41,261 nt of DNA, from contig NZ_JAPZSK010000016.1 of NCBI RefSeq assembly GCF_027531815.1, forward strand, positions 1 to 41,261. The letters run 5' to 3'. This document shows positions 1 through 41,261 of the stretch, one piece after another; position 1 is the stretch's first letter; each line of letters begins with the position of its first letter. The notes beneath the pieces were generated by a model. It did not search any database and had not been told where the DNA came from. It worked only from the letters and a program-made list of their open reading frames with translations. Made by a program: the position numbers and the translations under genes. The stretch comes from Gemmatimonas sp. (GTDB lineage Bacteria; Gemmatimonadota; Gemmatimonadetes; Gemmatimonadales; Gemmatimonadaceae).

Positions 1-111
1 TTCAACACCCGCCGCATTCTCGAGCCCTTGGGATATGTTTCCCCTGCGGAGTTCGAGGATCAGTATTACCGCACCCAAGCGGCTCCTGCGGAGCGCTTGG
101 CACTCAACTAA
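1..111 (+). CDS. IS3-family transposase (OrfB), C-terminal 36 residues only
   Basis: Frame 1 is open from base 1 to a TAA at 109-111. It encodes FNTRRILEPLGYVSP, then AEFEDQYYR and a short tail ending ALN. This is the classic last segment of the IS3-family DDE integrase/transposase (family form: YN..R.H..LGY.SP.EFE..YY), just after the catalytic glutamate region. The gene is cut by the window edge, so neither the catalytic triad nor the OrfA/OrfB frameshift can be seen. The match to the family tail is clear even though the piece is short. Confidence 0.8.
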   Translation, partial: FNTRRILEPLGYVSPAEFEDQYYRTQAAPAERLALN

Positions 112-113
112 CC

Positions 114-141
114 GAGTCTCCACGAAAGCCGGTGCGGTTCA
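114..141. repeat. Predicted right terminal inverted repeat of the IS3-family element
   Basis: The 28 bases after the transposase stop end in CGGTGCGGTTCA. The reverse complement starts TGAACCGCACCGG, as in many IS3-subgroup termini (5'-TG...CA-3'). The stop codon lies just before it, the normal spacing for IS3 elements. The mate is outside the window. Confidence 0.6.
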
Positions 142-210
142 CGCAACGGTGATCGCGACGCCGCGCGCGAAGCGGCGACAAAAGCTCTCGAGCACGCGGA
201 TACGCCAGAG

Positions 211-3200
211 TTGGTCGTGGAATGCCTCAACCATGGCGCGCCGCTGCCACCGATTCTGCAAGGTGCAGACCCTTCCGTCATTGAGATCGGGGTCGGTTCA
301 AACGCATATATCCACGAGGCCTCACATTTGAGAGAATGGGTCTCGTCCGTGCGCTTGATTGCGACGGACGTTGAAAGCGGCCTGGGACTCCTCGATTCAG
401 AGCGCCTTCGGGTCGCCGGCGAGGGTTGGTATCGCTGTTGGCTCCGATTCGTGCTGGACCTCGCGCAGGTTGATGCGAGTAGGCGCGCCGGGGATGAAGG
501 GGCCATTCAAGGCGCCTTTGCACAGCTCCTCAAAGATGTTCGACCGTTTAGCGGCAAGCCTCGCGCTTGCGACTTGTGGGCGATCCGGCGCGTGATTCAA
601 GAGTCTCTGTCTTGGGGACTTTCGTTGCTCAGGACGGAGGATGACTGGCAGTTCGCACTGGATTCCCTCACCAGTGCCAGCGAAGCAACTGCGTCAAGGA
701 TGGACAGGGAGGATGGGGGGCCTCTCCCGATTACTGGCCTGCTTGAAGTGTTGCTTCCGTTCGCTGCAGACCCTTTGGGTGGCCCGGCGGTGTGTCGCGC
801 TGCGGAGCATCAACTGGCTCGAATGGAGCGTTCAGGGTCGTACTATCCAACGCATGCGGAGTGCGCGATGCGATTGACTCGCTTTCGTCTCGCCACCGGA
901 GACGTCGAGAGAGCACGGGAGGCCTGGTCGCGCGGAGCAGTCTTCGCAGGCGCTTACGGGTGGCACAAGGACGCTACTGTTTTCGACATCATCGAAAGCA
1001 CTCCGGCGCTTGTGGCCTCGTCGCGGGAGGATGCGGTGCGTGCTCTCACGGATGTGCAGCCGCTCGCTCATGCTGTCGTCTCGCACACGGACGGAAGAAC
1101 GACAAAGCAAGCACCCAACTCTTGGCTCCGGTGCTTACTCAAGGTGCATCCGGCTCTCGCTATCGGCCTGCTCGCTCGAACCTTCACGGAGGAGGACGAC
1201 TCTGATAGTTGGCCGAATCTTCAAGCGCTCGGCGATGTAGCGGACCTTGCTGCGGATGGTGGCGACCCCTCCATTATTGACTCTGTCCTAGCGACCATGA
1301 GACTTGAGGTGGAGTACGAAGACAGCGCTACCAGAGACGCGGACGCGCGAGTGGCACCGATACTTCGTCTGGCTTCTAGCGAGCATACGTTCGCGACGAT
1401 CTTGATGCGCCGCGTTGCCGCAGAGGTCACAGGCGATGGCCGTCGGTACAATGACAAGGCCGCCGTGCGAGTCGCGCAGGTCGCTGCTGAGAATGGGCTT
1501 TCAATTCCTGAGATCTCTCGCGCCGACGTGGGCGCTCAGAGCAGGAGTGCGAGCGATTCCGGTCGTTCGGGGCGGTCCGATCAGTCGCTGTTGCCATTGA
1601 TGCGGATCCCTCCATTTCCTTCCGACGCCACGCTTGTCGACTTGCTCACTGGACTTCGGCGGGCGGGCTCTGATGGTCGAATAGACAACGCCACGCGGTG
1701 GAAAGACGTTGCGTCGGCTCTCGGCTACCATTTTGGCCAACTCATCGATTCAGGGCGAGAGGAGGACGTGGGTCGATTGCTGCGTTTCTTGGCAAGAGAT
1801 GTCTACGTCTCAGATAGCGAGGACGTGCAGCCCCTCGTGGTCATCGCGGGTGCGCTCGAAGCAGCGGGATACGACAGCGTCGCCGCGATGGCGTACGCGC
1901 TCTCGTACTCCAAAGCTCGCGGCGGCGATGGCTGGCTCCGAATGGGAGATCAGACCGAGGGTTTTCTCATGGACCGAGCAATCGAGCTGGACGCTGCAGT
2001 TGCGCGTCGAACAATTGCCGACGAGGTCGCATACAGCCTTCGCCGTCCTTCGTACGTAGGGGGCATGTCGAGACACATGGTTGAACGGCTTGCGGCGTGG
2101 GGAGACTCGGCCCAGGCCGAGGAGGCATGGCGAGAGGCCTTCTCCGTAGTGCAGCATAGGCTTCCGCTTGCACCAGTTCGCGGGTGGTTCGCAAATCTCC
2201 GCATTCACGGTGAGGACGATTGGCCCCTCGTGGATTGGTCGGTTGATGAGGCCCTTGTTCTGCTGCTGCTCGCCCGCGTCGGAAACCCACGCCTCGCATG
2301 TAAGGTGGGCGCGCTAGCTGGTATTGTCCGGGCGATTCAGCGACGTCCTGAAGTCGTGATCGAGCCTTTGCGATGGTGGCTCGCGCGGAACACTTCTGTC
2401 ACGTCCGTGTTGCTTGTTCTCGACGCTCTACGCCAGGCCGAACCGCCATCGTTTCGCATTACGGTCGCTTTGTCGGAGGAGTTGCAGGGGTATGCGAACT
2501 GCCCTGTATGGGGCGCGCGGCGAATAGCGGCGCAGTTACTTGAGCGAGCAGCGGTGCCATTCGTAGAGGCAATACACGTTGAAGAAACGAGTGCCCCAGT
2601 CAGCAGTTCCCAGGGGATGCAGCTCGCAGCGGATGTTCAGGATGATGATGGTTCACGGCGTTCAGATGTCGGCATGAGGGAGCTGGACCAGGTCTCGACT
2701 CTTTGGCCCGACGTCGGTGAAAAGGTGGCGCTTCGTTTCGCTCAGTTGTCAGACTCCGAAGGTCATCGCGAGCGAGCGAGATCACGCTTCCGAATTTCGT
2801 TGGGGAGAGACGGAAAGTCGTTTCCCCCGACACCTACGCTCTATTGGGAGACCGAACTCCGCCAAGTTGCCGTGCACGAAGTGCTGTCTGGGCTCAGGTC
2901 GCATCTGTGGGCGACTGGTCAATGGGCAAATGGGCTTGAGGACGAACTAGCCGACGGAATTCTGCCTGACACTCGTTTGCACTTAGCATTTGCGGCCAGC
3001 CGAACAGTTCGACCTGAGTGGGTCGCTGCCGTGTCTGTAGTTCAAGGGACGGGTCAGCTCCCGCTGGCGGGGGACGAAGATCCCCGGTACGCTGGCTGGA
3101 CGCGCTTAGCCTTCTGGGAACACCAGTATGTACTCGACGCTCAGAGCTACCGCGGAGAGCCGGTCGAGAGGGTCACCGTGATGTGCGGCGCCGTCGCCGT

Positions 3201-3645
3201 TCCGCTCGGGAGGTCCGCGCCTCCGGATGCGTTTCCGTTCAGGGTTGCCAGTGCAGGTGACTGGTGGCGGCCCGAACGAATCAATCCGACTGACCGCGCG
3301 GAATTTCCGTTTGGTCCTGTGGTGGGGCTCACGCGCGAATCAGACTGGCTTGGAGGTCCGCTCGTGATCGTTCCACCGGTCTCGCTATTCAGCCTTCTGA
3401 CCCTGACTCCCCCGCAGTTCGGCGAACCGCTGAGCTGGCACGATTCAGAGGGCGCGCCAGCTGTGGTGATGCGCCAATGGTGGATCCGTAATCCGGAGGA
3501 GGACGATGCTGAGCCCGCGACGTGCGAGGGGGCAGACCTGATCATTCGGCCGGATCTGCACGCGCGCTTACGCGAGCGGTACGGGGTTGCCCTAACGGAG
3601 CTCAGGCATGTGAGTCGGCGACCGATACCGCCGTCAGGGCCCTGA
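211..3645 (+). CDS. Large protein of unknown function, probably 5'-truncated by the IS
   Basis: An open frame of 1144 codons from a TTG at 211. The same frame is already open from just after the IS end: bases 142-210 read as helix-like protein (AAREAATKALEHADTPE...) with no ATG, GTG or TTG before 211. The TTG is therefore probably just the first available start in a gene that once extended further upstream. The product is soluble, with no signal peptide or membrane segment. It is mostly alpha-helical repeat-like sequence to about residue 800, then a more beta-like C-terminal region rich in Trp and Pro that ends with an 'LIIRPDLHARLRERYG' stretch. I do not recognise a catalytic motif. Size, architecture and IS context recall the C-terminal sensor half of STAND/NTPase-type defence proteins, but this is only an impression. 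Codon use is visibly less GC-biased than in the genes that follow, suggesting acquired DNA. Confidence 0.6.
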   Translation: MVVECLNHGAPLPPILQGADPSVIEIGVGSNAYIHEASHLREWVSSVRLIATDVESGLGLLDSERLRVAGEGWYRCWLRFVLDLAQVDASRRAGDEGAIQGAFAQLLKDVRPFSGKPRACDLWAIRRVIQESLSWGLSLLRTEDDWQFALDSLTSASEATASRMDREDGGPLPITGLLEVLLPFAADPLGGPAVCRAAEHQLARMERSGSYYPTHAECAMRLTRFRLATGDVERAREAWSRGAVFAGAYGWHKDATVFDIIESTPALVASSREDAVRALTDVQPLAHAVVSHTDGRTTKQAPNSWLRCLLKVHPALAIGLLARTFTEEDDSDSWPNLQALGDVADLAADGGDPSIIDSVLATMRLEVEYEDSATRDADARVAPILRLASSEHTFATILMRRVAAEVTGDGRRYNDKAAVRVAQVAAENGLSIPEISRADVGAQSRSASDSGRSGRSDQSLLPLMRIPPFPSDATLVDLLTGLRRAGSDGRIDNATRWKDVASALGYHFGQLIDSGREEDVGRLLRFLARDVYVSDSEDVQPLVVIAGALEAAGYDSVAAMAYALSYSKARGGDGWLRMGDQTEGFLMDRAIELDAAVARRTIADEVAYSLRRPSYVGGMSRHMVERLAAWGDSAQAEEAWREAFSVVQHRLPLAPVRGWFANLRIHGEDDWPLVDWSVDEALVLLLLARVGNPRLACKVGALAGIVRAIQRRPEVVIEPLRWWLARNTSVTSVLLVLDALRQAEPPSFRITVALSEELQGYANCPVWGARRIAAQLLERAAVPFVEAIHVEETSAPVSSSQGMQLAADVQDDDGSRRSDVGMRELDQVSTLWPDVGEKVALRFAQLSDSEGHRERARSRFRISLGRDGKSFPPTPTLYWETELRQVAVHEVLSGLRSHLWATGQWANGLEDELADGILPDTRLHLAFAASRTVRPEWVAAVSVVQGTGQLPLAGDEDPRYAGWTRLAFWEHQYVLDAQSYRGEPVERVTVMCGAVAVPLGRSAPPDAFPFRVASAGDWWRPERINPTDRAEFPFGPVVGLTRESDWLGGPLVIVPPVSLFSLLTLTPPQFGEPLSWHDSEGAPAVVMRQWWIRNPEEDDAEPATCEGADLIIRPDLHARLRERYGVALTELRHVSRRPIPPSGP

Positions 3646-3701
3646 GTGCACAGCGTGGAGCGAAGGCTCTCAGAATACTCTGGTCGTGTAAAGCTCAAGC
3701 A

Positions 3702-3723
3702 GGGCCGGTCTCTCGACCGGCCC
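3702..3723. terminator. Perfect 9-bp hairpin between convergent genes
   Basis: GGGCCGGTC, a TCTC loop, and GACCGGCCC form a perfect 9-bp stem between the end of the large gene (3645) and the end of pilC (3808). The genes converge here. Neither strand has a strong T-tract after the stem, so it may be a bidirectional 3'-end hairpin rather than a full intrinsic terminator. Confidence 0.45.
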
Positions 3724-3807
3724 CGCTCCAATTATCGTGCGCCTTTTCCTCCATTTATGTGGCGCGGCAGTGCTCCAAACCACCTGCGCCGCCACAACAC
3801 ACCCGCC

Positions 3808-5004
3808 CTACTTCACCGCGTTCACCATGTCGAAGATCGGCAGGTACATGGCCACGATCATGCCGCCCACGACCACGCCCAGGAACACGATCATGATGGG
3901 CTCGAGCAGGCTGAGCAGCGCGCTCACCGCGGCGTCCACTTCGTCGTCGTAGAAGTCGGCGATCTTGCTGAGCATTTCGTCGAGACCACCGGTCTGCTCG
4001 CCAACGGCAATCATGCTGATCACCATGGGCGGAAACACCTCGCTCTTCTGCAACGGACCGGCAATGGTGTCACCACCGGCAATGCTGGCCCGGCTGCCCA
4101 TGATGGCGTCCTGCACGACCCGGTTGCCCGAGGTGCGCGCCGTGATCTCGAGACCGTCCAGAATGCTCACGCCGGAGCTGATGAGCGTGCCCAGCGTACG
4201 CGTGAAGCGCGACACGCTGGACTTGCGCAGCACGTCGCCCAGCACCGGCACCTTGAGCATGAGCTTGTCGATGACCAGCTGCCCCTGCGAGGTGCCGTAG
4301 TACTGCTTGAGGAGGAAACCGCCGCCCCCTATGCCGCCAATGAGCGCCCACCAGTAGCTGTTGAGGAAGCCGCTCAACGCGATCACGACCTTGGTGGGCA
4401 GCGGCAGCTCCATCCCCACACTGCCGAACATGCTAGCAAACACGGGGATGACCTTCCACAGCAGCACCACCACGCACAACGCCGCCACGCACATGATCAC
4501 CGTAGGGTAAATCATGGCACCCTTCACCTTGCGTACGAGGGCGTCGTTCTTTTCCATGAAGATGGCGAGACGATTGAGAATGGTATCGAGAATACCGCCC
4601 GCCTCACCAGCCGCCACCATGTTGGTGTACAAGTCCGAAAACGCCTTGGGATGCTTGCGCATGGCGTCGGCCACCGTATTGCCCGACTCCACGTCGAACA
4701 CCACCTGCCGCACCACCGCCGCCAAGACCTTGTTCTCCGACTGCCGCGCCAGAATGTCGAGCGCCTGCACCAGCGGCAGACCGGCGTTGATCATGGTGGA
4801 GAACTGTCGCGTGAAGATCACGATGTCACGCATCTTGACCGACCCGCTGGTCTTCTGCGGTGTGGCCTTCGACTCGTCCACCTTGATGATGGTGAGCCGC
4901 TGGCGCCGCAACTGCGCTACGGCATCGTCACGACTGGGCGCATCGATGGTCGCCGACTTGAGGTCGCCGTTCTGGGTGCGCGCGGTATAGCTGAACGTGG
5001 GCAT
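3808..5004 (-). CDS. pilC: Type IV pilus inner-membrane platform protein PilC (GspF family)
   Basis: 398 residues, the usual PilC size. It starts MPTFSYTARTQNGDLKSATIDA, the standard N-terminal PilC/GspF form. Two T2SSF domains follow (about 70-190 and 275-395), with membrane segments near residues 170-190, 215-240 and 370-395. Family signatures visible are FTRQFSTMINAGLPLVQAL in domain 1 and RFTRTLGTLISSGVSILDGL in domain 2. PilC is the inner-membrane platform that couples the PilB/PilT motors to pilin assembly and disassembly. It lies 60 bp downstream of pilT and is the last gene of the minus-strand comEA-pilB-pilT-pilC run. GspF of a type II secretion system is the alternative, but the pilT neighbour favours a pilus. 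Confidence 0.93.
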   Translation of the reverse strand: MPTFSYTARTQNGDLKSATIDAPSRDDAVAQLRRQRLTIIKVDESKATPQKTSGSVKMRDIVIFTRQFSTMINAGLPLVQALDILARQSENKVLAAVVRQVVFDVESGNTVADAMRKHPKAFSDLYTNMVAAGEAGGILDTILNRLAIFMEKNDALVRKVKGAMIYPTVIMCVAALCVVVLLWKVIPVFASMFGSVGMELPLPTKVVIALSGFLNSYWWALIGGIGGGGFLLKQYYGTSQGQLVIDKLMLKVPVLGDVLRKSSVSRFTRTLGTLISSGVSILDGLEITARTSGNRVVQDAIMGSRASIAGGDTIAGPLQKSEVFPPMVISMIAVGEQTGGLDEMLSKIADFYDDEVDAAVSALLSLLEPIMIVFLGVVVGGMIVAMYLPIFDMVNAVK

Positions 5005-5064
5005 CGGAGCAAGGTGCGGAAGAGGCGGGAACCGGGAAACCGGGAGCGAGACCGAGGGACGGCG

Positions 5065-6228
<1,164 letters not shown>

Positions 6229-6316
6229 GGGATCACGGGAGGTGGCACGGAACGCAATCACATTCCGGGAAATGGACGAATCGGCCGGCGTATCGGCACG
6301 CCACCGTTACAATTTC

Positions 6317-8158
6317 CTACGATGATGTTTCACGGATGACCTGCTCCAGGGTGGTCACGCCCTTGAGCACCTTGAGCCAGCCGTCCATGCGGAGGGTGAG
6401 CATGCCCTCGTCGATGGCCGAGTCGCGGATGATCTGCACATCCGCGTTCTGCATGATGAGCTTCTTGAGGGTGGGGGTCATGAACATGACCTCATAGACA
6501 CCCTGGCGACCCTTCAGGCCAGTGCCGCCGCAGGCGTCGCAGCCAAGCCCCTTGAAGAAGGGCAACTCCTCGATCCGCGTTTCCAGCGAGAGGTTCGTGA
6601 GGAAGGGGAGCGCGTCGGGGGCGGCCCTGAGCTTGGCGTTGAGCAGCGCTTCCTCGGTGAAGCGCAGTGACCCCAGCGTCGTGTCAGGCTTCACCTTGGC
6701 CCCCGCAAGCTCGGCCACGTCAGGCGTGTACTTGGTCTTGCACTTGGAGCAAATGCGCCGTACCAGACGCTGCGCCAGGATGAGATTGAGTGCCGACGCC
6801 ACGTTGAACGGCTCGAGCCCCATATCCAGCAGACGTACGATCGTTTCCGGTGCCGAGTTGGTGTGCAGGGTGCTCAGCACCATGTGGCCCGTGAGCGCGG
6901 CCTTGATGGCAATGCCACCGGTCTCGAGGTCGCGGATCTCCCCGAGCATGATGACGTTGGGGTCCTGCCGCAGGAATGCCTTGAGCGCCGCCGCGAAGGT
7001 CATGCCAATTTCGGTGCGCACGAGCACCTGGTTGATCCCGTGGAGGTTGTACTCCACGGGATCCTCGGCGGTCATGATGTTCGTGTCGCCGGTGTTGATC
7101 TTGGAGAGTGCCGAATACAGGGTGGTGGTCTTGCCGGAGCCCGTGGGCCCCGTGACGAGCACCATGCCGTACGGGTTGGAGATGGCCTCCATGAGGTCAC
7201 GTTCGGCCCGCGGTTCAATGCCGAACTTCTCGAGTTCGAGGGTAAGGTTGCCCTTGTCGAGAATTCGCAGCACGACCTTTTCGCCGAAGAGCGTGGGCAG
7301 TGTGCTCACGCGGAAGTCGACGACCTTCTTGCCCACCTTGAGCTTGATGCGCCCGTCCTGGGGCACGCGACGCTCGGCGATGTTGAGCGAGGCCATGATC
7401 TTGAAGCGCGAGATGAGCGCCGCGCGCATCTTCATGGGCGGCTTCATGACTTCCTGCAGCGCGCCGTCCACGCGATAGCGCACGCGCAGGTCGTGCTCGA
7501 AGCACTCGAAGTGGATGTCGGAGGCGCCCTTGCTCACGGCATCCACGAGGATGGCGTTGATGAGCTTTACCACCGGCGCCTCGTCCACCTGCGCGGCGAG
7601 CGCCCCGGTGTCGGCGTTCTCCTCCTGACTTTCCAGGACCTCCACGTCGTCGTCTGCGGCTGCAATGTCCTGCAGCAGCGACTGCATGTGAATTTCGTTG
7701 GCCTCGTAGTGCTTTTCGATGGCCGCGCGCATGGAGTACTCGCCCGCCAGCACGGGGACGATGTCGTAGCGCGTGATGAACTTGAGGTCCTCCACCACGG
7801 ACATGGCCGTGGGGTCGGCGATAGCCACGGTGAGCTGCCGGCCGTCGCGCTTGAGGGGGAGTACGGTGTGCTTGGTGGCCAGCTCCGCCGGAATGAGCTT
7901 GAGCAGGCGGGTATCCACCTCGAAGCGCGAAAGGTCTATGGCGGGCATGCGGAACTGGCGGGCGAGCATGCGCACCACCTCGGTTTCCGGCACGAGTCCC
8001 ATTTTGACGACGATGAGCCCCAGTCGCAGACCGGGACTGCTGGCCTGCTCCTGGAGCGCCTTGGCGAGTGTCTCTTTCGTAAGCAAACCCTCGCGGATGA
8101 GCATTTCGCCGAGTCGTTCGGCGGCGCGACCGGAGAGCGGTGCAGCGGGTGCGGCCAT
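6317..8158 (-). CDS. pilB: Type IV pilus extension ATPase PilB (GspE/PulE family)
   Basis: 613 residues with the N-terminal GspE/MshEN domain (about 10-170), the linker domain with GASDIHFECFEHDLRVRYRVDG, Walker A GPTGSGKTTT starting at 337, Walker B (NVIMLGEIRDLET) and the LSTLHTNSAPETIVRLLDMG His box. A tetracysteine zinc site, CSKC (about 468) and CDAC (about 538), is typical of PilB and GspE. PilB drives pilin polymerisation. The segment between the two cysteine pairs is about 65 residues, longer than the usual 25-45, and contains a KVKPDTTLGSLRFTEEALLNAK insertion. The gene starts 14 bp after the comEA-like gene and ends 88 bp before pilT, so it is probably co-transcribed with both. Confidence 0.93.
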   Translation of the reverse strand: MAAPAAPLSGRAAERLGEMLIREGLLTKETLAKALQEQASSPGLRLGLIVVKMGLVPETEVVRMLARQFRMPAIDLSRFEVDTRLLKLIPAELATKHTVLPLKRDGRQLTVAIADPTAMSVVEDLKFITRYDIVPVLAGEYSMRAAIEKHYEANEIHMQSLLQDIAAADDDVEVLESQEENADTGALAAQVDEAPVVKLINAILVDAVSKGASDIHFECFEHDLRVRYRVDGALQEVMKPPMKMRAALISRFKIMASLNIAERRVPQDGRIKLKVGKKVVDFRVSTLPTLFGEKVVLRILDKGNLTLELEKFGIEPRAERDLMEAISNPYGMVLVTGPTGSGKTTTLYSALSKINTGDTNIMTAEDPVEYNLHGINQVLVRTEIGMTFAAALKAFLRQDPNVIMLGEIRDLETGGIAIKAALTGHMVLSTLHTNSAPETIVRLLDMGLEPFNVASALNLILAQRLVRRICSKCKTKYTPDVAELAGAKVKPDTTLGSLRFTEEALLNAKLRAAPDALPFLTNLSLETRIEELPFFKGLGCDACGGTGLKGRQGVYEVMFMTPTLKKLIMQNADVQIIRDSAIDEGMLTLRMDGWLKVLKGVTTLEQVIRETSS

Positions 8159-8172
8159 AGACCTGATTTCCG

Positions 8173-8736
8173 TCAGAACGCGGAGCTGGAGTGGTATGCC
8201 GGCGAGGGGGGACCCTCACCATCTAGTGGACTGTGCCGCCCGGAAAACGTCACCAGCGTGTCGAGCTGGCGAACGGTGGATGGACCGATGCCACGTACGT
8301 GACGGAGGTCATCGGCGGCGGAGAAGGGGCCGTGCCGTTCCCGCCATTCCACAATGCGGCGAGCGAGGGCCGGCCCCACCCGTGGGAGCCGTTCGAGCTC
8401 TTCGGCGGTGGCCGTGTTCACGTTGACCGGTGCGGGCGGCGGTGGCGGCGCTGACGCCGTTGGTAGTTTCGGCGCACGGGCACCGCGGCTTGATCGCCGT
8501 GTCGTGTCACGGCGGGATGCGCCCCGCCCCCGACGAGGGGCGCGGGCCGCGGAGTCCACTGCCGCGGCCTGGGCGGCGAGGGCACGTTCGGCGAGCGATG
8601 CGGGCGGGGCCTGGCCGGCGTTGGCGGCGGCAACGTGCGCGTCAAAGCGCTGAACGCCCAGCGCGCGGACGCCCACGGCGAGCAGGGCGAGTCCGGTGAG
8701 AAAGGCGAGGGCGTGGCGTTCCTGCGCGGTGGGCAT
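8173..8736 (-). CDS. ComEA-like helix-hairpin-helix DNA-binding protein
   Basis: 187 residues. A single membrane segment near the N-terminus (about 9-27, ALAFLTGLALLAVGVRALG) anchors an Arg/Ala/Pro-rich linker (about 40-105). A tandem helix-hairpin-helix domain follows (about 106-168): VNVNTATAEELERLPRVGP, then DDLRHVRGIGPSTVRQL. This is the ComEA signature (VNINTA..EL..LPGIG). ComEA binds incoming double-stranded DNA in the periplasm during transformation. Placement directly upstream of the pilB-pilT-pilC motor genes supports a role in pilus-dependent DNA uptake. The linker is long and basic compared with typical ComEA, and the last 20 residues are unstructured. The start at 8736 puts the membrane helix at the correct position. 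Confidence 0.85.
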   Translation of the reverse strand: MPTAQERHALAFLTGLALLAVGVRALGVQRFDAHVAAANAGQAPPASLAERALAAQAAAVDSAARAPRRGRGASRRDTTRRSSRGARAPKLPTASAPPPPPAPVNVNTATAEELERLPRVGPALARRIVEWRERHGPFSAADDLRHVRGIGPSTVRQLDTLVTFSGRHSPLDGEGPPSPAYHSSSAF

Positions 8737-8803
8737 GAACGCAGGGTAACGGTACCGGCGGCGGGGAGCGTTACCGGAATCGTGCGGGGAGGATCGGGAT
8801 TAC

Positions 8804-8950
8804 GCGGGTCGGGGTCGGGGTCGGGGTCGGGGTCTGCGCAGGAGGCAGGAGGCAGGAGGCAGGAGGCAGGGAGCGGGAGGCGGGGAGCAGGGAGCAGGAG
8901 GCAGGAGGCGGGGATTAGGGGGCAGGAGGCAGGGGGGGGGCGGGGAGCGC
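8804..8950. repeat. G-rich tract: (TCGGGG)n G-quadruplex motif followed by AGGAGGC-type heptamers
   Basis: In the 239-bp gap between sprA and the comEA-like gene, the plus strand holds about five consecutive GGGG runs separated by TC (8809-8843). These are followed by tandem AGGAGGC heptamers (about 8839-8870) and degenerate GGGAGCAGG / GGCAGGAGG units to about 8950. The GGGG-TC array satisfies the usual G-quadruplex pattern. The heptamer part belongs to the same family as the repeats at 19911, 20476, 27580 and 33356. Confidence 0.8.
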
Positions 8951-8970
8951 AAACCGGGGGGGGCGCTCCC
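8943..8970. other. Hairpin just downstream of the sprA stop codon
   Basis: GGGAGCGC (8943-8950) can pair with GCGCTCCC (8963-8970) across a 12-base loop, immediately 3' of the sprA-like gene on the minus strand. It has no T-tract on the minus strand, so it is only a weak terminator candidate. Confidence 0.3.
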
Positions 8971-8975
8971 GAGCG

Positions 8976-11900
8976 CTAGCGCAACTCCCCCGCGAAGAAG
9001 CGCAGCTGCATGACCGCCGAGAAGATGAGATTGTTGGTGCGGCGGTTGAAGTTGCGATCGAAGTTGAGGATCTGGCTGCCGGTGAGGGTGAAGCTGACCA
9101 GGTCGGACAGATCGGTGTTCGCGTTGAGATTGAAGGCGCGTCGCCCGTTGTTGGTGAGCACGGCCGTCTGGGCCGGGACGAGCGCATTGAGCAACGGCGT
9201 GCCGGCCACCGAGGTCCCGGTGACAATGCTCGACGTCTCCTCGCTCTGGTACGACAGCGAGGTGCGCATTTGCCCGGTGCGCGTGTTCCAGCTGCGGGGG
9301 AGCGGGAACGACCTCGTGATGTCGAAGGACAGGCGGCGCGTGTCGCCGTTGATGACCGCGCCGGGGCGCAGGTCTTCGCGGCGCTGCCGGTCAATGGAGG
9401 CGCTGGTGGCGAGGTTGCCCAGCGCGGCCCAGGTGATGCTGGTGGAGAGCGGCTGGCTGCGCGCCACGGTGCGGCTGCGGTCGGCCAGCCCCCCGGTTTC
9501 GTTGGGGATGGTGGTTTCCTGCTCCGAGATGAGGTAGCGGCCGTTCACATTCACCATGGACACGAAGCGCCGCAGGCGCACGGGGCGCCAGCTCCAGCGC
9601 AGCGTGATGTCGGGGCGCACCAGCTGGTCGCTGGTGATGACCGCCTGAAAGCCGTCGAGCGTGCGGCGCGTCCAGGTTTCCGTGTTCCCCTGCTCCAGCC
9701 GCGACTGCAGCGAGAGCGAGAAGGGGAGATTGAGCGCCCCCGACAGGGTGGCGCGCCGCAACCGGCCGGCGGTGGTGGCCAGCTGCGACGACAGCCCACG
9801 GAAGGCATCCACCCCACCCAACCCGAACTGGTAGCCGAAGCCCGGTACGAAGGCCGTGTTGTCGTAGTTGGAGGTGAGGCTCTGCTGCCACTGCACATCG
9901 AAGGGGGCGAAGACGCTCCCCAGCCGGCGCAGGGTGCTGCGTTCGGTGGTGCGCCCCGACACGAAGCGCGCCACATCCAGCGTGGTCCCCAGGTTGAACG
10001 ACTGTGCCGCCCCCAGCCGCTTGGGAAGCACGAAGGCGCCGGTACTGTCACGCTCGCGCAGCAGGGTGCGCCCGTTCGGATCCTTGACCAGCGAGAAGGT
10101 GCTGGTGAAGTCGACGCGTGGGCGCAGCCACGACGCACTGGCCGGCGCAAAATTGAAGGTGGAGGTGAGCGACCGGTCGCGCTCGAGCCCCAGGTTGGCC
10201 CCCAGCAGCGACGACCGCTCGGCCCACGCGGTCTGCCCGCGGTCCACACTGTCGGGGACACCGCGCAGGGTGCGATAGTCGCGCAGGTCGAGCAGCTGGC
10301 GTGCACTGATGCTGGCGCCCAGTGCCGTGGTGGGACGGAACTCGAGCGACGCGTTGTTCTGCCAGATGTGCGTGAGCGCGTTGGTCACCTGCCCCGTGTC
10401 GGTGAGCGACGTGGCGGCCTTGGTGAAGGAGGTGACCGCGTTGTCATTGCGGGCGAGCGTACTGCTCACGCGGAAGGCGGTGGGTGACCAGCGAATGCGC
10501 TGCTCGCGGAACGCCTTCACCCCAGCCGATTCACGCCACCGGCGTGGCAGCAGTCCCACCAGCGCATCGACGGCGCGCGGCAACCGGCTTTCGCGGGTCT
10601 CGTTGGCAATCGTGAGTCCACCGCCCACCGCATAGCTGTTGGCACGCAGCGATTGAAAGGCGCTCTGCGCCGCCGCCGTGGACCAGCTGCCATTCAGCGA
10701 GAGACCGTTCACGAGGGGCGCGTACCAGCCCTTCGCCAATGGCGCAATGCGGCGCACCGACAGCGCGTAGTTCACGCGCCGGTCACTCGGGTCACGCACG
10801 TTGGCAATGCCGCTGGCCCGCACGTCGGTATTGTTGATGAAGAGCTGGTCGACGCCGGTGGACGTGTAGTCGATGGAGAGCGGCATGGCGAGTCCGAGCC
10901 GCGCCGGCAGCATGCGCCCCAGCTGCAGCGTCGTGCCCACACTCACGCCACTCGACGTGAGGAAGGTGGGGGTCTCGTTGAGCTGCCGGAAGTTGGGGTC
11001 GCGCCGACTGAGGTTGACGCGAAAATCGGCGAGATCGCCGGCGTTCATGTTCATCCCCACTTCGCCGGCAAAGCCGACGTCATTGACCACGTCGGCAAGC
11101 CGCACATCGTTCACCCACAGCTCCAGCGAATCGCCCGCCATGATGGCGCTGCCGCCACGCGGCATGCTGTCCACCCGCACGATGCCCACGGCGAGCTCCT
11201 GCACACCCGCGAGGTTGGGCGGCGTGACCGCCGGATCGGCGCTGTACACGATGTAGCCGTCTTCGCACACGGCATACCGCCGCAGTGCGAGCCCGCGCGG
11301 CGTGCCGGAGCGACGCACCAGCTCGAGATCGGCCCCGCTGCACTGCACCGAGTCGGCGCTGCCGGTGAGGAAGGCGTTCTCCAGTCGCGCGCGCAACATC
11401 TGGAACCGCGTGAGGTCGACCCGCACCTCGGGGAGCCAATCGCTCTGGCTGGGCCCCGCGTTCAGCGGCGTGCGATACATGTAGAAGTTGTGCTCATCGC
11501 GGCCGATCTTCACATAACCATTGAGCTCGCCGTTCACCCCCCAGCCATTGCCACGCCCGCGCATCCAGAGCCGCAACGTACGATAGCCCATGAAGGTCTT
11601 GGTGCCCTCCGGGAAGCGGAAGAACGCCTCGGCCCGATCGAAGGGGCGGAACTGACGTCCGGGGAGCCCCGTCTGCAGGCGCAAGGCGCGCTCGTTGACC
11701 TGAATCTGCTGGACTTCGTAGCCCGTCTGCCGGTTCTCCGGCACCTCCAGCACCCCCGGCGGCGGCGAGTACGGCAGCACGTTGGTGGAGTCGAGCGTGC
11801 CCACGACGCTGGCGATCACGTAGCCCCCCAGCGTGGCGCTGGAGTCGCCAGCCATACCGGAGAGCGGTTCGGCGCTGCGCTTGAGCCAGGGCGCTCCCAC

Positions 11901-14900
11901 CAGGCGCAGCCGCGCAAGCGCCACGCGCGTGAACGCGTCGTCCCCCGCGGTGGGGCTCGACATGACGGTGAGGCGCATGGCGCGCATGCGCCGTTCATTG
12001 GGGCTGTTGAGCTCCTCCGCCGGCGCCCGCCAGTTGAGACGCACCTGCACCCAGCAGACGGAATCGGCGGTGACCCCCGCCGCCGACGAATCGCGCTGCG
12101 CGAAGCAGCGCCCCACACGCGTCCAGTTGCGGCGATCGCCCAGGTCCACCACGAAGCGCTTGAGCTGCTCCTGCTCGATGGCGGCGGCGTCGAAGTTGAG
12201 ACGCCCATCGAGGTCGATATCCTCTTCGTCGAGCCGGTTGTTGCGCACAGTGCAGTTGGCACGGCTGTCGCCAAGCCGCTGGACCGCCTGCAGCGACTGC
12301 GTACACAACGGCACCTTCGTTTCCACCGTCACCACCGGGGCGCCGCCGGTGCGGTTCACCACCACGAGCGTATCGGCCACATCGCCCGCGAGCCCCCGGT
12401 CGTTCTCGACGGCATTGAAGGCACGCGACAGGGAATCGCGTTCGCTGTCGAGCCGGTTGAAGCCCACGAAGCGCTTTCCGCGATACGTACTGTCCACGGG
12501 AAACCCGGCGCGCGCGGGGGGCGAAATGGTGAGCGACTCCGGGGCGAAGGTCACGCTGTTCTCGCTCAGGTCGCCGAAGTCCAGCACGAGCGTGGGGTTG
12601 GTACGCACCTTCCCCTCCTCGCTCTTCACCAGCGCGAAGAACTCGATGTTCTCGATGCGCGACAGGTCGGCGCCGCTGGCCCCCAGCACCGTGCGCAGCG
12701 AGCGCCAGCGACGGCCGCTGGGGGTGGGGCCCGCCTGGCTGGTGTTCCCCACGGTCCACGCGAATCGCCGGGTGGCGGTGCCGGGTTCCACGTCGAGGAT
12801 GCCGCCGGTGCGCAGCGGGTAGAGCGTCAGCCAGAGCAGCTGCTCCGGAGCCAGGAGACCATTCCCCACCACGCGCACGGCAGGATCGATCTGCTGAATG
12901 GTGAACTGCGGCGCGGCCCCGGTGTTGTCCACCCCGTTGTTCTGGTATGCCAGCGTGGTGGCGCGGTTGAGCGAGAAGACACTGCTTCCCACCCCCGCCA
13001 GCGACGCGCCAAGTGCCGGCCGACTGCTGTAGTACCAGTTGCTTTCGAGCAGCGGCAGCACGCGCTCGGCCTCGCCCTCGAAGCTTTCCACGAACGCCTG
13101 GAAGGCCGAGTTGAGCTGGGGTCGGCTCATGGCGAATTCCCCCTGCACCGCAATGCGTGACGCGGTGTTGGCGGTGCGAACGGGAAGACGGGTGAGCAGC
13201 GAGCTGAGGGCCGAGGCGTCCCACTTCATGTTGGCGGTCACGCCGGCCATGAGGGCGCCCACCGGCTCGAAGCCCAGTGGTGGCCGGTTGAGTGCGGAGC
13301 GCTGCTGCTGCGAGATGGCGGTGAAGGCGATCTCGCCGTTGTCGAGCGCAAACTGCGAGGCGAGCCCCAGGATGGTGACAGGCGCCACGGCAAAGAGCGG
13401 GTTCTCCTCGTAGCGCACACTCACCTGCCGCGGTCGCGTGAAGAGCGTGTCCGGGCGATTGAAGGTGATGATGCCGAGGTCGTAGTCGATGCTGTAGTCA
13501 CGCTCGCGCTGCAGCTCGCGCCCCTCGATGACGACCCGCTCGGAGTTGGGGCGCAGCTGAATGGTGGAGAGCTTGATGGCCTGCGAGTTGCCGCCTCCCT
13601 CCGACTGGTAGTTCACCACGAGGCGGTAGATGGCCTGCGGGCGCTGGGCGGAGTAGAGGTACTCGTTGGGGTACCGGTAGAGCGTGTCGTTGGCCGGGTT
13701 GGCGAGCGGCTGCGCGAGGCCGGCACGCGCGAAGGGCTGCACCGACGGAAAGAAGACGAAATAGTCGGGGATGAGCTTCTGCTGCGTATCACCCGAGAAA
13801 TTCGCGCGGAAGTTGGGATCGTTGGGGCGCGGCCAGAGCCGGTTCTCCACGTCGAACTCGGCGGAGTTGGTGGGCTGCGCGAGGCCGAACAGCTGCAAGT
13901 ACGTTTGCGCGCGCGACGCATCGACCGGCTTCTCCTGGTCGCCGGAGGTGCCGGTGACCAGCTTCATGCCAATGGAGTTGCGCACCAGCTCCTCGCCGCC
14001 CAGACGGTAGACCGACTTGATCTCGCGGAAGAAGTACGCCGGGTTGTCGGGTTGCAGCTCCGGCTCCCACAGCAGGTTGGCCACCTGCGGCGCGTCGGTG
14101 TACTCGATGTCGGGGGTGCCGCCGGTGTTCACGTTGCGGCCCGGGCGCCCGTTCACGCTCACTTCGTAGGCCACCGCCAGCCGTTCGTTGTTGAGATTGA
14201 GCGGGCGCACGAGCGCAATCCACAGCTGCGACGGATCGACGTAGTAATCCACGTTCTCGCGCAGGACCTCGTAGATCTGGCGCGACGGGTTGCGGGCCCC
14301 GCGCACGGAGAACTGCGGGCCGCGCGGGTTCTGGTTGGCGGCGCCAATGAGCTGCCGGTAGACGTACAGGCGGACGGGGCGAATCGAGTCGGGGAGCGCG
14401 GCCGCCAGCTGCTGCAGCTGCGGGCGGTTGAGCAGGTCCACGTTGGGGTAGCCGGGGAGCTGCCGCGGGTCGACGGTGAAGAAGAAGCGCCGCGTCTCGA
14501 TCTGGATGTCCTCGATGATGCGATCGACCCGCTGCTGCGTACGCTCACCCACCGTGAACAGGTTGTCCTTGCTCACGTTGCCGCGCTGCTGCGCCACGAT
14601 GGAGGAGAAGCGCATGGCGCCCCACTGCCCCGTGGCCTGCACGCCGTAGTTGTTGGACGGGATGCCGGAGGTGAGGAAGCGTGAGGTGGGGGTGACGAAG
14701 CTGACGTTGCCCACTTCCACCGACTGCAGCTTCTCGGTGGCCTTGCCCTGGTAGCGCAGGAAGATGTTGTTGGAGGCGTCGAACTCGCGTTGCGAGTCGT
14801 AGTCGACGTTCACGGAGACCCGGTCGGCCACCACGCCCCCCGACCGGAGGTTGAACTGGAAATCGAAGCCGGGCTGGAACAGGCCGCGGCAGTTGTTGCC

Positions 14901-15218
14901 CACGATGGTGAGTTGGGCGGTGGTGCAGCGCTCGTTGCGGGTGCGCTGCAGCTTGGACTCGAGGCGGGCGTTGAGTTCGACCCCGAGGTTGGCGAGGTCA
15001 CCGAAGAGATCCCGAGTGGCGGTATCGGCGGCCGCGGGGGCGCGCGTGGGGACGGGGGCGCGCAGAACGGGGCCTGCCGTGTCCCGGCGGGCTGCGGTAT
15101 CCGGGCGGGGAGGCTGGACCTGCGCCGAGGCCGACCCGGCGAGCATTCCAGTCACGAGAACCGTCCGGAAAACCGCCAGCAACAGCCTGCGCACCGATCT
15201 CCGGATTTGGGGTACCAC
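8976..15218 (-). CDS. sprA: SprA-like giant outer-membrane protein (type IX secretion translocon family)
   Basis: About 2080 residues from a GTG at 15218. A second GTG at 15194 with a GGAG just upstream is an equally good start. Both give a signal peptide (RRLLLAVFRTVLVTGMLAGSASA, cleaved before Q). The open frame continues upstream to 16697, but that part is antisense to lptF and not protein-like. The mature protein is beta-rich and Asn/Arg/Tyr-rich, and ends with short alternating strands typical of a large barrel. Features that recall SprA are YPNEYLYSAQRPQAIYRL, RERDYSIDYDLGIITF, SRPQLNSAFQAFVESFEGE (around residues 695-715; SprA has a matching '..YIDDFEG' segment) and late GYRTLRLWMRG and EAFFRFPEG segments. 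SprA forms the 36-strand outer-membrane channel of the T9SS in Bacteroidota. Flavobacterial SprA is somewhat longer (about 2400 residues). No other T9SS gene is in the window. It is divergent from lptF with a 123-bp gap. Confidence 0.75.
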   Translation of the reverse strand: MVPQIRRSVRRLLLAVFRTVLVTGMLAGSASAQVQPPRPDTAARRDTAGPVLRAPVPTRAPAAADTATRDLFGDLANLGVELNARLESKLQRTRNERCTTAQLTIVGNNCRGLFQPGFDFQFNLRSGGVVADRVSVNVDYDSQREFDASNNIFLRYQGKATEKLQSVEVGNVSFVTPTSRFLTSGIPSNNYGVQATGQWGAMRFSSIVAQQRGNVSKDNLFTVGERTQQRVDRIIEDIQIETRRFFFTVDPRQLPGYPNVDLLNRPQLQQLAAALPDSIRPVRLYVYRQLIGAANQNPRGPQFSVRGARNPSRQIYEVLRENVDYYVDPSQLWIALVRPLNLNNERLAVAYEVSVNGRPGRNVNTGGTPDIEYTDAPQVANLLWEPELQPDNPAYFFREIKSVYRLGGEELVRNSIGMKLVTGTSGDQEKPVDASRAQTYLQLFGLAQPTNSAEFDVENRLWPRPNDPNFRANFSGDTQQKLIPDYFVFFPSVQPFARAGLAQPLANPANDTLYRYPNEYLYSAQRPQAIYRLVVNYQSEGGGNSQAIKLSTIQLRPNSERVVIEGRELQRERDYSIDYDLGIITFNRPDTLFTRPRQVSVRYEENPLFAVAPVTILGLASQFALDNGEIAFTAISQQQRSALNRPPLGFEPVGALMAGVTANMKWDASALSSLLTRLPVRTANTASRIAVQGEFAMSRPQLNSAFQAFVESFEGEAERVLPLLESNWYYSSRPALGASLAGVGSSVFSLNRATTLAYQNNGVDNTGAAPQFTIQQIDPAVRVVGNGLLAPEQLLWLTLYPLRTGGILDVEPGTATRRFAWTVGNTSQAGPTPSGRRWRSLRTVLGASGADLSRIENIEFFALVKSEEGKVRTNPTLVLDFGDLSENSVTFAPESLTISPPARAGFPVDSTYRGKRFVGFNRLDSERDSLSRAFNAVENDRGLAGDVADTLVVVNRTGGAPVVTVETKVPLCTQSLQAVQRLGDSRANCTVRNNRLDEEDIDLDGRLNFDAAAIEQEQLKRFVVDLGDRRNWTRVGRCFAQRDSSAAGVTADSVCWVQVRLNWRAPAEELNSPNERRMRAMRLTVMSSPTAGDDAFTRVALARLRLVGAPWLKRSAEPLSGMAGDSSATLGGYVIASVVGTLDSTNVLPYSPPPGVLEVPENRQTGYEVQQIQVNERALRLQTGLPGRQFRPFDRAEAFFRFPEGTKTFMGYRTLRLWMRGRGNGWGVNGELNGYVKIGRDEHNFYMYRTPLNAGPSQSDWLPEVRVDLTRFQMLRARLENAFLTGSADSVQCSGADLELVRRSGTPRGLALRRYAVCEDGYIVYSADPAVTPPNLAGVQELAVGIVRVDSMPRGGSAIMAGDSLELWVNDVRLADVVNDVGFAGEVGMNMNAGDLADFRVNLSRRDPNFRQLNETPTFLTSSGVSVGTTLQLGRMLPARLGLAMPLSIDYTSTGVDQLFINNTDVRASGIANVRDPSDRRVNYALSVRRIAPLAKGWYAPLVNGLSLNGSWSTAAAQSAFQSLRANSYAVGGGLTIANETRESRLPRAVDALVGLLPRRWRESAGVKAFREQRIRWSPTAFRVSSTLARNDNAVTSFTKAATSLTDTGQVTNALTHIWQNNASLEFRPTTALGASISARQLLDLRDYRTLRGVPDSVDRGQTAWAERSSLLGANLGLERDRSLTSTFNFAPASASWLRPRVDFTSTFSLVKDPNGRTLLRERDSTGAFVLPKRLGAAQSFNLGTTLDVARFVSGRTTERSTLRRLGSVFAPFDVQWQQSLTSNYDNTAFVPGFGYQFGLGGVDAFRGLSSQLATTAGRLRRATLSGALNLPFSLSLQSRLEQGNTETWTRRTLDGFQAVITSDQLVRPDITLRWSWRPVRLRRFVSMVNVNGRYLISEQETTIPNETGGLADRSRTVARSQPLSTSITWAALGNLATSASIDRQRREDLRPGAVINGDTRRLSFDITRSFPLPRSWNTRTGQMRTSLSYQSEETSSIVTGTSVAGTPLLNALVPAQTAVLTNNGRRAFNLNANTDLSDLVSFTLTGSQILNFDRNFNRRTNNLIFSAVMQLRFFAGELR

Positions 15219-15341
15219 GGGTCTTCCCGCCGGGCTGTCGCCCGAGGGGCCGAGGTACGGTCTCGAACAAGAGGCGCGTCGCCCGCGAATAAGCGGCGCC
15301 GCGCCCTTGATAAAGCGGGTGGTCACCGGGGAATTTACGTC

Positions 15342-17054
15342 GTGAAGCTCCTTACCCGCTATGTCATCCGCGAGCATGCCGGCCCGCTCGTGTTCGCGCT
15401 GTCGGCCCTGACGTCGCTGCTCATGCTGCAGTACGTGGCGCGGCAGCTGGCGAACCTCGCCGGCAAGGGGCTGCCCTGGTCCGCCATCGGCAAGTTCTTC
15501 GTGCTGTCGTTGCCGTTCACGATTGCCATGACGCTGCCCATGGCGGTGCTGGTGGCCACGCTCTACGCCTTCGGGCGCATGGCGGCCGAGCATGAGATCA
15601 CCGCCTTCAAGGCGAGCGGCGTGCGGGTGCGGTCGCTCATGGCCCCGGTGCTGGTGTGCGCCCTGTTGCTGTCGCTGTTCATGGTCTGGTTCAACGACCA
15701 GCTGTTGCCGCGCACCAATCATGCGCTGCGCATCCTGAACAACGACATCGCCAAAACCAAGCCCACCCTGGCGCTCAAGGAACAGGTGATGAACCCCATC
15801 ACCGACCAGTTCTTCATGCGGGTGGCCCGCGTCGATGCACGGACGAACCGCATGTACGACGTGACCATCTACGACCTGCGGAAGGGGCCGGAGCGCCAGA
15901 CCATTTACGCCGACAGCGGAGTGTTCCTGCTGGACGCGAAAGGGGAGGATCTGCAGCTGCAGCTGATGGACGGCCACGCGCAGGAGTTCGTGCGCGCCGA
16001 CCCCCGCAAGCTGCAGCGCAGCTTCTTCCGCACGCAGACGGTGCAGCTGCGCGGGATCATCCGGCAGTTCGAGGCCACCGCGGAGGACAACTACCGGGGC
16101 GACCGCGAACAGACGGTGTGCCAGATGCACCGCACGTACATGGACAACGCGCGCGAGTTCACACGGCTGCGCAACGAATACATCGATCAGGCCAGTCGCG
16201 CGGCCAGCAAGGGGAGCAAGACGCTCTCGGTGAGCCGTGACCGGCCGCCCAAGGAGGTGCTGTCGACCTTCTATTGCGAGACGCTGCTGGGCGGCTTCTC
16301 CACCATGCTGCTCCCCAAGAAAGCCAAGGCCCAGTCGGCGCAGCCGCCGGTGCAGCAGCCGCCGGTGCCGCCGGCCCCCGTGCCCACGCCGACTCCCACG
16401 CCGACTCCCACCCCGGCCCCGGGGGCCGTCGTGGCACAGCCCGGGCTGGAGCGGTCGGCAGCGGCCATGGCAGCCGACTCGGCGACGCGCGCCGATTCCG
16501 TGCGCGCCGATTCCGCCGCTCGCGCCGACTCGGTCGCCCGCGCCGACTCGGTCGCCCGGGCCGCTGCAACCGCGGCGCCGCCCGCCACCATGGCGGGCGC
16601 CGATACGGTGAGCGTGTACGCCACGGCGATGCGCGCCGCGCAGCAGCAGCTGCTGGCGCAGCGCGAGGTGGTGGACGGGTTGGCCGTGGAGATCCACAAG
16701 AAATTCGCGCTCTCCTTCGCCTGTCTCGTGTTCGTGCTCTTCGGCCCGCCCATTGCGCTGCGCTTCCCGCGCGGCGGTGTGGGCGCCACCATTGGCGTGA
16801 GCATCGTGGTGTTCGGGTTGTACTACATCTGTCTCATGGGTGGCGAGGCGCTCGCCGACAAGGGGCGGCTGCCGGCGTTCATCGCCATGTGGATTGCCAA
16901 CGTGATCTTCTCGCTGGTGGGCATCGCGTTGCTCTGGCGCGTGGAGAACACCACCGATACGTCGCGAGGCGGCGGGCTGCGCGACTGGCTGGCCGATCGG
17001 CGCGCGCGCAAGCAGCTGGCCCGTGAGCGCAAGGCGCCGGCGGTGCCGGCATGA
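15342..17054 (+). CDS. lptF: LPS export permease LptF (YjgP/YjgQ family) with a long linker insertion
   Basis: 570 residues from the GTG at 15342 (MKLLTRYVIREHAGPLVFAL). The open frame extends upstream, but that part is antisense to sprA. Three N-terminal membrane helices (to about residue 115) include the family motif EITAFKASGVRVRSLM. A periplasmic beta-jellyroll domain (about 130-265) and three C-terminal helices (about 452-545; KFALSFACLVFVLFGPPIALRFPRGG) follow. LptF pairs with LptG in the LptB2FG ABC transporter that extracts LPS from the inner membrane. The usual length is about 360-400. The excess is a Pro-Thr run and (A-R-A-D-S-V)n repeats at about 324-425, plus a segment with two Cys, all before TM4. 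The stop overlaps the lptG start by 4 bp (ATGA). Confidence 0.88.
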   Translation: MKLLTRYVIREHAGPLVFALSALTSLLMLQYVARQLANLAGKGLPWSAIGKFFVLSLPFTIAMTLPMAVLVATLYAFGRMAAEHEITAFKASGVRVRSLMAPVLVCALLLSLFMVWFNDQLLPRTNHALRILNNDIAKTKPTLALKEQVMNPITDQFFMRVARVDARTNRMYDVTIYDLRKGPERQTIYADSGVFLLDAKGEDLQLQLMDGHAQEFVRADPRKLQRSFFRTQTVQLRGIIRQFEATAEDNYRGDREQTVCQMHRTYMDNAREFTRLRNEYIDQASRAASKGSKTLSVSRDRPPKEVLSTFYCETLLGGFSTMLLPKKAKAQSAQPPVQQPPVPPAPVPTPTPTPTPTPAPGAVVAQPGLERSAAAMAADSATRADSVRADSAARADSVARADSVARAAATAAPPATMAGADTVSVYATAMRAAQQQLLAQREVVDGLAVEIHKKFALSFACLVFVLFGPPIALRFPRGGVGATIGVSIVVFGLYYICLMGGEALADKGRLPAFIAMWIANVIFSLVGIALLWRVENTTDTSRGGGLRDWLADRRARKQLARERKAPAVPA

Positions 17055-18136
17055 GCAAACGGCTCATCACGCCGCTCGACAAGTACATCGCCTGGGAGTT
17101 CACGCGCATCTTCGGCGTGACGATCATGGGGTTCCCGGTGCTGGTCTTCGTGATCGACCTGGTCGACAACCTGCGCAAGTACCAGGAGAAGGGGCTCACC
17201 GCCAAGGCGCTGGGGCTGAGCTACCTGTACTGGATCCCCGATACGCTGTTCATGATCATGCCGGCGGCGGTGCTCTTTGCCACCGTGTTCTCCATCGGGA
17301 CGTTCACGCGCTACTCGGAGATCACCGCGGCCAAGGCGTCGGGGATCAGCTTCTACCGCTTCATTGCCCCCATCCTGGTCATGGCGACCTTCGCCATGGG
17401 GCTCGACCTGGTGTTCAGCGAAGTGGCACCGCCGGCCAATGCCGAACGGCTCAAGCTGCTGGCCGGCACGAGCTCGAACGCCATGGACGACCGGTACAAC
17501 TTCGCCTTCGCGAGCGATGAGGGGCGGGTGTACCGCGTCTATACGCTCAGCGTGAAGGAAAAGTCGCTGAACGACGTGGAAATCGAGGAGCGCGGCGGAC
17601 CGAAGCGGCCGGGGCTCCTCATTTCCGCCAAGCGTGGCCACTGGACGGCGAAGCGCGGGTGGACGCTGCAGTCGGGGGTGCTGCACGTGATCCCCAACGA
17701 GACGGCCGACCTGGCATTCAGCTTCGATTCGCTGGTGGACCGGCGACTCAAGGAAACACCGCAGGAGCTGCGCGCCACCGAGCGGGACCCGGCCGAAATG
17801 CGCTTCGCCGAGCTCACCCGGTTCATCAAGGCGCTCGAACGGTCGGGGGCGGACGTAAACACGCTCAAGGTGGAGCGGATGCTCAAGATCGCCATTCCGG
17901 TGACCTGCCTCATCATTGCGCTGTTCGGGGCCCCGCTGGCCACCAGTTCGCAGCGCGGCGGGGCGGCATATGGCATTGCGGTCAGCCTGGCGACGACGGT
18001 CTTTTTCCTCGTGCTCATCCAGCTGACCAAGGCCATTGGCGGCAAGGGGCTCGTGTCCCCGGACATGGCGGCGTGGATTCCGAACCTCCTCGTGGGTAGC
18101 TTCGCCATCATCCTGATGGCCCGTGTCCGTACCTGA
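17051..18136 (+). CDS. lptG: LPS export permease LptG (YjgP/YjgQ family)
   Basis: 361 residues, the normal family length. N-terminal MSKRLITPLDKYIAWEFTRIF leads into TM1. The motif YSEITAAKASGISFYRFI is the coupling-helix region of YjgP/YjgQ proteins. A periplasmic jellyroll follows (about 130-255), then three helices (about 275-355) containing FGAPLATSSQRGGAAYGIAVSL. It begins within the lptF stop codon (ATGA overlap), so the two partners are translationally coupled. Which of the pair is LptF and which LptG is assigned by order and sequence feel. The ATPase LptB is not in the window. Confidence 0.88.
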   Translation: MSKRLITPLDKYIAWEFTRIFGVTIMGFPVLVFVIDLVDNLRKYQEKGLTAKALGLSYLYWIPDTLFMIMPAAVLFATVFSIGTFTRYSEITAAKASGISFYRFIAPILVMATFAMGLDLVFSEVAPPANAERLKLLAGTSSNAMDDRYNFAFASDEGRVYRVYTLSVKEKSLNDVEIEERGGPKRPGLLISAKRGHWTAKRGWTLQSGVLHVIPNETADLAFSFDSLVDRRLKETPQELRATERDPAEMRFAELTRFIKALERSGADVNTLKVERMLKIAIPVTCLIIALFGAPLATSSQRGGAAYGIAVSLATTVFFLVLIQLTKAIGGKGLVSPDMAAWIPNLLVGSFAIILMARVRT

Positions 18137-18175
18137 CCCCACGATGCTCCCTTCACTCCGTCCCGCCTGCCGCTG

Positions 18176-18967
18176 ATGCCGATTGCCTACACGGTGGGTT
18201 TGGCACAGCGCCGAGTGGCGGGACTGCTGCGCGCGTTCGGCAAGCGTGCCTACTTTGCCCGCGACATCGTCCGCGGCCTGCGCGACCCGGGGACGTGGCT
18301 GCCGGAAACGATCCGCCAGATGCGCAACATTGGCGTGGATTCGGTGCCGCTGGCCGTCATCGTGGCCGCCTTCCTTGGTGGGGTGACCGCGTTCCAGACG
18401 CGCTACCAGCTCTTCCCCGGCGTCCAGATGTCGGTGGTGGGGCTCATCGTGCGACAGTCCATCGTGCTCGAACTGGGGCCGCTGCTCACGGCGCTCGTGC
18501 TCACGGGGCGCGTGGGGGCCCGCATGACGGCCGAAATCGGCACGATGCGCGTCACCGAACAGATCGACGCGCTGGAAACGCTCAGCTTTGACCCGGTGGG
18601 CTTTCTGGCCCTGCCGCGGCTGCTGGCGGCGCTGGTGATGCTCCCCGCGCTCACCGTGCTGGCCAACGCGACCGCCATATTCAGTGCGTGGGCCACGCTC
18701 GTCATCGCCACCGACGTGCGCACCGACGACTTCCTCAGTGGCCTCCGTCTGGCGTTCACCTCCTTTCAGGTGATCTACTCGCTCATCAAGGCGTTCTGCT
18801 TCGGGGGGGCCATTGCCTTCGTCTGTTCGTACCAGGGCTATGTCACGGAAGCCGGTGCCGAGGGGGTTGGTCGCTCCACGGCCACGGCGGTCGTGATTGC
18901 GTCCGTGTCCATTCTCGTGCTCGACGCCATTGTCGCGGCCGTTCTGGCTCCGTTCATCCAGGCGTGA
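18176..18967 (+). CDS. mlaE: MlaE/YrbE-type ABC permease
   Basis: 263 residues, a typical MlaE (PF02405) length. Five to six membrane segments are visible. Characteristic motifs are GVTAFQTRYQ, RQSIVLELGPLLTALVLTGRVGARMTAEIGTM (the conserved ELGP...GR.GA...AE.G signature), VTEQIDALETLSFDPVGFLALPR and the late GYVTEAGAEGVGRSTATAVV (G...GA.GVG..T..AV). MlaE is the permease of the MlaFEDB phospholipid transporter, which keeps outer-membrane lipid asymmetric. It follows lptG by 39 bp and precedes mlaD by 19 bp. The cognate ATPase (MlaF) usually sits beside it and is missing here. Confidence 0.92.
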   Translation: MPIAYTVGLAQRRVAGLLRAFGKRAYFARDIVRGLRDPGTWLPETIRQMRNIGVDSVPLAVIVAAFLGGVTAFQTRYQLFPGVQMSVVGLIVRQSIVLELGPLLTALVLTGRVGARMTAEIGTMRVTEQIDALETLSFDPVGFLALPRLLAALVMLPALTVLANATAIFSAWATLVIATDVRTDDFLSGLRLAFTSFQVIYSLIKAFCFGGAIAFVCSYQGYVTEAGAEGVGRSTATAVVIASVSILVLDAIVAAVLAPFIQA

Positions 18968-18986
18968 GCCTGCTTTCCTTCTTTCT

Positions 18987-19874
18987 ATGACTACCAAGCG
19001 ACGCGACGAAGTGCTGGTGGGGCTGCTGCTGATGGTGGCCCTTGCTCTGGCTCTGGGCGGTACGATCTGGATTGCCCGCGGCGGCCTCGCCAAGGGCTAC
19101 ACGATGCACGCCCGCTTCCCGTGGGGCGCGGGGCTCAAGCAGGGGCAGCCGGTGCTGCTCGCCGGCGTGCAGGTGGGCTTCGTGGAGAAGGTGGAGCTCA
19201 TCCCCGACGGTACGCTCGACGTGACGCTGCAGGTGCAGGATCAGTATCGCATCCCGAGCGGCACGACGGCCTCGGTGGAAGCGAACGGCATTTTCGGCGA
19301 TATGCTGATCGCGCTGACGCCGGTGAAGGGGGTGGACGGAAAAATGGCGGTGGGGGATACGATTCCCACCGGCGCGGGCTCGCCGGGCGTGGGGCAGCTG
19401 CTGGAGAAGGGCGATTCCATTGCGCTGAACGTGCGGGCGCTGAGTGACGAGGCGCGGCGGCAGTTCGTGGACAGCGGGGGCGTGCGGGAGGTGCGCCGGA
19501 CGGTGGCCGACCTGACGAAGCTGGTGGCGCAGCTGAGCGCCGTGGCGGCCGAGCAGTCGCGTCAGCTCACGCTGACCCAGTCGCAGCTGCGGAAAACGCT
19601 GTCGTCGGTGGATTCGGCCAAGGTGGATTCGACGCTGGTGAATCTGCGGGCGACGAGCGCGAGCTTCGAACAGCTGTCGCGCGATTTCCGGGAGACGAAC
19701 ACGCAGGTCCAGTCGCTGGTGCAGAAGGTGAACAACGGCCCTGGGACCGCCGGGAAGCTGATGAACGACCCGGCGGTGTACGCGCGGATGGACACGCTGC
19801 TGGCGCGGCTGGATTCGCTGGCGATCGATGTGCGGAAGAATCCGCGGAAGTACATCAACCTCAAGATCTTTTGA
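18987..19874 (+). CDS. mlaD: MlaD-type MCE-domain lipid-binding protein
   Basis: 295 residues from the ATG at 18987 (MTTKRRDEVLVG). The frame is open 90 bp upstream, but that part overlaps mlaE and is not MCE-like. One N-terminal membrane anchor (about 8-28) is followed by a single MCE domain (about 36-115): GAGLKQGQPVLLAGVQVGFVEKVEL and ANGIFGDMLIALTP. A long helical or coiled-coil C-terminal part (about 150-290) contains VNNGPGTAGKLMNDPAVYARMDTLLARLDSL, a tail common in MCE proteins of this type. It works with MlaE in phospholipid movement between the membranes. It is the last gene of the lptF-lptG-mlaE-mlaD operon and is followed 6 bp later by a strong hairpin. Confidence 0.9.
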   Translation: MTTKRRDEVLVGLLLMVALALALGGTIWIARGGLAKGYTMHARFPWGAGLKQGQPVLLAGVQVGFVEKVELIPDGTLDVTLQVQDQYRIPSGTTASVEANGIFGDMLIALTPVKGVDGKMAVGDTIPTGAGSPGVGQLLEKGDSIALNVRALSDEARRQFVDSGGVREVRRTVADLTKLVAQLSAVAAEQSRQLTLTQSQLRKTLSSVDSAKVDSTLVNLRATSASFEQLSRDFRETNTQVQSLVQKVNNGPGTAGKLMNDPAVYARMDTLLARLDSLAIDVRKNPRKYINLKIF

Positions 19875-19880
19875 GGGATT

Positions 19881-19905
19881 GGGCGCGCCAGGTGGCGCGC
19901 CCTTT
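19881..19905 (+). terminator. Intrinsic terminator of the lptFG-mlaED operon
   Basis: GGGCGCGCC, an AGGT loop, and GGCGCGCCC form a perfect 9-bp GC-rich stem followed by TTT, six bases after the mlaD stop. The T-tract is short but the stem is very strong. Confidence 0.75.
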
Positions 19906-19910
19906 GGGTT

Positions 19911-19956
19911 GAAAAGGGAGGGAGCAGGGAGCAGGGGGCGGGGAGCAGGTGACGGG
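19911..19956 (+). repeat. Left inverted repeat of the four-helix-bundle cassette
   Basis: AAAAGGGAGGGAGCAGGGAG, continuing with GCAGGGGGCGGGGAGCAGGTGA. It is purine-rich with a GGGAGCA heptamer register. It starts 6 bp after the T-tract of the mlaD terminator and is the inverted mate of 20476-20513. It also matches the left arm of the element at 27580 (about 27 of 32 bases by eye). Confidence 0.8.
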
Positions 19957-19967
19957 AACGGCAATGG

Positions 19968-19997
19968 AAGGAGGCCTCACGGCCTCCTTTTGTTTTT
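19968..19997 (+). terminator. Intrinsic terminator overlapping the 3' end of the four-helix-bundle gene
   Basis: AAGGAGGCC, a TCAC loop, and GGCCTCCTT form a 9-bp stem followed by TTGTTTTT on the plus strand. The stop codon of the minus-strand gene lies in the loop. It points with the upstream plus-strand operon and would block read-through antisense to the four-helix-bundle gene. Confidence 0.75.
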
Positions 19998-20360
19998 CCG
20001 CTCGAGTAGCTGCCTGCGCTTGTACTCCCGCAGGGCGTAGAGCATGCGGCGGACCTGCTGGAGTTCATCCAGTGTGGCGTTGATGTCGCCGAATCCTCGT
20101 ACGACACGGGCGGCAAGACGGAGGTGGGTTTCGACTTCGAACGCGCTTGCGATTGCCACACTGAGGTGGAAGGGGCATCGCCCTTGGCTCGGGTGGCCCA
20201 CACCTTCCGCAATGTTGGCGGCGATGGAGGAGGCTGCGCGTGCCATCTGCGAGGCCAGACCGGGGGCCTTTCCAGACGGTATCTGCTCTGCGTGCTCGTG
20301 TACACGGGCAGCAAGATCGAGCGCCCTATGGTACACCTGAAGGTTGGCGGGATTCTGCAT
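19977..20360 (-). CDS. Four-helix-bundle protein (23S rRNA intervening-sequence / S23 family)
   Basis: 127 residues, the usual length of this family (TIGR02436-type). It begins MQNPANLQVYHRALDLAARVHEHAEQIP and contains the signature SQMARAASSIAANIAEGVG (family form: L..Q..RA..SI..NIAEG), then a helical second half (FEVETHLRLAARVV, TLDELQQVRRMLYALREYKRRQ). Members are encoded in intervening sequences of 23S rRNA in Leptospira and Coxiella and as free-standing genes. The fold is shared with Avd, the accessory protein of diversity-generating retroelements. The biochemical role of free-standing copies is unknown. Here it is flanked by inverted repeats, and its TGA stop lies in the loop of a terminator hairpin. 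No rRNA or reverse transcriptase is nearby. Confidence 0.88.
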   Translation of the reverse strand: MQNPANLQVYHRALDLAARVHEHAEQIPSGKAPGLASQMARAASSIAANIAEGVGHPSQGRCPFHLSVAIASAFEVETHLRLAARVVRGFGDINATLDELQQVRRMLYALREYKRRQLLERKNKRRP

Positions 20361-20475
20361 GCCGCACGATGTGCGGGCTGCACCGCCATGGTGTCACCAT
20401 TTCATCGCTCCTTGACTCATTGCCACGCCGTAAGCCGTTTCCTCGTCGCTTCTACATGGTCCCCCCTGCGCTCTG

Positions 20476-20513
20476 CCACCTGCTTCCCGCCCCCTGCCCC
20501 CTCCCTTTTGAAC
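20476..20513 (-). repeat. Right inverted repeat of the four-helix-bundle cassette
   Basis: The reverse complement reads CAAAAGGGAGGGGGCAGG, then GGGCGGGAAGCAGGTGG. It is the inverted mate of 19911-19956 with one 7-bp unit fewer. Its outer end touches the T-tract of the next gene's terminator (20511-20548). Confidence 0.8.
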
Positions 20514-20548
20514 AAAGCGGGGGCCCGTCCGCCAGGACGAGCCCCCGC
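20511..20548 (-). terminator. Intrinsic terminator of the minus-strand TonB-dependent receptor
   Basis: On the minus strand, GCGGGGGC (20541-20548) pairs with GCCCCCGC (20517-20524), with an extra inner TCGTCC/GGACGG stem. A TTTGTT tract follows. It lies 23 bp after the receptor stop codon. Confidence 0.8.
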
Positions 20549-20571
20549 CTTCCCCTACACCGCCGCTTTAC

Positions 20572-23500
20572 TCAGAACGCGAAGCGAATGCCCGCCTGAA
20601 TGCGGTAGAAATTCGCCACCGAGTTCGTCACGCGGAACGTCTCGTCGGCGTCGCGCGGATCGAAGGTGTAGACCATCTGCGGACGGCCCTGCGCATCGTT
20701 CTGCGCCCCCACCACGTTGAGCACCGACTGCGACGGGAACGCGCCACGCGTGCGGATCTTGCCCCATCCGGAATTCAGCAGGTTGGGGAGGTTGAACACC
20801 TCGAACTGCAGCTGCACGCGCTGCCCCGCCACGGCGGGCAGCCCCTGACGAATGCTCAGGTCGAGCGTCGACCACCACGGGTTGGCGCAGCTGTTGCGCT
20901 CGAGAATCTGCCCCCGCGCGTTACGCAGGCACGCCTGCCCGCTCACGAAGCGCTCGAACGCCGCCGCCTGCTCGGCGGCCGTGAACGGGCGGCTGGCGCC
21001 GACCGACGGCACGAAGAACGAGGCGTTCTGGAAGAGCATCTCGCCCGCATCCGTGGCGGTGCGCGGCACGTAGATCGGATCGTTGCCGATGTAGCCGTCG
21101 GCGTTCAGGTCACCGCGACCGCCATTGCCCGTGGCGGTCCACACCACCGGCGTGCCGGACTGCAGCGTGTAATTGAACGCGATGTCCGTCGGTGCGGTCT
21201 TCCACGGCGCCGTGTACGTGCCGGTAAGCACGAAGCGATGCGGCATCTGGAAGGCGCTGACGCCAAGCTGCGTGTCGAGCGAGTTGCCCGACAGCACGCG
21301 GCCGTTGATGAAGTTCGAGCGGGCCACCGACGACGTCGCGTCGATCACCGAGCGCGCCTGCTGGTACGTGTACGAGCCGTTGATTTCCCAGCCGTTGTTG
21401 AAGCGCTTGCGCAGCTGGGTCATGAGCAGGGCCGACCAGGCGCCGCTCACGTTGCGTGCATCGAACACGCCGTTTTCCTGACCCACGTACGTGGCGATGC
21501 GACCAGCGGCGCGCGAGGCGACACCCGCCGACGTGCCCGTCGCGGCGATCGTGCCGTACATCGTGCGACCATTGCGATCGGTGGTCGTCGGCGTCGCCTG
21601 GTTCAGGTTGGTGTAGAAGAAGTCGTTCACGCCGTACGTGTACGTACCTTCGATCGTGGCTACCCAGTCGTTGCCGAGGTCGCGATCGTACCCGAGCGTC
21701 GCGCGGGCGACCTGCGGGAAGCGGATGTCATCCGATACCGTATTGACCGTGCCAACGGTGCCGTTCGGGTTGAACGCGGCAATTTCCTGGCCCGACGGGC
21801 AACGGGGCGGCGGCGTGGTGGTCACGTAGTTCCCCGTCGGCGACGGGACCGTGGTGCCACGGTTGGTGATCGGGTCGCACACCAGCTGCGAGAAGTTGTT
21901 GCCGGTGTTCGTGAACGTGTTGGACATGAACACGAACGGCGGCGGGCCCATGAAGACACCCACACCACCGCGCACCTGGTTCTTCTGATCGCCCGTCACG
22001 TCCCAGTTGAAGCCAATGCGCGGCGACGCGTGCAGGCGCATGGACGGGAGCGCGCCGCTGCGGCCGAAGTCGCCCTGCAGACGGGGAAGCGCGAACGGCT
22101 GGTCCTGGAAGTCGACCCAGTCGGCGCGGAAGCCGGCCGTGATGCTCAGGCGATCGGTGACATTCCAGAGATCCTGCGCATACAGCGAGTACGTGGCGGC
22201 GGTGAAGCGGGCGATCGGATCGCCGCCCTGCGGCACCGGAGCACCGACTTCGAAACGGCGGGCTACGCCGCGGTCGAGCGAGTCGAGATTGGCGAAGGTC
22301 CATACGCCGAACGAGTTCTGCGTGAAGGTGTTCTGCGCCTTGTAGAGCTCACCACGCGCGCCAAAGGTGAGCGTGTGACGCCCAACCGGCACCGTCAGGT
22401 CGTTGCGGATCTCGAGGATGTCCTGGAACAGCGAGTTGCCCTGCGACGAGTTTTCGGCGCCCGCCCGCAGGCGCGACACCCCACCGTTCGGGTTCGGCAC
22501 GTTCTCGACGATCACGGCCGGCGCGACTGCCGGGAGGATGCGCTCGAAATCCTGCGTGTTGTAGCCGATCTGCAACTCGTTCGAAATGCCGTTCGTGAAA
22601 TTGCTGAACAGCTGCAGGCCGGTCGAGTTGCTGACATCGTTGCGCTGGAACGCCCAGCTGGTCAGATCGAAGAACGGGTTGGCCGTGGCGTTCGAACGAC
22701 CGAAGTCCTGCGTCTTGTTGTTGTTGTAGTTGTTGCGGATTACCAGGCGGTGCTGGTCGTTGATCTTGAGGTCGAGACGCGCCAGCACGTTGTAGAGCGG
22801 CGTTTCGTTGGCGACCGCGGTTCCCGCGCCACCATTGAAGCCGAAGATGCGCTGCACGCCGCTGTTGAAGCGATCGATCGACGATTGCGAGACCGGCACC
22901 GGCACGGGCGAGTTTGCCGCCTGGCCGAAGAACGGACCGGCAGCGGGCGCCTGTTCGCTGTTCACGTCGGCCGCCACGAAGAAGTGCAGGCGATCCTTCA
23001 CGATCGGGCCACCGAGCGAGCCGGCGTACATGCGACGCTGGAAGCTGGTGTTGCGGGTGAGCGGATCATTCGCCGACATCTGCTGGTCGCGGTACTGGAG
23101 CGAGAGGCTCCCCTGCCAGTCGTTCGTCCCGTTCTTGGTGATGATGTTGGTGAGGCCACCGGTGAAGTTGCCCTGGCGCACGTCGAACGGCGACAGCAGG
23201 ATCTGGAACTCCTTGATGGCTTCGAGCGTGATGCCGCGGCCGTTGGCCTGGGCCCCGAGCTGCTGATCGGAGTTGAGGCCGAAGCGGTCGACCGCCGTGA
23301 GGCCGTCCACCTGAATGTTGTTGTAGCGCGCGTTCTGCCCCGCGAAGCTCGACACGCCACCGCTGCTCGGATTGGTGGCGACGTAGGGCGACGTCTGGAT
23401 GAGGTCGGTGATGTTGCGCGTCAGGTTGGGCAGGCGACGCACCAGCGAGTCGGAGACGCGCGACTGGGCGCCCTGACGCGACGGGTTGAAGTCGGCGACG

Positions 23501-23898
23501 CCGCGGCTGGCGGTGGTGACGAGCTCATTGAGCTGGACCGCCTGGCGCGAGAGCTGGAAATTCGCGCGGACATTCTGCGTGACGCGCACGACCAGATCGT
23601 TGCGCGATTCGGGGCGGTAGCCGATCAGGCGGGCCGAGACGTTGTAGGTGCCCGTTTCGAGTGCCTGCAGTGTGTAGGCGCCCCCCCGTCGCGTCTGGGT
23701 GGCCTGGCGGAAGCCGGTCGCCTGATTGACGGCGGTGATGGTGGCGCCTTCGAGGCCGGTGCCCGATGAGTCGGTCACAATGCCCGAAATGGCACCGGTG
23801 GTGGGGCCCTGAGCGGAAGCGTTGCTCACCGGCACCACGGCAGCACCTACGAACGCCCAGAGAACGATCGCAAGCTGGCGGAAGTGTCGCATGGTCAT
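20572..23898 (-). CDS. Oar-like TonB-dependent receptor with N-terminal carboxypeptidase-regulatory-like domain
   Basis: 1108 residues from the ATG at 23898. A GTG-led extension to 23976 would bury the signal peptide. Signal peptide: MTMRHFRQLAIVLWAFVGAAVVPVSNASA, cleaved before Q. A CnaB/CarboxypepD_reg-like domain (about 33-120: GAISGIVTDSSGTGLEGATI...GGAYTLQALETGTYNVSARLIGY) precedes the plug (about 130-250), which carries FAGQNARYNNIQVDG and FDVRQGNFTGGLTNIITKNGTNDWQGS. A 22-strand-type barrel fills the rest and ends with FYRIQAGIRFAF, a typical outer-membrane C-terminal Phe. The Oar/SusC-like layout points to uptake of a large substrate, but which one is unknown. The plus-strand receptor at 24220 is a divergent paralogue that shares the DVRQGNFTG motif. 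No SusD-like partner is adjacent. Confidence 0.9.
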   Translation of the reverse strand: MTMRHFRQLAIVLWAFVGAAVVPVSNASAQGPTTGAISGIVTDSSGTGLEGATITAVNQATGFRQATQTRRGGAYTLQALETGTYNVSARLIGYRPESRNDLVVRVTQNVRANFQLSRQAVQLNELVTTASRGVADFNPSRQGAQSRVSDSLVRRLPNLTRNITDLIQTSPYVATNPSSGGVSSFAGQNARYNNIQVDGLTAVDRFGLNSDQQLGAQANGRGITLEAIKEFQILLSPFDVRQGNFTGGLTNIITKNGTNDWQGSLSLQYRDQQMSANDPLTRNTSFQRRMYAGSLGGPIVKDRLHFFVAADVNSEQAPAAGPFFGQAANSPVPVPVSQSSIDRFNSGVQRIFGFNGGAGTAVANETPLYNVLARLDLKINDQHRLVIRNNYNNNKTQDFGRSNATANPFFDLTSWAFQRNDVSNSTGLQLFSNFTNGISNELQIGYNTQDFERILPAVAPAVIVENVPNPNGGVSRLRAGAENSSQGNSLFQDILEIRNDLTVPVGRHTLTFGARGELYKAQNTFTQNSFGVWTFANLDSLDRGVARRFEVGAPVPQGGDPIARFTAATYSLYAQDLWNVTDRLSITAGFRADWVDFQDQPFALPRLQGDFGRSGALPSMRLHASPRIGFNWDVTGDQKNQVRGGVGVFMGPPPFVFMSNTFTNTGNNFSQLVCDPITNRGTTVPSPTGNYVTTTPPPRCPSGQEIAAFNPNGTVGTVNTVSDDIRFPQVARATLGYDRDLGNDWVATIEGTYTYGVNDFFYTNLNQATPTTTDRNGRTMYGTIAATGTSAGVASRAAGRIATYVGQENGVFDARNVSGAWSALLMTQLRKRFNNGWEINGSYTYQQARSVIDATSSVARSNFINGRVLSGNSLDTQLGVSAFQMPHRFVLTGTYTAPWKTAPTDIAFNYTLQSGTPVVWTATGNGGRGDLNADGYIGNDPIYVPRTATDAGEMLFQNASFFVPSVGASRPFTAAEQAAAFERFVSGQACLRNARGQILERNSCANPWWSTLDLSIRQGLPAVAGQRVQLQFEVFNLPNLLNSGWGKIRTRGAFPSQSVLNVVGAQNDAQGRPQMVYTFDPRDADETFRVTNSVANFYRIQAGIRFAF

Positions 23899-24219
23899 GT
23901 GGGAGGAGTCGAGAAGAACCGGATGTTCGGCCGGGCGGGAACACCCCGGCAACAGTCGGCACGGCAGAGGGGTCACAGGTGCGCCGAAACGAACCGCGCT
24001 CGGCCTCCGTGGCGAACGGCTTTCCGGTGCGGAAGGTTCTCACGCGAGACTCCACAGTCTGGAATGGCAACAGCTCCGTAACGGCCCTCTGGTCCCGTCA
24101 CCCTGCGCCTCGGCCCCGGACCGGTTTCGTTACATTCCGTGGGCTGGTGTGCGTTCCGTACAAGCGGGGTGTCTCCCCGGACCACCGGCCCCATCCCCTC
24201 ACGATCTCAGGAGCATTTC
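23899..24219. other. Divergent intergenic region between two TonB-dependent receptors
   Basis: 321 bp with no protein-like open frame. It must hold both receptor promoters and any shared regulator site. Apart from the ribosome binding site before 24220 I see no convincing -35/-10 pair, operator palindrome or riboswitch fold. Confidence 0.5.
24209..24213 (+). promoter_or_regulatory. Ribosome binding site fixing the start of the plus-strand receptor
   Basis: AGGAG six bases before the ATG at 24220. It decides this start over an in-frame start at 24139 whose extra residues are not signal-peptide-like. Confidence 0.75.
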
Positions 24220-27200
24220 ATGTTTCACCTGATCCGGCGTGCTGGTCGCAGCTGGATTGCGGGTGCCGTGGCGTTGTTCGCCCTCGCATCCGCTCGCCCC
24301 GTCGAGGCGCAGGTCACCACGTCCGCCATTCGCGGCACGGTGACCGACTCTGCGGGCAAGCCCATTGAAAACGTCCGCATCGACGCCGTGCACCAGCCCT
24401 CGGGCACGCGCTACAGCACCGGAAGCCGCGCCGACGGCGGCTTCAGCATCATCGGTATGCGTATCGGCGGCCCGTACCAGATCACGGCCTCCGCCCTTGG
24501 CTACCGCAAGGAAACGCGGGAGATCCCCGGCCTGAGCCTCGGTATCACCACCGATGTGCGCTTCCGCCTCAGCACGGCGGCGGTGCAGCTGCAGGCGATC
24601 ACCACGCAGGCCGACCCGAATGCGCTGAGTACCACGCGTACGGGCGCCGCCACGTCGGTTGGCCGACAGACGATCGAGGCCCTTCCCACGATCTCGCGCC
24701 GCATCGGCGATTTTACGCGCCTCACGCCGCAGGCGAGCGGGTCGAGCTTCGCCGGCCAGGACAACCGCCTCAACAACATCACGGTCGACGGGTCGTACTT
24801 CAACAACTCGTTCGGCCTCGGCGGCCAGCCCGGTGATCGCACGGGTGTCGCACCCATCTCGCTCGACGCCATCGAGCAGATTCAGGTGAACATCGCCCCC
24901 TACGACGTGCGTCAGGGCAACTTCACCGGCGCCGGCGTGAACACGGTGACGCGCTCGGGGACCAACGAGTTCAGCGGCTCGGTCTATACGTTCATCCGGA
25001 ACGAGGACTTCGTTGGGCGTCAGGCGGGCGCGAACACGTTCAACCCCGGCACGTTCAACTACCAGCAAATCGGCGCGCGCATTGGCGGCCCGCTCATCAA
25101 GAACAAGCTCTTCTTCTTCACGAGCTTCGAAGACGAAAAGGAGACCCGCCCGGGGATCCTGCGCACCGCCAACCCCGGCGGCGCCCCGATCACGGGCAAC
25201 ATGACGCGCGTGCTCGGGTCGGATCTCGACCGCCTCAGCACGTTCCTGCGCGATCGCTTCAACTACGAAACCGGCCCCTACGCTGGCTACGACTTCGAGA
25301 CGCCGGGCACGCGCCTGCTGACGCGCCTCGATTACAACCTGAACGACAAGAACAAGTTCAGCCTGCGCTACACCATGCTGAACTCCAACACCGATGTCGG
25401 GCTCTCCACGTCGGGCTCGCTCGGCTTCGGCCGCTCGAACAACAATCAGTTCCTCTCCTTCCAGAACTCCAACTACCAGATCCAGGAGAACATCCGGTCG
25501 GTGGTGGGTGAGTGGAACTCGCTGATCGGCGACCGCATCTCGAACAACTTCATCATCGGCTACACCTCGCAGGACGAGAGTCGCAAGTCACGCGGCACGG
25601 TGTTCCCGTTCGTCGACATTCTCGAGCAGGGCGCCACGTACACGTCGTTCGGCTTCGAGCCGTTCACGCCGAACAACGAGCTGCGCTACAAGAGCTTCCA
25701 GCTGCAGAACAACCTGACGATCTCGCGCGACAAGCACGACTTCACCTTCGGCGCTACGCTCGAGCGCTACGAATCGGAGAACGTGTTCTTCCCGGGGTCG
25801 CAGAGCTCGTACGTCTACAACTCGCTGCAGGACTTCTTCACCGACGCGAACGACTTCCTCGCCAACCCCAACCGTACGACTTCGCCGGTGACGGCGCGGC
25901 GCTTCCAGGTGCGTTGGGCCAACCAACCGGGGCAGGTCAAGCCGGTCCAGCCGCTCGAAGTGCTCTACGGCGGCCTGTACGCGCAGGATGAATGGCGCGC
26001 CCGGGAGAACCTGCGCCTCACCTTCGGCCTCCGCGTTGACGTACCGCGCTTTGGCAACACCGGCTTCACGAACCCGCAGGCCAATGGCCTGACGTTCCGT
26101 GACGAGACCGGCGCCAACGTGCAGTACCGCACCGAGCAGCTCCCCGACGCCAACCTGCTCTGGAGCCCGCGCTTCGGCTTCAACTGGGACGTGAACAACG
26201 ACCAGAAGACCCAGATCCGCGGTGGTACGGGTGTGTTCACGGGCCGTCCGGCCTACGTGTGGATCTCGAACCAGATCGGCAACAACGGTGTGCTCACCGG
26301 CTTCGAGTCGGTGGACAACACGCGCAACCGGCCGTTCAACCCGAACCCGGATGCGTACAAGCCGCCCGCCAGCGCCATCACCGGTGCCCCGGCCGCGTCG
26401 TACGAGCTGGCGCTCACCGATCCAACGTTCCGCTTCCCGCAGATCTGGCGCTCCAATCTGGCCGTCGATCGGCGCCTGTTCTGGGGGCTCACGGCCACGG
26501 CTGAGTTCCTGTACAGCAAGGACGTGAACGGCATTTACTACATCGATGCCAACCTGCCGGCCACCACACAGCGCTTCGTGGGCCCGGACAGCCGTCCGCG
26601 CTACAGCGATACCTGCCCGGCCGCCGGCCTGCAGGTGCGCATCAACTGCAATGTGACCAGCGCGATCGTGCTCAAGAATCAGAACGTGGGCGAGGCGTGG
26701 AACGCCGCGTTCGCGCTCGAGCGCGGGTTCCGCAACGGCTTCTTCGCCAAGGCCGCGTACAGCTACGGCATGTCGCGCAACACGGTGGACCCGGGCTCCA
26801 TTGCGTTTGGCTCCTGGAACGGCAACCCGCACCCGGGTGACCCGAACAATCCGGGCGTGGGCATTTCGGGTACGGCCGCCGGCCACCGCTTCTTCCTCAC
26901 GGGCACGTACGAGAAGCAGTACTTCGGCTTCGGCAAGACGGGCGTGTCGTTCTTCTTCGAAGGGCGCAACGCCGGCAACACCAGCTACACCTTCAACGGC
27001 GACCTGAACGGCGACGGCGGCACGGGCAACGACCTCATCTACATCCCGCGTGACCGCTCGGAGATGAATTTCGAGGCCTTCACGACCACCGGCACCGGCG
27101 GCCGTACCTTCACGGTGCAGGAGCAGCAGGACGCGTGGGAGCGGTTCATCAATCAGGACGCGTACCTGCGCGAGAACCGCGGCAAGTTCGCCCAGCGCGG

Positions 27201-27525
27201 TGCCGTGTTCCTGCCAATGGTGTACTTCGCCGACGTGAGCATCACACAGGACATCTTCGCCAACTTCGGTGGCAAGAAGAACTCACTGCAGGTGCGCTTC
27301 GACATCCTGAACTTCGGCAACCTGCTGAACGACAACTGGGGTCAGGGCCTCCGCGCCGTCAACAACCGCCCGCTCGTCGCGCGCGGTGCCGATGCGCAGG
27401 GTCGCGCGCTCTACCGCATGGCCACCCAGTCGGCCTCGGAGCTGCTGTCGCGCAGCTTCGAGCGCACGGCCAGCACGGGTGACGTGTGGCGGATGCAGTT
27501 GGGGCTGCGGTACATCTTCAACTGA
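24220..27525 (+). CDS. Oar-like TonB-dependent receptor with N-terminal carboxypeptidase-regulatory-like domain
   Basis: 1101 residues. Signal peptide MFHLIRRAGRSWIAGAVALFALASARPVEA is followed by Q. Then come a CnaB-like domain (about 33-120: SAIRGTVTDSAGKPIENVRI...GGFSIIGMRIGGPYQITASALGY), a plug with FAGQDNRLNNITVDG and YDVRQGNFTGAGVNTVTRSGTNEFSGS, and a long barrel ending in WRMQLGLRYIFN. It has the same architecture as the divergent receptor at 20572-23898 but with clearly different loops, so it is an old duplication rather than a recent one. Members of this group take up or export large substrates across the outer membrane with TonB-ExbBD energy. The substrate cannot be read from the sequence. 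A strong terminator follows 19 bp after the stop. Confidence 0.9.
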   Translation: MFHLIRRAGRSWIAGAVALFALASARPVEAQVTTSAIRGTVTDSAGKPIENVRIDAVHQPSGTRYSTGSRADGGFSIIGMRIGGPYQITASALGYRKETREIPGLSLGITTDVRFRLSTAAVQLQAITTQADPNALSTTRTGAATSVGRQTIEALPTISRRIGDFTRLTPQASGSSFAGQDNRLNNITVDGSYFNNSFGLGGQPGDRTGVAPISLDAIEQIQVNIAPYDVRQGNFTGAGVNTVTRSGTNEFSGSVYTFIRNEDFVGRQAGANTFNPGTFNYQQIGARIGGPLIKNKLFFFTSFEDEKETRPGILRTANPGGAPITGNMTRVLGSDLDRLSTFLRDRFNYETGPYAGYDFETPGTRLLTRLDYNLNDKNKFSLRYTMLNSNTDVGLSTSGSLGFGRSNNNQFLSFQNSNYQIQENIRSVVGEWNSLIGDRISNNFIIGYTSQDESRKSRGTVFPFVDILEQGATYTSFGFEPFTPNNELRYKSFQLQNNLTISRDKHDFTFGATLERYESENVFFPGSQSSYVYNSLQDFFTDANDFLANPNRTTSPVTARRFQVRWANQPGQVKPVQPLEVLYGGLYAQDEWRARENLRLTFGLRVDVPRFGNTGFTNPQANGLTFRDETGANVQYRTEQLPDANLLWSPRFGFNWDVNNDQKTQIRGGTGVFTGRPAYVWISNQIGNNGVLTGFESVDNTRNRPFNPNPDAYKPPASAITGAPAASYELALTDPTFRFPQIWRSNLAVDRRLFWGLTATAEFLYSKDVNGIYYIDANLPATTQRFVGPDSRPRYSDTCPAAGLQVRINCNVTSAIVLKNQNVGEAWNAAFALERGFRNGFFAKAAYSYGMSRNTVDPGSIAFGSWNGNPHPGDPNNPGVGISGTAAGHRFFLTGTYEKQYFGFGKTGVSFFFEGRNAGNTSYTFNGDLNGDGGTGNDLIYIPRDRSEMNFEAFTTTGTGGRTFTVQEQQDAWERFINQDAYLRENRGKFAQRGAVFLPMVYFADVSITQDIFANFGGKKNSLQVRFDILNFGNLLNDNWGQGLRAVNNRPLVARGADAQGRALYRMATQSASELLSRSFERTASTGDVWRMQLGLRYIFN

Positions 27526-27544
27526 TCCCTGTGGGATGAGGACG

Positions 27545-27577
27545 GGGGAGCCGGCAATGCCGGCTCCCCTTTTGTTT
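27545..27577 (+). terminator. Intrinsic terminator of the plus-strand receptor gene
   Basis: GGGGAGCCGGC, an AAT loop, and GCCGGCTCCCC form a perfect 11-bp stem followed by TTTTGTTT. This is the clearest terminator in the window. Confidence 0.9.
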
Positions 27578-27579
27578 AC

Positions 27580-27675
27580 AAGGGAGGAAGCAGGGGGCAG
27601 GAAGCAGGTTGCAGGGGGCAGGTGACGACCTGCGTCCCGCTTCCTTGCCCCCTGCTGCCTGCTCCCTGCCCTGTC
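27580..27675. repeat. ORF-less inverted-repeat element related to the four-helix-bundle cassette
   Basis: The left arm begins AAGGGAGGAAGCAGGGGGCA (27580 onward) and runs to about 27627. The right arm, on the opposite strand, contains GGGAGCAGGCAGCAGGGGGC. The arms resemble those at 19911 and 20476 and nearly abut, separated only by a few bases around GTGACGACC. The element lies 3 bp after the receptor terminator. It looks like a miniature derivative that has lost the internal gene. The rest of the 200-bp gap (to 27725) shows nothing else. Confidence 0.7.
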
Positions 27676-27725
27676 ATCCAGGGGCGCGCCCCCGGCGCGC
27701 CCGCTCCTCTTCAGCGCGCCCGCGC

Positions 27726-29111
27726 CTATTTCCGCCCCACCGTGGCGTAATACACCGGTACCCCCAGCAGAATCACGCCGAATACGCCAAGCGTGGGGAC
27801 CCGCTGCGCGGGGTCCATGAGGGCATTGCCCAGCAGGAAGAGCACCGCCAGGCAGAAGAGCGCCGGCACGAACGGATACAGCGGCGTGCGCACCGGCGGG
27901 TTCCAGTCGGGGCGCCGACGGAGCTTGAACACCGCCCCGATGCTCATGATGTAGAACACGAGGCTCGCGGTGACGAAGATGTCGGCCAGCTGCTCGAAGC
28001 TGCGCAGCAGCACGAACGCCACGCCGAGGGTCCCGGTCATGATGATCGCCACGTACGGGGTCTTGAAGGTGGGGTGCACCTTTGCGACCTGCTTGAAGAA
28101 GAGCCCGTCGTCGGCCATGGCAAAGAAGATGCGCGGCCCGGTGAGCAGCGAGCCGTTCACGCTCCCGAAGGTCGACAGCAGCACGGTGAGCGACACGAGC
28201 GTCACGCCCACGGGGCCGATGAGGCGCAGCGCCACGTCGGCGGCCACGAGTGGCGCCCGGCGCATTTCCTCCACGTTGAGCACGCTGAGGTAGGCGATGT
28301 TGGCGAGCAGGTAGATGGCGATGATCGCCAGCGTGCCCAGCACGATGGCCTTGGGGAGGGTGCGCTCGGGGTCCTTCACCTCACCCGACACCTTGGCCAG
28401 GTCGCCCCAGCCGTCGAAGGCCCAGAGCACACTCACCAGCGCCAGCCCGAAGGCCGAGACCGAGAAGCTGCCCGGGGGGGCGGCGGGGGTGAAATTGCCC
28501 CCCGTTTTGGGGAGGCCCAGGGCGAAGGCCAGCAGCACGATGATCACGAGCCCGCCGTACTTGGCAATCGTGGTGACGTTCTGCACGAGCGACCCCCAGC
28601 GGAGTCCCACCACATTAATAGTGGCCATGAGCACCAGCGCGGCGGCGGCGAGGTAGTGCGCGTAGTCGTCGTACGGCGCCACACTGGGGTCGATGCCCAC
28701 GGCGCGCAGGGCGTACTGGCCGAAGGTGAGGGAGATCCCCCCCAGCGCCGCGGCGCGAATGAGGGTGAATTCGGCCCATCCGTACAGGAAGGCGGGGAGC
28801 CGCCCCCACGCTTCCCGGATGTAGATGAAATAGCCGCCCGTGCGCGGCATGGCCCCCGCCAGCTCGGCCAGCGTAAGGGCGCCGCAGAGGGCAAAGAGGC
28901 CGCCCACGGCCCAGACGGCCATGAGCGGCAGTGGGCCGGGCAGCTTGTCGGCGATGCCAGCCGGCGACCGGAAGATCCCGGAGCCGATCGTGGTACCAAC
29001 CAGCACGGCGATGGCACTCCAGAGGCCGAGGGAGCGGGGGAGCTCCGTGGCGGGGGCTGCCGAGGCGGGGGCGGCGGCAGCGGCGGGAACGGACGACGGG
29101 GGCTTGGCCAT
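27726..29111 (-). CDS. APC-superfamily amino acid permease
   Basis: 461 residues with about 12 hydrophobic segments. The first carries VLVGTTIGSGIFRSPAGIAD, the unwound-helix substrate-binding motif of the APC/LAT group (G-S-G-I-F). Other family marks are ELAGAMPRTGGYFIYIREAWG, SVLWAFDGWGDLAKVSGEVKDPERTLPKAI (W.ydGW......EvknP.r..P.ai) and the late PLYPFVPALFCLAVLFLLG. It is related to SteT-like exchangers and other bacterial amino acid transporters, and the substrate cannot be predicted. The first 25 residues are an Ala/Pro-rich cytoplasmic tail. The gene is divergent from the small membrane gene at 29178 with a 66-bp gap. Confidence 0.9.
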   Translation of the reverse strand: MAKPPSSVPAAAAAPASAAPATELPRSLGLWSAIAVLVGTTIGSGIFRSPAGIADKLPGPLPLMAVWAVGGLFALCGALTLAELAGAMPRTGGYFIYIREAWGRLPAFLYGWAEFTLIRAAALGGISLTFGQYALRAVGIDPSVAPYDDYAHYLAAAALVLMATINVVGLRWGSLVQNVTTIAKYGGLVIIVLLAFALGLPKTGGNFTPAAPPGSFSVSAFGLALVSVLWAFDGWGDLAKVSGEVKDPERTLPKAIVLGTLAIIAIYLLANIAYLSVLNVEEMRRAPLVAADVALRLIGPVGVTLVSLTVLLSTFGSVNGSLLTGPRIFFAMADDGLFFKQVAKVHPTFKTPYVAIIMTGTLGVAFVLLRSFEQLADIFVTASLVFYIMSIGAVFKLRRRPDWNPPVRTPLYPFVPALFCLAVLFLLGNALMDPAQRVPTLGVFGVILLGVPVYYATVGRK

Positions 29112-29177
29112 GGGCGCTATGGTAGTGCACGGGACGGGGGTTCACCACCTCGGTCCACCGTCTAGTTTTCAGGGGTC

Positions 29178-29426
29178 ATGAACTCCCCGATCGACTCCTG
29201 GCTCCCGACCACCCTCGGGACCGTCCTGTTCTGGACGGCGGTGATTGCCTGCAGCGTGGCGCAGTGGTTCATCATGCGCGCCGTGTTCCGCACGCTGCCC
29301 ACCGCCCCGGCCAACAGCGACGTGCCCGTTCCGCGACGGTGGGCGGAGATCGTGCAGGTCCTCCTGCCGATCGCCGGCCTTGTGGCTCTCTTCTATGGCG
29401 CCTGGCGCGCCATGCACTCCGCGTGA
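29178..29426 (+). CDS. Small two-helix membrane protein upstream of ctaB
   Basis: 82 residues, MNSPIDSWLPTTLGTVLFWTAVIACSVAQW..., with two hydrophobic helices (about 13-35 and 60-78) separated by a short polar loop containing PVPRRWAEIVQ. It ends with TGA one base before the ctaB ATG, so the two are almost certainly co-transcribed and translationally linked. I do not recognise a family. Position beside haem O synthase suggests a part in cytochrome oxidase assembly or a short oxidase-associated subunit, but nothing in the sequence proves it. The start has AGGGG just upstream. Confidence 0.7.
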   Translation: MNSPIDSWLPTTLGTVLFWTAVIACSVAQWFIMRAVFRTLPTAPANSDVPVPRRWAEIVQVLLPIAGLVALFYGAWRAMHSA

Positions 29427-29427
29427 T

Positions 29428-30369
29428 ATGGCAACCGGCATCGCCCCTGTGAACGGGAACCCGCCAGTCGGGGCTCCTCCGAGCCCTGTGGCCGACACCC
29501 CGCTGTCGCGCGACCTCGTCGCGCTGACCAAGCCCCGCATCATCTCGCTGTTGCTGGTCACGACCGCCGCGCCCATGTACGCCGCCGGCAGCCCGAGCCT
29601 CTGGACGGTGCTGCTGGTGATGGTGGGCGGGTATCTCATGGCCGGGGGCGCGAACGCGGTGAACATGTACATCGACCGCGACATCGACGACGTCATGGCG
29701 CGCACGCGGCTGCGCCCCATCCCGAGCGGCCGCATGTCCCCCACGCAGGTGCTGGCGTTCGGCGTGTTCTGCGCCACGCTGGCCACGTGGATGCTGGCGC
29801 ACTTCGTGAATGTGCTCACGGCGGGGCTCGCGCTGGCGGGCTTCTACTTCTACGTGTTCATCTACACGCGCATCCTCAAGCGCACGAGCCCACAGAACAT
29901 CGTGATTGGCGGCGCCGCCGGGGCCTTCCCGCCCCTGGTGGGATGGGCGGCGGTCACGGGCACGCTCGACGTGACGGCGCTGTGCCTGTTCCTCATCGTG
30001 TTCTACTGGACCCCGCCGCACTTCTGGGCGCTGGCGCTGCTCAAGCAGGTGGACTACGGCCGCGCCAAGGTGCCCATGGCGCCGCTGGTGTGGGGCGAGC
30101 GCGAGACGATGCACCAGATGGTGTGGTACACCGTGATTCTGCTGGCGCTCACGGTGCTGCCGGTGCTGTACGGGGCCTTCGGCCTGCTCTACCTCGCAAG
30201 CGCTCTCGTGCTGGGCGGCCTGCTCATGTGGGGGGTGCTCAAGGTGCTCTGGGCCGCGCAGCAGGGGCAGCCGTGGACGGGGCCGGCGTGGTGGGTGTAC
30301 AAGTACTCGCTGCTGTATCTCGCGCTGCTGTTCGTGGCGATGGGGATAGACCGGGCGCTCGCCCGGTAG
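29428..30369 (+). CDS. ctaB: Protoheme IX farnesyltransferase (haem O synthase, UbiA family)
   Basis: 313 residues from the ATG at 29428, one base after the upstream gene's stop. Longer starts overlap that gene. The protein transfers a farnesyl group to haem b to make haem O, needed for haem-copper oxidases. It shows the UbiA first Asp motif NMYIDRDIDDVMARTRLRPIPSG (N-x3-D-x3-D), the CtaB/CyoE-specific YTRILKRTSPQNIVIGGAAGAFPPLVGW, and WTPPHFWALAL followed by DYGRAKVPM (second Asp region). About 8-9 membrane helices are visible. Length and motifs are normal. The cytochrome oxidase genes often found beside ctaB are not in the window. Confidence 0.95.
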   Translation: MATGIAPVNGNPPVGAPPSPVADTPLSRDLVALTKPRIISLLLVTTAAPMYAAGSPSLWTVLLVMVGGYLMAGGANAVNMYIDRDIDDVMARTRLRPIPSGRMSPTQVLAFGVFCATLATWMLAHFVNVLTAGLALAGFYFYVFIYTRILKRTSPQNIVIGGAAGAFPPLVGWAAVTGTLDVTALCLFLIVFYWTPPHFWALALLKQVDYGRAKVPMAPLVWGERETMHQMVWYTVILLALTVLPVLYGAFGLLYLASALVLGGLLMWGVLKVLWAAQQGQPWTGPAWWVYKYSLLYLALLFVAMGIDRALAR

Positions 30370-30380
30370 CGGGTTTAACG

Positions 30381-30719
30381 ACGCGGGGGGGACAACGCGC
30401 GATCGAGGACGCGTTGGCGGGGACGCGTTGGAAAGGACGCGTTGGCGTCAACGCGTTGGCGGGGACGCAGACACCGACGCGGACACCGACGCGGACACCA
30501 ACGCAGGCACCAACGCAGGCACCAACGCAGGGCGACCGAGGCCGAAGGCCAGGTCGCCCTCGTCGTTGCCCCTCGTCGTTGCCCGCGTTGGTGCCCGTCG
30601 TGGTTGCCGGCGTGCCCGCCTGCGCCTCTCCGCGTTGGTGCCAACGCGTCCGTGCGAATGCGTCGTCGCCAACGCGTGTTCGCCAACGCGTCGTCGATCG
30701 CGCGTTGTCCCCCTCGCGT
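30381..30719. repeat. Giant imperfect palindrome rich in ACGCGTTGG repeats
   Basis: The 403-bp gap between ctaB and the ABC exporter is almost wholly one inverted repeat. The outer 29 bases, 30391-30419 and the complement of 30681-30709, match at 28 positions. Inner parts contain three CACCAACGCAGG-type units and GACACCGACGCG units on the left, with their decayed complements on the right. The apex at about 30545 is GGGCGACC...GGTCGCCC enclosing GGCC-GAA-GGCC. ACGCGT occurs seven times (30409, 30423, 30437, 30451, 30644, 30672, 30686). The open frames across it are repetitive and not protein-like. I do not know this element. It could form a cruciform in DNA or a hairpin of about 165 bp per arm in RNA, and may end the ctaB transcript. 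Confidence 0.85.
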
Positions 30720-30772
30720 AGTTCGCCCGCCCCGGCGGTAGACAGCCGTCTCTCCGTCCGCAATCTTGTGGC

Positions 30773-32518
30773 GTGCCCAAGGCCTCTCTTTCCCTGCAGC
30801 CCCTCGGCAGGCTGCTGCCGCTCGTTCGCCCGTATCGCGGCCGATTGGCCATTGCCTTCGTGTTTCTCGTCATTGCCGCCGGCGCGGGGCTGGTCTTCCC
30901 GGCGGTCATGCGCTTCCTGCTCGATGCGGCCTTCGAGCAGCGCGATCGCCCGGCGCTCGATCGCATCGCCATCATGCTGCTCGCGGTGTTCGCGGTGCAG
31001 GCCGGCGCCAATTTCGTGCAGGTCTACCTGCTCAGCTCCTCCACCGAACGCATCGTGGCGGCGCTGCGCGCGCGCACCTTCGCGCATCTCATTCGGCTCT
31101 CCCCCGCCTTCTTTACCGAGCGGCGCACCGGCGAGCTCACCAGCCGCCTCAGCAGCGACCTCGGTCTGCTGCAGTCGCTGCTGGGCACGTGGGTCTCCGA
31201 GCTCTCCCGCCAGGTGCTCTTTCTGCTGGGCGGCGCGCTCATGATGTTCGTCACGAACTTCCGCCTCACGCTCACGACCCTCGCCGTGGTGCCGGTCGTG
31301 GTGGGCGCTGCCATCTTCTTCGGCCGTTCGCTGCGCGCGGCGAGCACCAGCGTGCAGGATCGCATCGCCGAGGCCATGGGCATGGCCGACGAATCGTTCG
31401 GCGCCATCCGCACCGTGCAGAGCTTCAACCGCGAGGCCGAGGAGACGCGGCGCTTTGGGGCGGCCCTCAAGGAGCTCGTGGGCGTGGCGGTGACGCGCGC
31501 CCGTACGCGGGCGCTGTTCTTCAGCGTGGTGGGCTTCGTGGCCTTCGGCGCGGTGGCGGCCGTGCTCTGGCAGGGGGGCACGCAGGTGCTCGCCGGCAAG
31601 CTCACCGCCGGCACCCTGGTGGCGTTCCTGTTCTATGCCCTGTTCGTGGCGGCAGCGGTGGGCTCACTCGCCACGCTCTTCGGCAACTTTCAGGAAGCGG
31701 TGGGCGCCGCCACGCGCGTGTGGGAGCTGCTCGATACCCGGCCCAGCGTGCGCGACCCCGAAATTCCGCTTTCGCTGCCGGCTCCGCTGCGCGGAGACGT
31801 GTGCTTCCACGACGTGTCGTTCCGCTATCAGCCCAACCAGCCCGACGTGGTGCGGGGCATCACCCTGACCATGGCGCCGGGAGAGATCGTGGCGCTGGTG
31901 GGGCGCAGCGGCGCCGGCAAGACCACCATTGCCAGTCTGCTGCCGCGCTTCTGGGATGCGAGCGGCGGCAGCATCACGCTCGACGGCATCGACATTCGCG
32001 ACCTCACGCTCGACACGCTGCGCGCCGCCATTGGCATCGTGCCGCAGGAGCCCGTGCTCTTCAGCGGCACCATTCGCGAGAATATCGCCTACGCCAATCC
32101 GCGCGCCAGCGACGCCGACATTCTGCGCGCGGCGCGCGCGGCACACGCGTGGGAGTTCATCACGCGCCTTCCGGACGGCATGGACACGCTGGTGGGGGAA
32201 CGTGGCGTCAAGCTCTCCGGTGGCCAGCGCCAGCGCATCGCCATTGCGCGGGTCTTCCTCAAGAACCCCGCGGTGGTCATTCTCGACGAGGCCACGTCGA
32301 GCCTCGACACGGAGAGCGAACGCTACGTGGAGCAGGCGCTCGAGGAGCTGCTGGAAGGGCGCACGACGCTCATCATTGCGCACCGCCTCAGCACCGTGCG
32401 GCGCGCCGACAAGGTGGTGGTGCTCGACGCCGGCCAGATCGTGGAGATCGGCACGCACGCCGAACTGCTGGAACGCGAAGACGGCGTGTACGCCCGTCTC
32501 TACGCGATCGGGGGCTGA
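30773..32518 (+). CDS. ABC exporter, MsbA/BmrA type (fused membrane and ATPase domains)
   Basis: 581 residues from a GTG (MPKASLSLQPLGRLLPLVRPYRGRL). Six membrane helices (about 20-310) are followed by the nucleotide-binding domain. Visible motifs: Walker A GRSGAGKTT from 376, Q-loop PQEPVLFSGTIRENIAYA, signature LSGGQRQRIAIAR from about 481, Walker B VVILDEATSSLD from 501, and H-loop AHRLSTV near 536. All are intact, so this is an active-looking half-transporter that should homodimerise. Relatives export lipid A (MsbA), drugs or lipids. The substrate is unknown. It is preceded by the giant palindrome and ends one base from the convergent lipoprotein gene (32520), leaving no room for a terminator. 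Confidence 0.93.
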   Translation: MPKASLSLQPLGRLLPLVRPYRGRLAIAFVFLVIAAGAGLVFPAVMRFLLDAAFEQRDRPALDRIAIMLLAVFAVQAGANFVQVYLLSSSTERIVAALRARTFAHLIRLSPAFFTERRTGELTSRLSSDLGLLQSLLGTWVSELSRQVLFLLGGALMMFVTNFRLTLTTLAVVPVVVGAAIFFGRSLRAASTSVQDRIAEAMGMADESFGAIRTVQSFNREAEETRRFGAALKELVGVAVTRARTRALFFSVVGFVAFGAVAAVLWQGGTQVLAGKLTAGTLVAFLFYALFVAAAVGSLATLFGNFQEAVGAATRVWELLDTRPSVRDPEIPLSLPAPLRGDVCFHDVSFRYQPNQPDVVRGITLTMAPGEIVALVGRSGAGKTTIASLLPRFWDASGGSITLDGIDIRDLTLDTLRAAIGIVPQEPVLFSGTIRENIAYANPRASDADILRAARAAHAWEFITRLPDGMDTLVGERGVKLSGGQRQRIAIARVFLKNPAVVILDEATSSLDTESERYVEQALEELLEGRTTLIIAHRLSTVRRADKVVVLDAGQIVEIGTHAELLEREDGVYARLYAIGG

Positions 32519-32519
32519 T

Positions 32520-33455
32520 CTAGTACGCGAGCTGCAGGCGCGTTTGCACGCCGCCGTCCACGCGCACGCGCGCGTCGCGCGTCCCGAGACGCTCGTGCCA
32601 CACATGCAGCGTGTAGCGGCCTGGCGGCACGCCGTCGAAGCGAAAATTGCCGTCGGCCGCGGTCACGGCCACGAACGGATGCGGCGCCACCACGAGCCAG
32701 GCGCGCACCCACGGATGCATATCGTCGCTCACGCGCACAAGGCCGGGGGCCGCACTGGCCTGTGCGGTGGGCACCACCTGCCCGGCATCGGAGAGCAGCA
32801 GCGTGGCGCGTGGCGCGGCCTCGCCGTTGGCGGTGAACTGCAGACGGGACATCATGGCGTCGCGGCTGTTCACGAGCACCGTGCTGCCGGCGGCTATGCG
32901 CTGCACCCGCGGCGACAGCCGGCAGCCGTCGAGCGTGAGGCGCACGCGCCGCGGGGCGTCGTCGCGCGGGCCGCTGTCAACGCCGCTCAGCCACACCACC
33001 GCATCGCCCACCCCCCCCTCGCGGCTCAGCACGAGCGTTTCGCTGAAGGGGCGGCACACGGCGAGATCGTGCGTGGGGGTAATGCTCGTGTCCTTGGGCG
33101 AGCCGCCGCTGATCGTGCCGAGCACCACACCGGGCGTGGGAGCGGCCTGCACGCGATAGTCGGTCCCGGCCGGCCCCCCCGCGGCGCGGGCGAGCGACCC
33201 GCCTCGGGGCACGTCACTGGGCCCGCTCGCCGCATTCGGCCCCGTACCGATGGTGGCCTCGACCTCCGCGATGCGCGTGCGCGCCTCGGGTTGCTCCGCG
33301 CAGCCGATCGCCAGCAGCAGGAACAGCCCGGTGATCGACCCGGTGATCGACCGGCGCCTGCGTCCTGTCTCCTGCGCCCTGCGACCTGCCCGCGTCTTCG
33401 CCCGACGGGCAGCCGGGGGCAGGAGGCGGGACGCAGGACGCCGCAAACGGGTCAA
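32520..33455 (-). CDS. Lipoprotein with degenerate cupredoxin-like and carboxypeptidase-regulatory-like domains
   Basis: 311 residues. The TTG at 33455 overlaps the upstream M24 peptidase stop (TTGA), with AGGAG 11 bases before, so translational coupling supports this start. After a long basic N-terminus (1-36), ITGLFLLLAIGC is a hydrophobic segment with a probable lipobox Cys. The middle resembles cupredoxin-like proteins of the 'methylamine utilisation' type (GDAVVWLSGV, RVRLTLDGCRLSPRVQRIAAGSTVLVNSRD). The C-terminal part is CnaB-like (AADGNFRFDGVPPGRYTLHVWHERLG). Where relatives have C-D-I-H-P-x-M-x-A-Y, this protein has SDDMHPWVRAWLVV: the His stays, but the Cys and Met copper ligands are gone. 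Residues 1-33 are encoded by an inverted-repeat element. Function is unknown. Confidence 0.75.
   Translation of the reverse strand: MTRLRRPASRLLPPAARRAKTRAGRRAQETGRRRRSITGSITGLFLLLAIGCAEQPEARTRIAEVEATIGTGPNAASGPSDVPRGGSLARAAGGPAGTDYRVQAAPTPGVVLGTISGGSPKDTSITPTHDLAVCRPFSETLVLSREGGVGDAVVWLSGVDSGPRDDAPRRVRLTLDGCRLSPRVQRIAAGSTVLVNSRDAMMSRLQFTANGEAAPRATLLLSDAGQVVPTAQASAAPGLVRVSDDMHPWVRAWLVVAPHPFVAVTAADGNFRFDGVPPGRYTLHVWHERLGTRDARVRVDGGVQTRLQLAY
33356..33442. repeat. Inverted CCTG/CAGG repeat overlapping the 5' end of the lipoprotein gene
   Basis: CGTCCTGTCTCCTGCGCCCT (33361 onward) and, in inverse, GGGGGCAGGAGGCGGGACGC (to 33435) flanking a GCCCG...CGGGC centre. It has the same CAGGAGGC vocabulary as the elements at 8839, 19911 and 27580, but the arms face the other way round and are more diverged. 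It lies inside the coding sequence of the lipoprotein N-terminus. Confidence 0.6.
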
Positions 33456-34630
33456 ACGACCCAGAGCTCCTGCTGAATCTCGCCCGGCGTGACGAGCAGC
33501 GCGTCGTCGCCCACGTAGGCGTTGACCTCGCTGCGCACGCCGAACTCGCCCGTGAGGTAGACGCCCGGTTCGATGGAGAAGCCAACGCCGGGAATGAGTA
33601 TGCGATCGTCGCGCGACTCGAGGTTGTCGATCTGCGGGCCGCTGCCATGCAGCTCGCGTGCATCGATGCTGTGGCCGGTACGGTGCCAGAAATCCTTGCC
33701 GAAGCCGCGCGCCGTGATCACCGCGCGCGCCGCATCGTCGGCCTCACCGCCACGCACGACCTCCCCCGCGGCAATGCGGTCCCGCAGCAGGGTGAGCGCC
33801 GCATCGCGCGCATCGCGCACCGCTTCCCACACCTCGACCACCCGCGTGGCCGGCGTGCCGAGCGACGCCATCCACGTCTGGTCGGCATAGATGCCGTTGG
33901 GCTCCTTTGCCCAGAGATCGACGAGCAGCACGTCACCCTGCTGCACGAGGCGCGGCCGGGACGCCGAGGGGACGTAGTGGGGATTGGCCGCATTCTCGGA
34001 AGCCGCAACATCGGGGCCGTGGTCGGTGAGGAGCCCGGCCCGCCCGAAGGCATCGAGGATGCGCTGCTGCAGCTCGTGTTCGGCCGCCGGGGTGCCCGCC
34101 GCCACACACGCGCCCGCATGGGCAATCGTGTCGCGCGCGATGCGGGCAATGTGCTCGGCCGCCCGCTGGTGCGACGCCAGCTGCGCCGGCGTCCAGGTGG
34201 CGTAGACCTGCGACACCAGCTCCGCGCTGCTCACCACCGTGGCTCCACTCGCGCGCACCATTTCGAGCACGCCGGCGGGGATGCGGTCGAGGTAGGGAAT
34301 GGCATCACCCGGCGAGTATTCCATGGCGACGCGCTTGCCCTGCACCAACGTGGCCAGCTCACTCTCGAGGGCGCGCCAGCCGCTGTACACGCGCAGCGGC
34401 CAGCCCGTGGGCCACTGCTTCCACGGCCCCGGTTCGATGGCGTGCTGAATGCCAACGGGGAGTCCGGTCCGCGGAATGAACGCGAACACGCGGCGTGAAC
34501 ACAGGCCGCCGAAGCCCAGCAACCCCGCGGCGATGGCGTTGGTGCCGCGGAAGTCGTACAGCAGCCAGCCGTCGAGGTCCGCGTCGGTCAGCAGCTGCTG
34601 CAGGCGCGGCAGCAACTCAGGGCTAAGCAT
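33452..34630 (-). CDS. M24-family metallopeptidase (aminopeptidase P / Xaa-Pro peptidase-like)
   Basis: 392 residues: a creatinase-like N-terminal domain (about 1-145) and a pita-bread catalytic domain. All five dinuclear metal ligands of the family can be placed: D238 (LVDLWAKE), D250 (YADQTW), H320 (HRTGHSID), E354 (FSIEPGVY) and E368 (VRSEVNAY). The enzyme is therefore probably active and releases an N-terminal residue next to proline or a related bond. It is cytoplasmic, with no signal peptide. The gene follows the V4R-like gene by 24 bp and overlaps the lipoprotein gene by 4 bp, giving a three-gene minus-strand operon. The exact substrate cannot be told from the sequence. Confidence 0.92.
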   Translation of the reverse strand: MLSPELLPRLQQLLTDADLDGWLLYDFRGTNAIAAGLLGFGGLCSRRVFAFIPRTGLPVGIQHAIEPGPWKQWPTGWPLRVYSGWRALESELATLVQGKRVAMEYSPGDAIPYLDRIPAGVLEMVRASGATVVSSAELVSQVYATWTPAQLASHQRAAEHIARIARDTIAHAGACVAAGTPAAEHELQQRILDAFGRAGLLTDHGPDVAASENAANPHYVPSASRPRLVQQGDVLLVDLWAKEPNGIYADQTWMASLGTPATRVVEVWEAVRDARDAALTLLRDRIAAGEVVRGGEADDAARAVITARGFGKDFWHRTGHSIDARELHGSGPQIDNLESRDDRILIPGVGFSIEPGVYLTGEFGVRSEVNAYVGDDALLVTPGEIQQELWVV

Positions 34631-34654
34631 GGGGAGAATCGGACGAGGTGGGGG

Positions 34655-35350
34655 TCAGCGACGACGCCACTCGGCGCGCCACTGGCAGCTGCTGTCGCCA
34701 CGGGTGCGACACATGACATGCTCCACGGCACCATCGGCGTCGGCGAGGAGCAGCAGGGATTCGCGGAACGCCGCCTCGTACAGCCCGCATCCGGCGCCCT
34801 TGGGGGCCGCATCGGCGGACACGGGGGCCGGCACATCGAGCAGAAGCGTACTGCCCTGCCGCACCAAGGTACCGTCCATGTGGCGGCGGGCAAGCCGGCG
34901 CAGTGCCCCCAGGGCGATGGGGCGAGCCAGGAGCGCCGGCAGCGAGCGGGCCGCCCCGCGTCGTGCACCGCCCACGGTGTCCACGATGGCCTTCGCCCAG
35001 CGGCGTCCTGCCTCCCGGAAGGCCAGATCGGCGTCGGGACGCCGTCCAATGAGGCGGGCCAGAGCGAGGATCTCGTCGTAGGTGATACGCTGACGCGCTC
35101 GCACGGCATCGCCGTACCGGCGGATCTGCTGGAGGACGGTGTCGCTGAGCCCCAGTCGCTTGTTGCGCAGCTCGTGCACGAAGTCGGCATCCAGCTCCGC
35201 CGCCGGCGTATCGATGGCCTTGACCGCCTCCAGCAGCGCCAGCGGCAGGCGCGCGTCGAGGGACCCACCGCTGAGCGGCAGGACGGTGTCCGACGCGAGC
35301 GGGGTGGCCCGGTAGCTCCGGCCATCGTTGGCGAGTGACGTACGCTGCAT
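34655..35350 (-). CDS. Protein of unknown function with a C-terminal V4R-like signature
   Basis: 231 residues from the ATG at 35350 (MQRTSLANDGRSYR). Upstream in-frame starts overlap the promoter region. It is cytoplasmic. The N-terminal two thirds are helical (LGLSDTVLQQIRRYGDAVRARQRITYDEILALARLIGRRPDADL). The C-terminal 75 residues run DGTLVRQGSTLLLDVPAPV...GLYEAAFRESLLLLADADG...HVMCRTRGDSSCQWRAEW. The late C-x-x-x-GD-x-x-C-x-[FW] pattern preceded by a Y/F-E-x-L segment is how V4R (4-vinyl-reductase) small-molecule-binding domains end. I suggest a V4R-like sensor, at moderate confidence. It is the first gene of the minus-strand operon with the M24 peptidase and the lipoprotein. Confidence 0.6.
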   Translation of the reverse strand: MQRTSLANDGRSYRATPLASDTVLPLSGGSLDARLPLALLEAVKAIDTPAAELDADFVHELRNKRLGLSDTVLQQIRRYGDAVRARQRITYDEILALARLIGRRPDADLAFREAGRRWAKAIVDTVGGARRGAARSLPALLARPIALGALRRLARRHMDGTLVRQGSTLLLDVPAPVSADAAPKGAGCGLYEAAFRESLLLLADADGAVEHVMCRTRGDSSCQWRAEWRRR

Positions 35351-35458
35351 AGTCGTCCATGCTAACGTGTTCCCGGTATGGCAAACAAGCGGACCCGGTC
35401 GCCAGATGGCGTGTCTGGGGGGCGTGCCGCGCAATTCATGGTCGCGCTTGCGAACCAA

Positions 35459-35487
35459 TTGGCAGGTCGTCAGCGTTGGCCTAGCAT
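35459..35487 (+). promoter_or_regulatory. Candidate sigma-70-type promoter for the 35486-41031 gene cluster
   Basis: TTGGCA (35459-35464), a 17-base spacer, and TAGCAT (35482-35487): five of six and four of six matches to the consensus. Transcription would begin near 35494. If real, the anti-sigma-like gene would be translated from the in-frame ATG at 35528. A mirror-image TAGCAT lies at 35359-35364 on the minus strand, just before the divergent gene. Confidence 0.35.
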
Positions 35488-35863
35488 GAATGCGCTGCAC
35501 TTTCCCGTGCTTCCCCGCTCCGACCGTATGGCCGGGGCCGCCGTACGGGACCGCACGACCGTAGTTCCCGCCCTCGAACCTCCCCCAGCCGGTTCACTCC
35601 CCCTGGCCGCTGACTGCTTCATCAGTCGACTGCACCTCCACGACTACGTGGATGGCGAGCTCGATACGGATGTGCCCGGTTCCGCATTGCGCGAAATCAT
35701 TTCCGCGCACCTGCGGCACTGTGCGCGCTGCGCTCGTCTCGAGCAGCAGGTCCGTGCGCTGCGACGGCGGCTGCATGAGTACGCCGCGGGCGCCGCGGCC
35801 AACGCGGAGGAGCGCGTTTCGCCGGAGTTCCGGGTGCGCATGACCCGCCTGCTGGCCGGCTGA
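35486..35863 (+). CDS. Small zinc-finger anti-sigma-factor-like protein
   Basis: 125 residues from the ATG at 35486. Starts at 35378 and 35528 are also possible, and the candidate promoter favours the last. The core, LHDYVDGELDTDVPGSALREIISAHLRHCARCARLEQQVRALRRRL, is the anti-sigma zinc-finger (zf-HC2) pattern: an N-terminal L..Y.DGEL helix, then H-x3-C-x2-C (HLRHCARC). No membrane segment follows, so this is a short cytoplasmic form. Such proteins bind and hold an ECF sigma factor, but no sigma factor gene is in the window. It lies 6 bp before the DUF92 gene and may be the regulator of the whole downstream cluster. Confidence 0.7.
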   Translation: MNALHFPVLPRSDRMAGAAVRDRTTVVPALEPPPAGSLPLAADCFISRLHLHDYVDGELDTDVPGSALREIISAHLRHCARCARLEQQVRALRRRLHEYAAGAAANAEERVSPEFRVRMTRLLAG

Positions 35864-35869
35864 CCCTGC

Positions 35870-36676
35870 GTGCTGCCGTCGGCGTTGCGGTCCGACGTAC
35901 TGCTGGGGTTCGGAGCGGCCGCCGTCATCGCCACCATCGCGTGGCGCACCGGGGCCCTCACGCGCGGCGGCGCGCTCACGGCCACGGTGGTTGGCGGGGT
36001 GGCCATGACGGCCGGGCGAAGCTGGGGGCTGTTCCTCGTGCTCTGGTTCATCACGGCATCGCTGGCCTCGCGTCTGGGGAAGCGCACCAAGGAGCGGGCC
36101 ACGGCCGATGTGGTTGCCAAGGGCGGGCAGCGCGACGCGGCGCAGGTGCTGGCCAACGGCGGGGTGTTCGCCGCCTGTGCCCTCACGAGCCTGCTGGCGG
36201 CCCACGCCGGTGACACCGCCGCCCTTATGGGCGCCGCGGCGCTCGTGGCCGCCGGGGCCGACACCCTGGCCACCGAAATCGGGACGCTGTGGCGCGGACG
36301 CCCCTGGTCGCTGCGCACGCTGGGGCCGGTGCCCGTCGGCACCTCAGGAGCCGTCAGCCTTGCCGGTTCTGCCGGGATGGTACTGGGGGCGTGGGCCCTG
36401 GCGACCGCCGCTGCGGGTACCGGGCTCATCCCGTCATCAACGGTGCTCCTGGTCGCGACGGCCGGCATCGCCGGGGCCGTGGCCGACACCGTGGTGGGCG
36501 CGTTCTGGCAGGTTCGGCGCTGGTGCGCCAGCTGCGCACGCGAAACGGAGCAGATCGTGCACCGGTGCGGAACGCCAACGCAGCCGTGGCGCGGGATACC
36601 CTGGCTCGACAACGACCGGGTGAACCTGCTGTGCACGCTGGCGGGTGCCCTTGCTGCGCTGCTGCTGGGGCGCTGA
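35870..36676 (+). CDS. DUF92 family integral membrane protein (phytyl-phosphate kinase VTE6-like)
   Basis: 268 residues from a GTG, with about six membrane segments. Typical DUF92 (TIGR00297) marks are TRGGALTATVVGGVAMTAGRSWG, SRLGKRTKE (loop with the conserved S.lGk..K), KGGQRDAAQVLANGGVFA (the G.R...QVlANG signature), ADTLATEIGTL and PVPVGTSGAVSLAGSAG. The plant homologue VTE6 phosphorylates phytyl phosphate, and bacterial members are thought to act on polyprenyl or phytyl phosphates. A role in isoprenoid-lipid metabolism fits the geranylgeranyl-reductase-like gene that follows 65 bp later. Confidence 0.9.
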   Translation: MLPSALRSDVLLGFGAAAVIATIAWRTGALTRGGALTATVVGGVAMTAGRSWGLFLVLWFITASLASRLGKRTKERATADVVAKGGQRDAAQVLANGGVFAACALTSLLAAHAGDTAALMGAAALVAAGADTLATEIGTLWRGRPWSLRTLGPVPVGTSGAVSLAGSAGMVLGAWALATAAAGTGLIPSSTVLLVATAGIAGAVADTVVGAFWQVRRWCASCARETEQIVHRCGTPTQPWRGIPWLDNDRVNLLCTLAGALAALLLGR

Positions 36677-36741
36677 CCGGCCCGTGGTGTTCCCCGGGCG
36701 AACCAACCAGCCGATTTGGGAGTTATGCTCTCGTGAATTCC

Positions 36742-37959
36742 ATGCCCCGTGTCCATGTCCTTGTCGTCGGCGGCGGGCCCGCCGGGAGTGCCGCTGCCTG
36801 GCATTGCGCCCAGGCAGGGCTCGACGTGTGCCTGGTGGACCGGGCGCGTTTCCCGCGCGCCAAGCCGTGCGCGGAGTACGTGAGCCCCGAGGGGTCGCGC
36901 ATTCTGCACGCCATGGGGGCGCTCGAGATGCTCGAGGCGCAGGCCGCCCCACTGTCGGGGATGGTCGTGCACGCCCCGTCCGGCGACCGCATTCACGGCG
37001 AGTTCGTGGCGCGCCATGGTTTCCGCGGCTTCCGCGATCGCGGACTCGGGGTCCGACGCGAGGTGCTCGATACCGTACTGCTCGATCGCGCCCGCGCCGC
37101 CGGGGTGCAGGTCATCGAGCAGGCCAAGGTGGAGCAGCTACAGCAGCACCCCGACGGGACCGTCACCGGCGCCACCCTGCGCACGCCGGAGGGGGAGCGC
37201 ACCGTGCACGCCGCGCTGGTGATTGGCGCCGACGGGCTGCGCAGCGTGGTGTCGCGCCGCCTCGGCCTTGCCCACCAGTCGCGCTGGCCGCGCCGCGTGG
37301 CGCTGGTGGCACATTACCGCCACGTGAGCGGCGTGGGCACGTTGGGCGAGATGCACGTGACCCGCCGCGGATACGTCGGGCTGGCGGCCGTGGGCGACGG
37401 ACTGGTCAATGTGGCCCTCGTCGTGCCCCGCCGGCACGCCGGCGACATGCGCGACGGCACGGAAGCGTATCTCACGCGCTGGCTCGAGGCGCACCCCACG
37501 CTGGCGTCGCGCTTTGCCGGCGCGACGCGGGTCACCCCCGTGCGCGCGACCGGACCCTTCGCGTCGCGTGCCCGCCGTCCGTGGCACCCGGGGGCCATGC
37601 TCACCGGCGATGCCGCCGACTTCTACGATCCGTTCACCGGTGAAGGGATCTACTCGGCGCTGCGCGGTGGCGAACTGCTCGCCGAGTACGCCCTGTCGGC
37701 CGTGCGCGCATCGTCACGCGAGGTGCACGTGCGTGCGCTACGCGGCTACGAGCGTGCCCGGCAGCAGACCTTCGGCGGCAAGTGGCGCGTGGAGCAGCTG
37801 ATCGGACTGGCGGTGGGCATGCCACCGCTGCTCAACCACGCGGCGCGCGTGCTGTCGCGCGATCGTGATCTCGCCGACCTGCTCATTGGCGTGACCGGCG
37901 ATTTCGTCCCGCCAAGTGCCGTCCTCACTCCCCGCACCTTGCTGCGCTTTCTCGGATGA
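36742..37959 (+). CDS. FAD-dependent oxidoreductase, geranylgeranyl-reductase / aromatic-hydroxylase-like
   Basis: 405 residues from the ATG at 36742. The frame is open well upstream, but that part overlaps DUF92. N-terminal Rossmann motif HVLVVGGGPAGSAAAWHCAQ, then FPRAKPCAEYVSPEG (substrate-side signature of the geranylgeranyl-reductase family), the middle GADGLRSVVSRRLG (GD/GADG.S motif) and the FAD-ribityl motif LTGDAADFYDPFTGEGIYSALRGGELLAE. These enzymes either reduce isoprenoid double bonds or hydroxylate aromatic polyketides, and sequence reading alone does not decide. The stop overlaps the start of the flavin reductase by 4 bp, and the next genes encode a methyltransferase, an SRPBCC protein and a ketosynthase. 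That context leans towards tailoring of a polyketide or quinone. Confidence 0.88.
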   Translation: MPRVHVLVVGGGPAGSAAAWHCAQAGLDVCLVDRARFPRAKPCAEYVSPEGSRILHAMGALEMLEAQAAPLSGMVVHAPSGDRIHGEFVARHGFRGFRDRGLGVRREVLDTVLLDRARAAGVQVIEQAKVEQLQQHPDGTVTGATLRTPEGERTVHAALVIGADGLRSVVSRRLGLAHQSRWPRRVALVAHYRHVSGVGTLGEMHVTRRGYVGLAAVGDGLVNVALVVPRRHAGDMRDGTEAYLTRWLEAHPTLASRFAGATRVTPVRATGPFASRARRPWHPGAMLTGDAADFYDPFTGEGIYSALRGGELLAEYALSAVRASSREVHVRALRGYERARQQTFGGKWRVEQLIGLAVGMPPLLNHAARVLSRDRDLADLLIGVTGDFVPPSAVLTPRTLLRFLG

Positions 37960-38468
37960 GCCGCGCGCTCCCCCTTTCCTCTCTCCTATCTCGTGTGATC
38001 GACTCCGACCTGTTCCGCGCCGTCCTCGGCCGTTTTGCCACGGGCATTACGGTCATCACGACCTGCGACGCCAACAAGACGCCGCATGGCATGACGGTGA
38101 GCGCCTTCTCGTCGCTGAGCCTGTCGCCGCCGCTGGTGCTGGTGTGTATCGGCAACGATGCCACCATGGCCCCCGTCATCGACGCGGCACACTCGTTTGC
38201 GGTGAATGTGCTGAGCGCGGGCCAGGAGGCCATTTCGCGTCGCTTCGCGGGCAAGGTGGACGATCGGTTCGCGGGCGTTGGCTACACCACGGGCGAACTG
38301 GGCGACCCGGTGCTCGACGAGGTGCTGGCCTCGCTGCAGTGCCGCATCGTGGCGCGGCATCCCGCGGGCGATCATATGATCGTGGTGGGGGAAGTCGTGG
38401 CGGGCGCGACCTACGAAGGGAAGCCGCTGCTCTACTATCGCGGCGGCTACGCCGTGCTCGAGCGGTAG
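37956..38468 (+). CDS. Flavin reductase family protein (FMN-binding)
   Basis: 170 residues, normal for the family (PF01613). It contains FRAVLGRFATGITVITTCD (the F...G.F.tGvtvvT signature), PHGMTVSAFSSLSLSPPLVLVCIGN (G.T..s..svSl.PPlvl), FAVNVLSAGQEAISRRFAG and a final PLLYYRGGYAVLE. These proteins use NAD(P)H to reduce FMN/FAD and often feed a partner oxygenase. Its ATG overlaps the upstream flavoprotein stop (ATGA), so it may supply reduced flavin to that enzyme. Confidence 0.92.
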   Translation: MSRALPLSSLLSRVIDSDLFRAVLGRFATGITVITTCDANKTPHGMTVSAFSSLSLSPPLVLVCIGNDATMAPVIDAAHSFAVNVLSAGQEAISRRFAGKVDDRFAGVGYTTGELGDPVLDEVLASLQCRIVARHPAGDHMIVVGEVVAGATYEGKPLLYYRGGYAVLER

Positions 38469-38479
38469 CCGGGGCGCAC

Positions 38480-39187
38480 GTGTTCATCCCGGCGCGGCGC
38501 CGCGGGTCGGAGATACTCGACGACCCGAACGCAGACCCCGCGCTCTCGTTGCGGTCGCTGCGCGACATTGCCCTGGCCAACCGATTCTTCGGCGGCCGCG
38601 ACGCCGTGGTCAACACCCTGCGCACCGTGCTGGCCTCCCGTCCCGCCGGCGATGCGCCGCTCACGCTGCTCGACATTGGCACCGGGCTGGGCGATATCCC
38701 GGCGGCGGCCGAACGGGTGGCGCGCGCGCAGGGCGTGGCGCTGCGCACCATTGGTCTCGAACGGGCGCCGCTGCTGGCGGGCGCGGCGGCGGCGCGCTGT
38801 ACACACGGGCTGGCCGCCGACGCCATGCAGCTGCCCTTCGCCACCGGCAGCATCGACATCGTGACCATGTCGCAGGTGCTGCACCACTTCGACGGCGCTG
38901 AGGCCGAGCACCTGCTGCAGGAGTGCACGCGGGTGGCGCGCGTGGCGGTGATCGTGGGGGATCTGCGACGCAGCTGGCTGGCCGTGGCCGGACTGTGGGT
39001 CTCGTCGTTCGCGCTGGGCTTTCACCCGGTGAGTCGCCACGACGGTGTGCTGTCGGTATTGCGCGGGTATACCCGTGACGAGCTACAGGCGCTGGTCGAG
39101 CGCGCGACCCGGTGCCCCGCCACGGTTCGGCACCGGCTCGGCTTTCGCGTCACGGCGCACTGGTCACCGCAGTATCATGCACCATGA
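38480..39187 (+). CDS. Class I SAM-dependent methyltransferase
   Basis: 235 residues from a GTG at 38480, 11 bp after the flavin reductase. Longer in-frame starts run antisense-like through that gene. Motif I LLDIGTGLGDIPAAAERVA, motif II region ADAMQLPFATGSIDIVTMSQVLHHF (ADA..LPF....fD.v....vlhH), then a post-motif helix LLQECTRVARVAVIVGDL. It is in the UbiE/BioC-like group. The N-terminal FIPARRRGSEILDDPN...RSLRDIALANRFFGG is shared by methyltransferases found beside type III polyketide synthases and flavoproteins in other bacteria (from memory, not checked). A role in O- or C-methylating a product of the cluster is inferred. Confidence 0.87.
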   Translation: MFIPARRRGSEILDDPNADPALSLRSLRDIALANRFFGGRDAVVNTLRTVLASRPAGDAPLTLLDIGTGLGDIPAAAERVARAQGVALRTIGLERAPLLAGAAAARCTHGLAADAMQLPFATGSIDIVTMSQVLHHFDGAEAEHLLQECTRVARVAVIVGDLRRSWLAVAGLWVSSFALGFHPVSRHDGVLSVLRGYTRDELQALVERATRCPATVRHRLGFRVTAHWSPQYHAP

Positions 39188-39214
39188 TGCCGTGACGGCT
39201 TCCTTCTCCTCCCA

Positions 39215-39748
39215 ATGATCATGACGTCTCCACTGCACTCCGCCGCCGCTCCCTTCGTGCTGGGGCCGCCTCCCACCGGGCGTCTTGTCACCACCGTGGA
39301 CGAGCTGGTGGTGCGGGCGCCGGCCCAGCGCATCTTCGAGGTGGCAGCGGCGGTGGAGCACTGGCCCGCCTATCTGCCGCACTACCGGTACGTGCGCTTT
39401 CGCGAATCGCGACGCGACGGCGGCGGCATCGTGGAGATGGCGGCCAACCGGCCGTTCGGCCCGTTCAACTGGCCCACCTGGTGGCTCTCCGAGATGGCGG
39501 TGAATCGCGAGGTGCCGTGGGTGCGTTTCCGGCACATTGGCGGCGTCACGACGCGCATGGACGTGGAGTGGAGTTTCACCCCGGTGGACGGCGGCACACT
39601 GGCGCGCATCGTGCACGTGTGGGACGGCCCCAACTGGCCACTCATTGGCCCGTTTGCGGCCACGCAGGTCATTGCCCCGGTGTTCGTGCACGGCATCGCG
39701 TCGCGCACCCTGGCGGGGTTGGCGAAGGTCGCGGAGCGCGCCTCATGA
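39215..39748 (+). CDS. SRPBCC-superfamily protein (polyketide cyclase / START-like)
   Basis: 177 residues. ATG at 39215, with a second in-frame ATG at 39221. The core TVDELVVRAPAQRIFEVAAAVEHWPAYLPHYRYVRFRES is the start of a polyketide cyclase/dehydrase (PF03364/PF10604) fold. It continues with paired strands (RFRHIGGVTTRMDVEWSFTPVDGGTLARIVHVW) and a C-terminal long helix (VFVHGIASRTLAGLAKVAERA). Such proteins bind hydrophobic ligands, and in polyketide clusters act as aromatases/cyclases. Its stop overlaps the ketosynthase start (ATGA). The Arg and Asp residues used by true aromatases cannot be assigned without a structure model. Confidence 0.88.
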   Translation: MIMTSPLHSAAAPFVLGPPPTGRLVTTVDELVVRAPAQRIFEVAAAVEHWPAYLPHYRYVRFRESRRDGGGIVEMAANRPFGPFNWPTWWLSEMAVNREVPWVRFRHIGGVTTRMDVEWSFTPVDGGTLARIVHVWDGPNWPLIGPFAATQVIAPVFVHGIASRTLAGLAKVAERAS

Positions 39749-41031
39749 ACCACCCCCACCGTTCTCCTGTGCCCGCCTCGGGCGTTGGTCCGTCGCGCCG
39801 ACGTGTCGCCATCACGGGCATCGGCTGCGTCACCCCCATCGGCACGGGGGTGGACGCGCTCTGGAGCGGGCTGCGTGCCGAGCAGTCGGTGGTGCAGCGC
39901 CTCACCCGCTTCGACGCCAGCATTTACCGCTCGCAGTGCGCGGCGCAGGTGAACGACTTCGATCCCACCACGTGGATCGACGCCAAGCGTGTGAAGCGGC
40001 TCGACCGCTACAGTCAGTTTGCCGTCGTGAGTGCGATGCTGGCGCTGGGCGATGGGGCGCTCGATCTGGAGACCGTGGACCGGGAGCGCATGGGCGCGAT
40101 GATGGGGACGGCGCTGGGGGGCGTGGGGTATGCCGAGGAGCAGGCGGCCCGCTTTGCCGAGGCGGGGCTGCGGGCGGTGGATGCCACGCTGGCGCTGGCC
40201 GTGTTCGGGGGATCGTCGAGCTGCAACATGGCCATCGAGTTCGGCATCAGCGGTCCCAACTCCACGAACGCCATGAGCTGCGCGAGCGGCAGCATGGCCA
40301 TTGGCGAGGCGTTCCGGCAGATCCGCGATGGCCGTGCCGACGTGATGCTGGCGGGTGGCAGCGAGGCGCCGCTGGCGACACTCTGCTTCGGCGCGTTTGC
40401 GCTCATTCGCGCGATGAGTACCCGCAACGAGGATCCGGCGGCGGCGTCACGCCCCTTCGACGCCGACCGCGACGGCTTCGTCATGGGCGAGGGGGCCGCG
40501 GTGCTGTTGCTGGAGGAGTGGGAGCATGCCACGCGTCGCGGCGCGCGCATTTATGCCGAGCTGGGTGGGTACGGCACGACCAACGATGCCCATCACATGA
40601 CGGCGCCGCTGCCGGGTGGGGCACAGGCGGCGCGCTGCGTGCAGATGGCGCTCGTCGATGCGAGTGCGGCGCCCAACGACGTGGAGTACATCAACGCGCA
40701 CGGCAGCAGCACGCCACTCAACGATCCCACGGAGACGGAGGCGATCAAGCGGGTGTTCGGCGCACACGCGTACACGATTCCGATTTCGAGCACCAAGGGG
40801 TACTACGGCCACGCCCTGGGGGCGAGCGGCGCGTTCGAGGCGGCGATCTGCGCGCTGGCGATTGCGCGCGGCTGGATTCCGCCCACCGTGGGGCTGCGCA
40901 CGCCCGATGCGGCGTGCGACCTGGATTTCGTGCCCGGTAGCGGGCGCGCGCTGTCGCCGCGCGTGGTGGTGAGCAACTCCTTCGGCTTCGGCGGCATCAA
41001 CGCCGCGCTGGTGTTGCGGGCGCCGTCTTGA
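39745..41031 (+). CDS. Beta-ketoacyl-ACP synthase, FabF (KAS II) type
   Basis: 428 residues from the ATG at 39745, overlapping the SRPBCC stop. VAITGIGCVTPIGTG is the thiolase-fold start. The catalytic triad is complete: Cys179 (AMSCASGSM), His319 (NAHGSSTPLND) and His356 (GHALGASGA). All three are offset by +16 from E. coli FabF Cys163/His303/His340, so spacing is exactly conserved, and the Lys of STKGYYGH is present. It condenses malonyl-ACP with an acyl primer. The extra N-terminal 16 residues are unstructured. Lying at the end of a cluster with a cyclase-like protein, methyltransferase and flavoenzymes, rather than beside acpP/fabG, it may be a dedicated secondary-metabolism ketosynthase. 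Housekeeping FabF cannot be excluded. Confidence 0.92.
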   Translation: MNHPHRSPVPASGVGPSRRRVAITGIGCVTPIGTGVDALWSGLRAEQSVVQRLTRFDASIYRSQCAAQVNDFDPTTWIDAKRVKRLDRYSQFAVVSAMLALGDGALDLETVDRERMGAMMGTALGGVGYAEEQAARFAEAGLRAVDATLALAVFGGSSSCNMAIEFGISGPNSTNAMSCASGSMAIGEAFRQIRDGRADVMLAGGSEAPLATLCFGAFALIRAMSTRNEDPAAASRPFDADRDGFVMGEGAAVLLLEEWEHATRRGARIYAELGGYGTTNDAHHMTAPLPGGAQAARCVQMALVDASAAPNDVEYINAHGSSTPLNDPTETEAIKRVFGAHAYTIPISSTKGYYGHALGASGAFEAAICALAIARGWIPPTVGLRTPDAACDLDFVPGSGRALSPRVVVSNSFGFGGINAALVLRAPS

Positions 41032-41261
41032 GACGGCGATGGGGTCGGGGGGGCGTTTCGCGTCCTCCCGCCCTCCGCGGTTCCGCACCACCCCTTCGCG
41101 CGTGGCTTTGGGGGTGGCCGAGCACCGCCGCGCTGTCGCGCGGCGCGCCGGCGTCACCCCCTCAGAGACGCGCGGCGGGGGGCGCGGCCCGCTGCGGGCT
41201 GGCATCGCGTGCACGCCCGCCACAAGACGGCTGCACACTGCCCGCAGAAGGCCGAAGGGCT
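41032..41261. other. Downstream region without a recognised gene
   Basis: 230 bp to the window edge. It is GC-rich with a few short complementary stretches but no clear terminator. An open frame from a GTG at about 41101 runs off the end, but its product is Arg/Gly/Ala-rich and not convincing. Confidence 0.4.

Follow-up and report, generated by a model that had tools for sequence, protein, structure and literature searches.

The closest described relatives of the element analyzed here are the intervening sequences (IVSs) of the 23S rRNA genes of Leptospira and Coxiella, which are ∼430 to 600 bp long and carry an IVP/S23 open reading frame between complementary ends. A comparable layout is known from the RAYT/REP-REPIN system (TnpA_REP), in which an intergenic single gene lies between inverted hairpin repeats and many gene-less hairpins are dispersed, the REPINs being mobilized in trans by RAYT transposases. 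In protein fold, the comparison extends to Avd, the nucleic-acid-binding oligomer of diversity-generating retroelements (DGRs). In the Coxiella IVS, tandem heptamers (GACAGAT) adjoin the S23p open reading frame, and mobility has only been hypothesized (PMC4990558). Intergenic tandem 7-bp units are also found as orphan heptamer repeats, including GGGAATC of Xanthomonas, GGGGATT of Nostoc, and the STRRs of cyanobacteria; many of those in Xanthomonas occur as inverted pairs (PMC4692102), and heptamers, for whose function there is said to be no clue, are reported to outnumber all other periodic repeats in intergenic regions (PMC6344855). Neither of these two studies linked the repeats to IVP genes, and the open-access literature yielded no report that connects IVP genes with heptads, or with inverted repeats, at sites other than rRNA.

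An IVP gene between heptad arrays in Gemmatimonas

The window, i.e., the whole 41,261-nt stretch of Gemmatimonas sp. DNA that was analyzed, contains an IVP/S23 gene of 127 aa (19977 to 20360, reverse strand) in the gap between mlaD (MCE family; 18897 to 19874, forward strand) and a gene for a TonB-dependent outer membrane receptor (20572 to 23976, reverse strand), both identified by profile match and both converging with their 3' ends on the cassette. The protein matched PF05635 (23S_rRNA_IVP; 73.3 bits versus a Pfam cutoff of 33.8) and TIGR02436 (78.2 bits versus a cutoff of 24), and its AF2 model (pLDDT 94.2) predicted four helices arranged as a four-helix bundle. The best PDB matches of this model were 2gsc and 2rld, each with five chains per entry, while more remote matches to DGR Avd (4dwl and 8ub7) suggested that the two proteins share the same fold. 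Unlike in DGRs, no reverse transcriptase or template/variable repeat adjoined the gene among its neighbors, which were identified by profile search as LptG, MlaE, MlaD, and TonB receptors. No Rfam family was matched in the window; thus, the site is not an rRNA, which bears out the placement of this unit in a protein-coding intergenic gap by the preliminary description of this DNA and distinguishes it from the 23S rRNA IVSs. A phage or defense origin was considered and rejected, with no match to PHROGs, to PADLOC, or in phage records.

Two inverted repeats surround the gene, the first at 19897 to 19948/20473 to 20524 and the second at 19926 to 19951/20477 to 20502 (26 nt, 92%). Combining the repeat search and the arm alignment, the left arm (19912 to 19951, G-rich on the forward strand) and the inverted right arm (20477 to 20513, reverse strand) were delimited as arrays of GGGAGCA/GGGGGCA heptads, the right one having one unit fewer. 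The preliminary description had read the arms as inverted near copies with a 7-bp unit skipped, and that unit corresponds to exactly one heptad. With gaps allowed, the arm alignment scored 27.5, compared with a median of 12, a 99th percentile of 19, and a maximum of 22 at 402 shifted positions in the window; a chance origin of the arms was ruled out by this null and by a similar one for the cross-phylum set described below. In addition, three terminator-like hairpins were read from the sequence: a short one with a T-run over the IVP stop codon (19970 to 19997, forward strand) and two outside the cassette, 3' of mlaD (19881 to 19906, forward strand) and 3' of the receptor gene (20514 to 20551, reverse strand).

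The same genome (G000) encodes nine IVP proteins, and eight of the nine genes lie between inverted arms of 70 to 250 bp (scores of 27 to 154), each arm pair having its own sequence, with L001 being the one gene lacking arms. The GGGAGCA-type pattern had 71 matches genome-wide versus 0 for the reversed control, and 0 to 32 matches in each of 29 congeners. Moreover, five of the eight armed loci had gene-less hairpins related to their arms within a 241-kb sample of this genome, which was chosen with GGGAGCA sites already known inside and may therefore overstate the number of hairpins; no solo hairpins matching these arms occurred in samples of 200 kb from each of five other genomes, taken blind. 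Strong hairpins (score of ≥40) numbered 8, 7, and 6 in samples of three IVP-bearing genomes versus 0, 2, and 1 in samples of three IVP-less ones, the same nonblind sample of G000 being used in this comparison. Within the window, the hairpin scan revealed a gene-less GGGAGCA-type heptad hairpin (27570 to 27680), a putative solo derivative that is situated directly 3' of a terminator like the IVP cassette, and a 412-bp gene-less hairpin (30344 to 30755; arm score of 123.5) whose arms matched by blastn the arms of L006, a different IVP gene in this genome (G000:C4:394516; 77%, E value of 5e-33). Thus, unlike the orphan heptamers in the literature, the arrays here bracket a gene and also occur without one. 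The scan also retrieved a GGAGGCA/GGGAGCA heptad array in a single orientation, preceded by a GGGGTC tandem (8835 to 8945, forward strand). At 33314 to 33475, GCAGGAG-type heptads form a further inverted repeat that encloses a short loop and may be one more solo hairpin.

Occupied and empty sites in congeners and Mesorhizobium

Following the comparison proposed in the preliminary description, the mlaD/receptor gap was found to hold an IVP gene in 11 congeners and to lack it in several others. All complete occupied sites have arms, those of G025 being weak, and one congener (G021) carries the gene in the opposite orientation. The arm sequences are species specific, yet the left and right arms match inside each species, with a mean complementarity of 49.3 within species versus 23.8 between species (permutation P ≤ 5e-5). 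In the nearest relative (G005, 93% identical), the gap contains only gene-less hairpins; it spans two contigs with an overlap of exactly 141 bp, with a residual chance of a collapsed tandem repeat. Other hairpin-like sequences occupy the gap in G006, G017, G004, and G013. Considering that the gene is common to 11 congeners at this site, the window copy is old, and its inheritance within the genus was mostly vertical. The preliminary description had set against mobility a state in which gene and arms are conserved at this locus in all relatives, with no other copies and with arms that do not co-vary; of this, the retention of the gene in 11 congeners was observed, whereas the gene is absent from others, other copies exist, and the arms do co-vary.

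Around 23 of the 29 IVP genes of the congeners have inverted arms. In G006, two near-identical IVP genes (L091 and L092) occupy unrelated loci, each within arrayed palindromic units of ∼120 bp, with 93% identity over 1.85 kb, and G017 has a single unit at one of these two loci. At a third locus, both flanks are colinear between G006 and G017, and the 845-bp cassette is inverted. The C4 copy of G006 was rejected as a clean insertion, since the adjoining ABC transporter gene also carries deletions.

A single junction between an acyl-CoA dehydrogenase gene and a dehydrogenase gene was compared across 146 Mesorhizobium genomes, as raw genome counts ignoring kinship. The cassette was present in ∼33 of the 146, while in most of the other genomes the junction measured ∼25 bp (∼21 to 28 bp) from the stop codon to the next start; several genomes had decayed remnants, and two had gene-less hairpins of other heptads. 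The copies sit within codirectional gene runs, and in several cases the inserted cassette provides the stop codon with which the upstream gene ends. A tree of the flanks, too weak for a count of events, suggests interleaved gains and losses. No target site duplication was visible at the Mesorhizobium or the G006/G017 sites, where the gaps are strongly diverged. Among 30 Mesorhizobium IVP orthologues (median dS of 0.67), GGCAGTA was by far the commonest unit, with copy numbers from 1 to 15, and its persistence over such divergence suggests a constraint on the heptad sequence. The heptad numbers of the two arms were uncorrelated (rho = 0.19), indicating that no exact length of the stem is required. 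Furthermore, genomes with a GGCAGTA-armed gene had more GGCAGTA arrays elsewhere (median of 12.5 versus 2.5; P = 6e-4, kinship ignored), and some IVP-less Mesorhizobium genomes also have such arrays. At the same junction, one genome (G272, locus L349) has arms of about ten copies of an 8-bp unit, GGGCAGTA, and a truncated IVP gene.

Heptad arms across the IVP family

Inverted arms above the 99% level of the null (n = 1,811) were detected around 67 of 99 IVP genes from at least 12 phyla. The flanks of IVP genes matched themselves at lag 7 (0.434 versus 0.254 in control flanks) and lag 14 (0.395 versus 0.256), and the other lags tested gave no comparable rise except a smaller one at lag 21. Clear tandem heptads were present at 55 of 75 IVP loci versus 4 of 205 controls, with zero cases at lag 5 and lag 10; about a quarter of the IVP loci had no clear heptads. 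The heptad varies by element (GGTGAAT, GGCAGTA, GGGAATA, AGCTACT, GTGACAA, and GGGGCGA, among others), and the upstream arm was purine-rich on the IVP strand at 31 of 37 loci. No rRNA occurred at 20 other IVP loci checked, where only tRNAs were found. The IVP itself is under strong purifying selection (dN/dS of 0.05 to 0.08). To judge from these comparisons, inverted 7-bp arrays appear to be the rule for the whole protein family, a generality that goes beyond the preliminary description. Window-type elements differ from the 23S rRNA IVSs in that each has its own heptad, with dispersed gene-less derivatives and a complementarity kept at the DNA level (see below).

Mobility and rival explanations

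We consider that the window unit is probably a small IVS-like mobile DNA cassette, consisting of an IVP gene between inverted 7-bp arrays, with MITE-like derivatives. The mobility of such cassettes is well supported by sequence comparison, in which neither a transposition event nor an excised intermediate was observed. Copies elsewhere, co-varying arms, presence or absence at homologous sites, and the gene-less hairpins in place of the gene in the nearest relative all argue for the self-contained IVS-like cassette of the preliminary description, and the cassettes occupy intergenic gaps, typically directly 3' of a stop codon. In the proposed mechanism, the IVP, from a family with five-chain crystal entries and a fold related to that of Avd, would bind its cognate heptad array, each subunit contacting one 7-nt unit; a ring built in this way would account for a period that is fixed while the sequence is free. 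The gene-less hairpins would be nonautonomous copies mobilized in trans. Strand transfer would fall to another enzyme, either a Y1/HUH transposase or the host replication and recombination machinery, because the IVP has no recognized nuclease motif.

The preliminary description left it open whether the cassette moves as DNA or RNA and suggested that the protein might bind the folded arms. As in the 23S rRNA IVSs, the arms could pair in the transcript, with RNase III cutting the stem, the IVP binding RNA, and the hairpin being selected as RNA. Such an RNA element would be in keeping with the shared protein family, with the heptameric repeats inside the RNase III-cut stem of the Coxiella IVS (PMC4990558), with the location of the Mesorhizobium copies in codirectional gene runs, and with the −66 kcal/mol RNA duplex that the arms could form. 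A hairpin selected as RNA should, however, show more G·U than A·C mismatches, and on the IVP-sense strand of 99 loci the two were equally frequent (154 G·U versus 152 A·C), whereas tRNA acceptor stems, counted in a similar way as a control, gave 22 versus 0. Thus, complementarity is held at the DNA level, via a DNA function or recombination between the arms. Considering also the uncorrelated heptad numbers of the two arms, an RNA element is improbable, and of the earlier reading the IVS-like cassette stands, while folded RNA as the conserved entity is not supported. Complementarity at the DNA level would equally be expected if the IVP were an ordinary cellular gene with no mobility, beside which slippage and template switching grow and homogenize the arms (quasipalindrome correction); the freely varying copy number of the heptads (1 to 15), the one site that keeps the gene in 11 congeners, and the strong purifying selection would all fit. 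Yet this reading leaves unexplained the dispersed solo hairpins that match particular IVP arms, the near-identical G006 copies at two unrelated sites, the Mesorhizobium sites that are empty or have hairpins of other heptads, and the occurrence of heptads at 55 of 75 IVP loci versus 2% of controls, and we regard it as decidedly improbable.

A different enzyme may also move the arms. The only Y1_Tnp gene of the genome (L090, G000:C6:700538, reverse strand), which is RAYT-like and located outside the cassette, in turn lies between two inverted arrays whose 12-bp unit is GAGCTGGGGTCG (arm score of 41). For this reason, a Y1 enzyme that acts on arms of this kind must be taken seriously, as a rival of the IVP or as its partner. 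In its full form, in which a RAYT-like Y1 (HUH) transposase moves the arms as single-stranded DNA hairpins and the IVP gene is mere cargo, the explanation would accommodate the DNA-level complementarity as well as the combination of gene, inverted arms, and dispersed gene-less hairpins, which is the RAYT/REPIN layout. The cassettes depart from that system in two respects, with a four-helix-bundle protein that has no HUH/Y1 motif and with tandem heptads in place of single REP hairpins. Moreover, a single Y1 gene faces at least eight arm families, which its own arms do not resemble, and the recurrence of heptads at the IVP genes of so many phyla would be left unexplained; the cargo reading is therefore doubtful.

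Returning to the mobile cassette, its recurrent layout of IVP gene and heptad arms in at least a dozen phyla suggests a widespread and barely noticed class of small mobile elements, very small units (∼450 to 600 bp) with a protein of ∼125 aa and no known nuclease. As a broader and more tentative possibility, IVP elements may form a distinct, bacteria-wide type of mobile DNA, in which an IVP ring reads its own heptads at 7 nt per subunit and directs the movement of cassettes and hairpins; the 23S rRNA IVSs would then be the special case of insertion into rRNA, and the orphan heptamers would mostly be debris of such elements. In this way, IVP elements may explain many of the scattered 7-base repeats of bacterial genomes, and heptad repeats become traceable to a gene family. 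An IVP gene with inverted heptads thus offers a single testable hypothesis for three puzzles, namely, the unexplained S23/IVP family, the spread of rRNA intervening sequences, and the abundance of intergenic 7-bp tandem repeats.

Inspection also covered six plasmid-borne IVP genes of cyanobacteria, most of which had visible heptad arrays beside them. Identical IVP hits on two Calothrix plasmids were considered as a recent transposition, which was ruled out by a 3.6-kb block common to both. On the Pseudanabaena plasmid pPg_01 (L358), the gene order is cas6-IVP-cas4, flanked on either side by AAAGCTA/AAAGCCA heptad arrays that are mainly direct repeats; a 23S rRNA IVP has been listed among CRISPR-associated proteins in a CRISPR survey (PMC10910872).

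Follow-up and report, generated by a model that had tools for sequence, protein, structure and literature searches.

The 96-bp unit that lies next to an amino-acid permease gene in the window (the whole stretch of 41,261 nucleotides analyzed here, from the 4.3-Mb Gemmatimonas sp. genome G000) is probably a non-autonomous miniature without a gene, belonging to a family of short mobile elements in which the full member consists of a four-helix-bundle gene (4HB; S23/23S_rRNA_IVP, PF05635/TIGR02436) between lineage-specific heptad arms and the 4HB protein would act in trans. At the level of sequence comparison, the architecture of the elements, the specificity between arms and gene, the gene-less copies, the presence or absence at orthologous sites, and the exact empty sites on plasmids were established. 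The features of the window are listed in Table 1.

The hairpin that the earlier note had placed at 27580-27675, with arms resembling those around the 4HB gene, was recovered at that place. Its arms are composed of degenerate heptads (GCAGGNN), and the bounds of the unit were set at about 27577-27676 because sister copies in G000 end in TGACAAGGGAGG...CCTCCCTTGTCA. The predicted fold of this 100-bp element reached -64.2 kcal/mol, compared with -44.6 +/- 3.9 for shuffled sequences (z = -5.0). For the left arms at 19911 and 27580, a likeness of about 27/32 had been claimed; the likeness itself held, while the exact count did not, as the best ungapped 32-mer matched at 26/32. This value was reached by 0/300 dinucleotide shuffles (mean 19.7, maximum 25), and the similarity was thus kept against shuffled purine-rich sequence, where the earlier note had allowed for its loss. 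Moreover, purine-rich stretches elsewhere in the window gave no match, save for positions 8838-8950, where a heptad array built of the arm repeat itself is located, perhaps half of an element or an arm that has expanded. A chance likeness of purine-rich, low-complexity sequence might be invoked for G-rich heptad arms, as such words arise more easily in GC-rich genomes, but it is already refuted and its probability is next to nil, considering the shuffles, the absence of reversed-pattern matches genome-wide, the paired inverted geometry, and the species specificity of the arms.

Table 1. Features of the window related to the gene-less unit and the 4HB element
Feature	Coordinates	Strand	Basis or remark
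Miniature element without gene, two inverted heptad-repeat arms forming a hairpin	27577..27676	.	Consensus ends, fold, same-slot comparison
Left arm of miniature, G-rich heptads (GCAGGNN)	27580..27622	+	Inverted-repeat and arm comparison
Right arm of miniature, inverted	27642..27676	-	Inverted-repeat and arm comparison
Intrinsic-terminator-like stem and T-run of upstream outer-membrane protein gene	27544..27573	+	Miniature begins directly after
G+C-rich stem-loop at 3' end of amino-acid permease gene, other border of miniature	27681..27702	-	Sequence inspection
Tandem heptad array, same repeat as miniature, without clear inverted partner	8838..8950	+	Repeat and pattern match
Full element, 4HB gene with arms, flanked by MlaD and outer-membrane protein genes in convergent orientation	19909..20512	.	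Arm search at 4HB loci
Left arm of full element	19911..19951	+	Arm comparison
Right arm of full element, inverted	20474..20511	-	Arm comparison
4HB gene, 127 aa	19977..20360	-	PF05635 2.2e-20; TIGR02436 5e-22; PDB 2GSC relative E 5e-8
Second gene-less element, larger, inverted repeats, another arm family	30369..30730	.	4HB-bearing copy at G000:C4:394516-394824

The arms of both window elements begin directly after terminator-like stems of neighbour genes, located at 27544-27573 and 19881-19902. Such starts, which were also seen for several other copies in the genome, may reflect a target preference.

By sequence, the 4HB protein is a relative of XCC0516 (2GSC), which forms a pentamer of four-helix bundles (PMC4990558). 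Its profile matches were to PF05635 and TIGR02436, and transposase homology was not detected in it. The earlier view that 4HB has no established role as a mobility protein still stands, mobility having been proposed only for rRNA intervening sequences. We know of no catalytic motif in the 4HB fold.

Nine 4HB genes were identified in G000 with TIGR02436. Inverted arms flanked 8/9 of these genes, each pair with its own sequence (E = 9e-7 to 2e-69), and 5/600 random placements fell between inverted arms; a single 4HB locus accounted for four of these, and the fifth lay between two window-family miniatures. Significant inverted arms were not detected at one 4HB gene (L031, G000:C6:400404-400721), which is possibly a decayed element. 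Repeats of the GAACTGAGAACCGAGAACTG type were observed close by in the L031 neighbourhood. For the window family, the arm pattern gave 99 overlapping matches in the 4.3-Mb genome, representing about 34 places when merged by hand, and the reversed control pattern gave 0 matches in the same 4.3 Mb. Among the close arm pairs of this family, 13/14 were in plus-then-minus (inward-facing) order and none enclosed a 4HB gene; the sole 4HB-bearing pair was 19911/20510. The genome scan proposed in the earlier note thus returned gene-less close pairs and the 4HB-bearing copy at about 13 to 1 for the window arm family. The proposed relation between a full element and a non-autonomous derivative gained further support from seven more arm families, each located around another 4HB gene and each also having gene-less copies. 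In addition, when 10% of the genome was sampled, more copies of all eight arm families were present, mostly plain gene-less hairpins together with some single arms.

The arms of 8 (G000), 3 (G001), 4 (G002), and 3 (G003) 4HB elements were also searched for across species in samples of ~400 kb per species, covering ~10% of each genome, evenly spaced in G001-G003 and partly chosen around known matches in G000. Extra arm copies amounted to 39 in the own genome (22, 0, 9, and 8 for G000, G001, G002, and G003, respectively, the arms of G001 having no extra copy in its own 400-kb sample) versus 2 in other genomes; the choice of the G000 sample can raise the own-genome count but has no power to explain the zeros elsewhere. 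Similarly, the window arm pattern at 2 mismatches gave 39 matches in G000 and 8 in the closest related genome, compared with 0-5 in the remaining 28 species, so that among 30 species this family is nearly restricted to the first two. Arms were shared by 10/13 of the 4HB protein pairs with at least 60% identity and by 6/582 of those below 60%, a tracking of arm and protein that is the behaviour to be expected if a protein and the sequence it recognises evolved together. Across four species, the arms therefore go with the 4HB gene, as the earlier note had asked, and its naming of 4HB as the autonomous partner is borne out as far as the arms follow the gene (39 vs 2 copies), the partner role itself being what we infer.

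Comparison of orthologous sites revealed differences between species. At the permease slot (27577-27676), G014 and G005 had gene-less hairpins with related ends, G006 and G011 were empty, and G003, G016, G020, and G025 harbored a hairpin of another arm family, while in several species with a different neighbour gene at this slot the hairpins were of the arm type of the species itself. In the MlaD slot of G020, a gene-less hairpin had arms matching those of the 4HB element of that genome (L081), and one G000 element was missing from the corresponding place in G014. Both window elements abut terminator-like stems and lie between convergent genes, which would fit an explanation of the arms as nothing more than bidirectional terminators or mRNA-end structures of such genes, fixed and not mobile; this is nevertheless very improbable, given that the same slot in other species holds unrelated arm families or nothing, that arm copies recur inside one genome but scarcely ever in another, and that cyanobacterial copies are found inside operons with exact empty counterparts. 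G014, the nearest relative (~90% DNA identity), has elements at most of the G000 sites too, and these sites thus give no evidence of current movement in G000. Between these sister species, the 4HB core was observed to be inverted relative to its flanks (L034 and L039 in G000, L157 and L164 in G014), probably as a result of recombination between the inverted arms.

The presence/absence junctions in Gemmatimonadota were too diverged to be mapped to the base, and the base-exact empty sites are those of cyanobacterial plasmids. In the occupied plasmids L299/L300 (T. variabilis, Scytonema), a 4HB element lies in AAAAAGTAAT/TAACAAAT, the T. variabilis insert being 428 bp long, whereas four plasmids of other hosts (L307-L310, ~98% identity) have the uninterrupted AAAAAGTAATTAACAAAT as the empty counterpart. 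GTAAT flanks the 428-bp insert on both sides (L299 vs L307-L310), which is either a 5-bp duplication or microhomology; a target-site duplication was not evident in L297, and no consistent one was found besides this single GTAAT case. Furthermore, in the Nostoc plasmids L294 and L297 a shared gene has one 4HB element on one side in the first plasmid and a different one on the other side in the second, each plasmid being empty at the site occupied in the other. L306 and L315 have the same arms, in a decayed and in a gene-less copy, respectively. By comparison, these exact empty sites show insertion of 4HB elements. 4HB elements were also located inside operons, for example in the gaps between cas10/cmr3, cas6/cas4, ribonucleotide reductase genes, or Fe-S assembly genes, which looks like landing rather than function. 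At L289, L291, L295, and L305, 4HB genes with heptad-type arms were observed in CRISPR-Cas (cas6-4HB-cas4, cas10-4HB-cmr3) and Fe-S assembly operons. Simple insertion may account for the link between 23S_rRNA_IVP and cas loci reported in PMC3936711.

Beyond G000, inverted arms were detected at 27/40 4HB loci of the genus sample (two of the 40 being outside loci) versus 10/400 mismatched flank pairs, with some 4HB genes of the genus having no clear arms, and at 19/24 4HB loci of other Gemmatimonadota genera versus 7/200 mismatched flank pairs. The 4HB gene family was present in 53/101 sampled Gemmatimonadota genomes (about half). A scan of genome contigs with a single 4HB protein returned 2 loci. 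Searching plasmids with the window 4HB protein as query gave no match, and a more typical 4HB relative retrieved 28 records; 15/17 plasmid 4HB loci (Cyanobacteria, Bacteroidota, Azospirillum, Gemmatirosa) had inverted arms, the Gemmatirosa locus probably being counted in the Gemmatimonadota set too. The periodicity was 7 or 14 bp in 28/38 arms with a clear period, and the inward strand was G-skewed in 65/70 arms. Moreover, a 4HB element was found inside a 23S rRNA gene of the Alphaproteobacterium Azospirillum lipoferum (L303), representing an intervening sequence with arms of the intergenic type (GGACGGATGACAGAGGACGG). In the cyanobacterial plasmids L297 and L298, a purine-rich left arm (AGGAGTCAGAATAAATG) was observed directly upstream of the 4HB start codon, where it could serve as the ribosome-binding site of the 4HB gene.

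Candidate drivers of the hairpins were screened as RVT_1 and Y1_Tnp families in 30 genus genomes. RVT_1 was absent from 27/30 of these, G000 included, and Y1_Tnp from 22/30, and neither was detected in the complete genomes G001, G002, and G003. G002 and G003, without Y1_Tnp and RVT_1, carry extra arm copies in their samples. As a requirement, a RAYT-type (Y1/HUH) transposase or a reverse transcriptase is excluded, at least in the complete genomes G001-G003. A RAYT/REPIN system, in which a REP-associated Y1 tyrosine transposase would move the hairpins and the 4HB association would be secondary, resembles the present case in its paired inverted-repeat hairpins with one family per protein (PMC3116915), and one Y1_Tnp gene each was found in G000 and G014; for these genomes, however, it is largely refuted and scarcely credible, as complete G001, G002, and G003 lack Y1_Tnp, yet G002 and G003 have extra arm copies, and 0/8 arm families match the sole Y1 locus of G000.

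In the main rival explanation, 4HB would be a passenger, or a regulator or addiction gene, and the hairpins would be spread either without any part of the protein, by replication slippage, template switching, or gene conversion, or by another transposase in trans. The 4HB protein has no known catalytic site, the length of the heptad array varies between sister species as slippage predicts, and at two loci the relative orientation of 4HB core and flanks differs between G000 and G014 as arm recombination predicts, all of which this explanation would accommodate; it accords poorly with the same gene family lying between arms in every phylum examined, with arm sequence tracking 4HB identity and genome, with insertions at exact empty sites, which are not slippage, and with the lack of RAYT-type and RT genes in complete host genomes. 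The tight pairing of gene and arms across phyla speaks against this rival explanation, which we consider rather unlikely.

In the element family to which the 96-bp unit probably belongs, a full element comprises one 4HB gene between inverted arms of degenerate, mostly 7-bp, G-rich repeats, with each 4HB lineage having its own arm sequence and with matching gene-less hairpins scattered intergenically in the same genome. We infer the direct role of the 4HB protein and the chemistry as follows. The oligomeric 4HB protein would act in trans by recognising the folded heptad arms that belong to its family, and the protein, or something recruited by it, would bring about the copying or insertion of the arms with host enzymes, akin to the supposed action of RAYT transposases on REPINs. 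The 23S rRNA intervening sequences would be elements of the same kind that had inserted into a loop of the rRNA; the hairpin would be tolerated there because RNase III would trim it.

Elements of this build occur in Gemmatimonadota, Cyanobacteria, Bacteroidota, and an Alphaproteobacterium, suggesting a class of mobile DNA that has gone unrecognised. Our data also suggest that intergenic 4HB elements form the general case, with the rRNA intervening sequences as a special one; if rRNA intervening sequences count as a known kind, 4HB elements would be a variant of those. Whether the 4HB protein itself confers mobility on such an unrecognised class across phyla, recognising heptad hairpin arms particular to its lineage, moving itself and its miniatures without RT or HUH, and yielding rRNA intervening sequences and many heptamer repeats as products, is in our judgment evenly balanced. 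To our knowledge, no class of mobile element built on a 4HB protein has been described, the 23S rRNA intervening sequences, described about 1990, still have no accepted origin, and the same applies to the intergenic heptamer repeats of several phyla. The rRNA intervening-sequence and intergenic heptamer architectures are here tied to one gene family, now with a testable job, and, if 4HB does mobilise the arms, it would be a mobility protein unlike known transposases, integrases, or reverse transcriptases.

Among known systems, group II introns (terminator-targeting group IIC) differ from the present elements in that RVT_1 (reverse transcriptase/maturase) is absent from G000. PF05635 has been noted as resembling Avd, the accessory protein of diversity-generating retroelements (PMC10053308), with which it shares a related four-helix-bundle fold, whereas RVT_1 was not detected in G000 or in 27/30 genus genomes and the template/variable repeat layout of such retroelements was not seen. 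MITEs of DDE insertion sequences are likewise short gene-less derivatives with the terminal arms of a gene-bearing partner, but the 4HB partner has no transposase homology and its arms are tandem-repeat based and fast-changing. REPIN/RAYT systems share the dispersed intergenic inverted-arm hairpins and the presence of more than one arm family in a genome, every family going with a single gene copy (PMC3116915), whereas the 4HB protein is not a Y1/HUH transposase, its gene lies inside the inverted arms, and the arms are longer and built of heptads. The 4HB elements thus work like REPIN/RAYT systems but are not members, because the defining transposase is absent. Unexplained intergenic heptads are also shared with STRR in cyanobacteria, GGGAATC of Xanthomonas and Nostoc (PMC4692102), and TAACTGA of Beggiatoaceae (PMC4679880), which differ in that, in the descriptions compared here, no link to 4HB is stated. 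The Nostoc plasmids analyzed here harbored heptad arms both with and without 4HB.

Among 23S rRNA intervening sequences, gene-less ones exist too (Salmonella). Ralph and McClelland proposed in 1993, as cited in PMC4990558, that rRNA intervening sequences are of mobile origin and that the ORF acts as their mobility factor, and the intervening sequence of Coxiella has heptamer repeats (GACAGAT) beside its ORF (PMC4990558). In a literature search that mostly covered work outside subscription, we found no paper testing this mobile origin with elements outside rRNA and no report tying 4HB genes to dispersed gene-less repeats. The intervening sequences with an S23/IVP ORF (Leptospira, Coxiella) share with the present elements the protein family, the inverted repeats around a single ORF of similar size, and the heptamers near the ORF, the S23/IVP (PF05635) ORF being present in the full element and absent from the 96-bp unit. 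They differ in that the window elements are located between protein genes, with only the relative L303 sitting in a 23S gene, and in that the window elements come with genome-wide gene-less copies and with arms specific to each 4HB gene.
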